A stretch of DNA of 64,000 nt from a virus: the IMG/VR virus record IMGVR_UViG_3300047548_000496, positions 27,903 through 91,902 of that record; one strand, 5' to 3'. The position numbers were made by a program, and so were the translations under genes. Below, in pieces: positions 1 to 64,000 of this stretch (positions within the stretch are counted from its first letter, which is position 1; each line of letters begins with the position of its first letter). The notes below the pieces were generated by a model, which saw nothing but the letters and a program-made list of their open reading frames with translations, was not told where the DNA came from and did not search any database.

Positions 1-144
1 TTCTTTAGTTAGTTCTGTTTTATCCTTAATGCTTCTCGGCCACTTACCCGAACCCATATAACCGTCATCTAAATTTTTTGTGCTGTGCCGTCCTATATAA
101 TAACGCCCGTTTGTATGTACAAGTTTATAAATGTAGTGTATCAT
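1..144 (-). CDS. GIY-YIG family endonuclease, partial (N-terminus only)
   Basis: The reverse strand is open from an ATG at 144 to the window edge (48 codons), so the 3' part lies outside. The start reads MIHYIYKLVHTNGRYYIG followed by RHS, L-DDGY-GSG. This matches the GIY-YIG nuclease core: the first Tyr motif (YIYKL), then YYIG, then the conserved DGY-GSG turn common in phage homing endonucleases. A late promoter (GATAAATA) lies exactly 5 nt before the ATG, with no Shine-Dalgarno. It probably cuts DNA at a homing site; whether the rest is intact cannot be seen. Confidence 0.75.
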   Translation of the reverse strand, partial: MIHYIYKLVHTNGRYYIGRHSTKNLDDGYMGSGKWPRSIKDKTELTKE

Positions 145-149
145 GTTCT

Positions 150-157
150 TATTTATC
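150..157 (-). promoter_or_regulatory. T4-type late promoter, N5-ATG arrangement
   Basis: GATAAATA on the reverse strand, 5 nt before the ATG of the GIY-YIG gene. T4 late transcripts start about 6 nt after this octamer, which would place +1 on the start codon. Confidence 0.65.
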
Positions 158-181
158 ATTGAACTGTAGGAATGGACAAAT

Positions 182-961
182 ATGGCTAATTATTCACTCA
201 ACAATGCAGGTATGAATGCAATATCTGGAATTTCCGCACAATCTATTCAGACAATAAATTTGAATAGTTTGGCTAATATATCGTCTGATGGTTTATTGGC
301 ACAAATTAACCCTCATGTAAAAAAATATCAAGTAATTGAGATTGAGGAAGACTTGCTAGCACTTAGTACTACTTGGAAGCGCTTGCGTGACCAATGTAAA
401 AACGGCGGTCCTCATCCTAACATTTCTAAATTAGTTGATAGGGAACTATTCAGTAAGGTTACTGAACAAGACCGTGAACAAGCAAACATGATACGAGACT
501 ACTACAGCAAGAAAATTGTTATGTGGAAGTTGAAGGATCAACAACTCACTAAATTCCGCGAGGACATGAATAGTTTTATTCATAGTAACGGAAAAGTTTT
601 CAAAGAAGATATGTATCCACTGGTTTATCGTTTGCCAGAATTTTATGAATATGATACTCAATTTGAATCTATTTCCAATGAGCATTCTAAATTAATTACC
701 GATAATCCAAAAGGTAAAATCGAGAAAAAATTAAAACTTCAAAAAACATTTAATGTCGATAGTAGCAGAACTGGTAAACGAAAAGAATATTGGTTTAGTG
801 ATGAAAATGACAATTTGGTTTTAATGTCATTCAGAACGGATAATAGTCTATTATCATTATTGGATAGATGTGTCGAGAACATACTTCCTGTTAAAGCATT
901 TTATTCAAAAAGGACACGGGATAATGTAGATTATTATACCGTTGATAAGTACACATTCTAA
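182..961 (+). CDS. hypothetical protein (259 aa)
   Basis: I do not recognise this protein. It is hydrophilic, with no signal peptide or membrane segment. Residues 50-150 look helical with many charged residues (EEDLLALSTTWKRLRDQ, then DYYSKKIVMWKLKDQQ). The C-terminus is mixed and ends DYYTVDKYTF. The ATG at 182 follows a GTAGGAA ribosome site. The gene stands alone between a divergent endonuclease gene and an intrinsic terminator that begins at its stop codon, so it is a single-gene unit. Its promoter is not clear; TTATAAAT near 124 could be late-type. Confidence 0.7.
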   Translation: MANYSLNNAGMNAISGISAQSIQTINLNSLANISSDGLLAQINPHVKKYQVIEIEEDLLALSTTWKRLRDQCKNGGPHPNISKLVDRELFSKVTEQDREQANMIRDYYSKKIVMWKLKDQQLTKFREDMNSFIHSNGKVFKEDMYPLVYRLPEFYEYDTQFESISNEHSKLITDNPKGKIEKKLKLQKTFNVDSSRTGKRKEYWFSDENDNLVLMSFRTDNSLLSLLDRCVENILPVKAFYSKRTRDNVDYYTVDKYTF

Positions 962-980
962 AAGGCCCGACGGGCCTTTT
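960..980 (+). terminator. intrinsic terminator
   Basis: Perfect stem AAAAGGCCC / GGGCCTTTT with loop GAC, overlapping the stop codon of the 259-aa gene. The downstream T-run is part of the stem. Confidence 0.85.
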
Positions 981-1012
981 AGTATTACACAAAAAGTATT
1001 CATTTTTGAGGC

Positions 1013-1041
1013 TTGACAATAAATCAGTTTGGGCATACAAT
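1013..1041 (+). promoter_or_regulatory. sigma-70-type early promoter 1
   Basis: TTGACA (1013-1018), 17 bp spacer, TACAAT (1036-1041). The -10 box runs into a perfect 14-bp palindrome (1038-1051). It drives the 79-aa gene. Confidence 0.88.
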
Positions 1042-1051
1042 ACATGTATTG
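1038..1051. promoter_or_regulatory. palindrome at promoter 1, possible operator
   Basis: CAATACATGTATTG is a perfect 14-bp palindrome overlapping the -10 box and likely +1. The same core recurs at promoter 2 (1334-1345). It could bind a dimeric repressor or form a 5' hairpin. Confidence 0.5.
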
Positions 1052-1071
1052 ATTGATTAAAGGAGCATGTA

Positions 1072-1311
1072 ATGACCGAATTCGAATCTAAGTGCTATGG
1101 TATGTCTGTAGAAGATATCCGTACACAGTACATGAAAAGTATTACCGCTCGTTTCTCGGGTCTAGAAATGGTTGTTATGGGTATCATGTCTGACTGCCAA
1201 GAAATGCTTGCAATGGGCGCAGGCCCTCGCTCGGTTGAATACGTTCGTAAACAAATGAACGTTGCCAAATATATCCTGTCTGAAATGCAGGAAGCCAAAC
1301 AAACGGTTTGA
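1072..1311 (+). CDS. hypothetical early protein (79 aa)
   Basis: Small, probably all-helical protein rich in Met (M-S-V-E-D-I-R, then LEMVVMGIMSDCQEMLAMG). No known domain is recognised. It has a strong ribosome site, AAAGGAG, 6 nt before the ATG, and its own consensus promoter, so it should be abundant early. The stop codon TGA (1309-1311) lies inside the -35 box of the next promoter. It may belong to the group of small early host-takeover proteins, but nothing in the sequence proves that. Confidence 0.75.
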   Translation: MTEFESKCYGMSVEDIRTQYMKSITARFSGLEMVVMGIMSDCQEMLAMGAGPRSVEYVRKQMNVAKYILSEMQEAKQTV

Positions 1312-1336
1312 CAATAAATGGGCATTCTGCTATAAT
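1308..1336 (+). promoter_or_regulatory. sigma-70-type early promoter 2
   Basis: TTGACA (1308-1313), 17 bp, TATAAT (1331-1336). The first 12 bases (TTGACAATAAAT) and a 28-nt stretch from the -10 to the ribosome site are identical to promoter 1. Confidence 0.9.
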
Positions 1337-1345
1337 ACATGTATT
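1334..1345. promoter_or_regulatory. palindrome at promoter 2, possible operator
   Basis: AATACATGTATT, a perfect 12-bp palindrome in the same position relative to the -10 box as at promoter 1. Confidence 0.5.
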
Positions 1346-1368
1346 GATTGATTAAAGGAGCTTTTTCA

Positions 1369-2373
1369 ATGTCTGTTATTCGTGTTCTGTCTGGTTCTTA
1401 TCGCAACGAACCCGTGAAAGGTGAAATCTTCACTCTCGTCAAAGGCTACCAACTTGGTGCCAAAGGTGGTTTCGTGACTGTTAAGAACGAAGGTCAGTTC
1501 CCCGGTCGACCTGCTGAGGTCCGTGTGCAAGTTGACAATCAGGAATGCATTCAATTCATGGCAGGTCGTGACACTGTGAAGGTTGAAGCTCCTAAGGAAA
1601 CTGATGAACAGGCAATGGATCGTATTGCTACTCGCTTTGCTGTCCTTGATGAAATGTCTGCCGCATGTATCGCAGGCAACATCCGTGCTATGATTGTGAC
1701 TGGTCCTGCAGGTATCGGTAAGTCACACGGTGTGACTACTCAAATGGAAAAGGCATCGATGTTTGACCAAATTGCAGGCAAGCGTCCTCGCTTTGAGATT
1801 GTCAAAGGTGCTATTTCTGGCATCGGTCTGTTCGCTACATTGTACAAGTATTCCGACAAGAAAAACGTTCTGGTGTTCGATGACTGCGATGTGTGGGAAG
1901 ATCAGGACGCTATTAATGTGTTGAAGGGTGCATTGGATAGTGGCAAGACCCGTCGTATCAGTTGGAACAAGGACAGTCGCCTGTTGCGTGACGAAGGCGT
2001 TCCCAATCAATTCAACTTCAACGGGTCTATAATTTTCATCACTAACAAGACCTTTGACAACAAAAAGGCAAGCAAGATTCAACCTCACTTGGATGCTCTC
2101 CAAAGTCGTTGTCACTTTCTTGACCTGACTGTTGACAGTGAGCGTGACAAGATGCTCCGCATCAAGCAAGTTCACCGCGATGCTGATGGTGGCCTGTTCA
2201 AAGACTATGATTTCACTCAGGAACAAACTGATGAAATTATGTCATTCATCGAAGTCAATCATGCTAAATTGCGTGAAGTGTCACTGCGTATGTGTCTCAA
2301 GATTGCTGACCTTGTCAAGATTTCCGCTAACTGGCGTGAACTGGCCAAGGCAACTTGTATGAAACCTGCTTAA
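1369..2373 (+). CDS. AAA family ATPase
   Basis: A 334-aa P-loop ATPase. Walker A is GPAGIGKS at residues 112-119 and Walker B is VLVFDDCD near 167-174. A sensor-1-like stretch SIIFITNK comes near residue 222, followed by a region with SRCHFLDL like an arginine-finger segment. The start is the ATG at 1369, 8 nt after AAAGGAG (1354-1360); an upstream in-frame TTG at 1348 precedes this site and is not used. The role is not known. Related AAA proteins are common among T4-like early genes. It is driven by promoter 2 and followed after 19 nt by a 60-aa gene. Confidence 0.85.
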   Translation: MSVIRVLSGSYRNEPVKGEIFTLVKGYQLGAKGGFVTVKNEGQFPGRPAEVRVQVDNQECIQFMAGRDTVKVEAPKETDEQAMDRIATRFAVLDEMSAACIAGNIRAMIVTGPAGIGKSHGVTTQMEKASMFDQIAGKRPRFEIVKGAISGIGLFATLYKYSDKKNVLVFDDCDVWEDQDAINVLKGALDSGKTRRISWNKDSRLLRDEGVPNQFNFNGSIIFITNKTFDNKKASKIQPHLDALQSRCHFLDLTVDSERDKMLRIKQVHRDADGGLFKDYDFTQEQTDEIMSFIEVNHAKLREVSLRMCLKIADLVKISANWRELAKATCMKPA

Positions 2374-2392
2374 TCATTGAAAGGAAGCAAAA

Positions 2393-2575
2393 ATGAAACA
2401 GCGTAAGCTAACCCCAATTCAATCTAAGGCCTTGATGCGTAAGGTTACAGGATTGACTGATGTAGATTATCAACCAACACAAACCTTGGCATTCACTACA
2501 GTGAATGATAAAAAATATCGTTTGGTATATGATACCGATCTTAAATTCACTGGTTTGGCTCATAGGATTTACTAA
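2393..2575 (+). CDS. hypothetical small basic protein (60 aa)
   Basis: Short protein with a basic N-terminus (MKQRKLTPIQSKALMRKVTG) and a beta-like end. Ribosome site GAAAGGAAG lies before the ATG. It is transcribed with the AAA ATPase and ends shortly before a terminator. No family is recognised. Confidence 0.65.
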   Translation: MKQRKLTPIQSKALMRKVTGLTDVDYQPTQTLAFTTVNDKKYRLVYDTDLKFTGLAHRIY

Positions 2576-2624
2576 TTACTGCCGTGTGAAGGCGGGGCAA
2601 TGTCAATAAGTCCCCCACCTATCT

Positions 2625-2650
2625 GAAAAGGAGACTTTGGTCTCCTTTTC
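2625..2650 (+). terminator. intrinsic terminator
   Basis: 11-bp stem GAAAAGGAGAC / GTCTCCTTTTC with loop TTTG. The following T-run is weak, but the stem is perfect and closes the early block. Confidence 0.75.
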
Positions 2651-2663
2651 TTTGCCTGTTTAT

Positions 2664-2692
2664 TTGATTTTCAAAACAATATTAAATATAAT
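2664..2692 (+). promoter_or_regulatory. sigma-70-type promoter, N6-ATG (leaderless) arrangement
   Basis: TTGATT (2664-2669), exactly 17 bp, TATAAT (2687-2692), then 6 nt (GTTAAG) to the ATG at 2699. A normal start 7 nt after the -10 would fall on the A of ATG. Confidence 0.75.
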
Positions 2693-2698
2693 GTTAAG

Positions 2699-3712
2699 AT
2701 GCTTTTCTCGACACTTGATGAATTGGCTACATGGATGCTTACCAATATTAGATTGAGTAGGTATGATGACCAATTTATAAACAATCTAACACTGTATATT
2801 ACTAGTCAAAAAAGGATTACGACCAATCAGGATACACTATTTAAAAGAGTCGCAAGGAAGTACCACAGGCAGTTTTCCCATCACAAAATTAATGTAGAAA
2901 ATGAATTATTATTGCATTGGTCAGTTGATGTAGTTGAAAGTTTACCCGAGTATACAGGGGCAAACATAAAGATAGAGAATGATAAAATAATTTTTCGTAG
3001 TCCCTACAATAAAAATTTTCTTGCTGCACTTAGAAAAAATACCCCATACAGCCTAGTGTGGGTTAAAGAAAAAAAACAATACGAAGCCAATTACAGCCCT
3101 ACAGTATTGAAACAATTGATATATTTGTCAGCGGAACATTATACAGTGCTAAATTATTGTGACACTGTTACACAAATAATCAACACTCTTAGCGAATATG
3201 ATTCAGTTAAATATTGGGTTCCCACGTTAGTATACAACAAGGGCTATTACATTGCCGCAATAAATGAACATGTATATGAGGCAACAAAACATATTGAATT
3301 GTCAAGTGACCTAAAATCAATCGCTCAGTTGGTTAAGTATGGTATCACTGTAGACCAATCAGTTAAGGATGAATTGTTAAAAACAGAACATGAAGACCGT
3401 GTGAAGTTAGCAACAGAATTTCATGCAACTGTAGAATTGCGTGATATAAAAACAATAATGAGTTGGTTAAAAGAGTTTGGATGTGACGCAATCAATGAAA
3501 GCAAAACATTGTTAACTACCCCTTGGAATATATCATTAGCTTCTGAATGTGGTATTGATATTTGTAGAACAACAAAATCACTGCGTGATTATAAAAATCC
3601 AGTCGCAGTATATCTGCGCGGTAGCATACAGATGTTTGAAACAAAACCTATAAAATTGATGAAAATCATAAGGGTAGTGAACTCGGAACCAGTTAATTTA
3701 GGACCTAAATGA
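2699..3712 (+). CDS. conserved phage protein with HARP-like segment, upstream of UvsW
   Basis: A 337-aa protein. The region around residues 89-140 (KIIFRSPYNKNFLAALRK, then W-x-x-x-K-K-x-Y-x-A) has the pattern of the HARP and related domains found before SNF2-type helicases, where a short hydrophobic strand and PY precede a helix. The rest is not recognised. It overlaps uvsW by ATGA, so the two are translationally coupled and may act together on branched DNA. No Shine-Dalgarno is present; the promoter lies 6 nt before the ATG. The HARP assignment is tentative. Confidence 0.6.
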   Translation: MLFSTLDELATWMLTNIRLSRYDDQFINNLTLYITSQKRITTNQDTLFKRVARKYHRQFSHHKINVENELLLHWSVDVVESLPEYTGANIKIENDKIIFRSPYNKNFLAALRKNTPYSLVWVKEKKQYEANYSPTVLKQLIYLSAEHYTVLNYCDTVTQIINTLSEYDSVKYWVPTLVYNKGYYIAAINEHVYEATKHIELSSDLKSIAQLVKYGITVDQSVKDELLKTEHEDRVKLATEFHATVELRDIKTIMSWLKEFGCDAINESKTLLTTPWNISLASECGIDICRTTKSLRDYKNPVAVYLRGSIQMFETKPIKLMKIIRVVNSEPVNLGPK

Positions 3713-5166
3713 AAGAATGTAAACTAATAATTAAAGATGAAGTAAATGTAAAACTAGAGGGGCTTGAACTGGCTGACCGTAAAACATTAATGAAGATGTT
3801 TGAATACGAAATGCCAGGTGCAAGATATCTTCCTGCAGTTAGATTAGGACGTTGGAATGGTAAGGTCAGTTATTTTGCATTGGGTGGTAGCACATATATC
3901 AATCTATTACCTGAGATTTTGCCACTATTAGATCAAGCAGGTTATGATATTCAGTTAGAAGATTTGCGTGAGTATACGACAACCTTCAATTTTAACAAAG
4001 TGTCCGAGTCTCTGTTTTCTCAGCATGTTTGGCCTAAGAAGCATCCTAAGGAAGGTCAACCAATTGAATTGCGTGACTATCAAGTAGAGGTAATCAACCG
4101 TTTCTTAGAGAATCCTCAATGTATTCAGGAAGTTGCAACTGGAGCAGGCAAGACTATCACAACAGCCGCACTTAGTTATAGCGTTCAGAACTATGGACGT
4201 AGTATTGTTATTGTCCCCAACAAGTCACTGGTCACACAAACAGAAGAAGATTATAAAAACGTAGGGCTTGATGTTGGTGTGTATTTCGGTGACAGAAAAG
4301 AGATAGGTAAAACACACACTATCTGTACTTGGCAAAGTCTAAACAATTTATTGAAGAAAACAAAAGCAGGTGAAACTGAAATATCTATCGGGGAATTCAT
4401 CGAGGACGTAGTATGTGTGATTGTTGACGAGGTTCACCAAGCAAAAGCAGACGCACTAAAAACACTAATGACTAGCGTGTTCAGTCATGTGCCCATCAGA
4501 TGGGGTTTAACTGGAACTATTCCAAAAGCAAAGTTTGAAGCACAAGCATTGTTTGTTAGCATTGGTCCTGTTATCGGTAAACTTGCTGCAAGTGAGTTAC
4601 AAGAACGAGGAGTACTTGCACAATGTCATGTGAATATTGTACAATTAAAAGATGATGTAGAATTTACAAACTACCAAAGTGAATTGAAGTATCTTACTGA
4701 GGACAAGAAACGTTTAGATGCTATCAGTGAACTTGTGTTGAAAATCAATCAGACAGGAAATACATTGATTCTTGTAGATAGAATTAGTGCAGGAAAAGAA
4801 TTAGTTGACAGATTACCGGGCTCTGTGTTTGTCAGTGGAGAAACAAAATTAACCGAAAGGAAAGAAGAATATGACGAAGTTGCTATTTCCAATGACAAAA
4901 TTATTGTGGCAACTTATGGGGTCGCGGCTGTTGGTATTAATATACCTCGTATCTTTAACTTGGTTCTGTTGGAACCTGGCAAGTCGTTTGTTAGAGTTAT
5001 TCAGTCAATAGGTCGAGGTATTAGAAAAGCTGAGGACAAAGACTTTGTCCAAATTTGGGACATAACATCAAGCTGTAAGTTTGCTAAACGTCACTTGACC
5101 CAAAGAAAGAACTTTTACAAAGAAGCTAACTACCCTTTTGATATTGAAAAACTTACTTATAAGTGA
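3709..5166 (+). CDS. uvsW: UvsW-like superfamily 2 DNA helicase
   Basis: 485 aa, close to T4 UvsW (about 500 aa). Residues 1-110 match the UvsW N-terminal domain (DRKTLMKMFEYEMPGARYLPA, RLGRWNGKVSYF). Motif I is TGAGKT (144-149), motif II DEVH (240-243), motif III GLTGT, and motif VI QSIGRGIRK. In T4, UvsW unwinds R-loops and branched DNA, shifting replication from origin-dependent to recombination-dependent. It lacks its own promoter and is coupled to the preceding gene by a 4-nt overlap. All key motifs are intact. Confidence 0.94.
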   Translation: MKECKLIIKDEVNVKLEGLELADRKTLMKMFEYEMPGARYLPAVRLGRWNGKVSYFALGGSTYINLLPEILPLLDQAGYDIQLEDLREYTTTFNFNKVSESLFSQHVWPKKHPKEGQPIELRDYQVEVINRFLENPQCIQEVATGAGKTITTAALSYSVQNYGRSIVIVPNKSLVTQTEEDYKNVGLDVGVYFGDRKEIGKTHTICTWQSLNNLLKKTKAGETEISIGEFIEDVVCVIVDEVHQAKADALKTLMTSVFSHVPIRWGLTGTIPKAKFEAQALFVSIGPVIGKLAASELQERGVLAQCHVNIVQLKDDVEFTNYQSELKYLTEDKKRLDAISELVLKINQTGNTLILVDRISAGKELVDRLPGSVFVSGETKLTERKEEYDEVAISNDKIIVATYGVAAVGINIPRIFNLVLLEPGKSFVRVIQSIGRGIRKAEDKDFVQIWDITSSCKFAKRHLTQRKNFYKEANYPFDIEKLTYK

Positions 5167-5172
5167 TAAGAT
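5144..5172 (+). promoter_or_regulatory. possible sigma-70-type promoter, N6-ATG
   Basis: TTGAAA (5144-5149), 17 bp, TAAGAT (5167-5172), then 6 nt to the ATG at 5179. The boxes are weaker than in the other cases, and the -35 lies inside uvsW. Confidence 0.4.
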
Positions 5173-5178
5173 ATAACT

Positions 5179-5679
5179 ATGCGAATACTTACATTAGACA
5201 ATGAACCATATAATTTAGAGAATCTTCCTGAAGAAGTGGACGATCTTAGATTTGCCATACTTGACAATTCGAACCCCAATTCAGTTGATTATCATTATAT
5301 ACCTTTAATCTTTTTGGAAAGTTTCAATAGCCCCGCGCTTGTTCTACGCATCGGAAATTCAGTAATTAAAATGCCTGTTGATTGGCAGATATTGATAGGT
5401 GAAAAAGAGCACGGAGACTTAGAAACATTACCATTGACTAGTATTAATGATCGAGGCTTCAATGCATTTGAGTTTAACCCACTAACTAGTTTCAGACCAG
5501 ACTTTCTACCTATCGAAATCATTGACATTTATCATGATGTAACTTGGTACGCACCTCGACTACGTAATGGTCAGTTTTTGTGTGTTCCGATTGATGAAGG
5601 TCATAAGCCCAGATGTGTTTACTTTGTTAAAGAGATTAGTAGAAACTGTGAGATTGTAAATTACTCTCAAGCATTTTGA
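5179..5679 (+). CDS. conserved hypothetical protein (166 aa)
   Basis: Mostly beta-type soluble protein (LRFAILDNSNPNSVDYHYIP, then VLRIGNSVIKMPVDW). It contains P-L-T-S-I-N-x-R-G-F-x-A-F-x-F-N-P and ends NCEIVNYSQAF. I do not recognise a family with a known role. It lies between uvsW and the probable clamp-loader subunit, so a place in DNA metabolism is plausible but only from context. The stop overlaps the region just before the next start by 3 nt spacing. Confidence 0.7.
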   Translation: MRILTLDNEPYNLENLPEEVDDLRFAILDNSNPNSVDYHYIPLIFLESFNSPALVLRIGNSVIKMPVDWQILIGEKEHGDLETLPLTSINDRGFNAFEFNPLTSFRPDFLPIEIIDIYHDVTWYAPRLRNGQFLCVPIDEGHKPRCVYFVKEISRNCEIVNYSQAF

Positions 5680-5681
5680 TT

Positions 5682-6275
5682 ATGGCAACTAAAAAAGAAC
5701 CAGTTTCAAAAGAAGAAAAACTAGAAAAACAAGATATAAACTTGTTTGAAGTTCTTGCGGCATTGGATAGAAAAGATTACACATATTATGATTCACTGTC
5801 AGAAGAACAACAAAAGAAAATTGTGCCGTTTATGCTTACTAAATGGATGAGCGCAATCAAAGGTAGTGAAGGTCTTTCTAGATATTATGTTATGAGTACA
5901 AATGAATACGCAAACAAATATCTATTCAATGAATATGTATCTAAACATCCTAAATTGCAATGGCTGATGTTGTGCGCTAGCAGTCCTAGCTTAGGAAAAC
6001 AATTTCATCAGTGGATACCTGAAATCAGCGTAAAAGTTTCTAAATTAGAAGAAGCGGCTAATTTAAAAAGCGTAAAAGAATATTACAAAAAGATTTATCC
6101 CAAAGCCAGTGATGATGATATTGGTGCAGTGAGTGAAGCATTTGTAGAAGAACAAAAACGAAAAAGATATTTGGCTCAACTGTTTCCCGAATTAAAAGTT
6201 GCAGACATAGAAGTACTTAACCAGATTACAACAGATGAACAAATTGCTCAGTACGAAAGAGACCGTGGAAACTGA
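5682..6275 (+). CDS. probable clamp-loader small subunit, gp62-like
   Basis: 197 aa starting at the ATG at 5682; an in-frame TTG at 5676 overlaps the previous gene and is less likely. After a lysine-rich N-terminus comes NLFEVLAALDRKDYTYYD, then V-P-F-M-L-T-K-W-M and MSTNEYANKYLF, then SLGKQFHQWIP. This order (short helix, P-F-hydrophobic, hydrophilic -N-x-Y-x-N, WLML, LGK..HQWI) is that of gp62 from T4-like phages (187 aa in T4). gp62 joins four gp44 subunits to load the sliding clamp. The gp44 gene lies about 52 kb away here, whereas in T4 the two are adjacent. Assignment is by remembered pattern. Confidence 0.65.
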   Translation: MATKKEPVSKEEKLEKQDINLFEVLAALDRKDYTYYDSLSEEQQKKIVPFMLTKWMSAIKGSEGLSRYYVMSTNEYANKYLFNEYVSKHPKLQWLMLCASSPSLGKQFHQWIPEISVKVSKLEEAANLKSVKEYYKKIYPKASDDDIGAVSEAFVEEQKRKRYLAQLFPELKVADIEVLNQITTDEQIAQYERDRGN

Positions 6276-6963
6276 CAAACCGTTGAAATATGGTTGTGAT
6301 TTTTGCGGCAGAGAATTTGCTAGAGAATCAACAATAGCAAAACATATTTGTGAATACAAACAAAGATGGATGAATAAAGACCTACATGGTAATCGTATAG
6401 GTTTTCAGTCATGGGTTCAGTTTTACAAAAAGAATACTAACTCTAAGAAAACTAAGACCTACGAAGAATTCATCAAGTCAGCATATTACACTGCATTTGT
6501 AAAATTCGGAACGCACTGTGTAGATATAAACGCTATCAACATACCAAGATATGTTGATTGGTTGTTGAAAAATCAAATTAAGATTGACACATGGACAAGT
6601 GATACAACTTACACAAAGTATCTGATTGAATATCTTAAAACAGAAGATCCATTAGATGGTATTGCCAGAAGTGTAGAGGCTACGATTAAGTTGGGAGAGA
6701 ATGCAGGCATATTACCCAAAGATGTTTTACGTTATGGCAATACAAATCGCATTTGCTATGAAATTACTAAGGGCAAGATTAGTCCATGGATGCTTTATCA
6801 AAGCAACAGTGGTATTGAATTTTTAAGCAAAGTCAATGATATTCCAGAACAAGCTAAAATAATAATGGATTATATTGATCCAGAACAATGGGCATTAAAA
6901 TTTCACAGAGAACCAGAAAATGTCAGAACAGCCAAAGAGATCCTCAACGCTGGCGGGTATTAA
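6265..6963 (+). CDS. C2H2 zinc-finger-containing phage protein
   Basis: The N-terminus carries one finger, C-D-F-C-x(10)-H-x3-C (Y-G-C-D-F-C-G-R-E-F then T-I-A-K-H-I-C), followed by about 190 residues of helical protein (SAYYTAFVKFGTHCVDINAI, RYVDWLLKNQIKIDTW, GKISPWMLY). This layout is conserved in aquatic T4-like phages, but I know no proven function. A GTG at 6265, 3-4 nt after AAAGAGA, gives 232 aa and an 11-nt overlap with the gene before; an ATG at 6235 would overlap by 41 nt. DNA or RNA binding through the finger is likely. Confidence 0.7.
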   Translation: METDKPLKYGCDFCGREFARESTIAKHICEYKQRWMNKDLHGNRIGFQSWVQFYKKNTNSKKTKTYEEFIKSAYYTAFVKFGTHCVDINAINIPRYVDWLLKNQIKIDTWTSDTTYTKYLIEYLKTEDPLDGIARSVEATIKLGENAGILPKDVLRYGNTNRICYEITKGKISPWMLYQSNSGIEFLSKVNDIPEQAKIIMDYIDPEQWALKFHREPENVRTAKEILNAGGY

Positions 6964-7174
6964 TGTTGAGCACGATTATCGTGTAAGGATACCTTTTAAT
7001 CTAATACATGACATAACGACAGGTCAAAATACTTGGAATGAATCCTGCGCTAAAGCAATAGAAATGTTTGGGTTGCCGGGTGACAAATATTCATGGAGAT
7101 TCACAAAAGAATATATTGAGTTTTGGTTCCGTGAAGAAAAAGATGCAATGATGTTTGAACTATGTTGCGGATAA
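6920..7174 (+). CDS. small LRW-family protein, member 1 (84 aa)
   Basis: First and most degenerate gene of the tandem array. The family pattern is visible: an acidic helix (ESCAKAIEMFG), then a hydrophobic strand, then FREEKDAMMFELCCG, where other members end F-x-LRW. The ATG at 6920 overlaps the upstream gene by 44 nt, so a shorter start is possible. Function unknown. Confidence 0.6.
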   Translation: MSEQPKRSSTLAGINVEHDYRVRIPFNLIHDITTGQNTWNESCAKAIEMFGLPGDKYSWRFTKEYIEFWFREEKDAMMFELCCG

Positions 7175-7578
7175 AAGCTAGAATTCGTAAATGGAAAGCC
7201 GAGCGCAAACTCAAAAAGAGTGGGTATGAGAATTGGCGTCAATATAAACACAACCGTGATTCTGGAGTAGAACAGTATGCCCAATGCGTAGAAGATTTCT
7301 ACCTTGATTACCCATATGTCTACGCTTGTAAAAACCCAACCCATTACGCATATCAATGTTTAGATGATTTTGGTCTCGGTGTTCAGCGTTTTGGGTTCGA
7401 TGAAATGAACGATTGGTGTCACGAAAAGATAAGGTGGAACTTTCGTTGTGATATGCATAGGGTTTATGAGAACCAATGGGGAAGAATGGAGTTGAATGAT
7501 ATCGGCGGATATGATATAATATACTTTGCATTCAAGCGTGAACAAGATTTTACACACTTCTTACTAAGATGGGCTTAA
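7162..7578 (+). CDS. small LRW-family protein, member 2 (138 aa)
   Basis: The longest member. It has a basic N-terminal extension (MLRIKARIRKWKAERKLKK) and then the family domain: FDEMNDWCHEKI, a strand region, and the ending FAFKREQDFTHFLLRWA. It overlaps member 1 by 13 nt and member 3 by 10 nt, which implies translational coupling. The extension is unique in the array and could bind nucleic acid; that is inference only. Confidence 0.7.
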   Translation: MLRIKARIRKWKAERKLKKSGYENWRQYKHNRDSGVEQYAQCVEDFYLDYPYVYACKNPTHYAYQCLDDFGLGVQRFGFDEMNDWCHEKIRWNFRCDMHRVYENQWGRMELNDIGGYDIIYFAFKREQDFTHFLLRWA

Positions 7579-7817
7579 AGAAAATCTACATGATGTATCA
7601 CACACCAAGAACAATAGAAGTTCTTAATTGGTTTTATGATACGTTCGGTGAACCACAAGAATGGAGTGCAATAGTATTGGAGCCTGTTCAATTGAAACAT
7701 GGTTATCAATGGGCTAATGGTAAACACCATGACGGTGACTGGGACGAATTTGATACGGTTCCTGTAATTTGGTGTACAGAAAAAGCGTTTATGATGTATT
7801 CTTTGAGGTGGTTATAA
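7569..7817 (+). CDS. small LRW-family protein, member 3 (82 aa)
   Basis: Contains the helix-FG-P element (IEVLNWFYDTFGEPQEWS), a loop with GKHHDGDWDEF, and the ending CTEKAFMMYSLRWL. Start ATG at 7569 inside the end of member 2. Function unknown; the same fold as its neighbours is expected. Confidence 0.72.
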   Translation: MGLKKIYMMYHTPRTIEVLNWFYDTFGEPQEWSAIVLEPVQLKHGYQWANGKHHDGDWDEFDTVPVIWCTEKAFMMYSLRWL

Positions 7818-8068
7818 TGGAACAAGGTAGCTTTACATACAAGACTGAAAAATATTACGGTAGCAAGAAAAATGTCCACACCATTTCTTGGAAGGGGAAG
7901 GGCGAAGTTGATAGCGCAGAGATTCAGAAATGGTGCATTGACAATTTCGGGCAACCTGGCTACCAAGAAGAACACGGTGAAGCACGATGGCTAGACCATA
8001 CTGATTTTGGTGAAATCTTTTTGTGTAAAGATGAAGACTTGACCTTCTTCTTACTCAAGTGGACATGA
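7817..8068 (+). CDS. small LRW-family protein, member 4 (83 aa)
   Basis: Starts at the ATG of a TAATG junction (7817); longer in-frame versions run through the preceding gene. Pattern: SAEIQKWCIDNFGQPGY, an acidic strand, then CKDEDLTFFLLKWT, with K in place of R in the terminal motif. Function unknown. Confidence 0.73.
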   Translation: MEQGSFTYKTEKYYGSKKNVHTISWKGKGEVDSAEIQKWCIDNFGQPGYQEEHGEARWLDHTDFGEIFLCKDEDLTFFLLKWT

Positions 8069-8298
8069 GAAGAATTCATTTTGAAGGCCCTACATGGCAT
8101 GACACCAAACCCGGTTGGCACGAAATCGAGTTGAACCTAAACGGGCAACCAAAACGCTATCGTGAAATTATAGAATGGCTGTATAATAGTATAGATAAGC
8201 CCGAAAGGCATTGTAGGTGGTTTGAAACTAGTGTAGGAATTAAAATCAAGTTTAGGTATGAACGGGACTATATTTTGGCAATGTTGAGGTGGAAATGA
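8065..8298 (+). CDS. small LRW-family protein, member 5 (77 aa)
   Basis: ATGA overlap with member 4 fixes the start at 8065. Contains YREIIEWLYNSIDKP, then RWFETSVGIKIKFRYERDY and the ending ILAMLRWK. Function unknown. Confidence 0.73.
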   Translation: MRRIHFEGPTWHDTKPGWHEIELNLNGQPKRYREIIEWLYNSIDKPERHCRWFETSVGIKIKFRYERDYILAMLRWK

Positions 8299-8648
8299 GA
8301 GTAAGCATTTGGTATCGCACTGAATTACAGCAACCTAGTAAGTCAGGTTACTATCTAAGTTATCGTGGATGGGGCATCGGTGGCAAGGCTGATGGTGATA
8401 GCGATTGGGGTTATGTCTATTACGATAAGAAAAAAAATCAATGGAGTGACTACAAAAGCGAGGATAGTCACTATGCTATTGTCTATTACTGGACTGATGC
8501 TACACCTGATGATTGGACAGACCAAGACCCTCCTAGCGTCAGCCTACACATACTAAAAGCACAACATAATGTAGCCCTGGAAGATGCGTGGAAAAAAGTT
8601 GTAGAAGCAATTGACCAATACAACATGATTAAAGAGTTGGTGAAATGA
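8295..8648 (+). CDS. DUF551-like small protein inside the array (117 aa)
   Basis: Starts at an ATGA junction (8295). It differs from its neighbours: P-S-K-S-G-Y-Y-L-S-Y-R-G, then VYYDKKKNQW, then YYWTDATPDDW. This order resembles the DUF551 type of short phage and enterobacterial proteins (P-x-x-G-Y-Y-L ... W ... V-x-x-W-x-P). The C-terminal 45 residues form a helix. Function unknown. Confidence 0.65.
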   Translation: MRVSIWYRTELQQPSKSGYYLSYRGWGIGGKADGDSDWGYVYYDKKKNQWSDYKSEDSHYAIVYYWTDATPDDWTDQDPPSVSLHILKAQHNVALEDAWKKVVEAIDQYNMIKELVK

Positions 8649-8947
8649 AACAAGGCGATATCATTAAACTTATTGAAGAAATTGCCGATGGGTTAGCAAA
8701 AAAGATTAAACATGATAAAGCAATGTTTGAGATAAAAACAAATACTAAGTATAAGTTCAGCCGTAACTGGTATCAAGCATATTTCGACCTTAAAGACTAT
8801 GATGCTGTAGATGAATGGTGTGAACAACAGTTTGGAAAGCATCCTAAGAATCCTGATGCTTGGAGTCGCTGGTGGCACAAGTTTGAGGACAGTATTCTGT
8901 TCCGTGATGAAAAGGACTATGTGTTGTTCACGTTGAGGTGGAGTTGA
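8645..8947 (+). CDS. small LRW-family protein, member 6 (100 aa)
   Basis: ATGA start at 8645. An N-terminal helix (IIKLIEEIADGLAKKIK) precedes the family domain: YDAVDEWCEQQFGKHPKN, AWSRWWHKFEDSILF, RDEKDYVLFTLRWS. It is one of the clearest family members. Function unknown. Confidence 0.74.
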   Translation: MKQGDIIKLIEEIADGLAKKIKHDKAMFEIKTNTKYKFSRNWYQAYFDLKDYDAVDEWCEQQFGKHPKNPDAWSRWWHKFEDSILFRDEKDYVLFTLRWS

Positions 8948-9225
8948 TGAAATTATTTTATAGTAGTGCTGGGGCAAGCAATCCTAGCTTTGTGTATAAA
9001 TTCAAAGTTAAAAAGTGTACAACTGAAATGTATGAGTGGGCTAGCAATTATCCCGAAAAAGGCCCCTTCAGCCGTTGGTATGTAGAATGGAATACTATGA
9101 AAATGGATAGCGGCAAAAATTACGATGTAATACAGATTGAACACAGCGAAGCAGCCAAAATATTCAAAATTGCATTCGCGGGTGAATATGAAGATATCAC
9201 TATGAAAGAATATAGGCTTGATTGA
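8947..9225 (+). CDS. small LRW-family-related protein, member 7 (92 aa)
   Basis: TGATG junction sets the start at 8947. The middle keeps TTEMYEWASNYPEKGPFSRW, like the helix and W-S-R-W of member 6, but the C-terminus has diverged (EAAKIFKIAF, then YRLD). It is either a relative that lost the LRW end or one extended past it. Confidence 0.62.
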   Translation: MKLFYSSAGASNPSFVYKFKVKKCTTEMYEWASNYPEKGPFSRWYVEWNTMKMDSGKNYDVIQIEHSEAAKIFKIAFAGEYEDITMKEYRLD

Positions 9226-9436
9226 AGTCAAACTGATAGATAAACTTCCTATTGAGTTTTTGGTCATTGTAAATGAACTCAAAGAAAAGGGATATGTTCA
9301 AGGCGTAGACTTTGACTTTGCCTATCATCCACCCAAATTTGATGACTTTTCAGGTGATGCAGTCTATAATAGATGTGTAATCTTTACTTTTTATAAAGAA
9401 GAATTAGCAACATGGTTCAGTCTAATATACCATTAA
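9218..9436 (+). CDS. small LRW-family-related protein, member 8 (72 aa)
   Basis: Probable TTG start at 9218, overlapping member 7 by 8 nt. IEFLVIVNELKEKGYVQG and the ending FTFYKEELATWFSLIYH follow the family pattern (strand, acidic residues, aromatic end) without LRW. Confidence is lowered by the rare start. Confidence 0.55.
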   Translation: MIEVKLIDKLPIEFLVIVNELKEKGYVQGVDFDFAYHPPKFDDFSGDAVYNRCVIFTFYKEELATWFSLIYH

Positions 9437-9687
9437 CAATAGATCAAGTAATCAAAGAGAAAGTCGATGAAATGCAAAAGGGTATCGACAATGATGTTAT
9501 GAGAGCCTGTTTAGTCGAAAGTGGCTGGACACAAGTAGAATTCTACTATACCAATAATAAACACGCAATTGATGTGCTAAATTGGATCGGTGACAATGTG
9601 AAAGAAAATCAGTGGTCACGGTTGAACAGTTACTTTGTATTCCGCAAGAAAAAAGATGCGGAGTGGTTCATGTTACGATGGCTATAA
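9412..9687 (+). CDS. small LRW-family protein, member 9 (91 aa)
   Basis: ATG at 9412 within the end of member 8. After a 45-residue helical lead comes HAIDVLNWIGDNVKENQWSR and YFVFRKKKDAEWFMLRWL, a clear family ending. Function unknown. Confidence 0.7.
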   Translation: MVQSNIPLTIDQVIKEKVDEMQKGIDNDVMRACLVESGWTQVEFYYTNNKHAIDVLNWIGDNVKENQWSRLNSYFVFRKKKDAEWFMLRWL

Positions 9688-9688
9688 A

Positions 9689-9910
9689 ATGGAATATACT
9701 ATAGTCGAAGATGGGTGTGACTGCTATCCTTGGCATGAAGTTTATGCTTTGTTGCCGCATAAAACTGTGACTGGTAAGAGAGTTTGGTTACAAAAAGTGT
9801 ATAAGCGTAAAGTGTGGGTTGTATGGGGCACAGGATTTCATATGGAACCAGAAGTGCAATATGCTACTGCATTTGATTTATTAGTTTATGACAACAAGTA
9901 TAATCCTTAA
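9689..9910 (+). CDS. small basic protein, paralogue of the 34002 gene (73 aa)
   Basis: Starts at the ATG 2 nt after the stop of member 9. It does not belong to the LRW family. It shares PW-E, a K-R-x-W-L-x-K-x-V-Y-x-R core and a Y-x-x-x-F-D-L-L end with the 64-aa protein at 34002-34196, so the two are paralogues. The core looks like a small beta sheet. Function unknown. Confidence 0.65.
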   Translation: MEYTIVEDGCDCYPWHEVYALLPHKTVTGKRVWLQKVYKRKVWVVWGTGFHMEPEVQYATAFDLLVYDNKYNP

Positions 9911-10109
9911 ACATGGGTTAGGTGCCCGTGAAGAACAATGGTTAGCAAAGAATGTGGGGCCTAGAATGCATTATATTCACAATAGCATAGGTGGACAGGG
10001 CTGGATAGCTAAACGTGAATGGACTCCTGGAATGGTTAGTAGAGAATGGGTTCTGACATTTGAAGATGAACGCTATGCTACATTTTTTAGATTGATGTTT
10101 CCAGAATGA
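9888..10109 (+). CDS. small LRW-family-related protein, member 10 (73 aa)
   Basis: ATG at 9888 overlaps the gene before by 23 nt. It contains EEQWLAKNVGP and the ending WVLTFEDERYATFFRLMFPE, which matches the family's strand, acidic pair and F-x-L ending with LMF for LRW. Function unknown. Confidence 0.62.
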   Translation: MTTSIILKHGLGAREEQWLAKNVGPRMHYIHNSIGGQGWIAKREWTPGMVSREWVLTFEDERYATFFRLMFPE

Positions 10110-10372
10110 ATATATCTAAAGACTTTCAGGATTATGATGACGATGGTCCAGAAATGGAATTTCGAAAAAACCGCTGGAACTATTGGTCTGCTCTTAAACA
10201 AGCACGCCAAGAATATATGAAAACAAAAATAGAGTTTGATGCGTATGAGTTTGAAGATTGGCTCGAAGCAATATATGGTATAAAGATGAACATCGTCAAC
10301 GGTAATATCACAGATGGTTATAAAATTATGGATGAAGCCAAATACACATTTTTTCTATTGAAATTCCAATGA
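10106..10372 (+). CDS. small LRW-family-related protein, member 11 (88 aa)
   Basis: ATGA junction. A 40-residue charged lead is followed by AYEFEDWLEAIYGIKM and MDEAKYTFFLLKFQ, the family helix and a variant LKF ending. Function unknown. Confidence 0.66.
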   Translation: MNISKDFQDYDDDGPEMEFRKNRWNYWSALKQARQEYMKTKIEFDAYEFEDWLEAIYGIKMNIVNGNITDGYKIMDEAKYTFFLLKFQ

Positions 10373-10713
10373 ATAACAATCATCCATTTAAGATCACACA
10401 GTACGATAGATTTATCACTGTGACATGGCCTAATATGAATGATGTCAGGGAAAAAGTTACTAAATTAAAATTAATAGAGGCAGCATTTCAACAATCCAAA
10501 GCAGTTGAAGTAGGCTTTGTGTTAGAACTCAACAATAAAGAATATGATATCATGTGGATCAATTCTTTTCTTAGTTTGACTGAAAATGATTATGTGAATT
10601 ATATACAAGATATGTATGTTATTAAGGGTGTTGCATATAGAGAGAAAACAGATGCAGAGAAGTTCTACAATTGGTTAGAAGGAAAGTATATATGGCAATT
10701 ACTCAAGGAATAA
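10369..10713 (+). CDS. small array protein, possible LRW-family relative, member 12 (114 aa)
   Basis: ATGA junction at 10369. KITQYDRFITVTWPN and a long helix precede MYVIKGVAYREKTDAEKFYNWL, which recalls the strand, acidic residues and aromatic helix of the family, with an extra 12 residues after it. Family membership is uncertain. Confidence 0.58.
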   Translation: MNNNHPFKITQYDRFITVTWPNMNDVREKVTKLKLIEAAFQQSKAVEVGFVLELNNKEYDIMWINSFLSLTENDYVNYIQDMYVIKGVAYREKTDAEKFYNWLEGKYIWQLLKE

Positions 10714-10970
10714 ACGGAACATTCGTTTCATACAGCGAAATGGATGACCCAATCTATTTTCGTAAATTCAAAAAGACCGTTCCACTTGACGGATCATGGG
10801 AAACCCGTGTATTCTATGAGATAACTAAGTTTCCATTGGGTCGCAAAGAAACAGAACAATGGCTAGAAGACCATTATGGTAAGTTGAAATATAGCGACAG
10901 TTGGTGGAAAACATTTAACGGTATATGTATGAATGAAAAGATATACATACACTACAAATTATTGGAGTAA
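10692..10970 (+). CDS. small LRW-family-related protein, member 13 (92 aa)
   Basis: ATG at 10692, 8 nt after AGAAGGA; a longer upstream frame exists but lacks a ribosome site. RKETEQWLEDHYGKLKYSD and WWKTFNGICMNEKIYIHYKL follow the family plan. It is the last gene of the array and is followed 2 nt later by the exonuclease gene. Confidence 0.62.
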   Translation: MAITQGINGTFVSYSEMDDPIYFRKFKKTVPLDGSWETRVFYEITKFPLGRKETEQWLEDHYGKLKYSDSWWKTFNGICMNEKIYIHYKLLE

Positions 10971-10972
10971 GT

Positions 10973-11533
10973 ATGGCGGCGGATATAATGATTGATATTG
11001 AAAGTTTGAACACAACACCTGATTGTGTTATTCTATCTATCGGCGCGGTTAGATTTGATCCTCGAGGCAACGGTGTTGTTGAACGATTAGAACTTAAACC
11101 TACAGTCGAGGATCAAACTGAAATATATAATAGGAGTATTAACGATGATACAATCAGATGGTGGTCAGAACAAAATCCTGCTGCCCTTGAAGAAGCATTC
11201 AGCGAAGAAGGTAGAATCCCATTTGCCGAATGTATGGAGATCCTATACAAGTTTTGTTGGAATCGCCGTGCTGTGTGGAGTAATGGTGCCCCCTTCGATT
11301 TGGTCGTTATGGAACATGCTTGGAGACAAACAAGCGATAAACCTAATCCCATCCCCTGGCCTTTCTGGACAATGCGAGACACAAGAACACTGTGGGAAAT
11401 CGCAGGAGTCAAACTCAAAGACGGAGGACACGTTACAAGTCACAAGGCTGTAGAAGATGCTGAACGACAAGCCATCGTTGTTCAACAAGCATACATGAAA
11501 TTAATGAAAGCAGGATTGGCAGAATCACGATGA
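10973..11533 (+). CDS. DEDD 3'-5' exonuclease, DexA / Rv2179c-like
   Basis: 186 aa. Exo I is MIDIES with the D-x-E pair near residues 8-10, followed by SIGAVRFDPRG. Exo II is NGAPFDLVVMEHAW, and exo III is SHKAVEDAERQA with the H and D. This is the RNase-H-fold exonuclease group that contains T4 DexA and the Rv2179c-like exoribonucleases. It degrades DNA or RNA from the 3' end with two metal ions. Ribosome site GGAG lies 6 nt upstream. It ends in an ATGA overlap with a zinc-binding protein gene. Confidence 0.88.
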   Translation: MAADIMIDIESLNTTPDCVILSIGAVRFDPRGNGVVERLELKPTVEDQTEIYNRSINDDTIRWWSEQNPAALEEAFSEEGRIPFAECMEILYKFCWNRRAVWSNGAPFDLVVMEHAWRQTSDKPNPIPWPFWTMRDTRTLWEIAGVKLKDGGHVTSHKAVEDAERQAIVVQQAYMKLMKAGLAESR

Positions 11534-11736
11534 ATGTCGAAAGAGAAAACACTTGGAGAACATTGCAAGGTCTTAAACCTATACAATCTTGGAAATGTAG
11601 ACTTGGATGGCATCGTTGGACTAATTATGAAATTCACGATAGGTCACATGATTTTATGGGACCAGTTGCAAGATGCCATTGTGCTGATTGCGGATTACCT
11701 AGAATAGAGCCTCCCTACACAAAGAGTAAAAAATGA
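11530..11736 (+). CDS. small zinc-binding protein (68 aa)
   Basis: Contains W-K-C-R-L-G-W-H-R-W near residues 21-30 and C-H-C-A-D-C-G near 48-54, which together supply C/H and CxxC zinc ligands. The layout resembles DUF1660-type phage proteins (C-x-x-G-H-x-W ... C-x-x-C-G). Function unknown. It overlaps both neighbours by ATGA. Confidence 0.7.
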   Translation: MNVERENTWRTLQGLKPIQSWKCRLGWHRWTNYEIHDRSHDFMGPVARCHCADCGLPRIEPPYTKSKK

Positions 11737-12305
11737 AACTAGATGCTGATATTGACATTGACTTTGGTGACAGAGATAAGTTGTTGAAACTTATTGCTCA
11801 TACATCTGCGGCTATGCGTAATGTTAAACCCATGCGTAAACATAACACGGGTGTCTATGTTACGGACATTCCGTATGATTCAGTAAATGACATGGCTAGT
11901 ATTGATTACACCGAGGCTGAAAAACGTGGTTATTTTAAACTAGACTTGTTAAATGTTCATGTTTACGAGCAAGTACGTGATGAACAGCATTTAGTTGAAT
12001 TGATGCAAGAACCAGACTGGTCTAAATTAAATGATAAAGAATTTGTTGAAAAACTGATTCACTTAGCGAATCATTATAATTCTATACAAAAAATGCCTGA
12101 ACCCATTGATAGTATCCCTAGACTAGCAATGTTCTTAGCCGCTATTCGTCCAGCTAAAAAGCATTTGATTGGATTACCCTGGAAAGAAGTCGCAAAGACT
12201 ATATGGGATAAAGGTGATGATGGGTACAGTTTTAAGCGTTCGCATGCCGTTGCTTACGCACATTTGGTAGTAGTTCATATGAATCTACTTACGGCATCCT
12301 CTTAA
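11733..12305 (+). CDS. mini DnaE-like protein: catalytic palm part of Pol III alpha
   Basis: 190 aa that read as a condensed C-terminal palm of bacterial DnaE. It opens with DADIDIDFGDRDKLLKLI, matching the DnaE P-D-x-D-x-D-F motif with the first two catalytic Asp (around D8 and D10). Then come HNTGVYV (DnaE H-x-G-G-V-x-I), G-Y-F-K-L-D-L-L-N with the third Asp (D71), A-A-I-R-P (DnaE A-L-x-R-P-G-P) and SFKRSHAVAYA (168-176; DnaE F-N-K-S-H-x-x-A-Y-A). The finger inserts, beta-binding and OB regions are missing. The preceding DnaE motif GRGS is in another gene at 55654. Activity is inferred, not shown. Confidence 0.8.
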   Translation: MKLDADIDIDFGDRDKLLKLIAHTSAAMRNVKPMRKHNTGVYVTDIPYDSVNDMASIDYTEAEKRGYFKLDLLNVHVYEQVRDEQHLVELMQEPDWSKLNDKEFVEKLIHLANHYNSIQKMPEPIDSIPRLAMFLAAIRPAKKHLIGLPWKEVAKTIWDKGDDGYSFKRSHAVAYAHLVVVHMNLLTASS

Positions 12306-12669
12306 CTAACGTAATGCTCTTGCGTTTGGTCCTACGCTTGTTTAGTTCACTGATACTACATATAGGACCATGAATAATAGTCAGACTTTTATTGTTAAAA
12401 GTCCTTAAATAGGGCTTGAAAATACTCCATTCATCTTTCAGGAATAGGTTTATGGGGATAAGTCTATTACTTTCCCACCACCAAATATCTCCTAATTCTA
12501 GGAATTTTTCTTTAATTAGAGGGTCTACTATGGCCCCATAATCGTATATTGTAGTGACAACATCATCCCTATTCTGTACTATACCCACGTAATCTTGGTT
12601 TGAGTGCGAACATACTGTTATGAACGGGTGATTTTCACTTAATTTTTTAAAAAATTCGTTGTGTATCAT
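12289..12669 (-). CDS. conserved phage protein, reverse strand (126 aa)
   Basis: Conserved-looking protein with SNQDYVGIVQNR, then KFLELGDIWWWESNRLIPI, FLKDEWSIFKPYLRTF and a basic end KRRTKRKSITLVKR. I believe relatives occur in other T4-like phages but know no function. A late promoter (GATAAATA, 12689-12696) lies inside the longest open frame, so the ATG at 12669 is chosen over one at 12711. It is convergent with and overlaps the DnaE-like gene by 17 nt. Confidence 0.68.
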   Translation of the reverse strand: MIHNEFFKKLSENHPFITVCSHSNQDYVGIVQNRDDVVTTIYDYGAIVDPLIKEKFLELGDIWWWESNRLIPINLFLKDEWSIFKPYLRTFNNKSLTIIHGPICSISELNKRRTKRKSITLVKRMP

Positions 12670-12688
12670 TATTATTTTTAGACCGAAA

Positions 12689-12696
12689 TATTTATC
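12689..12696 (-). promoter_or_regulatory. T4-type late promoter
   Basis: GATAAATA on the reverse strand, 19 nt before the ATG at 12669. It is divergent from the late promoter at 12722. Confidence 0.55.
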
Positions 12697-12721
12697 ATTG
12701 GACACAACCATAATATATTTT

Positions 12722-12729
12722 GATAAATA
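12722..12729 (+). promoter_or_regulatory. T4-type late promoter within a short inverted repeat
   Basis: GATAAATA, 8 nt before the ATG at 12738. It overlaps TGATAA (12721-12726) / TTATCA (12733-12738), which can pair in read-through RNA and cover the A of the start codon. Confidence 0.65.
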
Positions 12730-12737
12730 TCATTATC

Positions 12738-13526
12738 ATGTATTCAACCCAAGTATTTGTTTATACACAAAGACAAATTGTTGTCTTGCTATCAGGGACT
12801 TCTCCAAGGAGCTATATGCCTCAGTATGCCAAACCATTAACCCTACACAAAGGTGTAGATAACCAAATTCAATTTCAGTTCTTGAACCAAGAACAGAAAC
12901 CCGTAGATATCACAGGAAAAGAAATTACCTGCAGAATTTTAAATAGTACTGGCACAACTGTCCTAATCAAAAAAGCATTAACTGTACAATTAGGATTAAC
13001 AGGTATTGCTGCACTATATCTAGATCCAGGTGAGTTAGAAGAAATTGACGCACAGAAATGCTATTACACATTAGAAATTCCAGTGGGAACATTTGATTAT
13101 CCAGTATTTGTTGACCAAAATGCAGCCGGCCGCGGAGATATGAACATTGTTAATAGTATATTACCTAGCTTTGTTCCTAGTACAGAACTAACAATTCCCT
13201 CTGGTCAAGCATTTGCAAATACTGGTTGGATCCCAAATACATATTATGTTCCCGATCCAAACTCAGCAGTGTATTATACCAGTGTTTATACCACGACTAA
13301 CAACCCGACACTTACTATTCAAGCAACATATACTGATTTTTATGGTAATGTAATGGTCGAAGGATCAACTGATATTGATAGTGATTGGTATCCAGTTAGC
13401 CCATTATTCAATTATACCGATACCACAGAAACTTTCCATTATAATGTAACGGGATATCATCCTTATATCCGCATAGGATTTGTAAGTAATGCGGGCGTAG
13501 TAACCAATATATTGGTAAGATCATAA
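12738..13526 (+). CDS. virion structural protein, BppU-like N-terminus
   Basis: 262 aa. Residues 30-135 (LTLHKGVDNQIQFQFLNQEQ, PVDITGKEITCRIL, EIDAQKCYYTLEIPVG) show the beta pattern of BppU-type baseplate or fibre-attachment domains: a strand, F-x-D-x-D-x-x-G-P, and an extended sheet. The C-terminal half is Thr- and Tyr-rich beta structure. It is likely a neck, baseplate or fibre-linked virion protein. The late promoter 8 nt upstream fits a virion role. The exact position in the particle is unknown. Confidence 0.7.
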   Translation: MYSTQVFVYTQRQIVVLLSGTSPRSYMPQYAKPLTLHKGVDNQIQFQFLNQEQKPVDITGKEITCRILNSTGTTVLIKKALTVQLGLTGIAALYLDPGELEEIDAQKCYYTLEIPVGTFDYPVFVDQNAAGRGDMNIVNSILPSFVPSTELTIPSGQAFANTGWIPNTYYVPDPNSAVYYTSVYTTTNNPTLTIQATYTDFYGNVMVEGSTDIDSDWYPVSPLFNYTDTTETFHYNVTGYHPYIRIGFVSNAGVVTNILVRS

Positions 13527-13527
13527 C

Positions 13528-13556
13528 TTGATTGTGTAACTAAAATATGTTACACT
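13528..13556 (+). promoter_or_regulatory. sigma-70-type promoter, N6-ATG (leaderless) arrangement
   Basis: TTGATT (13528-13533), 17 bp, TACACT (13551-13556), then AACTTA and the ATG at 13563. No Shine-Dalgarno. Confidence 0.75.
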
Positions 13557-13562
13557 AACTTA

Positions 13563-14540
13563 ATGTTTGATATTCTGTCTTTAATTCCAGGCAAGAAAAA
13601 ACTTACCCACGGTGGCTGGCATAGCTTTAATGCTATCTGCTGTCACCATCGTGGGCACACTGCTGACAAACGAGGTCGCGGTGGTATTAAGTTTGACGGA
13701 CAAACAAATTGGTCATATCACTGCTTTAATTGTAACTTCAAAACAGGCTTTGTGTTGGGTAGAAGCATTAGTAGAAATACGAGACAATTATTGTCTTGGT
13801 GCGGTGTAGATGAATCGCAAATTGGCAAGTGGAGTTTAGAAAGTTTACAACAAAAAGATTTCTTGGATTTCACACTGCCCAAGAAAAAAGAAAAGAAGAT
13901 AAAATTCAAAGACCATCAATTGCCCGAAAATGCTGTGTTGATTGATGAAAATAACCCATCGCACAAAATATATATAGACTATCTCAGGGCCAGAGGCATA
14001 AGTAATACTGAATATCCTTTCATGGTTACTACTGATGACGTTGGTCGAATGGGTAACCGCATCATTATACCATACACTTATAAAAATAAGATTGTAGGAC
14101 ATACAAGTAGATTCTTAGATAATAAAATACCCAAATACATTAACGAACAACAGCAAGGTTATGTGTTTGGTTATGATTTTCAATTACCCGATCAAAGTGT
14201 TACTATATTGGTCGAAGGTATCTTTGACGCATTGAGTTTAGGTTGTTGTGCATTGACACACAATTCAATCAATGAAGGTCAAGCAGAATTACTAGCACAA
14301 TTAAATAGACAGATTATTTTTGTCCCAGACCGAGACAAATCAGGACTTGAAACTTGTGAGAGAGCTATTCAATTAGGTTATAGTGTCAGCATCCCACATT
14401 GGGATAAAGACATAAAAGATGTAAATGATGCCGTTGTAAGATATGGTAGACTACCAACTTTACTAAGTATATTAGAGTCTGCTACAATGAGCAAAATTAA
14501 AATAGAATTGAGGAAGAAACAAATTGAAAAAGGACTATGA
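13563..14540 (+). CDS. DNA primase, gp61-like
   Basis: 325 aa (T4 gp61 342 aa). The N-terminal zinc-binding domain uses C26, C27/H28 and C54-x2-C57. The Toprim core has LVEGIFDA with E218 and FVPDRDKSG with D256 and D258. It makes RNA primers on the lagging strand and works with the gp41 helicase encoded next. The start is the ATG at 13563 with the promoter 6 nt upstream and no ribosome site. It overlaps the helicase gene by 17 nt. Confidence 0.94.
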   Translation: MFDILSLIPGKKKLTHGGWHSFNAICCHHRGHTADKRGRGGIKFDGQTNWSYHCFNCNFKTGFVLGRSISRNTRQLLSWCGVDESQIGKWSLESLQQKDFLDFTLPKKKEKKIKFKDHQLPENAVLIDENNPSHKIYIDYLRARGISNTEYPFMVTTDDVGRMGNRIIIPYTYKNKIVGHTSRFLDNKIPKYINEQQQGYVFGYDFQLPDQSVTILVEGIFDALSLGCCALTHNSINEGQAELLAQLNRQIIFVPDRDKSGLETCERAIQLGYSVSIPHWDKDIKDVNDAVVRYGRLPTLLSILESATMSKIKIELRKKQIEKGL

Positions 14541-15975
14541 AGATAATAGTTACCCAGTTGAGAAGCAAAAATATTTTTTACGAATGATGTTAACTAACGC
14601 AGAGTTGTTTACCCGTGTTACTAACATCTATAATGCAATCAATTTTGATAAATCAATCAGACCTGTTGCTGAGTTTATCAAACACCACGCTGACGAATAC
14701 AAGATACTACCTGAGTTTGAACAAGTAGAAGCCGTTACAGGGATTAAACTTGATCCTATTCAAAACTTAAATCAAGGACATTATGATTGGTTTTTGGAAC
14801 AGTTTGAAAAATTTACTAAACGACAAGAACTAGAACGTGCGATTTTAAAGAGTGCTGACTTGCTTGAAAAAGGTGAATATGATCCTGTTGAAAAATTAAT
14901 CAAAGATGCGGTACAAATAAGTCTACAAAAAGACATGGGTATGGATTACTTTGCTGATCCACGTGGTCGGTTGTTAGCATTGAAATCTAATAATGGTCAA
15001 GTCAGTACAGGTTGGCCTAGCATGGACAAGAAACTATATGGTGGTTTTAACCGCGGTGAACTGCAAATCTTTGCAGGAGGCTCAGGTTCTGGTAAGAGTT
15101 TGTTCATGCAAAACTTAGCAGTTAATTGGACTAGTATGGGACTGAACGGAGTATATATCACACTAGAACTTAGTGAAGGCTTGTGTTCTATGCGTATTGA
15201 CTCCATGACCACTGAAACATCTAGTCGTGAAATTTTCAAATCAATTGATGATATTGAAATGAAAATTAAAATGATGAGTAAGAAGTATGGTAAGTTCCGT
15301 GTCAAATATATGCCGGCACAAAGTAATGTCAACGATATCAGAGCATATTGTAAAGAACTACAGATCCAAACAGGTATGAATATTGACTTTTTGTGTATTG
15401 ACTATTTGGACTTATTGATGCCAGTATCTGCAAAAGTCAGTCCGAGTGATTTGTTTGTTAAAGACAAATATGTTGCAGAAGAAGTGCGTAACTTAGCAAA
15501 AGAGTTAAATGTATTATTAGTAACAGCATCGCAGTTGAATCGTAGTGCTGTAGAGGAGATTGAATTTGACCACAGTCATATTAGTGGCGGTATTAGTAAA
15601 ATCAATACTGCGGACAATGTATTTGGAATCTTTACATCCAGGTCTATGCGTGAGCGCGGGCAGTATCAATTGCAATTGATGAAAACTCGTAGTAGTAGTG
15701 GTGTAGGACAAAAGATTGAACTTGAATTTAATGTAGAAACATTAAGGATTACCGATCCTGATCCTGAAGGTTACGGGGAACAACAATCTAAGTTTAAACC
15801 TAGTCCCAGCCCCAATGACATTATGAATAGGTTAAAGCCCCAATCTACAATAGTTTCTACTGAACCTATAGTTGACCAGAATACAGGAGAAGTCTTGGAA
15901 CCGTCAAACAAGAAGGTTGTTGTGGACGTTCAGGGATCAAAACTCAAGACTTTATTGAATAGTTTAAAGAAATAA
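14524..15975 (+). CDS. replicative DNA helicase, gp41-like (DnaB family)
   Basis: 483 aa. Walker A is GGSGSGKS (185-192) after FNRGELQIFA, as in RecA-fold DnaB helicases. DnaB-type motifs follow: VYITLELSEG, FLCIDYLDLL (Walker B) and VTASQLNRSA. The unusual TTG start at 14524 is supported by GAGGAAG at 14510-14516, 7 nt upstream. It unwinds the parental duplex 5'-3' on the lagging strand. It is co-transcribed with primase; the C-terminal 60 residues are disordered. Confidence 0.95.
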   Translation: MKKDYEDNSYPVEKQKYFLRMMLTNAELFTRVTNIYNAINFDKSIRPVAEFIKHHADEYKILPEFEQVEAVTGIKLDPIQNLNQGHYDWFLEQFEKFTKRQELERAILKSADLLEKGEYDPVEKLIKDAVQISLQKDMGMDYFADPRGRLLALKSNNGQVSTGWPSMDKKLYGGFNRGELQIFAGGSGSGKSLFMQNLAVNWTSMGLNGVYITLELSEGLCSMRIDSMTTETSSREIFKSIDDIEMKIKMMSKKYGKFRVKYMPAQSNVNDIRAYCKELQIQTGMNIDFLCIDYLDLLMPVSAKVSPSDLFVKDKYVAEEVRNLAKELNVLLVTASQLNRSAVEEIEFDHSHISGGISKINTADNVFGIFTSRSMRERGQYQLQLMKTRSSSGVGQKIELEFNVETLRITDPDPEGYGEQQSKFKPSPSPNDIMNRLKPQSTIVSTEPIVDQNTGEVLEPSNKKVVVDVQGSKLKTLLNSLKK

Positions 15976-15987
15976 AAACGGCTTCAG

Positions 15988-15995
15988 ACTAAATA
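15988..15995 (+). promoter_or_regulatory. T4-type late promoter
   Basis: ACTAAATA, 7 nt before the ATG at 16003. The leader would be at most a few nt. Confidence 0.6.
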
Positions 15996-16002
15996 CTATA
16001 TC

Positions 16003-16257
16003 ATGCAAAAACAAACTCGCAGTCTTTTAGAGGAATTAGAGGCCATTGGTAATAATCGTGATACCGCTCACATTATTGAGAGCAGGGGTCACAACATTAT
16101 TACTAGCGCCATCAATTTAATTGAAATGATTAATAAATACTATTCTCCTGATCAGGCTGAGATTTTAGAAAGAAAATTATTGAGTGCCATTAAAAGCAAG
16201 GATCAATCTAGATTTTCTAAGTCTATAAAAAAGAATAGTAAAAATGAACCCATCTGA
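16003..16257 (+). CDS. conserved hypothetical late protein (84 aa)
   Basis: All-helical small protein: E-S-R-G-H-N-I-I-T-S-A-I-N-L-I-E-M-I, then E-I-L-E-R-K-L-L-S-A-I-K-S and a lysine-rich tail. The pattern recurs in T4-like aquatic phages near head and tail genes, but the role is unknown. It overlaps the next gene by 14 nt. No ribosome site is seen, and the late promoter is only 7 nt away. Confidence 0.7.
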   Translation: MQKQTRSLLEELEAIGNNRDTAHIIESRGHNIITSAINLIEMINKYYSPDQAEILERKLLSAIKSKDQSRFSKSIKKNSKNEPI

Positions 16258-17389
16258 TGAACTATCATTGCTAAAATCTAAGATTGAAGAATTAAGTCTT
16301 TTTGAAGGTAAAGGTCATTTAGACCATCCTGAGGATTTGATATTTTTAGATGGAACTCAGGGCGCTAATCATGCTATACAGGCATCAGTGGCCACAGTTA
16401 ATAATCCACAAACAGTTACTATCAAATGGGATGGATATCCTGCATTAATTTTTGGTCGTGGAACTAATGGTAAGTTCACTATAATGGACAAACACATGTT
16501 CAATAAAAAAGATTTATCAGGAAGACAAGTCTTTAGTCCAGAACAGTTTGTTCAGTATGACCGAGCACGTGGAGTAGACCGCACTGGATTACATCAAATA
16601 ATTAACGAAATATGGCCTGGTCTAGAAAAGTCAGACCGTAGCAAAGGGTACTATTGGGGTGACCTACTATTCAGTCAGCCACTGCAAGACCAAAACGGTA
16701 TGTATAAGTTTAGAGCCAATCCCAATGGTATCACATATACCGTAGATACAGATAGTGAAGTAGGGCAGTTATTTAAAGGAAAGCAAGCGGGAATAGTTGT
16801 TCATCAATTTATTCCTGCTACAGCAGTGACCACTGACGAGGCAACTCCTTTAGATGGCACTATAGGTAGTTTAAAAAATAATAGCAATGTTGCTATTGTT
16901 CCTGCCAAGATGCCTATAACTCCTAAACTAAAGTTGAATAACAGTTTAGTCAAAAAAGCACAAGCTGCTATTGCTAAGTACGGCAAAGATGTGGATCAGA
17001 TGCTAAATACTGCTCCACAGGCAGCATCTGCCTTTCGTACTATGTTTACTACCTACATCAATAAAAAGATTGTTGCAGGAGATTTGAACAATTTAGTAGA
17101 TGGTTTTATGGAATTCTTCAATAGCCGTCCAATGACCGAAACTATGCGTCAAAAGTTAACACAACATTTACAAGCTAACAAAGCAGGACTAATAGGGGCA
17201 TTCACCATTTGGGCTGCACTATATCAATTAAAAATGTCTATTGTTGACCAATTAAACAGAGCAGCAGAGGCTAGCCCCGTTAAGGGTTATTTACAAGACG
17301 GCACACAAACTCAAGAAGGTTTTGTCAGTCAAGGGTTAAAATTCGTTGATAGAATGGGTTTTTCACGCCAAAATCTTGCAGGCCGATAG
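16244..17389 (+). CDS. KxDG-motif protein, ligase/nucleotidyltransferase-like
   Basis: 381 aa. TIKWDGYPALIFGRG has K61-W-D63-G64, the signature of the covalent nucleotidyltransferase superfamily (ATP/NAD ligases and capping enzymes). It is followed by YYWGDLLF (motif III-like) and QAGIVVHQF near 183-188 (motif IV-like, with A in place of the usual E before G). The C-terminal 150 residues are helical. T4-like cyanophages carry proteins of this type with no known role. The start overlaps the 84-aa gene. Whether it still transfers AMP is uncertain. Confidence 0.65.
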   Translation: MNPSDELSLLKSKIEELSLFEGKGHLDHPEDLIFLDGTQGANHAIQASVATVNNPQTVTIKWDGYPALIFGRGTNGKFTIMDKHMFNKKDLSGRQVFSPEQFVQYDRARGVDRTGLHQIINEIWPGLEKSDRSKGYYWGDLLFSQPLQDQNGMYKFRANPNGITYTVDTDSEVGQLFKGKQAGIVVHQFIPATAVTTDEATPLDGTIGSLKNNSNVAIVPAKMPITPKLKLNNSLVKKAQAAIAKYGKDVDQMLNTAPQAASAFRTMFTTYINKKIVAGDLNNLVDGFMEFFNSRPMTETMRQKLTQHLQANKAGLIGAFTIWAALYQLKMSIVDQLNRAAEASPVKGYLQDGTQTQEGFVSQGLKFVDRMGFSRQNLAGR

Positions 17390-17417
17390 CCCAAAACCAA
17401 GATTTTTTTCTACCAGG

Positions 17418-17425
17418 ACTAAATA
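17418..17425 (+). promoter_or_regulatory. T4-type late promoter
   Basis: ACTAAATA, about 45 nt upstream of the 140-aa structural gene, which has a normal ribosome site (AAAGGAA). Confidence 0.65.
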
Positions 17426-17470
17426 AGTGTATGAATCTATATGATTCAAACATTTTAAAGGAATAATATC

Positions 17471-17893
17471 ATGGCAGGATTTACACGTACTCATGGTGAT
17501 GCACAACCAGTATTTGCAATGGACGTTCAGAACGGTCCAGTAGCTTCTTCAGCAGCAGCAAACGGTACAACTACTAACTTCATCGGTCCAGCAATGGACT
17601 TCTTCGGTTTCGACCTAGGTGCTGCTCCAACAGACCAATTAGGCGTTGACGAAATGGTTGCTCAAGTTCTAGTTTCTATCGAGCAATTAGCTACAGTTAT
17701 GATGTACAGCGTAAGCGCAACAGCTAACGTGACAAACATGTCTGTTGCTGTATACCCAGTTGGTGCATACACAGCGGCTGCCCTACAGACACAAATTCGT
17801 GCTCTAGGTACAGTTAACGGTTATGACCTAAGCGGTGCAACAGTAACTAACGTTGGTTTCCGTCTAGCTTCTACAGCTACAAGCGCAAGCTAA
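17471..17893 (+). CDS. small, probably abundant virion protein (140 aa)
   Basis: Ala-, Thr- and Val-rich protein of low charge (MAGFTRTHGDAQPVFAMD, then QLATVMMYSVSATANV). The codon choice is regular (GTT, GCT, CTA), unlike its neighbours, as in highly expressed genes. It has its own late promoter, a ribosome site and a strong terminator, so it is a single-gene unit made in quantity. A head decoration or tail protein is likely; no family is recognised. Confidence 0.7.
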   Translation: MAGFTRTHGDAQPVFAMDVQNGPVASSAAANGTTTNFIGPAMDFFGFDLGAAPTDQLGVDEMVAQVLVSIEQLATVMMYSVSATANVTNMSVAVYPVGAYTAAALQTQIRALGTVNGYDLSGATVTNVGFRLASTATSAS

Positions 17894-17910
17894 TCAGTTG
17901 TTTATCAACA

Positions 17911-17939
17911 GAAAAATCCGAGATTTATTCTCGGATTTT
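17911..17939 (+). terminator. intrinsic terminator
   Basis: Stem AAAAATCCGAG / CTCGGATTTTT with a 7-nt loop and a T-run, after the 140-aa gene. Confidence 0.9.
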
Positions 17940-17946
17940 TTTTGCC

Positions 17947-17954
17947 TCTAAATA
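17947..17954 (+). promoter_or_regulatory. T4-type late promoter, N5-ATG arrangement
   Basis: TCTAAATA, exactly 5 nt (TAGAT) before the ATG at 17960, directly after the terminator. Confidence 0.6.
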
Positions 17955-17959
17955 TAGAT

Positions 17960-18424
17960 ATGAGTTTTAAAGTAAGTTGCTATACACTATTTGATATCAC
18001 TCAAACGGGTGTAATCAATAGAAGTCGTCCCGGTCCAGAAGATGAACCTGATGTATGGCTACACAAAAGAAATACGCAATGTAATTTTGATACAATATTG
18101 CAAGTAATTTCATTACGCAGCCAACCAGAAGAAATTGGAATTCCCAAATTAATTAAAATCAAATTCAATGAATTTGATAATTTTGGGTTTTTGTTTAGTC
18201 AGGAACCCGACGAAGAATATAATTGCTGGACATTTGATTTTACCATACATCATCCTAGTGTATTCTATGATGGTATTACAGAATTAGGTCATTTATACGC
18301 TGATTGCGATCAGGTACCTATGATAAAAACAAATACAACATGGGATAAACTTCCTGCGTTTTTGGACTCTACGGATGAATTACGTAACATTTATTTTAAG
18401 GTGATTGAAAATGAGGATAACTGA
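17960..18424 (+). CDS. conserved T4-like phage protein (154 aa)
   Basis: Begins MSFKVSCYTLFDITQTGV, then NRSRPG, then RNTQCNFDTILQVISLRSQP. This block is shared by T4-like aquatic phages, but its function is not known to me. The rest is beta-rich and acidic. The ATG at 17960 matches the conserved start; an in-frame TTG at 17942 lies upstream of the promoter box. With the late promoter 5 nt away and no Shine-Dalgarno, the mRNA would be leaderless. It overlaps the next gene by 14 nt. Confidence 0.72.
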   Translation: MSFKVSCYTLFDITQTGVINRSRPGPEDEPDVWLHKRNTQCNFDTILQVISLRSQPEEIGIPKLIKIKFNEFDNFGFLFSQEPDEEYNCWTFDFTIHHPSVFYDGITELGHLYADCDQVPMIKTNTTWDKLPAFLDSTDELRNIYFKVIENEDN

Positions 18425-18899
18425 GACAGAAATTGAAAGAAAATTAAATCGAATAATTTCTTATAGGGAAATGAATGATTTGCAGTCAATTTCTATATTT
18501 GAACTGTCACCTAATTACTATTCTGTATTTGGTAAATATTATATCAATAAAAAATCAAAAACATCGGTAGAAGTATTAGAATTAAATGGGGAATTAGTTC
18601 ATACTTTTTTTAGTATGCGTAATGCAATTTGTTGGTGTATAAATGATTTGCGTGGAAAATATATTTCAGCGAATAGAGTAATTACATTAGACAAAAACAT
18701 ATCCAATGAAGAAGCTCAAATAGCAGTACACAAATTATTGTTTAAAAAAGCTAAAAACACAGATGACAAATTGATTTTTTTGGCTAAATTGAATGAAGAA
18801 AAGCTAAAAAGAAGCAAAATGATGGGTGAATTAGAGTCATACATCATAGAATCCAACTATTGGCAACAAAGTAAGTTTAACTTAAAAACCGAATATTAA
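18411..18899 (+). CDS. conserved hypothetical protein (162 aa)
   Basis: ATG at 18411, 9 nt after AAGG. Residues 60-80 (FSMRNAICWCINDLRGKYIS) and the long C-terminal helix (EEAQIAVHKLLFKKAKN, ELESYIIESNYWQQSKF) form a pattern seen in other T4-like phages. No motif gives a role. It is coupled to the preceding gene and probably late. Confidence 0.68.
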   Translation: MRITETEIERKLNRIISYREMNDLQSISIFELSPNYYSVFGKYYINKKSKTSVEVLELNGELVHTFFSMRNAICWCINDLRGKYISANRVITLDKNISNEEAQIAVHKLLFKKAKNTDDKLIFLAKLNEEKLKRSKMMGELESYIIESNYWQQSKFNLKTEY

Positions 18900-18909
18900 A
18901 GCCAAAAAT

Positions 18910-18917
18910 GATAAATA
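18910..18917 (+). promoter_or_regulatory. T4-type late promoter
   Basis: GATAAATA, 27 nt before the ATG at 18945. Confidence 0.65.
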
Positions 18918-18944
18918 AGATATACTAGTCTTAGGACCCTAACT

Positions 18945-19655
18945 ATGAAATTAACAGATTTTGATAAAAAGCCAGTAGAAGTTGCTCAAAGAGCACTAAA
19001 AGAACATTATGGTAGATCCATTGATGTTAGCAAAATGTCTTACGCACAAGTAAGAACAATGCTCAGTAAAGTTCGTGGATTAATGAACGAATCAAAAGCA
19101 AGCAGCGACTACTACAAAGATAACTCAGCATACATGAAACTAGTTTTCATGGAGCAAGCACTAAGCAAGCAATTTGCTCAACTAAGCGCAAATCGTCCTC
19201 GCATTGTTGTCGAAAATGAAGAAGTTGAAAAGTCTCAGACTATTCTTGCTGCTCAAGATATGGTTGATTCTATTCAAAAGATGGTTGAGCAAGTTTCTGA
19301 CATGATTGTCAAAGAATTGCCTGCACTAGTTGATAGCGTTCAAAGTGAAATCGGTGTCAATGAAAGCCAACAGTTTCAGCAGCAGGCCAGCGAGGCATTG
19401 ACTTCCCTGCAAGCAGCATTGACACAAAGCCAAACAACAATGAAGGAAGCCGTCAATGGCATCACCGGTCAAGGTGGCATGGGAGCATTTGATGCTGGCG
19501 CCGACATGGGAGCAGATGCAGATATGGGCGGAGAAGAATTTGCTGACATAGGTGCTTCTGAAGAACTTCCCGGAGGCGAGGAAGAAGTTGATCTAGACAT
19601 AGGTGCTGAAGAAGAACCTGAAGATGTTGGGTCAGTAGGCCGCGCCAAAAGATAA
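18945..19655 (+). CDS. conserved acidic virion- or prohead-associated protein (236 aa)
   Basis: N-terminal helices (YAQVRTMLSKVRGLMNE, YMKLVFMEQALSKQF) are followed by MVEQVSDMIVKELPALVDSV, a segment conserved in T4-like aquatic phages. The last 60 residues are disordered, Gly-, Asp- and Glu-rich and strongly acidic. Such acidic tails are typical of prohead core or internal proteins. The late promoter supports a virion role. The function is inferred from composition and context. Confidence 0.62.
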   Translation: MKLTDFDKKPVEVAQRALKEHYGRSIDVSKMSYAQVRTMLSKVRGLMNESKASSDYYKDNSAYMKLVFMEQALSKQFAQLSANRPRIVVENEEVEKSQTILAAQDMVDSIQKMVEQVSDMIVKELPALVDSVQSEIGVNESQQFQQQASEALTSLQAALTQSQTTMKEAVNGITGQGGMGAFDAGADMGADADMGGEEFADIGASEELPGGEEEVDLDIGAEEEPEDVGSVGRAKR

Positions 19656-19656
19656 T

Positions 19657-19977
19657 ATGAGATTATTTGAGTTCACCGACAGTCCACTAGTGGTTGGGTT
19701 GGTAGCAAGTACTAACCAGCTTAAACACGAAATAGATAGTGGTAAAGCAAGACCTGATTGGACTGTAGCAGAACTATTGAATTATTATAAAGATAATGAT
19801 ATCATTATCGACAAGAGCGATTTGTATAATATGATTAAACAACCTCCCCTAAATAAGTATATTACAAATATACAAGGGGACAATGTAGTTTTCAAAGGAC
19901 AATCAGAACCGGGTGAGCAAAAGCCTGACGAGAAGAAAAAGGTTGTTCAGCAAATGGCTAAAAAAGCAATGAAATGA
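19657..19977 (+). CDS. conserved hypothetical protein (106 aa)
   Basis: Starts 1 nt after the previous stop. It has a small helical body (WTVAELLNYYKDNDIII, DLYNMIKQPPLNKYI) and a lysine-rich tail. The pattern W-T-V-A-E-L-L-x-Y resembles a DNA-binding or assembly helix but is not diagnostic. It overlaps the Fe-S carrier gene by ATGA. Confidence 0.62.
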   Translation: MRLFEFTDSPLVVGLVASTNQLKHEIDSGKARPDWTVAELLNYYKDNDIIIDKSDLYNMIKQPPLNKYITNIQGDNVVFKGQSEPGEQKPDEKKKVVQQMAKKAMK

Positions 19978-20294
19978 TAACTCTGACAGACAAAGCAAAA
20001 AGTAAAATACAACAACAAATTAAAAAGCGTGGCAAAGGCCTGGGTATTCGTGTAGGAGTTAAGACTACAGGTTGCTCAGGTTTAGCTTATGTGCTTGAGT
20101 ATGTTGACAATCCAGTAGAGGGTGATATCGCTGTTGATTGCGAGGGTTGCTCATTGTTTGTTGATCCTAAAAGTTGCCCATATGTTCAAGGTATGACTAT
20201 TGATTTTGTTAGAAATGGACTTAATGAAGGTTTTGAATTTAGCAATCCAAACGAGCGTGACCGTTGCGGTTGCGGGGAAAGTTTCAGAGTATAA
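19974..20294 (+). CDS. A-type iron-sulfur cluster carrier (IscA/ErpA/HesB family)
   Basis: 106 aa, the usual length for IscA. The three cluster-binding cysteines are present: C34 in TTGCSGLAY and C98/C100 in CGCGESF. Between them lie LEYVDNP and LFVDPKS as in the family. It would hand Fe-S clusters to target proteins in the cytoplasm. Extra cysteines occur near residues 56-67. It overlaps the previous gene by ATGA. A phage copy may support host or phage Fe-S enzymes during infection; that role is inferred. Confidence 0.93.
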   Translation: MITLTDKAKSKIQQQIKKRGKGLGIRVGVKTTGCSGLAYVLEYVDNPVEGDIAVDCEGCSLFVDPKSCPYVQGMTIDFVRNGLNEGFEFSNPNERDRCGCGESFRV

Positions 20295-20297
20295 GTA

Positions 20298-20326
20298 TTG
20301 ACAATGATTGATTCTTGTGCTAGAAT
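20298..20326 (+). promoter_or_regulatory. sigma-70-type promoter, N6-ATG (leaderless) arrangement
   Basis: TTGACA (20298-20303), 17 bp, TAGAAT (20321-20326), then TAAAGA and the ATG at 20333. Confidence 0.82.
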
Positions 20327-20332
20327 TAAAGA

Positions 20333-21019
20333 ATGTATATTCCAAACAAATATAATTATGTTTCAATTAATAGGGAAACAATAAATGGTGAACGAAGATA
20401 CGCTACACCTGACGGTGAGAAACTACCTAGCGTAACTACGATACTTTCTGCAACAGCCCCAAAAGAAAAACTTCAAGCATTGCAGGAATGGCGCAATCGT
20501 GTGGGCCATAAACAAGCACAGGCAATCACTACAGAAGCTGCAGGCCGTGGCACACGAATGCACAAGTGGTTAGAAGATTATGTAAAAACAGGAGTTATAG
20601 GTGTCCCCGGAAGCAATCCATACAGCATCCAAAGCCATAAAATGGCATCTACCATCATTTATGAAGGACTTAGTAAATGTAATGAATATTGGGGGACAGA
20701 AGTTCCCCTTTATTTTCCTAAAGTATATGCCGGAACAACTGACCTGGTTGGCGTTCATGATGGTAGTCCTGCTATCATGGATCACAAGCAATCTAACAAA
20801 TTGAAAAAGCGTGAGTGGATCGAAGACTATTTCCTACAGTTAGCAGCGTACGCCAATGCACACAACGAAGTACACGGTACAAATATTCGCAAGGGTGTCA
20901 TTTTTATGTGTACCGCAGACAATATCTACCAAGAATTCATCGTTGAGGGTAATGAATTTGATGAGTGGACAAACAAATGGTTTGAACGGGTTGAAAAATA
21001 TTACACACAGTTCTTGTAA
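20333..21019 (+). CDS. PD-(D/E)XK exonuclease, RecB/Cas4-like
   Basis: 228 aa. Motifs: LPSVTTILS at the start, GRGTRMHKWLEDY (the RecB-type G-T-x-x-H helix), then YAGTTDLVG (catalytic D) and AIMDHKQS (D-x-K), then DYFLQLAAYANA (Q-x-x-x-Y). These are the five elements of RecB-family nucleases. It probably processes DNA ends in recombination or host DNA breakdown. It has its own early-type promoter within a late region and no ribosome site. Confidence 0.88.
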   Translation: MYIPNKYNYVSINRETINGERRYATPDGEKLPSVTTILSATAPKEKLQALQEWRNRVGHKQAQAITTEAAGRGTRMHKWLEDYVKTGVIGVPGSNPYSIQSHKMASTIIYEGLSKCNEYWGTEVPLYFPKVYAGTTDLVGVHDGSPAIMDHKQSNKLKKREWIEDYFLQLAAYANAHNEVHGTNIRKGVIFMCTADNIYQEFIVEGNEFDEWTNKWFERVEKYYTQFL

Positions 21020-21028
21020 TGGATTTTA

Positions 21029-21036
21029 GATAAATA
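21029..21036 (+). promoter_or_regulatory. T4-type late promoter
   Basis: GATAAATA, 27 nt before the tail-fibre ATG at 21064. Confidence 0.68.
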
Positions 21037-21063
21037 AGTATAAATCTGCAAAGAATTACACTT

Positions 21064-23658
21064 ATGGCTATTATACAAATTTCAAAAATCCAACAAAGAT
21101 CCGGAAACTTAGTCGATCTACCACAACTTGATGAAGCTCAATTTGGTTGGGCTACAGACGCTAAGAAATTGTTCATTGGTAAAACCACAGGAAACATAGA
21201 AAATATTGAAGTATTAACTAGTTATTCCAATATTAGTTTCAGCCAAATTGATGGGTCTGACGGCGGCAATTTTAATATTAGCAACGCTACTAATGGACAA
21301 ATACTGACATATGTAGAGTTAACAAATACTTGGGAGAATTGGACAGGAAATGCATCTCAACTAAGTAATTCAAAAATACAATTAGGTGATGTTTCAAACA
21401 TCAGTATAGAAGGCGGCGCAACTGGCTATGTCTTAGAAACAGATGGTGTAGGTAATCTTGCCTGGACAAGTAAGGGAACATTAAGGTCGGCCATTTATGG
21501 GTTATCAAATGCAACTCCCATAATAATGACAGTTGAAAATACTACTCCATATACAAATAAATTACCAGTTACTATTAGTGGCGCAAATGCAGATAATGCT
21601 AACTCAATTGTAAATGGACAAACCTTCTTTGTTAAACTATCAGTAGATTTCCCTACAACTGGAAATGTTGAATTATATACCTCCTCTAATTTAGATATGG
21701 CTAATGCGGCAGTAGGTACAGGGTTAAACAACTATGTTTCAAATTCAGGTATAGCAACTGCACTATTAAGTGCTGGGGTAGTACCCAATGCAGGCGGCTC
21801 CGTCAATACTATACAGTTTAATAACAGTGGAATATTAGACGGTTCGGCAAACTTTACTTTTTCTGGTGGAAACTTAGTAACATTGAATGGTAATCTTATT
21901 GCTGGTAATGTGAACGGTGGAAATCTAGTATCAGCAAATTACGTTTCGGGTGTGTTGACTACAGCATCACAACCTAACATTACTGCTACTGGTGTATTAG
22001 CAAATTTAAGTATTAGTGGCAACATCAATGTTGGGGATATAAATGTTTCTGGTAATATAATACCCACTGCAAATGTAACTTATAATTTAGGTAATTCTAC
22101 TAACGCATTTAAAGATTTGTATCTTTCTGGTACAAGCATTTCACTAGGAACGCAAACAATAACGTCAAACGTTAACGGAGTAATATTATCTAATACAGTT
22201 TTTGCATCTGCTTTAAGTATAACCGGTAATGCAGATATTGGAAATATTAATACTAGTGGCACAATAAGTTCTACTGGTACTGCTACAGTTGGTAATTTAA
22301 GCACAGGTGGCACAATAACTTCTACTGGTACTGCTACAGTTGGTAATTTAACTACTAGTGGTACAATAACTTCTACCGGTACTGCTACAGTTGGTAATTT
22401 AACTACTGGTGGTACAATAACTTCTACTGGTAATATTGCCGGTGGAAACTTAACAACAAATGGAAACGTAACGGCTAATAACATTTCTGCTACTGGTAAC
22501 GTTACCGCTGCAAATTTTATCGGATCAGGTAATGGATCTCCTACTATTAATAGTGCAAGCACTTTAACTATTTCTGCTAATTCAGGGGTGACATTAGGCA
22601 ATGTTACTATTTTATCTACTGGCTCCAATACTACCGCAGGAACAATTGTTGGTAATTGGACGTTAGATGGAAGTTTTAATGCATCAGGTAATTTGGGTAC
22701 ATCTGGTAATTTGAGTTCAACTGGTAATTTAAATATTACTGGTAACATGACAATTGCTACGAGTCCTGTTTTAAATAGTAAATTTGGTGTAATATCTTCT
22801 GGAAGATTATTGGGAGTATACACTAATAGAGTCGGTATTGGTAGTTATTATGCTGATTATAATGGTACTAATGATATTACATCTGCTGATGCTACTAGCG
22901 TAAGTAGACTAGGTACTATTTTGGATACCGGAATAGCTTCATCAAATACTTCTGTTGCATTCGGTACCAGTTACGGCAGCAATCCGGCAGGTCTAGCATT
23001 TGTTTCTGGTACTGCACAGGACGTACTTAGAATCGCTACTGGTTTACCGCCTACTTATACGGGAAATATCAATGCTGTTTTATTGGGGTACCCCAGCGGT
23101 GGACCAAGAATTCTAGTGCAGAATTATGCACTTGTCGATGATTCACCGAATACTATCACTCATGTTGCTACTACACATAAATTTGTAGGAGAATTATCAA
23201 CAACAAATATTACAACCGGCGCAAACACGACCGCAGGAAGTTTGACAGGAAATTGGACATTAACAGCAGGATCTCAATTACAAGCAACATACGCTGACTT
23301 GGCTGAATATTACGAAGCTGATGCTACTTATGAACCAGGAACAGTTTTAGAATTTGGCGGACTAAAAGAAGTTACATTAGCTGAAGATGAAACAACTAAA
23401 GTAGCAGGTGTTGTTTCAACCAATCCGGCTTATGTGATGAATACCAACTGTAAAGGGTTTGCCGTAGCTATTGCTCTGCAAGGAAGAGTTCCAGTAAAAG
23501 TTAAAGGCAATATAAAGAAGGGTGATATGATGGTTAGTGCTGGTGATGGATTTGCAAGACCCACAAATAGCCCTAAATTAGGTACTATCATAGGAAAAGC
23601 ATTGGCTGACTTCAATGGAATTGAGGGTATAATAGAAATTGCTGTAGGAAGATTGTAA
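21064..23658 (+). CDS. long repetitive tail fibre protein
   Basis: 864 aa. The N-terminus (ISKIQQRSGNLVDLPQLDEA, FGWATDAKKLFIG, ENIEVLTSYS) is the virion-attachment module of T4-like aquatic phage fibres. The middle is a beta-helix-like Gly/Asn/Thr repeat region; residues 400-470 contain three to four 17-residue repeats (T-I-T-S-T-G-T-A-T-V-G-N-L-T-T-G-G) encoded by near-identical 51-bp units. The C-terminus (YADLAEYYEADATYEPGTVL to GIIEIAVGRL) is a domain found at the end of many phage fibres. It should bind the host surface. The gene is late. Confidence 0.88.
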   Translation: MAIIQISKIQQRSGNLVDLPQLDEAQFGWATDAKKLFIGKTTGNIENIEVLTSYSNISFSQIDGSDGGNFNISNATNGQILTYVELTNTWENWTGNASQLSNSKIQLGDVSNISIEGGATGYVLETDGVGNLAWTSKGTLRSAIYGLSNATPIIMTVENTTPYTNKLPVTISGANADNANSIVNGQTFFVKLSVDFPTTGNVELYTSSNLDMANAAVGTGLNNYVSNSGIATALLSAGVVPNAGGSVNTIQFNNSGILDGSANFTFSGGNLVTLNGNLIAGNVNGGNLVSANYVSGVLTTASQPNITATGVLANLSISGNINVGDINVSGNIIPTANVTYNLGNSTNAFKDLYLSGTSISLGTQTITSNVNGVILSNTVFASALSITGNADIGNINTSGTISSTGTATVGNLSTGGTITSTGTATVGNLTTSGTITSTGTATVGNLTTGGTITSTGNIAGGNLTTNGNVTANNISATGNVTAANFIGSGNGSPTINSASTLTISANSGVTLGNVTILSTGSNTTAGTIVGNWTLDGSFNASGNLGTSGNLSSTGNLNITGNMTIATSPVLNSKFGVISSGRLLGVYTNRVGIGSYYADYNGTNDITSADATSVSRLGTILDTGIASSNTSVAFGTSYGSNPAGLAFVSGTAQDVLRIATGLPPTYTGNINAVLLGYPSGGPRILVQNYALVDDSPNTITHVATTHKFVGELSTTNITTGANTTAGSLTGNWTLTAGSQLQATYADLAEYYEADATYEPGTVLEFGGLKEVTLAEDETTKVAGVVSTNPAYVMNTNCKGFAVAIALQGRVPVKVKGNIKKGDMMVSAGDGFARPTNSPKLGTIIGKALADFNGIEGIIEIAVGRL
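22261..22440 (+). repeat. 51-bp tandem repeats in tail-fibre gene
   Basis: Units start at 22261, 22312, 22363 and (diverging) 22414. The first three differ by only a few bases over 51 bp. They encode 17-residue repeats and could change copy number by slippage or recombination. Confidence 0.85.
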
Positions 23659-23662
23659 AAAT

Positions 23663-25675
23663 ATGAGTGAGAAAAAAGTTTATCAGATTGGATGTTATAC
23701 TGAAGCCGGCTGGGATATAGTTCATGAATTACTAACTAGAGATGGAACATTAGAAGATAATATTCCTCCTAGGAGTGTTGAATTAGTAGACTATAAAGAG
23801 CATAGTCCAACTAGATCAACTTATCTTTTGTCTGATGAAGAAGCCGAAGAATTAAAAAAACGTCCTGAAATTAAATTTGTCAATATAGATTATACTAGCT
23901 ACGGAGATCAATACAAACCACCGGCAAAAGATTTGTATTGCGACTATAGATATTCATCTAATGTAAAGTCTTATAGAAATTTTTATTCTCCCAATCAATT
24001 GCCTGCATCTCCGACTTCGGCAGACTTGAACAGAAATGGGTATCAATTATATAGGTGTACACAAAAATTAAATCCATGGGCGGGTGTAAGTGACACTACA
24101 GTTTTTAATGATAGAATACAAAAAACCGGTACTGGTCTAGGAGTAGATGTTATAGTAAGTGATGACGGGTGTTGGTTTGGTCACTCTGAATTTCAAAACA
24201 ATACAGGATCTGGTCCTACTGATTATATAGGTGGTAATGTATTGCCCGGAAACGGTACATGTGATTTGTTAGATTTATATCTGGACAGTCCTTATTATAT
24301 TGACCCAGACTGGTTCAACGCAGATCCTGCAACTAGGCTAATTACAAGATGGGATGGAACCATTGTTCCAGTTGAGCAAGTCGCTAGAGATTGGTGGAGT
24401 AATCCCACAAAAAGGTCAGCCAAATTTGCAGGAATAGGAACTGTTCCGGAGCGCACTGCATATACAAGAGATACTTGTAATGGATCTAACACATTTAAAC
24501 TGGGGATATTTGCTCAAGGAACACATGGAACACCGTGTAGTTCTTTAGCATATGGTAGAACACTAGGATGGGCATATAATGCCAATAAATGGGCTGTCAA
24601 TATTCTTGGTTTAAACTCTATATCAGAAGAATCATATTTTGATATGATGAAAATATTTCATCAAAATAAACCAATAAACCCTTCTTATGGAAATAAAAAC
24701 CCTACAATAAGTTCTAATAGTTGGGGATACAGATATGCAATAAGTACGTTTAGTTCATTTAATACTTATTACTATCGTGTAGGAACTACTGGTTCGGGAG
24801 GGATTAATAAACCCACTCTCCCTGGTTTTTTATATTATTTAGGTTATTTTGATAATTCAAGAATTTCTAGTGAAATGCTAGATAACTCAATTAGTGAAGC
24901 TGGAAAAGAAATGATAGATTCCGGGGTTATTTTTGTCGCGGCAGCCGGCAACAATAATCAAAAAATAGTAGGATCAAATCATCCTGATTACAATAATTAT
25001 TGGGCAAATAATCAGAATGTACCTCTAGCAAATGCAACCTACACTGATTACTATGATAGGGTATATTACCAAACATCAAGCCGCCGCGGTTATCCTACCC
25101 AGTTAGGGAAATATACCAATACAGGTTCGGTTGTATATCCTGTAATTGCAGTTGGCGCATTAGATGGACGTATGTACTCTCCTAATACAATAGAATATAT
25201 AGCCAACTATAGTATGCGGGGCGAGTCAGTTGATTTATATGCTCCCGGAGATGGTGTTTTGGCTGCAAGTACGTGGCAGGCAGATTCTGGCTATACACAA
25301 TATAATAGGGCAGATACGTATCCTGGTGCTAATTTTACATTTCAGGATATATATTTTAATGGTACTAGCGCAGCATGTCCTGTCACAACAGGTTTAATTG
25401 CCACCGCATTACAATACAATAGAAATTGGACTTGGCAAGATGTTAAAGCGTGGATAAACACATTAGAATTGCAGACTGAATCTGCTTTTTATCAAGGACC
25501 AGATCCCAATACTGCTGAAAGTCCAGACTGGAGTAGTTTTACTAGTCTAATGGGAGGCTCAAGACGTATATTATATAACAATGTCACAATACCCACGCCT
25601 CCGGTTGTAACTAATCTTCGTATAGCTGGATCAGGACTTCGACTTGGTGGTAATGGTTTAACAATCAGTTTGTAA
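23663..25675 (+). CDS. subtilisin-like serine protease (peptidase S8)
   Basis: 670 aa. The catalytic triad is visible in order: D167 in VIVSDDGCW, H288 in GTHGTPCSS and S569 in NGTSAACPVTTG. The oxyanion Asn is N430 in AAAGNNNQ. No signal peptide is seen, so it is probably not exported by Sec. The N-terminal 150 residues could be a propeptide or attachment part. It starts 4 nt after the tail-fibre gene and lies among late structural genes, so it is likely built into the virion or used in maturation or host-surface attack. Confidence 0.9.
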   Translation: MSEKKVYQIGCYTEAGWDIVHELLTRDGTLEDNIPPRSVELVDYKEHSPTRSTYLLSDEEAEELKKRPEIKFVNIDYTSYGDQYKPPAKDLYCDYRYSSNVKSYRNFYSPNQLPASPTSADLNRNGYQLYRCTQKLNPWAGVSDTTVFNDRIQKTGTGLGVDVIVSDDGCWFGHSEFQNNTGSGPTDYIGGNVLPGNGTCDLLDLYLDSPYYIDPDWFNADPATRLITRWDGTIVPVEQVARDWWSNPTKRSAKFAGIGTVPERTAYTRDTCNGSNTFKLGIFAQGTHGTPCSSLAYGRTLGWAYNANKWAVNILGLNSISEESYFDMMKIFHQNKPINPSYGNKNPTISSNSWGYRYAISTFSSFNTYYYRVGTTGSGGINKPTLPGFLYYLGYFDNSRISSEMLDNSISEAGKEMIDSGVIFVAAAGNNNQKIVGSNHPDYNNYWANNQNVPLANATYTDYYDRVYYQTSSRRGYPTQLGKYTNTGSVVYPVIAVGALDGRMYSPNTIEYIANYSMRGESVDLYAPGDGVLAASTWQADSGYTQYNRADTYPGANFTFQDIYFNGTSAACPVTTGLIATALQYNRNWTWQDVKAWINTLELQTESAFYQGPDPNTAESPDWSSFTSLMGGSRRILYNNVTIPTPPVVTNLRIAGSGLRLGGNGLTISL

Positions 25676-25681
25676 TAAATA
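25674..25681 (+). promoter_or_regulatory. possible T4-type late promoter
   Basis: AATAAATA, 19 nt before the ATG at 25701, overlapping the protease stop codon. Confidence 0.45.
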
Positions 25682-25700
25682 CAATACAGGAATACAAAAA

Positions 25701-25988
25701 ATGGCGTCATACATATATACCGCGACAGGCTCTAGTCAAAAATCAGCCGCAATTCAAACAGATAAGGTTAGAATCTCTACAACAACATCAGCTATAGCAA
25801 TCGCCATTGGTGATGCCAATGTAACTGCTAATTTGACAGCATGTGAAATAGTTCCATCTAACACGGTTCTTAACAGTGTTATTGTTGGGCAAAATAATTA
25901 TATAGCATTTATTAATGTCGCAGGGACAGCAGGTGCTTTTAGTGTTACTGAATTAGGTGCTAATCATCCCGAAACTGGCACCGAATAA
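25701..25988 (+). CDS. small structural-type protein (95 aa)
   Basis: Ser-, Thr- and Ala-rich beta protein (YIYTATGSSQKSAAI, TTTSAIAIAIGDANV) with few charges. It could be a small virion or adhesin-linked protein. It has a ribosome site (CAGGAA) and a possible late promoter. No family is recognised. Confidence 0.6.
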   Translation: MASYIYTATGSSQKSAAIQTDKVRISTTTSAIAIAIGDANVTANLTACEIVPSNTVLNSVIVGQNNYIAFINVAGTAGAFSVTELGANHPETGTE

Positions 25989-26000
25989 TTGTCCATTTCT

Positions 26001-26008
26001 GATAAATA
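26001..26008 (+). promoter_or_regulatory. T4-type late promoter
   Basis: GATAAATA, 84 nt before the ATG at 26093. The transcript would carry a structured leader of about 79 nt. Confidence 0.7.
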
Positions 26009-26017
26009 TATAGTACG

Positions 26018-26071
26018 CTCTTAATTCTGAGAGTTTATGCGGTCCCCGCCGCGTAGTGGAATAGAACCCAC
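26018..26071 (+). promoter_or_regulatory. structured 5' leader with three small hairpins
   Basis: Within the late-mRNA leader: CTCT/AGAG (26018-26033), GCGG-TCCCCG-CCGC (26039-26052) and GTGG-x8-CCAC (26056-26071), followed by AAGGAG and the ATG. Stacked short hairpins before a strong ribosome site may protect the RNA or tune translation. Confidence 0.45.
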
Positions 26072-26092
26072 ATATCAACAAGGAGAAAACAA

Positions 26093-27109
26093 ATGGGACG
26101 TCCTTTAAAAATCGCTAAGGCTCAAGCAGTCTTAACAATCACAGATACAACAGCAGCAACAGATACAGTTACAGTATCTCAAGATATTTCAGCACCACCA
26201 ACAGGTGTTGGCATTATTGCAGGTATGCCATTTGTAGTTGCATCAAACGTTGGTGGTCTAACAGCTAACACAACATATTGGGTTTTAGAAGTTATCGATG
26301 CTAATAATTTCACAGTTTCAGCAACTGATTTAAGTGCAAATAGAACTCGCACACCAGTATCATTGTCTGACACAACATCTCAAACAGTCTCCGCTTCCGT
26401 CGGTGTAGTTGACGCTTATTTCAACAATCCAAACGGTGGCGCAGGTTTCCCAGCAACAAACGCTAACACATACAGTGTAGTTGGTGGTAATACAGCTATT
26501 ATTGGTCCACAAGTACTAGCACGTGTTGCTATTGCACAAAATGGTGTAGGTACAATTACAGTAGCCGACGATAGTCCAAACATCACTGGTGTAGGTACAG
26601 ACTTTGCTAACACGTTGACAGATGGAACAGTAATTACAACAGCAGATGGCACATTATTAGGTTATGTAACTGATATCGCTAATGCTAACGCTACATTTGC
26701 TACGTTTGCAGCTAACAGCTTGTCTAATGCTACAAATGTGAGTTTCGTATTTGCTAACAATGAAGCAGGATTTATTGTTCGCCAAAAAGGTAAACAGAAA
26801 TATCTAGTACAAGGTACAACTTCAGGTTTAGTTGGCGCTTGCTTTACAGCTAACCTAGCTAATGCTGATTTATATCCAGGTACTATGAACATTGTTGGTA
26901 CATATGCTAATGCTGCTACAGAAAACGTACAGTCATTAAGCGATCACAATGCAGAATTGTTTACAGCAACCTCTGGCATAACAGCACTGCCAAACGAAAC
27001 TGCAAACATCAATAATAGCTCACCAGCATACAGCACGTTCAACACTGCTTACGATGCTGATACATACGGTGGTCAACCATACCCAATCGTAACTATTTCT
27101 AATGCATAA
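26093..27109 (+). CDS. virion structural protein (338 aa)
   Basis: MGRPLKIAKAQAVLTITDT, followed by Thr-, Val- and Ala-rich beta sequence with little charge. The N-terminal block is one I associate with structural proteins of T4-like aquatic phages. Codon use is regular, and the ribosome site AAGGAG is strong after a long leader, suggesting high expression. It may be a head-decoration or fibre-type protein; its place in the particle is not known. Confidence 0.7.
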   Translation: MGRPLKIAKAQAVLTITDTTAATDTVTVSQDISAPPTGVGIIAGMPFVVASNVGGLTANTTYWVLEVIDANNFTVSATDLSANRTRTPVSLSDTTSQTVSASVGVVDAYFNNPNGGAGFPATNANTYSVVGGNTAIIGPQVLARVAIAQNGVGTITVADDSPNITGVGTDFANTLTDGTVITTADGTLLGYVTDIANANATFATFAANSLSNATNVSFVFANNEAGFIVRQKGKQKYLVQGTTSGLVGACFTANLANADLYPGTMNIVGTYANAATENVQSLSDHNAELFTATSGITALPNETANINNSSPAYSTFNTAYDADTYGGQPYPIVTISNA

Positions 27110-27111
27110 TT

Positions 27112-27423
27112 ATGCCAGCAGCAAAGACTATTAAAATGCCTAAGACAGAAACTGAGGTAGCAATCTTGCAAGTACAAGTTAAAAACATTGAAAATGATGT
27201 TTCTGAAATAAAATCAGAAATAAAAGATGTTAAACAAGGCCTTGTGGAAAATATGGAAGAAACTAAAAAACTTCTTAGAGATATGAAGGATGCTAGTACC
27301 AATGCTCACAAGGCAATGTCTGAAAAAATCTCTGCGCTAGAAAAATGGCGATGGATGATGATGGGCGCTGGCGTAGTCATAGGATCTTTGGGATTCGATA
27401 CGCTGGGAAAGCTGTTCAAATAA
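27112..27423 (+). CDS. coiled-coil protein with C-terminal membrane segment (XhlA-like)
   Basis: 103 aa. Residues 12-75 form a heptad coiled coil (TEVAILQVQVKNIENDVSEI then EIKDVKQGL). They are followed by W-R-W-M-M-M-G-A-G-V-V-I-G-S-L-G-F, a single membrane helix, and a short tail. The plan (coiled coil then C-terminal TM) is that of XhlA-type haemolysin or holin-associated proteins. A lysis or membrane-tether role is possible, not certain. A terminator begins at its stop codon. Confidence 0.65.
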   Translation: MPAAKTIKMPKTETEVAILQVQVKNIENDVSEIKSEIKDVKQGLVENMEETKKLLRDMKDASTNAHKAMSEKISALEKWRWMMMGAGVVIGSLGFDTLGKLFK

Positions 27424-27449
27424 AAAAGGACTCTTAGGAGTCCTTTTTT
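27422..27449. terminator. bidirectional intrinsic terminator
   Basis: 12-bp stem AAAAAAGGACTC / GAGTCCTTTTTT, loop TTAG, with A- and T-runs for both strands. It contains the stop codons of the convergent genes (27421-27423 plus, 27434-27436 minus). Confidence 0.93.
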
Positions 27450-27850
27450 GTTAAAGTCAATAATTTAGATTGTACAACATCAAAATTTACGGTGTTAAAC
27501 AATCCAGGATGTAATGGTTTAGGATACTGATTATCACCTACCCAAGCATATCCGCAATGCTCATCATTTAGTATGGGCGTAAACTCTTTATCAACTTCAC
27601 AAAAGAATGTATGATATGTGAATGAATGATTTACAAATTTTTGAATTGGAATTAATTTTGCTTTTTTGGGAAAGTACCCAATTTCTTCCATACACTCACG
27701 TTCAACACCTTCAATAAGTGTCTCACCTTCTTCAATCTTACCACCTGGTATACCCCAGTTACCGGGATTTTTGTGGTCAGTTCTCAACAGATATAGATAC
27801 CTGTCTGTCTTTTTTGAATAAAAGAAAACTCCTGCTGAAGTATTACTCAT
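27434..27850 (-). CDS. Nudix hydrolase
   Basis: 138 aa. The Nudix box is complete: G-x5-E-x7-R-E-x2-E-E-x-G, seen as GKIEEGE, then RECMEEIGY. It follows NWGIPG, as in nucleotide-pool and dinucleotide Nudix enzymes such as T4 NudE. It hydrolyses nucleoside diphosphate derivatives. Start chosen at 27850 (MSNTSAGVFF); an ATG at 27865 is also possible if it is read from the gp15 transcript. A late-type box lies 5 nt before 27850. It ends inside the shared terminator. Confidence 0.9.
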   Translation of the reverse strand: MSNTSAGVFFYSKKTDRYLYLLRTDHKNPGNWGIPGGKIEEGETLIEGVERECMEEIGYFPKKAKLIPIQKFVNHSFTYHTFFCEVDKEFTPILNDEHCGYAWVGDNQYPKPLHPGLFNTVNFDVVQSKLLTLTKKDS

Positions 27851-27868
27851 ATTATGATTTATCATAAT
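27851..27868 (-). promoter_or_regulatory. late-type promoter box inside an 18-bp palindrome
   Basis: On the reverse strand GATAAATC lies at 27863-27856, 5 nt before the ATG at 27850. It sits in ATTATGAT-AA-ATCATAAT (27868-27851), a perfect 8-bp inverted repeat. The last A of the octamer is C, so promoter strength is uncertain. Confidence 0.45.
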
Positions 27869-29241
27869 TAAATCACAATAGAATAATCTCCTTGGTCATA
27901 CCAACCTTCGTATGATTTCATCCAAACACCATCGGGTGTATAGCGATATTGAATACCTGTGGTTAGATTAGTTACGTATTCCACTGTGTCACAGGCTTGA
28001 CTGTCAAAAGAAACGAACCACTGGCCTGAGGTGGCATCATATTCAACAATGTCGTTAGCGTTAGCTATTAAATCACCCCACGCTACTGTAGAATCTCCCT
28101 CACTACCAATTGACTCTACCAACAAGTATCGAACGCCATTGACAGGTCCTGGCAATCCTGCATTCGGCCCCGAGATTAGAGGGTTAATTACACTGTTTAC
28201 TGGTCCAAGTGTATTTTGGGGAAGGGTATCTGGGTCAATATTATAGATTAGTAATCTATCATCAGTTGGATCTTGTACAATAGTACCAACAATATCTGTA
28301 TCCATATATGGATTTTGCAGCCATATTTGACTAATACCCGGTCTGATGGTTCCGTATACATTCAATAATGATGACCAATATAAACTGGTATTAGGTGGGT
28401 TAGGATAATTTAAATCAATGTTACTCACGAAGGGAGCATTATCCGCAGGTAATAATTGAAGTCTATTGCCCATCAATAATACTTTATAACCATAAGGCGT
28501 AATTTTTTGTCGAGTTCCTAACAACAAGTCATCATTTTGAATATCTTGTAATGCTGTTCCTTTGTAGATACTGGCGATAATTTTCTCAATGACACCCATC
28601 TTCTTGAGTTTAGCAGCAGTACTAATCCATATAGGCATGTAAAATTTCCAACTCATTACATCGATGGGGTTCGCAGTACCTTGTGGTATTGTTCTACTAC
28701 TGAATGTTAATCCATCTTGATATACAACTGACAACGAAGTCCAATCAATAAAGTTATCAGTAGATTGAATCTCCATACTAGGATTAAATAATGTTCCTAA
28801 CTGTTCGATTAATTCTAGTTTTTGATTATAGTTTGTAGTCCAAAAATCAACTGTTACTCTTAATGTATATGGTACAGGCATCAGTCTTTCGACTGTAAAT
28901 GCTTGACCTTGAACACTTTCATATTGCCCTGTATCTTCGTTGTATTTTCTTTGTCTAACGTTGATTCTATCAATATAAGTAGGATCTTGAGTTCTGCGCT
29001 GGTCATACTCTAGACCACTTATATAGTATGTAATCAAGGGTGCGCTAGGTAAATTACTTGCAGAGTTATTTGCTATTACTGTAGAGGCTTGACGACTTTG
29101 GTCACCGTACATTATAGGCACTCGCACTAATATGTCGTTCCCATTAGGATCTTTGCCTTTAGTGACATACCAATTGCTAAAAATTTTTGCAAATTGAATT
29201 AAAAATCTGCGTATCTGATTATCGTAAAAAAACTGTGCCAT
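27868..29241 (-). CDS. tail sheath stabilizer and completion protein, gp15-like
   Basis: 457 aa. The N-terminus MAQFFYDNQIRRFLIQFAKI matches T4 gp15 (F-Y-N-S-S-F-R-R-Y ... L-F-S-N). Then come VRVPIMYGDQSRQAS and YTLRVTVDFWTTNYNQKLEL, also gp15 features. The C-terminal 200 residues are extra compared with T4 (272 aa) and include beta-rich, Tyr-rich sequence. gp15 caps the tail and connects it to the neck. The ATG at 29241 lies 1 nt after the gp14-like stop, so the two are one operon. Confidence 0.82.
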   Translation of the reverse strand: MAQFFYDNQIRRFLIQFAKIFSNWYVTKGKDPNGNDILVRVPIMYGDQSRQASTVIANNSASNLPSAPLITYYISGLEYDQRRTQDPTYIDRINVRQRKYNEDTGQYESVQGQAFTVERLMPVPYTLRVTVDFWTTNYNQKLELIEQLGTLFNPSMEIQSTDNFIDWTSLSVVYQDGLTFSSRTIPQGTANPIDVMSWKFYMPIWISTAAKLKKMGVIEKIIASIYKGTALQDIQNDDLLLGTRQKITPYGYKVLLMGNRLQLLPADNAPFVSNIDLNYPNPPNTSLYWSSLLNVYGTIRPGISQIWLQNPYMDTDIVGTIVQDPTDDRLLIYNIDPDTLPQNTLGPVNSVINPLISGPNAGLPGPVNGVRYLLVESIGSEGDSTVAWGDLIANANDIVEYDATSGQWFVSFDSQACDTVEYVTNLTTGIQYRYTPDGVWMKSYEGWYDQGDYSIVI

Positions 29242-29242
29242 A

Positions 29243-30958
29243 TTATAAAATCGGTGGTAGTGGATCTGGAGCAATAGTCAATATTGATGACAATGGCTGA
29301 GATTGTGTTGTCGTTGTTCCATCAGTTAGAACGGTTACATTACTGTTATTTATGAAGCTAGATAGTTGTGATTGATCTCCATCCATCAATCCAGTATCTG
29401 TTCTTACATTTTCACTAATTCTAACCCATATGACTCCGTCCCAACGATATAATATTTGCGGCAAATAGTCTATTCTTAGGAAATAATCTCCAACTTGTGG
29501 ATTTTGTGGGAAGCTGATGCCTGCTCCGGTCGGGTAACCATTTGGAGCCTCTGATGTACCAGTCAAATAACCTGCACTATAACCGAAACTTCTTGGACTT
29601 GAACGTGCAATATATTGGAATCTAGGATCACAATCCGCACGATAGTCCATTTCTTGAGTTATGTTACCAGTAAATCCCGGTGCTTCTGGGTTTTGATCTG
29701 CAAATGCGTATGTATTATCGGCAGTACCATATGGACCAGTTATGGTCATCATACTATCGACAGTCAATATAATATCATTTTCAACTGCGCCTGAACCCCC
29801 GTCTGTCATCATTGGGGCTATTTCTTGGACTAAAAGCGAAGTTGTGATGTTTGTTTGACTGGAAGGTATTCCTGGAAATGCAGTGTCTAATATTTGATTC
29901 CATATTTTAGCTACTGTAGCAGCCGGTATTCTTAGATAAGGACTATCATTAACATATTTGGCATTGCTATAAATTTCAACTACCGGCGAAGGTGCACCGT
30001 CCTGTGCTGCACTCGTTACAACGTTAACTGGTGGTGCAGGTTGATTTAATTTATCTGATAATAGATTATCCTCTTCATAGGGGCCGTATGTAGGAACAAT
30101 ATATAGGTTGCTCGTGTCATAACCTGATTTAGGTAATAACCGTTTAGCCTCGTCGAGGTTAGCATTATTGATTTCAAGATTTTTATTATATGTAGACAAT
30201 ATATCTTTGAGATTTTGTTCTTCCGTTAATTTCCAATATGTTTCATTGGGTGGATTAATTCCTGCAGGCACTTCAATAATCGATTCGTAATTTTTATCAC
30301 CGTAACTAATAATATAACCCGGTGGATATGTTTTATCTTTATCCCATAATCCTAAATAATTATCTTGATTAATGGGCTCTTGTAATATTTGACTGAATTC
30401 TTGACTATCAACCAATGGCTCACATTTAATGCGCCATAAATGAGGGAACCAAGTTTGACTAAAACCCTCGCTGGCAAAATTAGCATCAGTAATCTGGTAA
30501 AATCTTTTTAATGCTACTGGAATAGTTTCTCTTAATGGATTATAATCTAATAAATGGGGTAATTCTAATACATCACCGACCATTAACTTTCTACCAACAA
30601 TATCAATCATATCATTATAATGTACATTAATGAATATAATATCGTTGTTTAAAAATAATCCAAATTGACTTAAATCGAAATCTAAATTCTGCACATTATA
30701 ATGTCCACGTAATCTATATACATTTGGATCATATGTCCTATCTCTATTTTCTAAAAATAGTAAATCCTGTATATTAGTAGGACTTAATGTAGCATATTCA
30801 GGTTGAGTATAATCTATGCTCTGACCTTGATTTGTTGGTCCTAAATACTTGTGAATATATAAATCCGTGCCGCCCACACGCAATTCTTCGGATATTGTTC
30901 TATCAAAGAAACGGTAATCGTTTTGTTTATTTGGGCGGTATAGTGACAATTTTGGCAT
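29243..30958 (-). CDS. neck protein, gp14-like
   Basis: 571 aa, larger than T4 gp14 (256 aa). The N-terminal 180 residues follow the gp14 pattern of aquatic T4-like phages: F-D-R-T-I-S-E-E-L, a G-x-D-x-Y start, LRGHYNVQNLDFDLSQFG, then RKLMVGDVLELPHLLDYNPL. The rest is a long Pro-, Asn- and Gln-rich structural extension. gp14 joins the head to the tail. A late promoter lies exactly 5 nt before its ATG on the reverse strand. Confidence 0.78.
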   Translation of the reverse strand: MPKLSLYRPNKQNDYRFFDRTISEELRVGGTDLYIHKYLGPTNQGQSIDYTQPEYATLSPTNIQDLLFLENRDRTYDPNVYRLRGHYNVQNLDFDLSQFGLFLNNDIIFINVHYNDMIDIVGRKLMVGDVLELPHLLDYNPLRETIPVALKRFYQITDANFASEGFSQTWFPHLWRIKCEPLVDSQEFSQILQEPINQDNYLGLWDKDKTYPPGYIISYGDKNYESIIEVPAGINPPNETYWKLTEEQNLKDILSTYNKNLEINNANLDEAKRLLPKSGYDTSNLYIVPTYGPYEEDNLLSDKLNQPAPPVNVVTSAAQDGAPSPVVEIYSNAKYVNDSPYLRIPAATVAKIWNQILDTAFPGIPSSQTNITTSLLVQEIAPMMTDGGSGAVENDIILTVDSMMTITGPYGTADNTYAFADQNPEAPGFTGNITQEMDYRADCDPRFQYIARSSPRSFGYSAGYLTGTSEAPNGYPTGAGISFPQNPQVGDYFLRIDYLPQILYRWDGVIWVRISENVRTDTGLMDGDQSQLSSFINNSNVTVLTDGTTTTQSQPLSSILTIAPDPLPPIL

Positions 30959-30963
30959 ACATG

Positions 30964-30971
30964 TATTTATC
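30964..30971 (-). promoter_or_regulatory. T4-type late promoter, N5-ATG arrangement
   Basis: GATAAATA on the reverse strand, 5 nt (CATGT) before the gp14-like ATG at 30958. It lies 8 bp from a divergent sigma-70-type promoter. Confidence 0.72.
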
Positions 30972-30979
30972 GGAATAGG

Positions 30980-31008
30980 TTGACAATAAATATGGTCTAT
31001 GTTATACT
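30980..31008 (+). promoter_or_regulatory. sigma-70-type early promoter
   Basis: TTGACA (30980-30985), 17 bp, TATACT (31003-31008). The first 12 bases equal those of promoters 1 and 2 (TTGACAATAAAT). The leader carries AGGAGA before the ATG at 31038. Confidence 0.88.
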
Positions 31009-31037
31009 AGCATTTAGTTGTAAATTTAGGAGAAACA

Positions 31038-32219
31038 ATGGCAACTCGTAAGCGTAATTCTGAGGATCACAGTCAAGTCAAAGCACTGAATCCCAAAAAC
31101 CCTGATACAAAGTACATGGGTGATGAGCCACTATTTGTCATTCAACCTGATAGCGACCGTAGAACTTCTGCACTAAGTAATGCATTCTCTTGGTATAATT
31201 GGTTCTATACTAAAAAAGACGCTAAAGAACTACTTTGTCAATACCTAGATTTCAGCAACCGCCAATCCGAGGCTAAAATTGTACGCCGTGTTGCTGATAG
31301 CGAAATCATTAACACATATTGCTGGCTAGCTAGGATGAAGCTACGTGGTTTGGAACTTAATGAACACGAACTTAGTACCCTCGAAAACGAAATTTCACGA
31401 CTTATTAAAGCTGTACACAAGCCTGAAGTCAAAGAAAGTATTACCTCTGTCACTAAGGAAGTAACAGAAGCACCTGCTCGTCCTAATATTCAGGACATTT
31501 TGCGTGAAAAAGCAAAAGATGCGGCAGGTGAACTTGAAGGCGTTTTTGATGACTTTATTCTAACTGGCAAAGCAAGTTCAAAAACAATGGACGTTGTTGC
31601 ACGATTTAATGTTATGCCACAGCACATCGGTTTGATTACTGAAATTTGGAAGAAAAAACAAAACGAATTTACAGAACTTCAAGGTGGCCTTGATAAACAA
31701 CTAAATGAAGGTTATAATTATCTGACAAAAATTCAGGTTCGCAACATCTTAAAATTTATCGATCAGGTACTTTCTGACCTCAATGCATATATCTCTGTCA
31801 AGAAAGCAAGCAAGGCCCCGCGCAAACGTAAAGAGGTTCCTGTTGAAAAGATTGTCAGCAAACTCAAATACCTCAAGGCATTTAAAGATGCCGCAAGCAA
31901 ACTTGACTTGGTTAGTATCAGCCCTGTAAAACTACACGGTGCAAGCGAATGCTATCTGTACGACACTACGAAACGCAAGTTGGTTTATTTGTGTGCTGAT
32001 GAATATAGCAAAACTTTTACAGTAAAGGGTACTAGTATTCTTGGTATTGACACAAGTAAAAGTCAGATCAAAACTTTACGGAAACCCGGAGATCAATTGG
32101 GTGCATTTTTGAAACTAGGTAAACCGGCCGGAAGAAAGTTTTTTGACGAAATTAAAGCAGCAGGTACTACACCTAATGGCAGAACGAATGAAAATATGAT
32201 TATTCTTAAGGCTTGGTAA
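31038..32219 (+). CDS. conserved hypothetical early protein (393 aa)
   Basis: Hydrophilic protein. Residues 50-130 form helices with conserved Trp and Tyr (FSWYNWFYTKKDAKELLC, TYCWLARMKLRGLEL). A central linker is Glu- and Pro-rich. The C-terminal part includes ASECYLYDTTKRKLVYL and FTVKGTSILGID, a compact beta domain. Basic patches (KAPRKRKE) suggest nucleic-acid contact. I do not know its function. It is made early from a strong promoter and is alone in its unit. Confidence 0.72.
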   Translation: MATRKRNSEDHSQVKALNPKNPDTKYMGDEPLFVIQPDSDRRTSALSNAFSWYNWFYTKKDAKELLCQYLDFSNRQSEAKIVRRVADSEIINTYCWLARMKLRGLELNEHELSTLENEISRLIKAVHKPEVKESITSVTKEVTEAPARPNIQDILREKAKDAAGELEGVFDDFILTGKASSKTMDVVARFNVMPQHIGLITEIWKKKQNEFTELQGGLDKQLNEGYNYLTKIQVRNILKFIDQVLSDLNAYISVKKASKAPRKRKEVPVEKIVSKLKYLKAFKDAASKLDLVSISPVKLHGASECYLYDTTKRKLVYLCADEYSKTFTVKGTSILGIDTSKSQIKTLRKPGDQLGAFLKLGKPAGRKFFDEIKAAGTTPNGRTNENMIILKAW

Positions 32220-32240
32220 CATACTTGATATCTTCAAATT

Positions 32241-32272
32241 CTCTCCTTATTTGATAAATAAAGTAAGGAGAG
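32241..32272 (+). promoter_or_regulatory. hairpin hiding a ribosome site, with a late promoter in its loop
   Basis: CTCTCCTTA (32241-32249) pairs perfectly with TAAGGAGAG (32264-32272), which holds the AAGGAG ribosome site of the gene at 32279. The 14-nt loop contains GATAAATA (32253-32260). RNA started at this late promoter (about 32266) would lack the 5' arm and be translatable. Confidence 0.7.
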
Positions 32273-32278
32273 TTTTTT

Positions 32279-33376
32279 ATGGATGAAATTATTAATATTC
32301 TGAATAAGTGTTCTTTTAAAGGAAAATATGTTACTGTAATTAAACAGGCTAATTTATGGCATTTGATAGAAAATAGCGTTGGTACTGTAGAAGTGTCCGA
32401 TCCAGAAAAAGTTTATTTGTATCTTAACCCTCTTGCGGAAATAACCTGTTCATCCGGTAATAAAAGGAAGTTCAAAGGTGTCCGAATCGGGTACAACTTA
32501 TATTGTGAAAATAAAAAATGCGATATTTGTAATACAAAGAAAAAGCAGGCAGTTAAACAAGGTGTATTTGAAAAATATGGAGTAGACAATGTAGGAAAAC
32601 TACAATCAGCGATTATTAGTAGAGATAAATTTTGGAATGACAAATCTGCCATCGAAGATGCTAATAGTAAAAGAAAACAAACTAATTTGACAAAATATGG
32701 ATGCGAGAATGTTTTTCAGAATGAAAAAATTAAAGAAAATATTAAAAACCTATTCATAGAACGATACGGAGTAGAAAATCCGTCACAATCAGAAATTATT
32801 AAGGAAAAAAAGAAAAATACTTTGACCGAGAATTACGGAGTTCCTTTTGGGCTACAATCACCTATAATCAAAGAAAAAATAAAGACTACGAATACTCGTA
32901 AATATGGCGTTCCGCATATTATGCAGGTTAACGAAATAAAAAATAAAATGATTGCAACCAAAATAGCAAAGGGCTCTTTTGGAAAAAGTAATTCTTCAAT
33001 AGAGGCTACTACCTACTTCAAAAACTATATAAAGACAAAGGGATACAATCTATCACAGGTAGCGTTTAATGATCCTAAAAATGGATTGTATGAATGGGGA
33101 TTCAGGTTCGATAGATGGTACTTGTTTGATTTTGTTGCTTTTGAATTAGGTCATAGAGGAGACTATAAAAAAATTATAGAAATAATAGAATATCACGGAC
33201 CATTCCACTATACAGAATCCGATGTGATGATTAGGGGATCTGAAAAAGCCTATCCATGGAAATCTAATAATACTACAATTTTAGAATCTTACCAAAGAGA
33301 TATACAAAAACAGGAATATGCTGTAAAATATCTTACTACAAACTACAATGTTATATGGAGCGAAAATGACAAGTAA
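32279..33376 (+). CDS. putative homing-type endonuclease with KYG-V repeats
   Basis: 365 aa. Residues 85-230 hold about five 25-residue repeats, each starting K-Y-G-V (or R-Y-G, N-Y-G) and then x2-x-Q-x3-I-K-E-K, which look like DNA-reading modules. The C-terminal domain has FDRWYLFDFVAFELG and IIEIIEYHGPFHY, the D ... E-x-H pattern of Vsr-like or PD-(D/E)XK endonucleases, followed by W-x-S and a basic end. A CxxC pair (CDICNTKKK) lies before the repeats. The layout is that of a selfish free-standing endonuclease. Its expression is guarded by a hairpin. Confidence 0.72.
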   Translation: MDEIINILNKCSFKGKYVTVIKQANLWHLIENSVGTVEVSDPEKVYLYLNPLAEITCSSGNKRKFKGVRIGYNLYCENKKCDICNTKKKQAVKQGVFEKYGVDNVGKLQSAIISRDKFWNDKSAIEDANSKRKQTNLTKYGCENVFQNEKIKENIKNLFIERYGVENPSQSEIIKEKKKNTLTENYGVPFGLQSPIIKEKIKTTNTRKYGVPHIMQVNEIKNKMIATKIAKGSFGKSNSSIEATTYFKNYIKTKGYNLSQVAFNDPKNGLYEWGFRFDRWYLFDFVAFELGHRGDYKKIIEIIEYHGPFHYTESDVMIRGSEKAYPWKSNNTTILESYQRDIQKQEYAVKYLTTNYNVIWSENDK

Positions 33377-33785
33377 TGAAAATCAAGTAAACATGAAAAA
33401 GTATCTTAATTTTGTTGATACTTTGACCTCTAATCCAAGTAAAGAACACGAATTATATTTGAAAAGGTTGAATGAGCTAAAAATACAAGGATGTGATATC
33501 ACTCGGTTAGATACCGCTATTTCCGGGCTAATAGCTGAGTCAGGTGAGGCGATGGAAATCTTGAAAAAGATGAAATTTCAAGGGAAAGAGTGGTCAGAAG
33601 ATATTAGGTACCATTTGAAAAGAGAAGCAGGCGATGTAATTTTTTATTGGATTAACCTTTGTATTGCACTTGGTTATGACCCCAACGATGTTATTGCTGA
33701 GAATGTAGGCAAACTTGAAGCACGATATCCGGGCGGACACTTTGACGCATTCTATAGCGAGAACCGAAAAGAAGGCGACCTGTAA
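33366..33785 (+). CDS. MazG-like nucleotide pyrophosphohydrolase
   Basis: 139 aa. The all-helical MazG fold is shown by AISGLIAESGEAMEILKKMK (E-x-x-E) and then KREAGDVIFYWINLCIALGY (E-x-x-D), the metal-binding pairs, followed by NVGKLEARYPGGHFD. It hydrolyses NTPs or ppGpp-type substrates; phage copies are thought to adjust the nucleotide pool. ATG at 33366 overlaps the endonuclease gene by 11 nt. Confidence 0.88.
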   Translation: MTSNENQVNMKKYLNFVDTLTSNPSKEHELYLKRLNELKIQGCDITRLDTAISGLIAESGEAMEILKKMKFQGKEWSEDIRYHLKREAGDVIFYWINLCIALGYDPNDVIAENVGKLEARYPGGHFDAFYSENRKEGDL

Positions 33786-33786
33786 A

Positions 33787-34005
33787 ATGGCTCCTTGGGA
33801 TGAAGAACTGTACTTGTTCACTCCTGAGGAGTACGAACAGTTACCTGACGGTATTGAACTAACATCAATTAGTGGTGATTCCAAAATCAAGGGCAAAGAT
33901 TACATTGACATGGATACACGATTCGGGCACATCGCCTATGGCGTGAAAGATCCATGGAATCATGAACTCAAAGACTTGTTCTTGATTTTCAAAATCAAAC
34001 AATGA
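33787..34005 (+). CDS. conserved hypothetical protein (72 aa)
   Basis: Starts at ATG 1 nt after the MazG stop. Reads APWDEELYLFTPEEYEQLPD, then KGKDYIDMDTRFGHIAYGV. The K-G-K-D-x-I-D-x-D-T-R-x-G-H-x-A-Y-G block is strongly patterned and likely conserved, but I know no function. It overlaps the next gene by ATGA. Confidence 0.68.
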   Translation: MAPWDEELYLFTPEEYEQLPDGIELTSISGDSKIKGKDYIDMDTRFGHIAYGVKDPWNHELKDLFLIFKIKQ

Positions 34006-34196
34006 GATATGGATATACTCCCAGAAAGACAGTAGTACATCCCTGGGAGCGTTGGTTTGCGTGGTATCCTGTCAAAGTGCATGGAAAACGTACATGGTTA
34101 AAGATAGTATACCGTCGTTGTATTAATACCTATGTTGATATGGAGGACTGGGAACGATACGAATATGGAAATGTATTTGATTTGCTAAAGGACTGA
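34002..34196 (+). CDS. small basic protein, paralogue of the 9689 gene (64 aa)
   Basis: Contains HPWERWFAWYPVKVHGKRTW, L-K-I-V-Y-R-R and Y-G-N-V-F-D-L-L, the same frame as the 73-aa protein at 9689-9910. Function unknown. It is the last gene before a hairpin and the gp13 late promoter. Confidence 0.65.
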   Translation: MRYGYTPRKTVVHPWERWFAWYPVKVHGKRTWLKIVYRRCINTYVDMEDWERYEYGNVFDLLKD

Positions 34197-34225
34197 TTAC
34201 CTGATAAATACATTATCAGGTAATC
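34195..34225 (+). promoter_or_regulatory. 13-bp perfect inverted repeat around the gp13 late promoter
   Basis: GATTACCTGATAA (34195-34207), ATACA, TTATCAGGTAATC (34213-34225). GATAAATA (34203-34210) spans the 5' arm and loop. Read-through RNA would fold and cover the weak AGG ribosome site of gp13; RNA started at the late promoter (about 34216) would not. Confidence 0.7.
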
Positions 34226-34229
34226 CATT

Positions 34230-35030
34230 ATGTCTATACCATCAATAACACCAAACATTCTTTCTACTCCCAATGGCATGACATTGGAAGAGCTAAAACA
34301 AGGATTATTTCAAAATCTACGTTATCGTTTAGGTGACGGAATCATCGACTTAGAATTAGATCCGCAACATTTTGAAGCGGCGTTTAACTATGCTATAAAA
34401 GTATATCGTCAAAGAGCGCAAAACTCTACCGCAGAATCATATACCTTGATGACAACAATCAAGGATATTGACACATATACATTGCCACAAGAATTTATTA
34501 ACGTCAGAGCAATTTTCAGACGTACAGTTGGTCTTGAGACAGGCCCTAGTTCTACTAGCTTTGACCCATTCTCAAGTGCTATTCTAAACACATACTTACT
34601 CAATTACAACTGGGCTGGCGGTATGGCAACATACGATTTTTACGCCGGCTATGTTGAATTAGCTGCACGTATGTTCGGTGGATATGTCATCTACACTTTT
34701 GATCCTGTAACAAAAGTATTGCGTATTGTTCGTGACCCGAAAGGAACAGGAGAACGTGTTCTAATATGGGCGGACGTTCAAAGACCTGAAATTGTACTAT
34801 TACAAGATCCAGGAGCAGGTGTTTGGATTGGTGACTTTACATTAGCAACACTAAAGATAATCATCGGTGAAGCCCGTGAGAAGTTCGGAACAATCGCTGG
34901 TCCAGGCGGCGGCACAACACTAAACGGTACAGCCATGAAGTCAGAAGGAACCGCCCTACAAGCACAATTAATTGACGAACTCAAGCGTTACGTTGATTAC
35001 AGTCAGCCGTTAACTTGGGTCCAAGGTTAA
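34230..35030 (+). CDS. neck protein, gp13-like
   Basis: 266 aa (T4 gp13 309 aa). It contains LKQGLFQNLRYRLGDGIIDL, E-L-D-P-Q-H-F-E-A-A-F-N-Y-A-I-K-V-Y-R-Q-R-A, YTLPQEFINVRAIFRR, and near the end ATLKIIIGEAREKFGTIAG with G-G-T-T-L-N-G-T, all features of gp13 in T4-like aquatic phages. It forms the head-tail connector ring with gp14. It is separated from gp14 and gp15, which lie about 3-6 kb upstream on the other strand. Confidence 0.8.
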   Translation: MSIPSITPNILSTPNGMTLEELKQGLFQNLRYRLGDGIIDLELDPQHFEAAFNYAIKVYRQRAQNSTAESYTLMTTIKDIDTYTLPQEFINVRAIFRRTVGLETGPSSTSFDPFSSAILNTYLLNYNWAGGMATYDFYAGYVELAARMFGGYVIYTFDPVTKVLRIVRDPKGTGERVLIWADVQRPEIVLLQDPGAGVWIGDFTLATLKIIIGEAREKFGTIAGPGGGTTLNGTAMKSEGTALQAQLIDELKRYVDYSQPLTWVQG

Positions 35031-35053
35031 CCTAAACACTTTTCTTTGTCACG

Positions 35054-35086
35054 CTCCTGTCATAGAATAAGTATCTCTGACAGGAG
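35054..35086 (+). promoter_or_regulatory. hairpin hiding the dNMP kinase ribosome site
   Basis: CTCCTGTCA (35054-35062) pairs perfectly with TGACAGGAG (35078-35086), which contains the ribosome site CAGGAG. The loop contains TAGAAT (35063-35068), a possible sigma-70 -10 box with only a weak -35. Late read-through from gp13 would be silenced; a local early start would not. Confidence 0.62.
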
Positions 35087-35093
35087 TTTCCAT

Positions 35094-35723
35094 ATGATTT
35101 TAGGTGTAACTGGACGTATAGGTTCTGGCAAGGATACAATTGCAGATTATCTATGTACATTTCACGGATTTAAAAGAGTTAGTTTTGCAGCGTCATTGAA
35201 AGATGCTGTAGCAGCAGTGTTTAATTGGGACAGAGAATTGCTTGAAGGGTCTACTAAATCAAGCAGAGAATGGCGAGAACAAATAGACGAGTGGTGGTCT
35301 GACAGACTAGGAATGAATATTACTCCTAGATGGGTTCTTCAATATTGGGGTACAGACGTTCTTAGAAACAATTTTCACAGTGATATATGGGTTGCTAGCG
35401 TAGAAAACAAACTACGAACTACTAAAGACAATATAGTGATAACCGACTGCCGTTTTGCTAATGAAGTCGAAGCGATCAAAAGAGCAGGCGGAATTACTTG
35501 CAGAGTTGAGCGCGGTGAACTACCCGAGTGGTACCAATATGCCATAGATCATAATAAAGGCCCCTCACATGTGGGCTGGTCATTAGGAAAATCTCGCCTT
35601 GACAAACTAAAAATACATGCTAGTGAATATTCTAGTGTTGGTCTAGAATATGATTATTATATTGATAACAATAATACTATTGACGATTTACACAAACAAA
35701 TCAACTCAATAATCAACTTCTAA
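35094..35723 (+). CDS. deoxynucleoside monophosphate kinase, gp1-like
   Basis: 209 aa (T4 gp1 241 aa). P-loop GRIGSGKDTIADYL near residues 8-20; R-V-S-F-A-A-S-L-K-D-A-V follows as in gp1 (L-A-x-P-I-K-D-A-L). Also WVLQYWGTDVLRNNF, then NIVITDCRFANEVEAIKRAG, matching the gp1 D-x-R-x-x-x-E region. It phosphorylates dNMPs for phage DNA synthesis. The start at 35094 is set by CAGGAG 7 nt upstream. It is convergent with an HNH-like gene, overlapping by 18 nt. Confidence 0.86.
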   Translation: MILGVTGRIGSGKDTIADYLCTFHGFKRVSFAASLKDAVAAVFNWDRELLEGSTKSSREWREQIDEWWSDRLGMNITPRWVLQYWGTDVLRNNFHSDIWVASVENKLRTTKDNIVITDCRFANEVEAIKRAGGITCRVERGELPEWYQYAIDHNKGPSHVGWSLGKSRLDKLKIHASEYSSVGLEYDYYIDNNNTIDDLHKQINSIINF

Positions 35724-36050
35724 GTCACCTCTGCGCCAGGTAACTTCTTTTTTCTTTACAACCTCAACGCAGTTTAGACAGATACTACGTAGATTGGTAA
35801 ACTTACAGTTATCTAAGTTTCCGTCAATGTGAAACACTGTAATTTGAGTAGGTAGTACACTTTTAAAGCCACATAAATCACATGTGGCTTTTTTCTTATA
35901 TCCTGCAGCCTGCCACCTAGAAGTTCTAGGTTTTTGTTTATTCTTTTTGCGACCACATTCATCACATATACTTCTATAGTGGGTAGTCCCGTTACGCACA
36001 TAATTTATAGCACAAAGATTTTTGTTACAGTGCTTACATATTGGTCTCAT
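35706..36050 (-). CDS. HNH-like zinc protein, reverse strand (114 aa)
   Basis: Four CxxC-type pairs (ICKHCNKN, ICDECGRK, CDLCGFKS, CLNC) frame Q-I-T-V-F-H-I-D-G-N-L-D-N and F-T-N-L-R-S-I-C. This is the His-Asp-Asn layout of an HNH nuclease of the type widely shared in T4-like aquatic phages. The start at 36050 (MRPICKHC) follows a late box GCTAAATA by 4 nt; an ATG at 36092 would add 14 residues. Role unknown; nuclease activity is likely but not certain. Confidence 0.72.
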   Translation of the reverse strand: MRPICKHCNKNLCAINYVRNGTTHYRSICDECGRKKNKQKPRTSRWQAAGYKKKATCDLCGFKSVLPTQITVFHIDGNLDNCKFTNLRSICLNCVEVVKKKEVTWRRGDLEVDY

Positions 36051-36054
36051 GTTA

Positions 36055-36062
36055 TATTTAGC
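36055..36062 (-). promoter_or_regulatory. possible T4-type late promoter
   Basis: GCTAAATA on the reverse strand, 4 nt before the ATG at 36050. Confidence 0.4.
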
Positions 36063-36108
36063 AACTAACCTTCGAAGGTACGGTAAACCCATTATTTTTT
36101 CATTTTTA

Positions 36109-36116
36109 ACTAAATA
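36109..36116 (+). promoter_or_regulatory. T4-type late promoter
   Basis: ACTAAATA, 54 nt before the sheath ATG at 36171, which has an AAAGGAA ribosome site. Confidence 0.65.
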
Positions 36117-36170
36117 ATAGTATGCATTTTAGGTGGTAAACCTCATAATTTTACATAAAGGAAAAACAAA

Positions 36171-39100
36171 ATGGCATTAGTATCTCCAGGCGTAGAAGTT
36201 ACAATCACAGACCAAAGTCAGTATCTTCCAGCCCCAACAAATTCAGTCCCTCTAGTCGTTTTAGCAACAGCGCAAAACAAAGCTAATGCTAGTGGTACGG
36301 GTGTAGCAGCCGCAACAACTGCTGCAAACGCAAATAAATTATATCAAGTAACAAGTCAGCGTGATTTAGTTAACTTATACGGAAAGCCGTTCTTTTACAC
36401 AACAACCAATGGTACTCCTATTCAAGGTTATGAATTAAACGAATATGGTCTATTAGCGGCATATTCATTATTGGGAGTTACAAACCGTTGTTACGTACTC
36501 CGCGCTGATGTTGATTTAGCTAGTTTAGTTGGTCAGACAAGCCGTCCAACTGGTGCACCAGAAAATAATACTTATTGGCTAAATACCTCAACATCTACAT
36601 GGGGTATCTATGAATTTAATTCTACAACTGGCTCGTTTACACTTCAAAATCCTATTGTAATTACAGACTCTGGTTCGTTGTCTGGTGGTTTTCCTCTAGA
36701 TAGCATAGGAAATATAGGCGATTACGCCGTTAACGCTATTCAACCAATCGGGGCGCCTGCTGCAACGACACCGAAGACATTTTTCTATAAAACTTCAAAC
36801 AATGTTTGGGTAACTTTAGGTGGTGGCGCCTGGAGATCAGATATACCTACTGTACAAGGTACTATTTCTAATCCAACACTAAGTCCAACTAGTAATTTTA
36901 CTATCAATGTAAGTGGAATTTGGACAGCTACTGTGAGCGTTGTAGGAACTTCAGTTAATGACGTTGCTACTGCTATTAACAACTTAAACACGCCTACAGT
37001 TATTGCTAGAGTTGTAAGTGGAAAATTACAAATCTTATCAAACCAAATTACATCATCAGGAATACCTTCAATCGTATTAACAGACGGAACAAATACTCCA
37101 TTGGCTAATTTGGGTATTGATGCTGGTACTTATTATCAGCCTGCTCTTGCGTATGGAACTTCCGCACAAATGCCATTATGGTCAGCAAGTCAAACATATC
37201 CTAGACCAACAGGTTCAGTATGGATTAAAATCGGTATTGCTGGAAATGGTTTATATCCTCAACTATCACAATATAAAACTTCTACAGCGTCTTGGACAAC
37301 AAAAAATGTTTCACAGTATAATTCTGATTGGGCAGCCATTGCTAATTTAGACTCTACTGGCGGCGCCCTTATCCCTGCTGGAACAATCTATGGTCAATAT
37401 GATTTTGATGGACAGATATTGACTTCCCCTTACTATTTGTGGGAAAGAATTGCAACAGGTCCTACTGTTGTTACCGGTGATAATAATAGTCCTCTATTCA
37501 ACTCTACAAATTTAGGAACTGCAGGCCCTTATACTTTAAATTTAAGAGTTAGTGTTCCCGCAAGTACTTCATTATCATCAGTATATACAGTTACAATACC
37601 TAATAATGCTGACGCTACTGATTTTGTTACAGCATGGTTCGCAGCAAATATACCATATACATCTGCTAGTGTAACAACAGATGGTGCTATTCAATTGACT
37701 CATACAGAAGGAGGCGTAATTATATTAGGCGACTTGTCAAACCAAGTAAGTAATGGAGTTATCGCTGAAGCTGGATTTTCGATTGGTTCGACACCAGGTG
37801 TAAAATATGGACCAGTGAATCAATATTCATGGACTAATCTTGCATCATCAGGCGGAAGTGGTACTGGGGCAAGATTTGATGTGCTAGGAATCGGTGCCGC
37901 TTATTATCTAAATGGAGATGGAATTAATGTAGGTGGTAGTGGATATACCGTAGGGGATATCATTACTATTAGTGGTACTATCCTAAGTGGTTCCTCCCCG
38001 GCAAATGACTTAAGATTAGTGGTGACATCTGTAGGTGCATCTAATGCTGTTACAGGAGTCGCATATTATTCAGGTAGTGGTGTGGGCGGATATACTACTC
38101 AATTGAGTAATTGGGTAGAATTTGCTTATACTAGCAACGAAGGTGCCCCTGTAATTAATCCTGTAAACAATACCAATTGGTTCTACTCAGTAATCGATGA
38201 AGTCGATATCATGGTTCAAAAGAACGGTTCTTGGGTTGGTTATAGAACAACTGCTTATGATTTTAACGGACATCCGGCAGCTAGTGGATCTGCAAACACT
38301 GATCCAAACGGACCTATTATTTCAGGATCTGCGCCTACTACACAAAGTGATGGTACATCGCTTGTTTGGGGTGATCTATGGATAGACACAAGTGATTTAG
38401 AACTATATCCTGTTATATATCGTTGGCAAGAGGTTAATGGTATCGATCAGTGGGTACTAATAAACAATACAGACCAAGTTAGCCAAAATGGTATAGTATT
38501 TGCTGACGCTCGTTGGTCTAGTTCTGGTGCTATTGATCCTACAAATGATCCCATACCAACAATTACTAGTTTATTAACAAGTAACTATATTGATTTAGAT
38601 GCACCGGAGCCAACTTTATATCCACAAGGCATGTTGTTGTTTAACACTCGTCGTAGTGGTTACAATGTAAAACAGTTTAGAACTAACTATTTTACTGGTG
38701 CTAATTATCCAGATGCAGGATCATATAATCCAGCACAACCTACTAATACTAGTAACTTACCGGCGTACAGCTATACATGGGTTTCTGTAAGTGGTAATCA
38801 AGCAAACGGCGCCCCTTATATGGGCCGCAAAGCGCAGCGTGCAATGGTAGTCCAATCTTTGAGAGCCGCTATTGATACTAACTTAGCGATACGTGATGAA
38901 GATAATTATTTTAACTTAATTGCTTCACCTAACTACCCTGAATTACAACCTAACATGGTTGTATTGAATGCGGATCGTGGTGAAACAGCATTTATCGTTG
39001 GTGACACCCCATTGGGTCTACCTGATGATGCTACTGCAATTCAAGCCTGGGCAACTAATGCAGCAGGTGCAACAAGTACAGGAGAAGAAGGCTTAGTAAC

Positions 39101-39767
39101 ACGCAACACATATTTAGGTTTGTTCTATCCAAGTGGAATTACTAACGATTTAGATGGCAACGAAGTTGTTGTACCAGCAAGTCACATGATGTTACGAACA
39201 ATATTAAACAGTGATACTAAATCTTATCCTTGGTTAGCACCTGCAGGTACTCGTCGTGGTAACATTGATAACGCATTGAATATTGGTTACTTAGACCGCG
39301 ATACCGGAGAATTTGTTGCTATTAAAACACGAATTGGTATCCGCGATGTTCTATATATTAATCAAATCAACCCAATGGTATTCTTTACTGGTGTTGGATT
39401 GTTGAACTATGGTAACAAAGTAAGTTTCAACTCACAATCTGCGTTAGATAGAATCAACGTTGCTCGTTTGATTAACTATGTACGTCGTCAGTTGACAATT
39501 GCTGCTCGTCCGTTTGTATTCGAACCTAATGACCAGCTAACACGTAATGAAATAGCAGGAGTTGTACAAACATTAATGGTTGACTTAGTTGCTAAACGAG
39601 GTATTTACGACTATCTAGTTGTATGTGACGAAAGTAACAATACACCGGCTCGTATTGATAGAAACGAACTATGGATTGATGTTGCAATTGAGCCAGTCAA
39701 GGCTGCTGAATTCATCTATATCCCTGTTCGTGTATTGAATACAGGTGAAATTTCAGGTGTAGTTTAA
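36171..39767 (+). CDS. tail sheath protein, gp18-like, greatly enlarged
   Basis: 1198 aa, nearly twice T4 gp18 (659 aa). The N-terminus MALVSPGVEVTITDQSQYLP with YGLLAAYSLLGVTNRCYVLR, and the C-terminus TRIGIRDVLYINQINPMVFF to FIYIPVRVLNTGEI, are typical of T4-like sheaths. The 500-600 residues between are Ser-, Thr- and Gly-rich domains, with PTGAPENNTYWLNTSTSTWG-type and P-x-P-x-G-S-V-W-I repeats that look like added surface domains. It contracts to drive the tube through the envelope. A terminator follows. Confidence 0.96.
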   Translation: MALVSPGVEVTITDQSQYLPAPTNSVPLVVLATAQNKANASGTGVAAATTAANANKLYQVTSQRDLVNLYGKPFFYTTTNGTPIQGYELNEYGLLAAYSLLGVTNRCYVLRADVDLASLVGQTSRPTGAPENNTYWLNTSTSTWGIYEFNSTTGSFTLQNPIVITDSGSLSGGFPLDSIGNIGDYAVNAIQPIGAPAATTPKTFFYKTSNNVWVTLGGGAWRSDIPTVQGTISNPTLSPTSNFTINVSGIWTATVSVVGTSVNDVATAINNLNTPTVIARVVSGKLQILSNQITSSGIPSIVLTDGTNTPLANLGIDAGTYYQPALAYGTSAQMPLWSASQTYPRPTGSVWIKIGIAGNGLYPQLSQYKTSTASWTTKNVSQYNSDWAAIANLDSTGGALIPAGTIYGQYDFDGQILTSPYYLWERIATGPTVVTGDNNSPLFNSTNLGTAGPYTLNLRVSVPASTSLSSVYTVTIPNNADATDFVTAWFAANIPYTSASVTTDGAIQLTHTEGGVIILGDLSNQVSNGVIAEAGFSIGSTPGVKYGPVNQYSWTNLASSGGSGTGARFDVLGIGAAYYLNGDGINVGGSGYTVGDIITISGTILSGSSPANDLRLVVTSVGASNAVTGVAYYSGSGVGGYTTQLSNWVEFAYTSNEGAPVINPVNNTNWFYSVIDEVDIMVQKNGSWVGYRTTAYDFNGHPAASGSANTDPNGPIISGSAPTTQSDGTSLVWGDLWIDTSDLELYPVIYRWQEVNGIDQWVLINNTDQVSQNGIVFADARWSSSGAIDPTNDPIPTITSLLTSNYIDLDAPEPTLYPQGMLLFNTRRSGYNVKQFRTNYFTGANYPDAGSYNPAQPTNTSNLPAYSYTWVSVSGNQANGAPYMGRKAQRAMVVQSLRAAIDTNLAIRDEDNYFNLIASPNYPELQPNMVVLNADRGETAFIVGDTPLGLPDDATAIQAWATNAAGATSTGEEGLVTRNTYLGLFYPSGITNDLDGNEVVVPASHMMLRTILNSDTKSYPWLAPAGTRRGNIDNALNIGYLDRDTGEFVAIKTRIGIRDVLYINQINPMVFFTGVGLLNYGNKVSFNSQSALDRINVARLINYVRRQLTIAARPFVFEPNDQLTRNEIAGVVQTLMVDLVAKRGIYDYLVVCDESNNTPARIDRNELWIDVAIEPVKAAEFIYIPVRVLNTGEISGVV

Positions 39768-39768
39768 C

Positions 39769-39790
39769 AAGATGCCCTTAGGGGCATCTT
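39769..39790 (+). terminator. intrinsic terminator after sheath gene
   Basis: Stem AAGATGCCC / GGGCATCTT with loop TTAG; no long T-run, so termination may be partial. Confidence 0.75.
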
Positions 39791-39798
39791 ATAATTAA

Positions 39799-39806
39799 GA
39801 TAAATA
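39799..39806 (+). promoter_or_regulatory. T4-type late promoter
   Basis: GATAAATA, 19 nt before the tube ATG, with CAGGAGA ribosome site between. Confidence 0.72.
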
Positions 39807-39825
39807 GTATACAGGAGAAATAAAA

Positions 39826-40461
39826 ATGGCAACAGCCTCTCAATCATTATTCAACATGACCGTCGCTAGCGATAATGCAGGTGGCAACCAAGGTCTGTTG
39901 ATGCCAAAATTACAATACCGTTTCAGAGTTAATTTCTTAAATTTCGGTGTTGGTCAAACAGTTGAGTTAACAAAACAAGTAATTGATGTCACTCGTCCCC
40001 AAGTTAGCTTCGGGGAAATTACTATCCCAGTTTATAACTCTACCTTGTATCTTGCTGGTCGTCACGAATGGCAAGCGTTGACTATTAACGTTAGAGATGA
40101 CGCACAAGGTCAAGTTTCTAAATTAGTTGGTCAACAATTGCAGAAACAATTAGATTTTGTTGAACAAGCAAGCGCCGCAACAGGACAAGATTATAAGTTT
40201 CAAACAAACATTGAAATATTAGACGGTGGTAATGGTACTGTTGCACCGCAAGTATTAGAAACTTGGGAAGTTTATGGATGTTTCTTGCAACAAGCAAACT
40301 ACAATAATTTGGCATACAGTGCAAACGAAGCAGTTACAATTGCCCTAACAATTCGCTTTGATAATGCAATACAGAGTCCTCTAACTTCTGGTGTTGGCAC
40401 AAGCATTGGTCGTGTATTAGGTGGTGCTACTGTAACAGGTATTGGCGCGCCACAAGGCTAA
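39826..40461 (+). CDS. tail tube protein, gp19-like
   Basis: 211 aa (T4 gp19 163 aa). Features: MPKLQYRFRVNFLNFG, then QVIDVTRPQVSFGEI and YLAGRHEWQALTINVRDD, then ETWEVYGCFLQQANYNNLAY. This is the gp19 fold: strand, alpha-loop and long beta hairpin. It forms the rigid tube through which DNA passes. It has its own late promoter and ribosome site, as expected for a protein needed in many copies. Confidence 0.94.
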   Translation: MATASQSLFNMTVASDNAGGNQGLLMPKLQYRFRVNFLNFGVGQTVELTKQVIDVTRPQVSFGEITIPVYNSTLYLAGRHEWQALTINVRDDAQGQVSKLVGQQLQKQLDFVEQASAATGQDYKFQTNIEILDGGNGTVAPQVLETWEVYGCFLQQANYNNLAYSANEAVTIALTIRFDNAIQSPLTSGVGTSIGRVLGGATVTGIGAPQG

Positions 40462-40476
40462 TATCAAGGCAGATAC

Positions 40477-41700
40477 ATGAGTGGATTTTTTCAAAATTTA
40501 TTAAAAGATACCGTAAAGGGTTTTTTTGGTAATGAATATGTAAGAGATTATACTCATGCTGCCAAAACTTTTAGGTCGAATGCATATCAATACGCACCTA
40601 AATTAAAATTTTTATTTCATGTATACTTTGAAATTAACCCTGCTGTCTATGCCAAAGGCATAGCCCAGGGTTCTAATTTTGGTCTTGCTGTAAAAACAAT
40701 CGATTTACCTAAATATTCGATTGATACAGCAATCATGAACCAATACAACAGAAAAAGACTAGTACAAACTAAAATTAAGTATCAACCCATTACCGTAGTA
40801 TTCCATGATGATAACGGTAATATAGTCAACGATATGTGGTATAATTATTATACCTATTACTTTCAAGATGCGAATAAACCAGTAGTATCAAGTGCAGGTA
40901 GACAAACCACTAATGTCAGTAACAGTGGTTCAATCGATTTTAATTCTAGAAACTTATACAAACCTGATATATCAGGAGACGAAGATTGGGGATTCATTGG
41001 AGAAACTAGTACCCCCGCCGGAACAGCTAGCCAATTGGCACAGGGTATAAGTAAAATTCCTTTCTTTAAAAGTATACAAATATTTGGATTTAACCAACAT
41101 AATTTTATACAGTACACATTAATTAATCCAGTAATCACGGCGTTTAACCACGATACATATGATTATAGTCAAGGCAATGGCACCATGTCAAATACAATGA
41201 CAATTGACTATGAAACAGTTAAATATGCAGAGGGTGCGCTCGACGGCAGATCGCCAAGTAATATTGTCACTGGTTTTGGATTGGACGCAAATTATGACAG
41301 GACACCAAGTCCTATTCAGCGTCCCGGTGCTAATGGTACTATATTAGGTCAAGGTGGATTAGTAGATGCAGCGGGTGGTTTTATTAATGATTTGTCGAAT
41401 GGAAACATATTGGGTGCAATTCGTACTGCCGGAACTGCATATAATACTTTTAAAAATAAAGACTTAAAGCAAATAGCAACTTCTGATGTAAATTCTATTT
41501 TAACCAATGCGGTACAGCAACAACTACCGAGCGCCGTAAGAACAAATACATATTATCCCGGTTATGGGACAACTCCAAATAATGTTGCCGGCGCACCAAA
41601 CTCAGGCCTTTCACAACCACCACAAATTTCAAGTACAGGAACGGGTGTCAATACAGCAGTACAACCCGCCGGCAAACAAACTATTCCTGGTCAAAAATAA
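40477..41700 (+). CDS. tail-tube-like virion protein (407 aa)
   Basis: Begins FFQNLLKDTVKGFFGNEYVR, then DYTHAAKTFRSNAYQYAPKL, KFLFHVYFEINP, then KTIDLPKYSIDTAIMNQYNR and YQPITVVFHDDNGN. The last parts follow the same order as gp19 (short strand, K-x-x-D-x-P, then N-x-Y-N-R-K). The protein therefore looks like a tube relative with an extended, Asn- and Gly-rich C-terminus. It could cap the tube at the baseplate or end the tail. Late, right after gp19. Confidence 0.72.
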   Translation: MSGFFQNLLKDTVKGFFGNEYVRDYTHAAKTFRSNAYQYAPKLKFLFHVYFEINPAVYAKGIAQGSNFGLAVKTIDLPKYSIDTAIMNQYNRKRLVQTKIKYQPITVVFHDDNGNIVNDMWYNYYTYYFQDANKPVVSSAGRQTTNVSNSGSIDFNSRNLYKPDISGDEDWGFIGETSTPAGTASQLAQGISKIPFFKSIQIFGFNQHNFIQYTLINPVITAFNHDTYDYSQGNGTMSNTMTIDYETVKYAEGALDGRSPSNIVTGFGLDANYDRTPSPIQRPGANGTILGQGGLVDAAGGFINDLSNGNILGAIRTAGTAYNTFKNKDLKQIATSDVNSILTNAVQQQLPSAVRTNTYYPGYGTTPNNVAGAPNSGLSQPPQISSTGTGVNTAVQPAGKQTIPGQK

Positions 41701-41705
41701 TCTTG

Positions 41706-41713
41706 CATAAATA
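41706..41713 (+). promoter_or_regulatory. T4-type late promoter
   Basis: CATAAATA, 16 nt before the ATG at 41730; CGGAG lies between as ribosome site. Confidence 0.62.
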
Positions 41714-41729
41714 CTCTACGGAGATTTAT

Positions 41730-42089
41730 ATGGCAAAAATTATTGATTCACGAACACAACTCGATCAAACAGTTCAAATTTTTGATGAATTCTATGAATT
41801 TAATTTAGTTGTAAGTGGTAGTGAATATGATATTGTTTTTTCATATTTCAAAAGTATCTGCGATACTACCCAAATTGCAGGAAATTTTACTGTCAAATTA
41901 TTTAGAATTTCTCAAGAAACTCAAATCCCTGTTTTAGACTTACTAAGATATATTCAAGGTAAAACACAGCTAGAAACAAATACCGTTATAGCATATTACC
42001 TAAACAGTTTTAAATCAAAAACTTCTCTTTATGGATTTGGTACTTTGCCACAACCAAATGAATCCGTTCAAAGAAACATAGTTCAATAA
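41730..42089 (+). CDS. conserved T4-like phage protein (119 aa)
   Basis: Contains FDEFYEFNLVVSGSEYDIVF, S-Y-F, then GNFTVKLFRISQETQIPVLD, LLRYIQGK and IAYYLNSFKSKTSLYGFG. This order is shared by proteins next to tail genes in aquatic T4-like phages. The role is not established; a tail assembly helper is possible. The ATG at 41730 follows CGGAG; an upstream in-frame ATG at 41703 lies before the promoter. Confidence 0.7.
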   Translation: MAKIIDSRTQLDQTVQIFDEFYEFNLVVSGSEYDIVFSYFKSICDTTQIAGNFTVKLFRISQETQIPVLDLLRYIQGKTQLETNTVIAYYLNSFKSKTSLYGFGTLPQPNESVQRNIVQ

Positions 42090-42536
42090 ATGGGTAACTG
42101 GGCACAAGGGACATTTGCTCCCAAGAATCCTGAAAAGTATGTAGGCAAACATGCTCCAAGATATCGTAGTGGCTGGGAACTAAGAGTAATGATGTTTTTA
42201 GATGAAAATAAACACATCAATCATTGGGCTAGTGAAGCGATATCCATTCCTTATAGAAACCCATTAACCGGGAAACTCTCAAGGTACGTACCTGATTTTT
42301 TTGTAGTATACGAAAATAAATTTCACCAGATGAAGGCAGAAATTATTGAGGTTAAACCAAAAAGTCAAACTTCATTAAAAGAAGCAAGAACAAGACAAGA
42401 TCAAGCACATGCTATAGTAAACCAGGCTAAATTTATGGCTGCAATGGCTTATTGCAAACAACATGGTTATGTTTTTAGAGTTATAAGCGAGGATTCTATT
42501 TTTATGAATACCAAAAGTAATCCTAAAAAGAGATAA
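42090..42536 (+). CDS. head completion protein, gp4-like
   Basis: 148 aa (T4 gp4 150 aa). F-A-P-K-N-P-E-K-Y-V-G near the start, then YRSGWELRVMMFLDENKHI, W-A-S-E-A-I-S-I-P-Y, RYVPDFFVVYEN and EIIEVKPKSQ. The E ... P-D ... E-V-K set is the nuclease-like core of the gp4 (gp50/65) family. T4 gp4 finishes DNA-filled heads before tail joining. Starts directly at the previous stop codon. Confidence 0.92.
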   Translation: MGNWAQGTFAPKNPEKYVGKHAPRYRSGWELRVMMFLDENKHINHWASEAISIPYRNPLTGKLSRYVPDFFVVYENKFHQMKAEIIEVKPKSQTSLKEARTRQDQAHAIVNQAKFMAAMAYCKQHGYVFRVISEDSIFMNTKSNPKKR

Positions 42537-42539
42537 ATA
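42532..42539 (+). promoter_or_regulatory. T4-type late promoter
   Basis: GATAAATA at the end of the gp4 gene, 61 nt before the HNH gene. Confidence 0.62.
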
Positions 42540-42544
42540 AAAGT

Positions 42545-42574
42545 GTAGTTCGCGGAATGGGGATTCCCAACTAC
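42545..42574 (+). promoter_or_regulatory. structured leader of the HNH endonuclease gene
   Basis: Outer stem GTAGTT / AACTAC and inner hairpin GGAAT-GGGG-ATTCC within the late leader, followed by AAGGAG and the ATG at 42601. The compact fold may tune translation of the endonuclease or mark its mobile 5' border. Confidence 0.5.
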
Positions 42575-42600
42575 TCTAACGCTACAAGGAGCAATCAGCA

Positions 42601-43344
42601 ATGATATTTATCAATAACCGCTATACAGCAATCTATTATAGAATAATTGAAAATTCAATTCAACAAGAATCTACAAAGGATGGTAAAGAACGCCATCATA
42701 TAATACCTGAGTCATTTTTTATTAATAGGTCACGTCCGGGCCCGAAAGGTTGGCTAACCGGTAATCCCGAAGATTGTTCTAATATAGTATTTTTAACTCC
42801 ACGTGAACATGCTTTTTGTCATAAATTACTAGTACGAATGACAATAGGAAAAATGAAATCTAAAATGATTCTAGCAATTTGGCGAATGTTGAATAGTAAA
42901 CACACAAAGTTGTTTTCTTCAAAAGATTATGAAAAGTATAGATTATTGTTCATTGATGCAATCAAAGTTATGAATACCGGGAAAAGAAAACCTTTAAGCA
43001 ACGAACATAAATCAAATATATCAAAATCATCTAAAGGGACTCCTAAGACTGATCTCGCAAAAAACAACATGAAATTAGCATGGACGTCAAGGGATAGAAC
43101 AGTAAAACAATCTACTAGGGAACTTAACAGAATTGCTAGTAATAGATATTGGTCTTCTGATGAGGCGAGAAAAGTCCAGTCTGAAAAAAGAAAACAATTT
43201 ATCCACTCAAATCCTTCCATAATAGATGACCAAATAAAAAATCTTAACAAATTAAGTAAGTGTGAACATTGTGATAAAACTATGAATCTTGGAAACTATA
43301 AAAGATGGCACGGACCCAAATGTAAACTAAATAAACTACTATGA
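42601..43344 (+). CDS. HNH homing endonuclease
   Basis: 247 aa. The HNH core is ERHHIIPESF, then NIVFLTPREHAFCHKLLVRM (N ... H-x3-H). A NUMOD3-like DNA-binding motif follows (LSNEHKSNISKSSKG), and a C-terminal zinc pair C-E-H-C ... H-x3-C. It sits between gp4 and the probable small terminase gene, a head-gene junction where such elements insert without damage. It probably spreads by cutting DNA of related phages. It overlaps the next gene by ATGA. Confidence 0.88.
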   Translation: MIFINNRYTAIYYRIIENSIQQESTKDGKERHHIIPESFFINRSRPGPKGWLTGNPEDCSNIVFLTPREHAFCHKLLVRMTIGKMKSKMILAIWRMLNSKHTKLFSSKDYEKYRLLFIDAIKVMNTGKRKPLSNEHKSNISKSSKGTPKTDLAKNNMKLAWTSRDRTVKQSTRELNRIASNRYWSSDEARKVQSEKRKQFIHSNPSIIDDQIKNLNKLSKCEHCDKTMNLGNYKRWHGPKCKLNKLL

Positions 43345-43826
43345 CAAAAAAATTGCAGGAATTATTTGAATTACCAGAAGATGACCTAAAAGAGGTAAAT
43401 GAATCTTTAATCGAAAAAGCTGAGGCTGATTTAATCACTGAAGAAGCATATAATACCATAGACAAAATAGAAAAAGCACTACCGCAAGTTAAAGGATTAG
43501 AAGCTAGTGACGGTGAAATGGACGAGTTAGCGCAACTTGCAACAAGTAGCTATAAAGACTTGATGGATTTGGGAATGCAAGTTGATAGTCGTTTTGCTAG
43601 CGAAATCTTCAATAGTGCGAGTTCTATGCTAGGACATGCTATCACGGCAAAGACAGCAAAAATTAATAAGAAGTTGAAGATGCTAGACTTGCAGTTAAAA
43701 AAAGCACAACTAGACCAAAAAATTGCCGGAAAAACGGAAGAAATTGAAGCAACCCCATTGGGTGAGGGTAAGAGTTTGGATCGAAATGAACTACTTAAAA
43801 TGCTAGCTGCTAAAAAAGACGAATAA
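43341..43826 (+). CDS. probable small terminase subunit, gp16-like
   Basis: 161 aa (T4 gp16 164 aa). Two long helices form the core: DELAQLATSSYKDLMDLGMQ, then SRFASEIFNSASSMLGHAIT and a lysine-rich helix (KINKKLKMLDLQLKKAQLD). The length, helical pattern and place after gp4 fit the DNA-recognition subunit of the packaging motor. The large subunit gp17 is not in this window. Assignment is by pattern, with no diagnostic motif. Confidence 0.62.
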   Translation: MTKKLQELFELPEDDLKEVNESLIEKAEADLITEEAYNTIDKIEKALPQVKGLEASDGEMDELAQLATSSYKDLMDLGMQVDSRFASEIFNSASSMLGHAITAKTAKINKKLKMLDLQLKKAQLDQKIAGKTEEIEATPLGEGKSLDRNELLKMLAAKKDE

Positions 43827-43827
43827 A

Positions 43828-43835
43828 GATAAATA
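43828..43835 (+). promoter_or_regulatory. T4-type late promoter
   Basis: GATAAATA directly after the gp16-like stop codon, 19 nt before the ATG at 43855. Confidence 0.68.
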
Positions 43836-43854
43836 CTGAATATAGGAATAACAA

Positions 43855-44484
43855 ATGAAAAGCCTAAAACAATATATTGTAGAAAGTGTTCACACATACA
43901 ATTACACGATTAAAATTGCCGGTAATGTAGACAAAAACTGGCTAGATATGTTCAAGTACAACTTGAAGAAATTTGATCCTGTAAAGATTGATGAACCAAA
44001 GACTACACCTATTCAGAAAGATCCATACGGATTTCCCAACATACACAACCAACCTGTTACTATCATTAAAGCAGAATTTCGTTACCCAGCTAACGAACCC
44101 ATGATTCAACAAATTGCTCAATTGTTAGGTTATCAAGTTGATATGGTTCGTGTAATTGGATCAGACTATGACGATAGCATCAACAGCGAAGCAGAAGGCT
44201 ATGCTAATGAAATGAGTCATAATCCATTATTGCTACATCCTGAACTAGAAGAACAACCTGGTGCTAAGGAAGCAAATAAGAATTATTCTGATAGCTATTT
44301 AAGCTCTATCAAAGACCAAGCTAAAGACAGTAAAATTGACATTCCATATGCAGGTACAAAGACTCCTGATGCATTTGATCCATTCAAACCTTATTTGGCA
44401 AATGATCCAAGAGGAATGAAGAGCCCAATGTCAACAATTAAACGTCCACCAAAGCCTGCAACAGGTGCAAGCGCATCAAAATAA
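43855..44484 (+). CDS. conserved virion-associated protein (209 aa)
   Basis: Opens MKSLKQYIVESVHTYNYTIK, IAGNVDKNW, then FDPVKIDEPKTTPIQKDP and QPVTIIKAEFRYPANEP. This is a small alpha/beta domain seen in aquatic T4-like phages. The C-terminal 80 residues are Pro-, Lys- and Ser-rich and disordered. The MKSLKQYI start is like short virion-targeting leaders in T4-like prohead proteins. Its exact role is unknown; context suggests head assembly. Confidence 0.65.
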   Translation: MKSLKQYIVESVHTYNYTIKIAGNVDKNWLDMFKYNLKKFDPVKIDEPKTTPIQKDPYGFPNIHNQPVTIIKAEFRYPANEPMIQQIAQLLGYQVDMVRVIGSDYDDSINSEAEGYANEMSHNPLLLHPELEEQPGAKEANKNYSDSYLSSIKDQAKDSKIDIPYAGTKTPDAFDPFKPYLANDPRGMKSPMSTIKRPPKPATGASASK

Positions 44485-44496
44485 GAGGAATTAAAA

Positions 44497-46761
44497 ATGA
44501 ACTTCAAAGATATGTTAGAAAAGATTAGTCTACTAAGTGAAGCTACTAAAGAAACGCCAACGGGTAAAGTACACAAGGCTGAGCCAGGTGGATATGGTCG
44601 TAAATATGATACCGATGAAGAAGGTGATGAAAAAAAAGCAGCCAAGGCAGATGCACCTAAGCGTGGACGCGGCCGCCCCAAGAAAGGCGCTGATGATGCA
44701 GGTGAAGTAAAAACATACGATACAAAAACATTGGGTGGTGTATTTGGTGGTGGAAAGAAACCCAAAAAAGAAGTAGGTAAAGTTTCTAAAAAGCATAGTT
44801 TAAAAGAATATTTTGATTCATTAGATTCTGCACTTAATGAGATGCAAACGCAACAACCTATTCCGGTTGTTAGTAAACAGGGCGCTACACAATCAACCGG
44901 TGCAGGTTTTATTCATATCGATGATACCAGCCCTGCAGGCAAAGCAATGAGCGATGCTTTAGGAAAATTGGCACAACAAAAGAAAGCACAGATTGTTGTT
45001 CCTACGGCACAACAAGCTACACAACAAAAGCCCACGGCTACTGCAGGCGGTGCAACAAATCAACCTGCCATGTCTGAAAAGTGGGAAGGTGGCGCAGAAG
45101 TTGAGAAGACCGGTGAGTATGCAGGTAAAACAACTGCTGAATTAAAATCTATGTTAGCTAAACTACATAAGAGTGGTCCTCACAAGCGAGGAAGTCCCGA
45201 AGAAAAGAAAATGCATCAAATCAATTTTGCACTACGAGCAAAGGGTGGTTGGAAAAAAGGTGAAGGTGCGGCATCTAGAGAAGATATGGCAGAAGCAGAC
45301 ATGCCACCGCAGGATTCAATGGCAAGTCCATTAACACTAGAAGGAAAAGGTTCTAAACCTGATTTCTTAGATTTAGACAAAGACGGCAACAAAAAAGAAT
45401 CAATGAAGAAGGCCGCAAAAGACAAAAAGAAAGTTGATGAAGGTATGGAACATAAACTAAAGGCGGCACGCCATGCAGGCAAGGCACATGCTTTAGCTAA
45501 AGAGGGTTACAACTGCCGTTACGATGACATGGAAGAAGCAAGACACTATCACGAAGGCTATAAAGAAGGCTTGGATGAGTGCTATGGACAAATGCCAATT
45601 CAAGGTTATGTAGGTGAAACAACTCCACCTGCAACAGTTCCTGGTATGGCTAATCAAGCGGAACACGACGATGTAGAAGAAGGAAATGCTTTTACAGCAG
45701 CACTAGCTAAAACACCAAAAGGTGGTAAGTTCAGTGTAGGCGGTAAGACATTTACAGACAGAACAAACTATGATGCCAAAGTAACAGAAAGCCCATTTGC
45801 ATTCGAAGCATGGGATAACCAATTATCTGCTTTACTTGAAGGTAAAGAAGAAGTTGCCGAAGGCATGACTGTTTCTATCAGCAAGGGTCAACAAGGCATG
45901 CCCGACTCTGTTTCAGTAACAGCGCAAGACCAAGAAGCTGACCAACTATTAGGTCTAATCAAACAAGCAGGTTTGGGTCTATTTGGTGGTGACGAGGCAC
46001 AACCAACAGCTTCTAGTCCAATGTCTCTACAACCAGCAGACGGGGAACATGGCGCTGAAGAAATTGGCGTTGTTGGTGACCATGATGGTATGATGGATTT
46101 AATAAAGAAGGTTACTGGTGCTTCGGTTGGTCCACAAGGCGGCGAAATCTCTGCTGACCACGATGCCGACTACGAAGAAGAAGGTGGTGAAACTCATGAC
46201 CATGAGCACACTGATGAAGAAACATGCAACGAATGTGGTATGTACGAGTCAAAATGCGAGTGTGACCATGAAAAAGTTGATGAAGTTGAGTCAGAAGATC
46301 AAATGACTTATCAAGTTGCAGAAGATAATCCTCCTGACAGTGGTGCAGAAGAATTTCAAGCAATGGATCAAGAAATAGCACAAGATAATGCAGCAGCTAG
46401 TTCACATGGTGGTGCACAAAATTCTAACTTAGAAGAAGAATCTGAGGAAGAAGAAGACGACCATGCAGAAGAAGCCGGTGAAAAAGTTACTAAAGACATT
46501 GAATACGATGACAAGAAAGACAAGAAACTTGACGAATGGGCTAACGAAGCAGGTAAAAAAGGTACAGATACTACATTTGAGCAAGACATTGATTACATGA
46601 TGAATGTAATCACAGGTGGTTTGAACAAGCGTAAAGTTACTGGTCAGACAACTATCCCTGTTATCGCAAGTCAAACAAACAGACAAGTTTCTCACAATAC
46701 TACTGATATAAACGAATCAACAGATGATGTTGCAGCATGGAAAAAACTAGCAGGTATTTAA
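44497..46761 (+). CDS. very large acidic AT-hook protein, probable prohead or internal head protein
   Basis: 754 aa, low complexity. Near residue 50 lies KRGRGRPKKG, an AT-hook that grips AT-rich minor grooves. Then come basic Lys-rich stretches, a K-P-D-F-L-D-L-D-K-D-G-N-K segment, a Cys cluster (C-N-E-C-G-M-Y-E-S-K-C-E-C) near 580, and long Glu/Asp runs near 640-660. It ends AWKKLAGI. The mix of DNA-binding and acidic scaffold-like parts suggests a core or internal protein packaged with DNA. RBS is GAGGAA. A strong terminator follows. Function inferred. Confidence 0.65.
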   Translation: MNFKDMLEKISLLSEATKETPTGKVHKAEPGGYGRKYDTDEEGDEKKAAKADAPKRGRGRPKKGADDAGEVKTYDTKTLGGVFGGGKKPKKEVGKVSKKHSLKEYFDSLDSALNEMQTQQPIPVVSKQGATQSTGAGFIHIDDTSPAGKAMSDALGKLAQQKKAQIVVPTAQQATQQKPTATAGGATNQPAMSEKWEGGAEVEKTGEYAGKTTAELKSMLAKLHKSGPHKRGSPEEKKMHQINFALRAKGGWKKGEGAASREDMAEADMPPQDSMASPLTLEGKGSKPDFLDLDKDGNKKESMKKAAKDKKKVDEGMEHKLKAARHAGKAHALAKEGYNCRYDDMEEARHYHEGYKEGLDECYGQMPIQGYVGETTPPATVPGMANQAEHDDVEEGNAFTAALAKTPKGGKFSVGGKTFTDRTNYDAKVTESPFAFEAWDNQLSALLEGKEEVAEGMTVSISKGQQGMPDSVSVTAQDQEADQLLGLIKQAGLGLFGGDEAQPTASSPMSLQPADGEHGAEEIGVVGDHDGMMDLIKKVTGASVGPQGGEISADHDADYEEEGGETHDHEHTDEETCNECGMYESKCECDHEKVDEVESEDQMTYQVAEDNPPDSGAEEFQAMDQEIAQDNAAASSHGGAQNSNLEEESEEEEDDHAEEAGEKVTKDIEYDDKKDKKLDEWANEAGKKGTDTTFEQDIDYMMNVITGGLNKRKVTGQTTIPVIASQTNRQVSHNTTDINESTDDVAAWKKLAGI

Positions 46762-46775
46762 TTAAAACTTGTACA

Positions 46776-46804
46776 AAATACCCGGCTTAGCCGGGTATTT
46801 TTTT
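46776..46804 (+). terminator. intrinsic terminator
   Basis: Stem AAATACCCGGC / GCCGGGTATTT with loop TTA and a T-run. Confidence 0.92.
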
Positions 46805-46828
46805 GGGTACGACACTTTATGAAAAAAC

Positions 46829-46836
46829 GATAAATA
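46829..46836 (+). promoter_or_regulatory. T4-type late promoter
   Basis: GATAAATA, 20 nt before the fibre ATG at 46857, with AAGGTG as ribosome site. Confidence 0.7.
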
Positions 46837-46856
46837 CTTAATAAGGTGATTTAAAA

Positions 46857-49800
46857 ATGGCACAACAGAACATTGACTTTGGTTCATTTCCAGACGATCC
46901 GTCAGCAGATGCAATAAGAACTGCGTTTTCGAAAGTACAAAATAATTTTACACAATTGTTTGATGCAACATCCGGCGCGGCAGTTACATCGGTTAACAGA
47001 AGCCCGGGAGCAGGTATAACAGTTAATTATCCAACTGGAAACGTAGTAGTATCTGCAAATATCGCTAATATCACAGTATCATCGCCCAACTTACTATTTG
47101 GTACTAGCTTGGGTGTTTTAGCCAGTTCTTTAATATATACATCATCTACTCAAACATTATACATTGTTGTACCCAACACCTTTAGTGTAGGTAATATAGT
47201 CGCTTCAGGTAATATTAGCGTAGGAAATACTCTCACCGTTTCAAAATCTTCCAATTTAGGTAACACTGCAACTGCCAACTATTTTATAGGTTCTGGTAAT
47301 AACTTATCTAATATACAAGGGGCAAATATTTCTGGCCCAGTAGGCAGCGCTGTCACTGCACAAACAGTAACCTCAAATGCTCAACCAAATATCACATCAA
47401 CAGGTACATTAATATCAGTATCTGTATCAGGTAATGCTAACATTGGAAACATTGGTACTGTTGGAATAATTACTGCTACTGGTAATATCACGGGTGGCAA
47501 TTTAATAACAGGTGGTAGTCTATCAGTTACTGGTAATTCCAACGTAGGTAATATAGGTGCAACATTATTTGTAGGTGATTTATCTAGTACCGGAAACAGT
47601 AATGTAGGTAATATAGGTGCAACATTATTTGTAGGTGATTTATCTAGCACCGGAAACAGTAATGTAGGTAATATAGGTGCAACAGGTGTATATGCTACTA
47701 CAGTAAGTGCTACAGGTAATGTAACTGCAGGTAATATTATTACTACGGGTTCAATCACAGGTTCAGGTGGTAATATATCTGGAGCTAATTATGTAATTGC
47801 TAACTATTTTAGTGGAAGTGGTAATAATCTAAGTAATATTCAAGCATCAAATATCACCGGTACAATCGCAAATGCAAACTATTCCTTATATGCAGGTACA
47901 GTTCTAACAAATTCTCAACCAAATATAACTAGCGTTGGTACATTAACATCATTATCAGTTTCAGGTAATGCCAATATTGGTAATGTAGGGGCAACCTTAT
48001 TTGTAGGTAACTTGACTGGTACTGGGAACAGTAATGTTGGTAATTTAGATGTGATCGGAGTATATGCGGTCACACTAAGTGCTACAGGAAACGCCAATGT
48101 AGGCAACATAGGTGCAACATATTTAATCGGCAATTTATTCAGTGTCGGGGATAGTAATGCTAACAATCTAGCTGCTAGCGGGTTTATTTCAGCGAATGGT
48201 AATATCACCGGTGGTAATTTAATAACAAGCGGTAATTTATCTGTTACAGGAAATGCTAATATTGGTAATGTTGGTGCAACATTATTTGTAGGTAATTTGA
48301 GTGGTACTGGAAACAGTAATGTAGGTAATATAGGTGCTACCGGTGTATATACTACCACGTTAAGTGCTACGGGTAATGTAACTGCAGGTAATATTGATAT
48401 CACAGGTTCAATCACAGGTTCAGGTGGTAATATATCTGGTGCTAATTATGTAATTGCTAACTATTTTAGTGGAAGTGGTAATAATCTAAGCAATATCCAA
48501 GCATCAAACATAACAGGCGTTATCGCAAACGCAAATTATTCTTTATATGCAGGTACCGTCATTACTGCCTCGCAACCAAATATCACTAGTGTAGGTACAT
48601 TAACATCATTGTCAGTTTCAGGTAATGCCAATATTAGTAATATTGTAGGTGGCAATCTAGTAACAAGTGGTTTGATTACTACTACTGGTAATATCAATGG
48701 TGGAAATTTATCAATAACAGGAAATACAAATTTAAATAATTTATCAGTATCTGGTAATCTGACTGCCGGAAGTATTATTATTGATAGCATTGTTAATGGA
48801 ACCAGTAATGTTGATATTACAAATCCTAACGGTAACATTACGATGGGTGTCAGTGGTATTCCTAATATATTTACAGCTACTAGCACCGGTATTGTTATAA
48901 CAGGAACATTAACTGCTAGTGGCAACAGCAATGTAGCTAATTTAGAGGCTACCGGTTCAATTACCGGTGCTAATGTTATTGGTGGTAATTTAATATCAAC
49001 TGGTATTTTATCGGTTACAGGAAATGCTAATATTGGTAATGTCAGTGCAACATTATTTGTTGGTAATTTATCAAGTACTGGTAATAGTAACATAGGTAAT
49101 TTAAGTGCTAGTGGATACATAACTGCCTTTGGTAATATTTCCGGTGGTAACTTAATAACAAGCGGTAACTTATCTGTTACTGGCAATAGTAACATAGGTA
49201 ACATAAATGCTACTCAAATTAATGCTACAGCAAATATTACTGCACCGCAATTAATTTCAAATGTAACTACTGGCACTCCTCCCTTAATAGTCACATCAAC
49301 AACTCAAGTTGCTAACTTAAATGTTGCAACTGCAGGAGCAGCTACGACAGCTGGCACAGTTACAACAGCCGCACAACCTAATATAACTAGTTTAGGTACC
49401 CTAACTGAGTTAACAAGTACAGGAAATATTAATTTTAATGGTGCTTCAAACATATCCTTAGCAAATGCCAATGTACTACGAATAGGTGGCGGCAGCCTAA
49501 ACACAGTATTGATAAGTGATGGTACGGGTGGAGTAAATTGGGGATCATACTCAGGTTTACCGATTGGTGGATCCAATACTCAAATTCAATTTAATGATGT
49601 CGGACTTTTCCAAGGCTCTGCAAATCTCACATTTAATAAAACAACAAACACATTATCTGCAACAAACATTACATCTAGTACTTTAAGTGCTACCGGAAAT
49701 GCCAATGTAGGTAATTTGGGTAGTATAGGTACTATTATTGCTCAAGGAAATATAAATGCCGGCAACTTAGGAACCGGTGGTTCACTAACAGTCACAGGAA

Positions 49801-50417
49801 CGGCAAATGTAGGTAATTTAAACTCATTGGGATCGTTGTCCGTCGCCGGTATAAGTAACCTTGGTGTAGTAGGAAACGTATACATCTCAGGTGGTGTTAA
49901 TGGATATGTGTTGAGCACTGATGGGTCTGGTAACTTAAGTTGGGTAGCACAATCCGGTGGCGCATCAATTACAGTAACTAACGATACTACTACAAACAGT
50001 GATTTATTTTATCCCTCTTTGGCAACAGCAACATCAGGTAATTTAACTGGGGTCACAGTTTCAAGTACAAATATGTATTTCAATCCCTTTACAGGACAAC
50101 TAAACGCTGTTAACTTTAATTCATTATCAGACGAGAATAGAAAAGCAAATATTACAATTATCACTGATTCACTAAACAAAATAATGGAATTAAAGGGAGT
50201 TACTTTTAATTTTATTGACAGCAATGAACCTAGCGCAGGCCTGTTAGCGCAGGACATTCAAAAAGTATTACCGGAAGCTGTTAAATACACAAAAGAAACG
50301 GATACACTAAGCGTTAACTACAACGGAGTAATAGGAATGTTAGTCGAGGCAGTAAAAGAATTAGTATCTAAAGTTAATATCCTTGAAACTAGATTGAAGG
50401 AGAATGGAATACAATGA
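46857..50417 (+). CDS. long repetitive tail fibre with C-terminal S74 chaperone domain
   Basis: 1186 aa. The N-terminal part (IDFGSFPDDPSADAIRTAFS, KVQNNFTQLFDATSG) is an attachment module of T4-like fibres. The middle 900 residues repeat S-V-T-G-N-A-N-I-G-N-V-G-A-T-L-F-V-G-N-L and related units. The C-terminus (LSDENRKANI, GLLAQDIQKVLPEA, LSVNYNGVIGMLVEAVKEL) is a peptidase S74 intramolecular chaperone, with the Ser and Lys of the self-cleaving dyad in S-D-x-x-x-K. It trims itself after trimerisation. It overlaps the endolysin gene by ATGA. Confidence 0.92.
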   Translation: MAQQNIDFGSFPDDPSADAIRTAFSKVQNNFTQLFDATSGAAVTSVNRSPGAGITVNYPTGNVVVSANIANITVSSPNLLFGTSLGVLASSLIYTSSTQTLYIVVPNTFSVGNIVASGNISVGNTLTVSKSSNLGNTATANYFIGSGNNLSNIQGANISGPVGSAVTAQTVTSNAQPNITSTGTLISVSVSGNANIGNIGTVGIITATGNITGGNLITGGSLSVTGNSNVGNIGATLFVGDLSSTGNSNVGNIGATLFVGDLSSTGNSNVGNIGATGVYATTVSATGNVTAGNIITTGSITGSGGNISGANYVIANYFSGSGNNLSNIQASNITGTIANANYSLYAGTVLTNSQPNITSVGTLTSLSVSGNANIGNVGATLFVGNLTGTGNSNVGNLDVIGVYAVTLSATGNANVGNIGATYLIGNLFSVGDSNANNLAASGFISANGNITGGNLITSGNLSVTGNANIGNVGATLFVGNLSGTGNSNVGNIGATGVYTTTLSATGNVTAGNIDITGSITGSGGNISGANYVIANYFSGSGNNLSNIQASNITGVIANANYSLYAGTVITASQPNITSVGTLTSLSVSGNANISNIVGGNLVTSGLITTTGNINGGNLSITGNTNLNNLSVSGNLTAGSIIIDSIVNGTSNVDITNPNGNITMGVSGIPNIFTATSTGIVITGTLTASGNSNVANLEATGSITGANVIGGNLISTGILSVTGNANIGNVSATLFVGNLSSTGNSNIGNLSASGYITAFGNISGGNLITSGNLSVTGNSNIGNINATQINATANITAPQLISNVTTGTPPLIVTSTTQVANLNVATAGAATTAGTVTTAAQPNITSLGTLTELTSTGNINFNGASNISLANANVLRIGGGSLNTVLISDGTGGVNWGSYSGLPIGGSNTQIQFNDVGLFQGSANLTFNKTTNTLSATNITSSTLSATGNANVGNLGSIGTIIAQGNINAGNLGTGGSLTVTGTANVGNLNSLGSLSVAGISNLGVVGNVYISGGVNGYVLSTDGSGNLSWVAQSGGASITVTNDTTTNSDLFYPSLATATSGNLTGVTVSSTNMYFNPFTGQLNAVNFNSLSDENRKANITIITDSLNKIMELKGVTFNFIDSNEPSAGLLAQDIQKVLPEAVKYTKETDTLSVNYNGVIGMLVEAVKELVSKVNILETRLKENGIQ
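47533..47692 (+). repeat. 60-bp tandem repeats in fibre gene
   Basis: Three consecutive copies of a 60-bp unit (containing AACATTATTTGTAGGTGATT in the first two) with very few base differences between them, around 47541-47680. Confidence 0.85.
47640..48660 (+). repeat. 657-bp-offset internal duplication in fibre gene
   Basis: The stretch around 47650-47990 recurs at 48307-48650 with a constant offset of about 657 bp (219 codons) and only scattered differences, including the block encoding ITGSGGNISGANYVIANYFS. It is an in-frame segment duplication. Confidence 0.8.
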
Positions 50418-51037
50418 TTACACTAGAATTATTACAGGCAATGTGCCCTAAAACAAGAAAGTCAGTTTTAGAAGGTTATATTGAACCTCTTAATACTGTA
50501 GCAGAATATTATGACATGTTTGAAAATCCAAAGCGTGTTGCGGGATTTTTAGCACAAATTGCACATGAGTCAGGTGGATTCAATGCTGTAGTTGAAAATT
50601 TAAATTATTCTGCTAAAGGTCTAATGACCATATTTAAAAAATATTTTCCTACAGAAGAACTTGCAAAACAGTATGAACGTAAGCCTGAAAAGATTGCTAA
50701 TCGTGTTTATGCTAATCGCATGAGTAATGGTGATGAAGCAAGCGGAGATGGTTGGAAATTTAGAGGTCGTGGATTGATTCAATTGACAGGTAGAGCAAAT
50801 TATACAAAGTTTGCACAAGATTTAGACATGTCTATAGAAGATACAATAGCATATTTAGAAACACCTAACGGTGCTGTAGCAAGCGCAGGATGGTTTTGGG
50901 ATAATAACAAATTGAATCAATTTTGTGATAGGGATGATTTTGTTACGTTGACAAAACGTATAAACGGTGGTACTATTGGTCTTGCCGATAGACAACATCA
51001 TTATCATATAGCACTACAACATTTAGGCGCACATTAA
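50414..51037 (+). CDS. endolysin, glycoside hydrolase family 19-like
   Basis: 207 aa. GH19 features: FLAQIAHESGGFNAVVENLN with catalytic E52, NYSAKGL, then NRVYANRMSNGDEASGDGWK, F-R-G-R-G-L-I-Q-L-T-G-R-A-N-Y and SAGWFWDNNKLN. GH19 phage lysins cut the glycan chain of peptidoglycan. There is no signal sequence, so release would need a holin (candidate at 61216). It is coupled by ATGA to the fibre gene, which could also mean a tail-linked lysin. Confidence 0.92.
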   Translation: MITLELLQAMCPKTRKSVLEGYIEPLNTVAEYYDMFENPKRVAGFLAQIAHESGGFNAVVENLNYSAKGLMTIFKKYFPTEELAKQYERKPEKIANRVYANRMSNGDEASGDGWKFRGRGLIQLTGRANYTKFAQDLDMSIEDTIAYLETPNGAVASAGWFWDNNKLNQFCDRDDFVTLTKRINGGTIGLADRQHHYHIALQHLGAH

Positions 51038-51038
51038 T

Positions 51039-53537
51039 ATGGCACAACCAATATGGAATACCGCTGCAGGATTTATAGGTAGTTTTCCTGCGTCAATTTA
51101 CACTACATTTCAGTTAAGTGCCAGTCCAGTGTTACCTGCAGTATCTCTAACTTATACATTAATTAGCGGATCATTACCTAGCGGAATGACTATTGATTCT
51201 AATGGATTAATCAGTGGGACCCCCGGTATTGTTACTACCAACATAACTTCAACTTTTGCTGTTAGGGTCATTGATAATTTAGGAAATTTAAGAGATAGAA
51301 CCTTTGACATGACCATTACAGGTTCTGCTATCCCGCAATTTGTTACACCAAACGGTAGTATATTGACAACGCCCGATAGCATATGGGTTGAAAACCCAAT
51401 TGCATATAGTAATCCTAAATCAGATAACCCGGTAATAATTCAAGTAAAAGAAGGATCGTTGCCTCCTGGTCTAGAAATAGACACTTTGGGTATCATCAGA
51501 GGTTACGCCGATCCTCCAGTGTTAGTGACTACACAATCTTTAGTTACAACAACTGCATTCCTGACCGCAAATTCCAACAATTCAATAACAGTTGGATCCA
51601 CTACAGGATTTACTGTTGGTAGACCGATTGTTTTTAGTGGATCAACTTTTGGGAACATAAACGCTAACGTGACTTACTATATCAAATCTATATTGAATAG
51701 TACAACATTTACAATAACCGATACACAAAACGGGCCTACATACGTATTAACAGACGGTAATGGATCAATGCTAGTTACGTTACCTGCTGTCTCTACTGGA
51801 AATCCAGTAATTAGAACATATTCATTTACATTAGAATTATCTAGTCCTTTAGGGACTGACACCGCTGAATACTCTATAACTGTTATAAATCAAAATACTC
51901 CGTTCACGCAAGGCAACCCCAATCCGCAGCCACCAAACAGTAGATTACCGGTATTGTTTAACACAAGACCGCCAACATATGACATTAATGATACCGATCC
52001 ATATTATGGGTACTACATATTACCACCAGTATCTCCTATACAATCAGCCAATATGGGAAATTTTAAAAGCGGAGAATATTTTTCATTTAAAATGATAGGA
52101 CATGATTTTGATGGTAGCCCAATTAAATACTCATATAGTGATTTGCCAATGGAATTGACTGGTGATGTTGATACCGGTTGGATAACAGGAAATCCGTCAT
52201 TGTCAACTGATGGACTTAGTAACTACAGTTTTAGAGTAGGCGTGTATAAAGCAGATGCACCAGAATATGCAAGCCCGTTCTATAACTTTAATTTCACATT
52301 ACAGCGCAATATCACTGGAGAAATTATTTGGATTACAGGTAGTGATTTAGGACAAATATTAAATGGAACCATAAGCACACTATTTGTTAAGGCTACCAGT
52401 GATGTAGAATTAAGTTATGCGGTTGTATCTGGAAGTTTACCACCTAATTTAACTTTATCTAGTAACGGAGAAATTATAGGAAGAGTAGCAGATCAACCAA
52501 CAGATAACTATTTAAATCCCGGAGATACTAGTAGTTATACTTTTACTATACAGGCTTACTCTACCATATATCCTTCTATAGTTTCTGAAAAAACATTTAC
52601 AGTGACAGTATTGCAAGAGTTTGAGCAACCAACAGATATTCTATATATTAAGGCTGCGCCTCCTGTTTTTGATAGAATTATATTAGAACAATTATTAACA
52701 GATGAAACAATAATACCTACAAATTATTTATATAGACCGGATGACCAGTATTTTGGCAAGGCGACAAGTGTGATATACGAACATGCGTATGGTATATATG
52801 CAAGTGACATACAACAATATTTGGCTGCAGTAACTAGAAATCACTATTGGCGTTATTTAACTTTAGGAGAGTTAAAAACTGCTATTGCTAGAAATGATAC
52901 AGGCGATATCATATATGAAGTTGTATACAGTGAGGTAATTGATAATTTAGTAAATCCTCAAGGTGTAAGCATACAAACTCCAATAGTATGGCCTAGAAAA
53001 ATAGATTTAGGATTGGGTCCCTGGTATACTAGCATGACTGATATATATACAAGTTATGTAGAAATTTTGGGACAACAATTTTATACTAGTTTAACTCCTG
53101 GCTATGCAAGGATATTATATCCAAATAGTTTATACAACATGCGAAATAGAGTTGCTAATGTATTGGGGCAAGAATACAACAGTAAACTTTTACCACTATG
53201 GATGACTAGTCAACAAATAAACGGTAACACATTGGGGTATACGCAGGCTTGGGTCATAGCTTACACTAAACCTGGCTATAGTGAAATAGTAAAAAACAAT
53301 ATTCAAACTAAATGGAAGGATCCTGTTGGAAATCCATATACATTAAATTTAATTAATTTTCAAATTGATAGGTTTACTGTAGATAAATCAGCAACATATA
53401 ATTATGATAACAACACCGATCCTGATGCCTGGACTGGGCTTCCTAGTGCAGACCCTGCTCCGAATCCATTAGATAGTAAAGATTTTTATGTCTTATTCCC
53501 AAGACAAACTATTTTACCGGATGAAACCCAATACTAA
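51039..53537 (+). CDS. large virion protein with Ig-like domains
   Basis: 832 aa. At least two putative-Ig repeats of the type Y-x-L-x-S-G-S-L-P-S-G-M-T-I-D-S-N-G-L-I-S-G-T-P occur near residues 38-65, 130-155 and 445-470. They are separated by Thr- and Asn-rich beta sequence. The C-terminal 250 residues (RNHYWRYLTLGELKTAIARN, then KIDLGLGPWYTSMTDIYTSY) form a different domain, maybe for particle attachment. It is probably a baseplate or fibre-linked surface protein. It starts 1 nt after the endolysin gene. Confidence 0.75.
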   Translation: MAQPIWNTAAGFIGSFPASIYTTFQLSASPVLPAVSLTYTLISGSLPSGMTIDSNGLISGTPGIVTTNITSTFAVRVIDNLGNLRDRTFDMTITGSAIPQFVTPNGSILTTPDSIWVENPIAYSNPKSDNPVIIQVKEGSLPPGLEIDTLGIIRGYADPPVLVTTQSLVTTTAFLTANSNNSITVGSTTGFTVGRPIVFSGSTFGNINANVTYYIKSILNSTTFTITDTQNGPTYVLTDGNGSMLVTLPAVSTGNPVIRTYSFTLELSSPLGTDTAEYSITVINQNTPFTQGNPNPQPPNSRLPVLFNTRPPTYDINDTDPYYGYYILPPVSPIQSANMGNFKSGEYFSFKMIGHDFDGSPIKYSYSDLPMELTGDVDTGWITGNPSLSTDGLSNYSFRVGVYKADAPEYASPFYNFNFTLQRNITGEIIWITGSDLGQILNGTISTLFVKATSDVELSYAVVSGSLPPNLTLSSNGEIIGRVADQPTDNYLNPGDTSSYTFTIQAYSTIYPSIVSEKTFTVTVLQEFEQPTDILYIKAAPPVFDRIILEQLLTDETIIPTNYLYRPDDQYFGKATSVIYEHAYGIYASDIQQYLAAVTRNHYWRYLTLGELKTAIARNDTGDIIYEVVYSEVIDNLVNPQGVSIQTPIVWPRKIDLGLGPWYTSMTDIYTSYVEILGQQFYTSLTPGYARILYPNSLYNMRNRVANVLGQEYNSKLLPLWMTSQQINGNTLGYTQAWVIAYTKPGYSEIVKNNIQTKWKDPVGNPYTLNLINFQIDRFTVDKSATYNYDNNTDPDAWTGLPSADPAPNPLDSKDFYVLFPRQTILPDETQY

Positions 53538-53540
53538 ATA
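53533..53540 (+). promoter_or_regulatory. T4-type late promoter
   Basis: ACTAAATA overlapping the previous stop codon, 19 nt before the ATG at 53560. Confidence 0.6.
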
Positions 53541-53559
53541 ATAGACGGAACGAATAACT

Positions 53560-55356
53560 ATGACAAGCGCAATTAACACGAATGGAATAAATGTAAATTA
53601 TCCAGTACCAGGTATCAATAATAGTTCTCAGGGTTTCAGAGATAACTTTGCTGCCATAAAAACTGACTTGAACACTGCTGCAACTGAAATAACAGATTTA
53701 CAAAATAATGTTGTATTGAAACAAGCATTAAGTGGTACTACCCTTAATAACGATATGGCTAACACATTGATTAGCAATGCTGTTACCCGCGGATTCAGAG
53801 CTAGTACATTTAACTTAGGTAATGCTATTTCAGGAACATTAATAGTTAATGCTAGTTTAGGCGATGTGCAGTATGGTTCAATAACTGGAAATACTACTAT
53901 TCAATTTACCGGTTGGGCACCTTCGGGTACACAAAGTAATGTAGAATTGCAATTGTCCGTAGCTAACAATTTAGCAGTTATATCATTGCCAACACAAGTA
54001 TCAATGGACGGTGGCTATGGAATTGAAACAGTTGAAAACTTTTCAAATGTTTCTGGTACGCCCACACTAACGATTCCATATGGTGCTACCCGTGTGGATT
54101 ATTGTTTTAGCACTATAGACTGTGGTAACACAATAACTATTGAAAATTACAATAGACCTAGACAGACCACACAAATTCAACAAAGAATTCCTAGTCCTAT
54201 AGGTAGACAAGGGGATGTAAACGGCACTGTTTGCGTAGATACTGCCACATCTACTGCTTTTGCTACTTGTACTTCAACTAATGGTACTTATGAAATAATA
54301 ACTTGCGATAGCACTGCAGGATTTTATTTAGATATGCCTATACAGTTTTCAGGTGTAGTTTTTGGTGGAGTTACTGCGGGAACTGTATATTATGTTCGAA
54401 GCATCCCGAGTTCGACAACGTTTACTATATCTTCTGTACCGGGAACAAATTCAGGACCAGCAAGTGCGTTTAATTTAACGTCAGCTAGTGGATCAATGAC
54501 AGTATCACCGGTGAGTTATATTTATGTTGCGACAGGAACATATGATGGTACTACTATAACAAAGTCTGTAACTTCCACCAATGTAGTGACAAATACAGTA
54601 ACCTCAACAAACACAGCTTCCACTGGTAATCTTATTACTGTGTCAAGTACTGCTAACTTTGTCATTGGATATCCGGTATCGTTTTCTGGAACAACAACTA
54701 ATGCTACTGCGACAGCTACATATGCAACAAGTAATGTTATAACTGTATCTACTACTGCAGGAATGATATCAGGAGGAAGAATTACATTTTCAGGAAGTGT
54801 TTTTGGTAATTTATCCGCCACAACATATTACATAAAAAACATATATCCCGGTAACTCTAATATTACTGTAAGTACAACATTTGGTGGTGCAAATGTAGCA
54901 CTAACTTCTGCTACTGGAACTGCTAATATAACATATGGTAATATAATGGGAAATTTATCGACTACTACAAATTATTTTGTACAAAGCATTCCTTCAGGTA
55001 CAACGTTTACTGTTTGTGCTAATACTCCTGGCGGAGCACCGGTGGCATTACTAGATGAAAATGGATCGATGCAAGTCACTGCTGTAACGAATTATAATGT
55101 AACATTAAACAGTACAACCAGTATTGCCAATAATAATCCAATAGTTTTTGAAGGTAATGTGTTTGGCGGAATAGCAGCTAACACTGTTTACTACGTTGCT
55201 AATGTAGAAAGCGGTACTAATATCACAGTATCACAGACCAGATATAATGGTATTGCCGGGCAAAAAATGGCACTAAGTGCTGCTAATGGTACTGCAAGCA
55301 TGACAGCGTATCAGGGAACCAGTATTTGGAAAAGAACTCAATTAAGTTCTTGGTAA
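53560..55356 (+). CDS. tail fibre/structural protein (598 aa)
   Basis: Opens with NTNGINVNYPVPGINNSSQG, FRDNFAAIKTDLNTAATEI, an attachment module shared by T4-like aquatic phage fibres. A trimerisation-type beta domain follows, then two or three copies of a Thr- and Val-rich repeat (T-A-N-F-V-I-G-Y-P-V-S-F-S-G, V-F-G-N-L-S-A-T-T-Y-Y-I-K-N-I) that also occurs once in the 832-aa protein before it. It is likely a host-contact fibre. Confidence 0.75.
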   Translation: MTSAINTNGINVNYPVPGINNSSQGFRDNFAAIKTDLNTAATEITDLQNNVVLKQALSGTTLNNDMANTLISNAVTRGFRASTFNLGNAISGTLIVNASLGDVQYGSITGNTTIQFTGWAPSGTQSNVELQLSVANNLAVISLPTQVSMDGGYGIETVENFSNVSGTPTLTIPYGATRVDYCFSTIDCGNTITIENYNRPRQTTQIQQRIPSPIGRQGDVNGTVCVDTATSTAFATCTSTNGTYEIITCDSTAGFYLDMPIQFSGVVFGGVTAGTVYYVRSIPSSTTFTISSVPGTNSGPASAFNLTSASGSMTVSPVSYIYVATGTYDGTTITKSVTSTNVVTNTVTSTNTASTGNLITVSSTANFVIGYPVSFSGTTTNATATATYATSNVITVSTTAGMISGGRITFSGSVFGNLSATTYYIKNIYPGNSNITVSTTFGGANVALTSATGTANITYGNIMGNLSTTTNYFVQSIPSGTTFTVCANTPGGAPVALLDENGSMQVTAVTNYNVTLNSTTSIANNNPIVFEGNVFGGIAANTVYYVANVESGTNITVSQTRYNGIAGQKMALSAANGTASMTAYQGTSIWKRTQLSSW

Positions 55357-55362
55357 TAAATA
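55355..55362 (+). promoter_or_regulatory. T4-type late promoter, N5-ATG arrangement
   Basis: AATAAATA, exactly 5 nt (TTAGG) before the ATG at 55368, overlapping the stop of the fibre gene. Confidence 0.55.
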
Positions 55363-55367
55363 TTAGG

Positions 55368-55622
55368 ATGCAACACCCATTCATCACTAGCCTAAACGAC
55401 AAGTCTTTAGATGAATTGTCCACGGCTCTAACTGACTTAACCAAAAAATTGAATTTTGCTTATAGGTCTCAAAATGGACCTATGATTCATCAATTGCAAA
55501 TGATTCTAGAAAGCTATAAAGCAGAATACAATAAAAAAATGGATGAGCTTATGAAAAAACAAAACATAAGAACAGCAGTCAAGGTCGAAAAAGAAGGTGA
55601 AATTAGTTCCAAAAATTCTTGA
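55368..55622 (+). CDS. conserved small helical protein (84 aa)
   Basis: Begins MQHPFITSLNDKSLDELSTA and continues LTDLTKKLNFAYRSQNGP, M-I-H-Q-L-Q-M-I-L-E-S-Y-K-A-E-Y. It is all helical with a charged tail. The H-P-F-I ... L-D-E-L start recurs in T4-like aquatic phages, but I know no role. The ATG at 55368 is chosen because the late promoter lies 5 nt upstream; an earlier in-frame start at 55326 would fall inside the fibre gene. Confidence 0.68.
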   Translation: MQHPFITSLNDKSLDELSTALTDLTKKLNFAYRSQNGPMIHQLQMILESYKAEYNKKMDELMKKQNIRTAVKVEKEGEISSKNS

Positions 55623-55647
55623 TATTTTCTATGTAATGTTGTAAACT
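55619..55647 (+). promoter_or_regulatory. sigma-70-type promoter, N6-ATG (leaderless) arrangement
   Basis: TTGATA (55619-55624), 17 bp, TAAACT (55642-55647), then CATAAT and the ATG at 55654. Confidence 0.72.
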
Positions 55648-55653
55648 CATAAT

Positions 55654-56160
55654 ATGAGAACTGACATATACGGGCAACAAATCTATGATGAAATGGAGCT
55701 ATGCTTACTGTATCTGCAGGATCCCTCACGTAAACTAAAAAAAGTTTTCGTAGAAAAAGAAATCAAGTTTGACGATACCCTACAACTACAAAACATCCCC
55801 GAACTTATAAAATACAACAGTAACAACATTTCTATAGAAGAATTTGACACTATAAATCAAAATAATTGGTTTATGCCCGAAGAATATAAATCAATGGACA
55901 TAGCCAAATTTGTATTAGACCAATGCAAAAATGAAGCAGAATTGCAAAGGGCAGGCGAAGAACTGTTGTTGTTTCAAGAAAGGAACATGTTTACATTGTT
56001 GTGCTACTTAAAATATTTGGTAGATACAATGCGTAAAAATAATATTGTCTGGGGTGTCGGGCGAGGATCGAGTGTTGCTAGTTTCGTATTATTTTTGTTG
56101 GGGGTACACCGTATAAATAGTTTGTATTACGACTTGTCTATCGCTGAATTCTTAAAATAA
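55654..56160 (+). CDS. mini DnaE-like protein: GRGS part of Pol III alpha
   Basis: 168 aa. The C-terminal half reads like DnaE just before its catalytic motif: ELLLFQERNMFTLLCYLKYL, then N-I-V-W-G-V-G-R-G-S-S-V-A-S-F (GRGS at 136-139), LFLLGVHRINSLYYDLSIAE and F-L-K at the end. Bacterial DnaE has V-G-P-G-R-G-S-A-A-G-S-L, then D-P-L-x-Y-x-L-x-F-E-R-F-L. The protein stops just where DnaE continues to P-D-x-D-x-D-F, which begins the protein encoded at 11733. The N-terminal 95 residues resemble neither PHP nor another known domain. It has its own leaderless-type early promoter. Confidence 0.82.
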   Translation: MRTDIYGQQIYDEMELCLLYLQDPSRKLKKVFVEKEIKFDDTLQLQNIPELIKYNSNNISIEEFDTINQNNWFMPEEYKSMDIAKFVLDQCKNEAELQRAGEELLLFQERNMFTLLCYLKYLVDTMRKNNIVWGVGRGSSVASFVLFLLGVHRINSLYYDLSIAEFLK

Positions 56161-56169
56161 GGAGAAATT

Positions 56170-56511
56170 ATGAAAAATTACAGAACCGCAATGGGAAAAA
56201 CTGTAGATATGGCTGCATTAGCAGCAAAAAACGAACATACTAGAGCCGTGGGTAATATGAAAGTAAATGCCCGAGGTGACAAAATTGATAGCACCGGACG
56301 AGTCATACAACCAGTAAACGAGCGTGTAACACAAAATTATTCTCACACTGTAGGTAATAGGTCAGCGAATGCTAGTCGTACCCAATCAACTCCGCCCAAA
56401 CCTAAAATTGTAGAAGAACTTACTCCTCAAGAACTTGAGTTGGAAGACAGCCTAGAGGATGATTTAGAAGTTGAGAAAATTAAAGCACAGGAACTAAAAG
56501 GAAAGAAATGA
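56170..56511 (+). CDS. conserved T4-like phage protein (113 aa)
   Basis: Y-R-T-A-M-G-K-T-V-D-M-A-A-L-A-A-K-N-E-H-T-R-A-V-G-N-M is followed by VNARGDKIDSTGRVIQPV. This N-terminal block is one of the best kept among T4-like aquatic phages, yet its role is unknown. The tail is acidic and disordered. RBS AAGGAG lies before the ATG. It overlaps the co-chaperonin gene by ATGA. Confidence 0.74.
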   Translation: MKNYRTAMGKTVDMAALAAKNEHTRAVGNMKVNARGDKIDSTGRVIQPVNERVTQNYSHTVGNRSANASRTQSTPPKPKIVEELTPQELELEDSLEDDLEVEKIKAQELKGKK

Positions 56512-56888
56512 GCGAATATTCTAAACCAGCATTCAGTCCCACGAAAGTAGACAAATTACGGTTCATGTACGACAACATTATTGTTTCGGATATGAAATTT
56601 GATGAACGCATCAGTCGAGGAGGTATCGTTCTTTTGGACGATGACAAGAAAAGTTCTGGTATTCGCCCTCGTTGGGCAAAGATTTATGGTTTGGGTCCTG
56701 ATGTAAAAGATCCACAACTTGAAATTGGGAAATATATTCTTATCAGTCACGGTCGTTGGACACGAGGTATCACTGTTGAAACTCCAGAGGGCAAAGTCAC
56801 GTTGCGTAAAGTAGATCCTAATGATATACTACTTGTGTCGGATGAGCCGATGGAAGATGAAACAATGAGTGATAAGGTTATAGCATGA
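56508..56888 (+). CDS. co-chaperonin, gp31/Hsp10-like
   Basis: 126 aa. YDNIIVSDMKFDERISRGGI is the mobile-loop region. D-D-D-K-K-S-S-G-I-R-P-R-W-A-K-I follows, then GKYILISHGRWTRGITVETP and TLRKVDPNDILLVSDEP, the GroES-type beta barrel of T4-like phages. It works with host GroEL; T4 gp31 is needed to fold the major head protein. The loop R-I-S-R-G-G-I-V-L keeps the hydrophobic I-V-L contact. In an operon with the genes on both sides. Confidence 0.92.
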   Translation: MSEYSKPAFSPTKVDKLRFMYDNIIVSDMKFDERISRGGIVLLDDDKKSSGIRPRWAKIYGLGPDVKDPQLEIGKYILISHGRWTRGITVETPEGKVTLRKVDPNDILLVSDEPMEDETMSDKVIA

Positions 56889-57211
56889 TGAAATGGTTTT
56901 ATAGATGGTTGGCTAGCAAGATTCAAGACAGTCAATATGCTGACGAGGAAGCACAAAATATCGGACTAATAATTGGTTCAAATAAAGTAAATAGAGTACG
57001 CAAAACTACCACCGTCCGTGAAAGTGATGAACTTGGCTCTGAACCAATTGTATTCAAAATGTTCAAAGCAAGTGGTGGCTGGGCTATTGAGTTCAGACAT
57101 TATGATAACAGAAATGACAGGGTAGATACCAATCTTTATGTTGTCAATGATGAAGAAGAACTTGGTAGTCATATTTCTAAAATTATTACTATGGAGGCAT
57201 TAAAAAGATGA
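56885..57211 (+). CDS. conserved hypothetical protein (108 aa)
   Basis: MMKWFYRWLASKIQDSQYAD, then an alpha/beta body (EPIVFKMFKASGGWAIEFRH, Y-D-N-R-N-D-R-V-D-T-N-L-Y-V-V). The amphipathic Trp-rich N-terminus could bind membranes or a partner. No known family. It overlaps the co-chaperonin gene and couples by ATGA to the Bax-inhibitor gene. Confidence 0.68.
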   Translation: MMKWFYRWLASKIQDSQYADEEAQNIGLIIGSNKVNRVRKTTTVRESDELGSEPIVFKMFKASGGWAIEFRHYDNRNDRVDTNLYVVNDEEELGSHISKIITMEALKR

Positions 57212-57894
57212 GTTATTCAGATACATTAGTATATCGTAGTGCGGCTCAAATCAATGAAGCAATGAGTCGTGTGTATGGCTACATGGGACTTGCTACATTA
57301 GTTAGTCTGTTTGTAAGCTATGTTGTAGGTTCTAGTCCAGAACTAGTACAATTTTTCTTTACAGGCTGGATGCGCTATGTAACTATTTTTTTACCATTGG
57401 TGGCAGTATTCCCAATTACCATTGCTTTGAACAGTAACCCACCAAAAGAAATGGCATTATTCATGCTAGTTCTTTTTGCTGGTATAATGGGCTTGAGTTT
57501 TGCAGTAATTTTTGCAGTTTATACAATGGCAAGCATTGTTAGTGCATTTATGGGTTCAGCAGTATTGTTTGGAACTATGAGCTTTTATGGTTATTTTACC
57601 AAACAAAGTTTAGACAGTGTGGGCAAATTCTTATTTGTAGGCTTGATTGCAGTGGTAATTGCTAGTATAATTAACGTCTTTGTGGGTAGTACCGTAGCAC
57701 AAATGGTAATTTCAGCAATTGCAATTATTGTATTCTTGGGACTTACTGCATACGATACACAAAAAATCCGTGAACAATTAATGGATTCTAAGGAGTCAAC
57801 TGTTGCAGAAGTATCTGGAGCATTGACATTATACCTAGATTTTATTAATATATTCTTGTCGTTGTTACAACTTTTTGGCAATAAGAAAGATTAA
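57208..57894 (+). CDS. Bax inhibitor-1 family membrane protein
   Basis: 228 aa with seven hydrophobic segments and short loops. The N-terminus S-R-V-Y-G-Y-M-G-L-A-T is the family start (x-K-V-Y-x-L-x-x). F-F-x-Y-F-T-K and T-A-Y-D-T-Q-K-I match the bacterial YccA/YbhL type, and the end LYLDFINIFLSLLQLFG is typical. In bacteria YccA slows the FtsH protease; BI-1 proteins also act as pH-sensitive calcium leaks. In an operon with co-chaperonin and gp44. A role in holding back host membrane proteolysis is inference. Confidence 0.92.
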   Translation: MSYSDTLVYRSAAQINEAMSRVYGYMGLATLVSLFVSYVVGSSPELVQFFFTGWMRYVTIFLPLVAVFPITIALNSNPPKEMALFMLVLFAGIMGLSFAVIFAVYTMASIVSAFMGSAVLFGTMSFYGYFTKQSLDSVGKFLFVGLIAVVIASIINVFVGSTVAQMVISAIAIIVFLGLTAYDTQKIREQLMDSKESTVAEVSGALTLYLDFINIFLSLLQLFGNKKD

Positions 57895-58818
57895 ATGAAG
57901 AATCAACTTTGGGTAGAAAAGTATAGGCCCGCTTCGGTAGACGAATATGTTTTTGTCGATGATCGTCAACGAGAGCAAGTCGCACAATGGATTAAAGACG
58001 GGTCTATACCCAATCTATTATTCAGCGGGGACCCTGGCACTGGTAAAACTACACTAGCTAAAGTTCTAATTAAAGAATTAGGTGTAGAAGATTATGATGT
58101 GATGGAAATCAACGCAAGTCGTGATAACGGCGTTGACTACATCAGGTTCAAAATTGAGGGCTTTGTGCAAACTATGCCTTTCGGTAAGTTCAAAGTGGTT
58201 TTGTTAGACGAGGCAGATTATCTGTCCCAGCCCGGTCAAGCTATCTTGCGTGGATTGATAGAATCATATTCTGACACCGCACGATTCATATTGACTTGTA
58301 ATTATGACTACAAAATCATCCCTGCATTAAAATCTCGCTGTCATAATATGCATATTGCAAAAACTGATATGACAGAATTCACTGCAAGGGCGGCAACTGT
58401 ATTAGTTAACGAGAATGTAGAATTTGATTTAGATACACTGGATAACTATATTCGTGCCACATACCCGGATTTGCGTAAATGTTTAAATCAACTTCAAGTT
58501 AACAGCAATACAGGTAAGTTGTTATCTGCACAAGCACAAGGTTCTAGTGAACATGAATTATTGTTAGAGGCAACACAATTGTTTAAAGCTGGAAAAATTC
58601 TTGAAGGAAGACAACAGTTAATGCAATATATCGCACTTTATCCTACACGAATTGAGGATACATATAGGTGGATGTACGACAATTTAGATTTGTGGGGCAA
58701 AGATCAGGAAAAGAAAGATGCAAGCATTATCATTATACGAAATGGTCTTGCGAATCTTCCATTAGTTGGAATCCCCGAAATTAGCATGGCAGCAACATTA
58801 GTGGAGTTAACAAGTTGA
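57895..58818 (+). CDS. clamp-loader large subunit, gp44-like
   Basis: 307 aa (T4 gp44 319 aa). W-V-E-K-Y-R-P start; Walker A GDPGTGKTT (45-53); Walker B LLDEAD (103-108); L-T-C-N-Y sensor 1; A-L-K-S-R-C arginine finger. This AAA+ ATPase opens the sliding clamp together with gp62. The partner gene is about 52 kb away. It starts at the codon next to the Bax-inhibitor stop, so the two are co-translated. Confidence 0.95.
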   Translation: MKNQLWVEKYRPASVDEYVFVDDRQREQVAQWIKDGSIPNLLFSGDPGTGKTTLAKVLIKELGVEDYDVMEINASRDNGVDYIRFKIEGFVQTMPFGKFKVVLLDEADYLSQPGQAILRGLIESYSDTARFILTCNYDYKIIPALKSRCHNMHIAKTDMTEFTARAATVLVNENVEFDLDTLDNYIRATYPDLRKCLNQLQVNSNTGKLLSAQAQGSSEHELLLEATQLFKAGKILEGRQQLMQYIALYPTRIEDTYRWMYDNLDLWGKDQEKKDASIIIIRNGLANLPLVGIPEISMAATLVELTS

Positions 58819-59087
58819 GATATTTACTTATTCAATTTCTTAGAAAGCCAGGCGGGCAGATTGATGAACAGGTTACTGTAGCTAAGAGAATAAAACCAGC
58901 GGACCTGCAAACATGTAATGTTATTTTAGATTATGGAACCAAACAACTTCAAAAATGTGTCATTGAAGGTAAAATTGTGGATACAACTTTTGAAAAAATG
59001 GATGCATATTACAAACAAGTTTATCCCAATCTTATCAGTCAATTAGAAAAAGAGGCTGTTATTACAGCCAATCATAAAGGGGCCTAA
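58815..59087 (+). CDS. conserved T4-like phage protein (90 aa)
   Basis: TTG start in a TTGA overlap with gp44. RYLLIQFLRKPGGQIDEQVT, then LQTCNVILDYGTKQLQKCVI and a helix YYKQVYPNLISQLEKEA. This pattern recurs in aquatic T4-like phages; the function is unknown. The 3' end runs into the terminator shared with phoH. Confidence 0.68.
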   Translation: MRYLLIQFLRKPGGQIDEQVTVAKRIKPADLQTCNVILDYGTKQLQKCVIEGKIVDTTFEKMDAYYKQVYPNLISQLEKEAVITANHKGA

Positions 59088-59096
59088 GCCCCTTTA
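59075..59096. terminator. bidirectional intrinsic terminator
   Basis: Stem TAAAGGGGC / GCCCCTTTA with loop CTAA, between the convergent 90-aa and phoH genes. Confidence 0.88.
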
Positions 59097-59097
59097 T

Positions 59098-59922
59098 TTA
59101 AGAATACATTTTCAAAATGTGTTCTATAATTCGATGACGCTGAATATCCCGCGTATCGAATTTGCATGACGCCATGCCCGGAATCACCTCCTTCCCTTTT
59201 TCTAGCCTACTTAGTAAGTCTAGGAGCCCATTCTCAGGCGTGCGTCTATCTGTCTGTTCTACATCGCCAGTAATGACAATCTTGCTACCGATTCCGATGC
59301 GTGTCATAATCATTTTTAACTGACTAGGAGTTGCGTTTTGAGCCTCGTCTAATACAACCCAACTGTTTTTAAAGTTTCGACCTCTACAGAAAGCTAATGG
59401 AGCAATTTCAATAATCTGATCCTCTAGCATTTGTGCGATTTCTTTGGTTGTATAGTATTCTCGCAAAACATCCAATAACGGCCTTGTCCATGGTTCCATT
59501 TTTTGATTGATATCACCAGGTAAGAAACCATGTTTTTCGTCGTCAACACCGACTGCAGGTCTAGTTAAAATGATCCTGTCGCATTCGCCGCTTTTCATTG
59601 CTTTGATGGCAGCTTGCATGGCCAAATACGTTTTCCCTGTCCCTGCTGGTCCCGAAACCACAACTATGTCTGTCTTATCATCAAGTAATGCTATGATATA
59701 TTTTTCTTGATTAATGGATTTGGGGATGAGTTCTACGGGTTTGTGTACCCTTGACCTTTGCGTTGCTTGGTTAAAGTCGATAGTTTTATTCTCATTTGAA
59801 TAGAATGTCTTGCTTTCCTTTTTATTGTGTGAAAAACGTGTGTCTGTACTACGTAATGCGCTAGTTTTTCTTTTGCTCAAGTTATTCTCCTTTGAAAGAG
59901 CATGAGTCCTCATACGACTCAT
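59098..59922 (-). CDS. PhoH-like ATPase
   Basis: 274 aa. SGPAGTGKTYLAMQAAIKAM (Walker A), DRIILTRPAVGVDD, E-K-x-G-F-L-P-G-D, W-V-V-L-D-E-A-Q-N-A (Walker B) and IVITGDVEQTDR are the PhoH signature. The N-terminal 60 residues are basic and disordered. PhoH proteins are RNA or DNA helicase-type ATPases frequent in aquatic phages; the phage role is not settled. The start codon lies in a 7-bp hairpin. Confidence 0.93.
   Translation of the reverse strand: MSRMRTHALSKENNLSKRKTSALRSTDTRFSHNKKESKTFYSNENKTIDFNQATQRSRVHKPVELIPKSINQEKYIIALLDDKTDIVVVSGPAGTGKTYLAMQAAIKAMKSGECDRIILTRPAVGVDDEKHGFLPGDINQKMEPWTRPLLDVLREYYTTKEIAQMLEDQIIEIAPLAFCRGRNFKNSWVVLDEAQNATPSQLKMIMTRIGIGSKIVITGDVEQTDRRTPENGLLDLLSRLEKGKEVIPGMASCKFDTRDIQRHRIIEHILKMYS
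59902..59922 (-). promoter_or_regulatory. hairpin covering the phoH start codon
   Basis: On the reverse strand ATGAGTC (59922-59916) pairs with GACTCAT (59908-59902) around a 7-nt loop, so the first codon lies in the stem. Opening it may control translation. Confidence 0.5.
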
Positions 59923-59948
59923 TTTTATTTAAGGTAGTTAAAACCTTA

Positions 59949-59960
59949 TATACTAGTATA
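59949..59960. promoter_or_regulatory. palindrome in the phoH upstream region
   Basis: TATACTAGTATA, a perfect 12-bp palindrome in the 126-bp gap between phoH and the gene at 60049. It includes -10-like TATACT on both strands; no firm -35 is seen. Confidence 0.4.
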
Positions 59961-60035
59961 CTTTTAACGCAAACTTTTAGCATAAATATTAGGCTAACCC
60001 CAAAATTCTTCAAAAGTTGTATTCGTTGAGAAAAA

Positions 60036-60043
60036 GATAAATA
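60036..60043 (+). promoter_or_regulatory. T4-type late promoter, N5-ATG arrangement
   Basis: GATAAATA, exactly 5 nt (CAACT) before the ATG at 60049. A second box, CATAAATA, lies at 59981-59988. Confidence 0.72.
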
Positions 60044-60048
60044 CAACT

Positions 60049-60657
60049 ATGATTAAAACCGCCGACAGATTTTTTGATGACGTTGATTATGTCAGTATTA
60101 TAGACACTGTAAAGGGTATCTTTACTAGTGACGGGTCTATGGCCGTTCTACTAGATTTTGAACGAGTATTAGACGAAGCAGATTTATATGCCTTCCGTAA
60201 CTGGGAATTAGGAGAGTTGGTTCAGGGCCCCGTAGTAAAACGATACAGTGTAGGCTCCATGTTTATGTGGCCTTATAAATTGATGCCCGATCCTAGGGCA
60301 TGCAAAAGATTAATACATTTAGGTTGTAAAATTTACTGGAAAAAAACGAAAATCAAGGTTCCGGTAGAAGTCCAAGATCCAGACGATTTCCAGCCCGGAA
60401 CACGTTATCCGAAAATGAAACCTAAAACAGTTTGGTTGGTTTATATAGAAATGCCCAAAGAACTTATGGACGATATTCGTGAGGGATCTATTGATTTGGC
60501 AGGACAGAATATTGACTTGAATGAATTAGATGATTCATACGATGAAGATATGCAGAAAGAGGATAGTGACGGTACCGAACAAGGTGGAAATACTCAACAG
60601 TCTACACCTGATATGGGAGGTAACGTTGGAGATAATGAACAACTGCCGGCGATGTAA
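60049..60657 (+). CDS. conserved T4-like phage protein (202 aa)
   Basis: IKTADRFFDDVDYVSIIDTV, F-T-S-D-G-S-M-A-V-L-L-D-F-E-R-V-L-D, YAFRNWELGELVQGP, then MFMWPYKLMPDPRACKRL and PGTRYPKMKPKTVWLVYIEM. This is a strongly patterned protein that recurs in aquatic T4-like phages. No function is known to me. The C-terminal 50 residues are acidic and Gly/Gln-rich. Late, without a ribosome site. A virion or assembly role is the best guess. Confidence 0.72.
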   Translation: MIKTADRFFDDVDYVSIIDTVKGIFTSDGSMAVLLDFERVLDEADLYAFRNWELGELVQGPVVKRYSVGSMFMWPYKLMPDPRACKRLIHLGCKIYWKKTKIKVPVEVQDPDDFQPGTRYPKMKPKTVWLVYIEMPKELMDDIREGSIDLAGQNIDLNELDDSYDEDMQKEDSDGTEQGGNTQQSTPDMGGNVGDNEQLPAM

Positions 60658-60659
60658 TT

Positions 60660-61214
60660 ATGACTAATATATTAAATGAAGGCCTAGACTATCACGACTT
60701 AGAGGGTATCGTTACACCAACGGTTACTGTTGATGAATACGCGGCTAAAATGGGCAAAGATAGCGAAATTGTTACGTTATCTTTCGTTGTTAATAATAAG
60801 CAAGCAGGATCAGATTTGAGTGACTGGTTTGAAAGAGGATATGATTTTGTACTAGATGCACAAGTTAGTGATGGTGAATTAAGTTCAGGAAAATATCTGG
60901 TATTTGTTGAGATGAATCGCAGAACAAGTGTTCCTGAAAGAATTATTAGACTTATAGATGACTTGGAAACATTAACTGACATCCCACTAAAAGATTGGAC
61001 TATTGTAGTAGATGACGAAGAATATGAACCAGATGAGGAAGTGTTAAAACAAGTACTAACGTTATCACCACACCAATACCGCGAAACAGTAGAACCAGAA
61101 AAAGAAGAAGAATTAAACGAAATGCGTGAAAGAGCAGGCTTAGAAGTAAAATCACTTTATACAGATAAGCAAGATGCTGATATCAAAGCATTTAAATCAA
61201 TGGCGGGGTTATAA
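60660..61214 (+). CDS. conserved hypothetical late protein (184 aa)
   Basis: Acidic protein with a central domain (DSEIVTLSFVVNNKQAGSDL, S-D-W-F-E-R-G-Y-D-F-V-L-D-A-Q-V-S-D-G-E, GKYLVFVEMNRRTSVPERI). A helical, Glu-rich C-terminus ends IKAFKSMAGL, a short hydrophobic end like that of the 754-aa acidic protein (AWKKLAGI). Such ends may be shared packaging signals. Starts 2 nt after the previous stop. Confidence 0.68.
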   Translation: MTNILNEGLDYHDLEGIVTPTVTVDEYAAKMGKDSEIVTLSFVVNNKQAGSDLSDWFERGYDFVLDAQVSDGELSSGKYLVFVEMNRRTSVPERIIRLIDDLETLTDIPLKDWTIVVDDEEYEPDEEVLKQVLTLSPHQYRETVEPEKEEELNEMRERAGLEVKSLYTDKQDADIKAFKSMAGL

Positions 61215-61215
61215 C

Positions 61216-61767
61216 ATGGCAACAACAATATTAGCAAAAAAAGCTGGGGCAGAGACTCCAATTGCAACTGATGATGAACACCATCAAGTCTTAGCAGCAG
61301 ATCCATCTATACAACAATTCCCACAAGGTAGTAGTTTTGGTGGATTCAGTTCACCGTCAAGTTCAAGTTTTGGAGGAACACAGATGAATAGTTTTCAATC
61401 TGCGGCAGTGAACAATTTTGCGAATACTCCGGGAACAAATCAACCTCAACCAAATCTTACACAAGCAGGTTCAAATGCAGCACAAGGTGCAGATGTATTA
61501 GTAGCACATGACAAAGATAGCACCGATTGGATTAATAAAAAATGGCGACCAGTTATGGGTTGGGTTTATATGTTAACATGTACTGTTGACTTTGTTTTAT
61601 TTCCCATATTATGGTCTATATTACAAGCCCTAAGTAAAGGTAATGTCACAAGTCAATGGCAACCTCTAACCTTGCAAGGTGCAGGATTGTATCATATTGC
61701 AATGGGTGCCGTTCTTGGTATCGCAGCATATGGTCGTACCAAAGAAAAAATTGAGGGTAAATCTTAA
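61216..61767 (+). CDS. putative holin with long disordered N-terminus
   Basis: 183 aa. Residues 1-95 are Ser-, Gly-, Gln- and Asn-rich and disordered. Then W-I-N-K-K-W-R-P-V-M-G-W-V-Y leads into two or three membrane helices (MLTCTVDFVLFPILWSILQA; G-A-G-L-Y-H-I-A-M-G-A-V-L-G-I-A-A-Y), ending in GRTKEKIEG. The R-P-hydrophobic-W start and the Y-G-R-T-x-E-K end are those of three-TM phage holins. It would release the GH19 endolysin. ATG at 61216, 1 nt after the previous stop. The N-terminal extension is unusual. Confidence 0.75.
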   Translation: MATTILAKKAGAETPIATDDEHHQVLAADPSIQQFPQGSSFGGFSSPSSSSFGGTQMNSFQSAAVNNFANTPGTNQPQPNLTQAGSNAAQGADVLVAHDKDSTDWINKKWRPVMGWVYMLTCTVDFVLFPILWSILQALSKGNVTSQWQPLTLQGAGLYHIAMGAVLGIAAYGRTKEKIEGKS

Positions 61768-61768
61768 T

Positions 61769-61797
61769 TTGACTAAAAACACGTAAGGTGTTATACT
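61769..61797 (+). promoter_or_regulatory. sigma-70-type promoter, N6-ATG (leaderless) arrangement
   Basis: TTGACT (61769-61774), 17 bp, TATACT (61792-61797), then CATTTA and the ATG at 61804. Confidence 0.83.
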
Positions 61798-61803
61798 CAT
61801 TTA

Positions 61804-62619
61804 ATGGATTACTATAAGACATTAGGGGTAGCTAAAACGGCTACTCCTGATGAAATCAAAAAAGCATATCGCAAACTAGCAAGTCAGCATCACCCGGATA
61901 AGGGTGGCGATACCGCTATGTTCCAAAAGATCGAAGAAGCATATCGTATTCTTTCAGACCCACAACAACGTCAACAATACGACAATCCAAATCCATTCGG
62001 ACAACACCCATTTAATAATCAAGGTCCAGGATTCCCGGGCGGCTTCCATTTCAATTTTAATGGCGCTGATTTAAATGACATTTTTAGTCAGATGTTTAAC
62101 CATCATCAGCAACGACACCCAAATTCTCCCCACACATATAGAACCGCAGTTTCTATTACTTTAGAACAAAGTTACATAGGCGGGTCTATGCCATTAAAAT
62201 TACAAACCAATACACAAATGTATACTGTAAGTATTGACATACCCAAAGGAGTTTCAGATGGTGGTCAATTAAGATATGATAATCTCATACCCAATGCATC
62301 TTTAATTGTAGAATTTAGAGTGCAACCTCATTTAAAATTCGAACGCAAGGGTGTGGATTTATATTGTAATCAACAAATATCAGTGTTGGATTTGATTGTT
62401 GGAACCACATTTGAATTCACTACGATATCTGGAAAAACATTAGAAGTTAGGGTTCCTCCCAAAACTCAACCACACAAACAATTAAAAATAGCAGGAGAAG
62501 GTATGCCTATAAATGGCTCTACATTATACGGAGACCAAATCATATTGATTAAACCCTTCGTACCTGATAATATCAGTGACGAGATAACACAAAGTATTTT
62601 GCGTTCCAAATCCAAATAA
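61804..62619 (+). CDS. DnaJ-like co-chaperone (type II, CbpA-like)
   Basis: 271 aa. The J domain covers residues 1-62 with H30-P31-D32, the Hsp70-activating motif. A Gly/Phe/Asn-rich linker follows, then two C-terminal beta domains ([20 protein letters not shown], and [23 protein letters not shown]). The Cys-rich zinc domain of DnaJ is absent, as in CbpA. It would recruit host DnaK. The promoter lies 6 nt upstream and there is no ribosome site. Confidence 0.93.
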
Positions 62620-62622
62620 ATA
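62615..62622 (+). promoter_or_regulatory. possible T4-type late promoter
   Basis: AATAAATA overlapping the dnaJ stop, 21 nt before the clpA-like ATG, which has an AAAGGAAG ribosome site. Confidence 0.4.
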
Positions 62623-62643
62623 TTTTTTTTAATAAAGGAAGTT

Positions 62644-64000
62644 ATGACTAATTCACCAGAAATTGAAAGCATTATCGAACAAGCCATTGTTTATGCTAAA
62701 GAACGCAAACACCAATACTGTACGGTAGAGCACTTATTGCTATCATTGATTACGCATACTCCATTCAAAAAATGTTTGGATAGCTTTGGTGCCGATAGTG
62801 ATATGTTGATTCAGGAAGTTAGCGCATATTTAGATAGTCTACATGCTATCGAAATTAAAAACGTAACTGCCGACGAAGTTCAACCTCGCAAGACAAACAG
62901 CCTTGAGCGCACGATGAACCGTAGCATTACACAAGTATTGTTCACTGGTCGCCGTCAAGTCACAACTATCGATTTATATCTTAGCATTGCATCAGAGGGT
63001 AACAGTCATGCACATTATTTCTTGTTGAAATACGGAGTGAACAAACAAGAATTTGTCACGCATTGGCAAAAAACTTACAAAGGTGCTGAGTTTACTGCCA
63101 AGTTGTCTGAATCCCAAGCTGATGAAATTCTCGAAGAATATACCACAAATCTTACTGACCTCGCAAGGCAAGGCAAACTAGAACCGTTGATTGGTCGTAG
63201 TAAAGAACTTGATGATATTGTTAATGTTCTTGCTAAACGATTCAAAGCAAACGTTCTCATGGTTGGTGATCCGGGTGTTGGTAAAACTGCAATTGCAGAA
63301 GGTCTTGCAAATATGATTGTTGCAAATGAATGTCCTGAATTTATTCTCAATCATGAAGTTTATAGTCTTGAGGTCGGTGCATTGCTCGCAGGAAGTAAAT
63401 ATCGTGGCGACTTTGAAGAAAAAGTCAAGGCAGTATTAGAAGCACTTAACACCAAAAAGAAAGCAATTTTATTCATTGATGAAGCACACACCATGAGTGG
63501 TAGTGGTAACGGTAATGGTGGTAGTGTTGACTTCGCTAACATGATTAAGCCCGCGATTACTAAAGGCACACTAAAAGTTATCGCAAGCACAACATGGGAA
63601 GAATTCTACGAGAGTTTTGAAAAGGACCGCGCACTAATGCGTCGATTCTATCGTGTTGGCATCGATGAACCCAATAAAGAAACTACTATTCGTATTCTAA
63701 CTGGTTTGTCACAGAGACTAAGCGAGTTTCATAATGTTGCCGTTTCAGAAGAAGCAATTACAGCAGCAGTGGATTTGGCTGATCGTTACATTCACGACCG
63801 TAAAAACCCAGATAAATCCATTGATTTGATTGATGCAGCATGTGCTAAACAGCGTGTACTAGACAATAAAGGTGCAATAATTAACAAAGAGTTAATTTAT
63901 GAACAAGTGGAACGGTTCACAGGGGTACCTGCTGATAAACTTCAAGGTGATAACATGGATCGCATACAAACGCTTGAAGTTAACGTTAAAGGTAAACTTT
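62644..64000 (+). CDS. clpA: ClpA-like AAA+ unfoldase, partial (3' end outside window)
   Basis: 452 codons are open to the window edge. The N-terminal Clp-N repeats (EIESIIEQAIVYAKERKHQY, TVEHLLLSLI) are followed by an N-linker. The first AAA module has Walker A GDPGVGKT (208-215) and Walker B FIDEAH (D279-E280), with EVGALLAGSKYRGDFEEKVK. The order and spacing are those of ClpA, not ClpB (no middle coiled coil is seen so far). ClpA unfolds proteins for ClpP. The AAAGGAAG ribosome site supports the start. The second ATPase ring and the IGL-type ClpP loop cannot be checked. Confidence 0.92.
   Translation, partial: MTNSPEIESIIEQAIVYAKERKHQYCTVEHLLLSLITHTPFKKCLDSFGADSDMLIQEVSAYLDSLHAIEIKNVTADEVQPRKTNSLERTMNRSITQVLFTGRRQVTTIDLYLSIASEGNSHAHYFLLKYGVNKQEFVTHWQKTYKGAEFTAKLSESQADEILEEYTTNLTDLARQGKLEPLIGRSKELDDIVNVLAKRFKANVLMVGDPGVGKTAIAEGLANMIVANECPEFILNHEVYSLEVGALLAGSKYRGDFEEKVKAVLEALNTKKKAILFIDEAHTMSGSGNGNGGSVDFANMIKPAITKGTLKVIASTTWEEFYESFEKDRALMRRFYRVGIDEPNKETTIRILTGLSQRLSEFHNVAVSEEAITAAVDLADRYIHDRKNPDKSIDLIDAACAKQRVLDNKGAIINKELIYEQVERFTGVPADKLQGDNMDRIQTLEVNVKGKL

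Follow-up and report, generated by a model that had tools for sequence, protein, structure and literature searches.

A split C-family polymerase core, probably accessory, encoded by two distant genes in T4-like phages

Two small proteins encoded 43.3 kb apart on the same strand of a viral DNA are almost certainly the halves of a single C-family polymerase palm, and it is very likely that the two chains bind each other. We propose that they probably constitute a two-chain minimal C-family accessory polymerase and not the main replicase. The DNA under study, called the window throughout, is a stretch of 64,000 nucleotides that comprises bases 27903–91902 of a 91.9-kb IMG/VR virus record, itself probably a fragment, from a T4-like giant phage. 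The two genes are referred to below as the N half and the C half:

55654–56160, + strand: 168-aa N half of the split DnaE-type (C-family) polymerase core, with an ATG start.
11733–12305, + strand: C half of the split C-family polymerase core; 190 aa, opening with MKLDADIDIDF.

The open reading frame of the N half contains WGVGRGSSVASF and its product has the C-terminus YYDLSIAEFLK. The protein comprises the helical region and the N-terminal part of the palm, with the GRGS nucleotide-binding loop at residues 134–140, and it stops at EFLK. It matched the Pfam family PF07733, DNA_pol3_alpha (Pol III alpha NTPase domain), with an E-value of 2e-9 and 37.9 bits against a cut-off of 23.9, and PHROG 11127 ‘DNA polymerase’ with an E-value of 1e-38. 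The C half contains the three metal-binding Asp residues, the C-terminal part of the palm and reduced fingers, and it matched PHROG 11778 ‘DNA polymerase’ (E 1e-59). A Pfam search with the C half alone gave no match, PDB sequence searches with it as a single sequence or a small profile found no polymerase, and only 24 columns could be aligned by hhalign when a single DnaE sequence was the target.

The relationship to DnaE was examined by profile-profile comparison, in which 69 N halves and 76 C halves were each compared with a profile of 11 diverse DnaE sequences. The N half aligned with residues 236–393 of E. coli DnaE (E 1.1e-10), and residues 33–186 of the C half aligned with residues 507–775 (E 4.4e-11). 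The aligned parts adjoin without overlap, the seam running from E. coli residue 393 to the PDxDxDF motif at 400–406. DADIDIDF of the C half corresponds to PDFDVDF at E. coli 400–406, a stretch that the local alignment does not cover and that was paired by visual inspection, across the deletion of the thumb. AlphaFold (AF2) models were made of single chains only, with each half folded apart, and had pLDDT values of 90.8 for the N half and 94.2 for the C half. When these models were searched with Foldseek, the first 13 PDB matches were all Pol III alpha or PolC for the N half (E 0.12–1.5) and all Pol III alpha for the C half (E 0.003–0.43). The E-values are weak because the pieces are small, and the matches after the first 13 were weaker and mutually unrelated.

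The active-site residues are preserved across the two chains. R137, G138 and S139 of the N half, which are equivalent to E. coli R362, G363 and S364, were invariant in 69 of 69 relatives. In the C half, D6, D8 and D71 correspond to E. coli D401, D403 and D555, the metal-binding aspartates of DnaE (PMC3919608), and D10 corresponds to D405, which is specific to DnaE and replaced by Asn in PolC (PMC3919608); all four were invariant in 76 of 76 sequences, as were K69 and H171. The equivalents of E. coli K553, H511, R639, P640 and H760 were likewise invariant in the C halves, and that of F756 is also present in the C half. On the template side of the fingers, the C half keeps the F-x-K/R-x-H motif with its invariant H171, and the invariant pair R139-P140. 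His787 in the fingers of M. tuberculosis DnaE1 adjoins the nascent base pair (PMC8922275), and it would be the equivalent of the conserved fingers His of the C half. As none of the motif residues varies among the aligned relatives (69 for the N half, 76 for the C half), the motif match is not a matter of chance.

These results bear out most of what an earlier note on this DNA had proposed. The 168-aa open reading frame with the GRGS segment and the YYDLSIAEFLK end is present as it was described there, and it matches PF07733 and PHROG 11127. The catalytic Asp motif does open a separate gene 43 kb away (11733–12305), and the break falls between two conserved motifs, at E. coli 393 and 400–406. 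The suggestion of one split polymerase core as opposed to unrelated scraps was upheld by the comparison of profiles and structures that the note had recommended for each protein, which placed the two on adjoining parts of DnaE and of the C-family palm, with C-family matches in the PDB. The pair was also found in related phages, as described below.

The two chains differ from DnaE at positions that may affect nucleotide binding. The residue at E. coli 390 was Arg in 11 of 11 DnaEs compared, very divergent phage enzymes included, and it is Glu in 68 and Asp in one of the 69 phage N halves. The equivalent residue in the window is E165, and an alignment with named relatives shows Glu in each of its six rows. 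E165 thus presents a consistent charge reversal at an otherwise conserved site. Misalignment is unlikely here because the spacing from the GRGS serine is identical: S139 to E165 in the N half and S364 to R390 in E. coli are both 26 residues apart and align with no gap. The equivalent of R390 in the Thermus enzyme is R452, which we take to contact the incoming nucleotide. In the C half, E. coli residues 407–506 (about 100 aa), presumably mostly thumb by published domain limits, are reduced to about 20 residues. About 90 residues of the fingers are absent as well, among them the LRRAMGKK segment and E. coli R709; position 709 was Arg in 11 of 11 DnaEs compared, and its segment is deleted in the phage C halves. 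As R390 is replaced by Glu or Asp and the R709 segment is deleted, nucleotide binding must differ from that in DnaE, and activity cannot be assumed.

Other parts of DnaE are missing altogether. The alignment of the C half ends at E. coli 775, and the (HhH)2 and later DnaE parts lie beyond both chains. PHP and (HhH)2 domains are nearly universal among bacterial C-family enzymes (PMC3919608). Searches for PHP and DNA_pol3_finger in the source record and ten relatives gave no match, and the positive controls matched. These 11 records therefore gave no support to the idea that the remaining parts of Pol III alpha are encoded as further pieces elsewhere.

With no thumb, no fingers Arg and an acidic residue at a position occupied by Arg in all DnaEs compared, it is possible, albeit doubtful, that the pair represents a C-family-derived enzyme with changed chemistry or substrate. 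Such an enzyme would be a nucleotidyltransferase of two chains, or a polymerase specialised for short patches or lesions, with no counterpart among characterised Pol III alpha enzymes, and its partner in one phage clade would be a DEDD exonuclease. We consider it unlikely that the pair is a C-family palm derivative that has given up DNA synthesis, a two-chain nucleotidyltransferase which still binds metal and phosphate and either carries out another reaction (terminal addition, nucleotide sensing, modification) or serves the PolB replisome as a regulatory subunit that binds DNA. The loss of the thumb and of the large fingers segment with R709, the consistent replacement of the Arg at 390 by Glu or Asp and the presence of PolB for replication are all consistent with such a function. 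However, the retention of the template-side fingers residues (F-x-K/R-x-H, H171 and R139-P140), the presumed equivalence of the fingers His to M. tuberculosis His787 beside the nascent base pair (PMC8922275), and the clamp loader, primase and helicase genes nearby argue against it.

The genes around the two halves were surveyed at 80 IMG/VR loci per half. Their neighbors in the window are as follows:

10973–11533, + strand: DEDD-family 3'-5' exonuclease (Rv2179c-like, DexA-like); PF16473, E 1.3e-31.
12289–12711, − strand: convergent gene of PHROG 11637 (no assigned function), sharing 17 bases with the end of the C half.
13563–15975, + strand: genes of a Toprim primase and a DnaB-type helicase, lying downstream of the C half; PHROG 47 and PHROG 19.
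56170–56888, + strand: PHROG 14844 protein (no assigned function), then a GroES/gp31-like co-chaperonin family protein (PHROG 931).
57895–58818, + strand: clamp loader large subunit (T4 gp44-like); PHROG 168, E 1e-71.

The convergent PHROG 11637 gene lies beside the C half in 77 of the 80 loci, and the same tail-to-tail arrangement occurs in PA5oct, Atu_ph07, Phosso, SCTP-2, 121Q and GAP32. The C half is also followed by a structural protein in 72 loci, a primase in 64 and a helicase in 59. The DEDD exonuclease gene adjoins the C half in 54 of the 80 loci, 66 of the 80 having at least 1.2 kb of upstream sequence. The exonuclease is thus a candidate for a lineage-specific proofreading or processing partner of the C half in the clade of the window. 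As a general partner it was rejected: PA5oct, 121Q, Atu_ph07 and Phosso do not have it next to the C half, and a search for an Rv2179c-like match found none in PA5oct, Atu_ph07, SCTP-2 and Vibrio 2.275.O. On the other side, the PHROG 14844 gene and the GroES-like gene directly follow the N half in 80 of 80 loci each, and a clamp loader is near the N half in 72 of 80. Since the two halves reside in different conserved neighborhoods, their co-expression is not evident. Between the N half and the clamp loader, the window encodes a Bax1-I (BI-1/TMBIM) membrane protein (57208–57894; PF01027, E 8e-54); this gene was matched in 17 of 80 related loci and has no PHROG match.

The T4-like genes in the window are those for a tail sheath, a UvsW-like helicase, a DnaB helicase, a gp44-like clamp loader and PhoH. 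The tail sheath protein (36171–39767; PHROG 10581) is very long at 1198 aa, and its Pfam match is at the C-terminal end only. There is also a homing-endonuclease-like gene at 32279–33376 (PHROG 3339, E 4e-19).

That a C-family core would be an extra enzyme beside a family-B polymerase, as the earlier note supposed, agrees with the relatives, where PolB was found in 17 of 19 records, all 8 named phages included. A search for PolB in the 91.9-kb source record found none; the record stops some 8 kb past the N half, and in three related records (G003, G004 and G005) PolB lies 25–30 kb beyond the N half. The PolB of Atu_ph07, PA5oct, Slicko01 and two IMG/VR records likewise occupies two open frames, and a split PolB with an intein has been reported in MIJ3, a relative of PA5oct (PMC6892783).

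It is improbable that the pair acts as a main replicase or as a co-replicase, the copying of the two strands being divided between the C-family core and PolB. This arrangement was raised as one possibility by Iyer et al. 2021 (PMC7824862), and it would fit the location of a clamp loader gene close to the N half and of primase and helicase genes close to the C half. Nevertheless, PolB is present in relatives, and the pair has no clamp-binding, tau-binding or thumb domain. The word replicase in the earlier note is not supported: the pair lacks the PHP, thumb and clamp-binding/HhH parts and some of the fingers, and two DnaE-conserved arginines have been changed or lost.

The co-occurrence of the two genes was examined with a joined query, which matched 99 phage records in 188 places, giving 89 records with both halves. 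No fused or adjacent form was seen, as no place in the 99 records covers 80% of the joined query, and the other half was never found within the fetched flanks of the 160 IMG/VR loci from both scans. The single-place records listed included ordinary full-length DnaE genes and Bacteroides phages with a long unannotated protein. In one of the latter, Bacteroides phage SJC03, an unannotated gene of 3825 bp (L251 4666–8490) has a GRGS-region match of 41 residues, and its long product may be a divergent full-length C-family enzyme. Both halves are present, in one copy each, in all 7 named genomes tested. Twenty larger records contain one C half in 20 of 20 and one N half in 16 of 20. In three of the four exceptions (G009, G010 and G011) the C half is too near the contig end to include an N half about 43 kb downstream; in the fourth (G012), a fragment, the contig end does not account for the absence. 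The distance between the halves ranges from about 11 kb in Slicko01, which has a 141-kb genome, to 224 kb in Phosso. The IMG/VR scans confirmed at least 597 N-half and at least 491 C-half stretches, and one group of marine jumbo phages is reported to carry PF07733 at a frequency of 51.9% (PMC9123017). The median dN/dS was 0.079 and 0.093 for the two halves, indicating purifying selection on both.

These data bear on whether the two proteins belong together. Their genes are 11 to 224 kb apart and in different neighborhoods, as might be expected if the proteins had only their ancestry in common and were functionally unrelated to each other. Such a scenario is very improbable, as they supply complementary, non-overlapping parts of one active site and co-occur almost perfectly. 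That they are two decaying, functionless fragments of a captured host DnaE, as the shortness of the pieces relative to DnaE (1160 aa) might suggest, is practically untenable, being already contradicted by dN/dS values of 0.08–0.09 where neutral rates would be needed, by active-site residues invariant over widely diverged phages, and by single copies kept together in 89 phage records with conserved gene order.

We therefore return to the two-chain accessory polymerase as the preferred explanation. In the proposed mechanism, the two separate proteins most likely associate into one palm domain. The 168-aa chain would supply the GRGS nucleotide-phosphate loop, and the 190-aa chain would supply the three metal-binding Asp residues and the cut-down fingers that hold the template and the new base pair. 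We favor, with some caution, the view that this complex is an active accessory DNA polymerase. Having no thumb, PHP, clamp-binding or tau-binding part, it would probably add few nucleotides each time it binds. Copying of the genome would be left to the T4 gp43-like family-B polymerase found in relatives, and the pair may act in gap filling, recombination or lesion repair, possibly together with the neighboring DEDD exonuclease in the clade of the window.

The profile-profile, structural, co-occurrence and selection evidence confirms a split C-family polymerase that had earlier been proposed from sequence alone, and the pair is widespread, extending to a phage of 141 kb. An active pair would be a C-family polymerase of very small size, its two chains totalling about 360 residues, and would offer a natural means of testing the minimum of Pol III alpha that is needed. 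The consistent change at E. coli R390 offers a concrete residue to test. Neither biochemical work on a split Pol III alpha nor a report of its role was found in the literature searched, which included few subscription journals.

The earlier note knew of no described phage system of this kind, which proved incorrect. Iyer et al. 2021 (PMC7824862) describe a split minimal Pol III alpha encoded by distant genes in T4-like jumbo phages with PolB, and a 2018 report had already assigned gp316 of Agrobacterium phage Atu_ph07, an N half, to Pol III alpha and noted its conservation in RaK2-like phages (PMC6102473). The group 2.2 jumbo phage system of Iyer et al. (PMC7824862), who list Atu_ph07 in the group, consists of the same two proteins as those described here. 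There, the N protein is NTP-binding and the C protein is Mg- and template-binding; here, the GRGS loop is in one protein and the Asp triad and fingers are in the other. There is no difference in kind, and the pair is an instance of the system described in 2021 (PMC7824862). Four features go unmentioned in the sections of PMC7824862 consulted: the Glu or Asp at E. coli R390, the absence of the thumb and of the R709-containing part of the fingers, the exonuclease neighbor in the clade of the window, and the pair in the 141-kb non-jumbo phage Slicko01.

Atu_ph07 gp316 (N half) and gp074 (C half) are 42% and 45% identical to the window proteins, respectively. Its halves are 182 kb apart, and it has no Rv2179c-like exonuclease match. 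In RefSeq NC_042013.1, gp074 (L005 2950–3525) starts 27 codons late and thereby omits the DxDxD motif. An upstream in-frame ATG gives MKNIPDIDIDF and restores the catalytic motif.

The phage pair and E. coli DnaE have in common the GRGS loop and the equivalents of D401, D403, D405, K553, D555, H511, R639, F756 and H760. Unlike E. coli DnaE, which has 1160 aa, the pair is made of two chains and is devoid of the PHP, thumb, HhH/clamp, OB and tau parts. The full-length DnaE proteins of Streptomyces phage Wakanda and Chryseobacterium phage MA9V-3 are also C-family enzymes, but each is a single long chain with the bacterial architecture.
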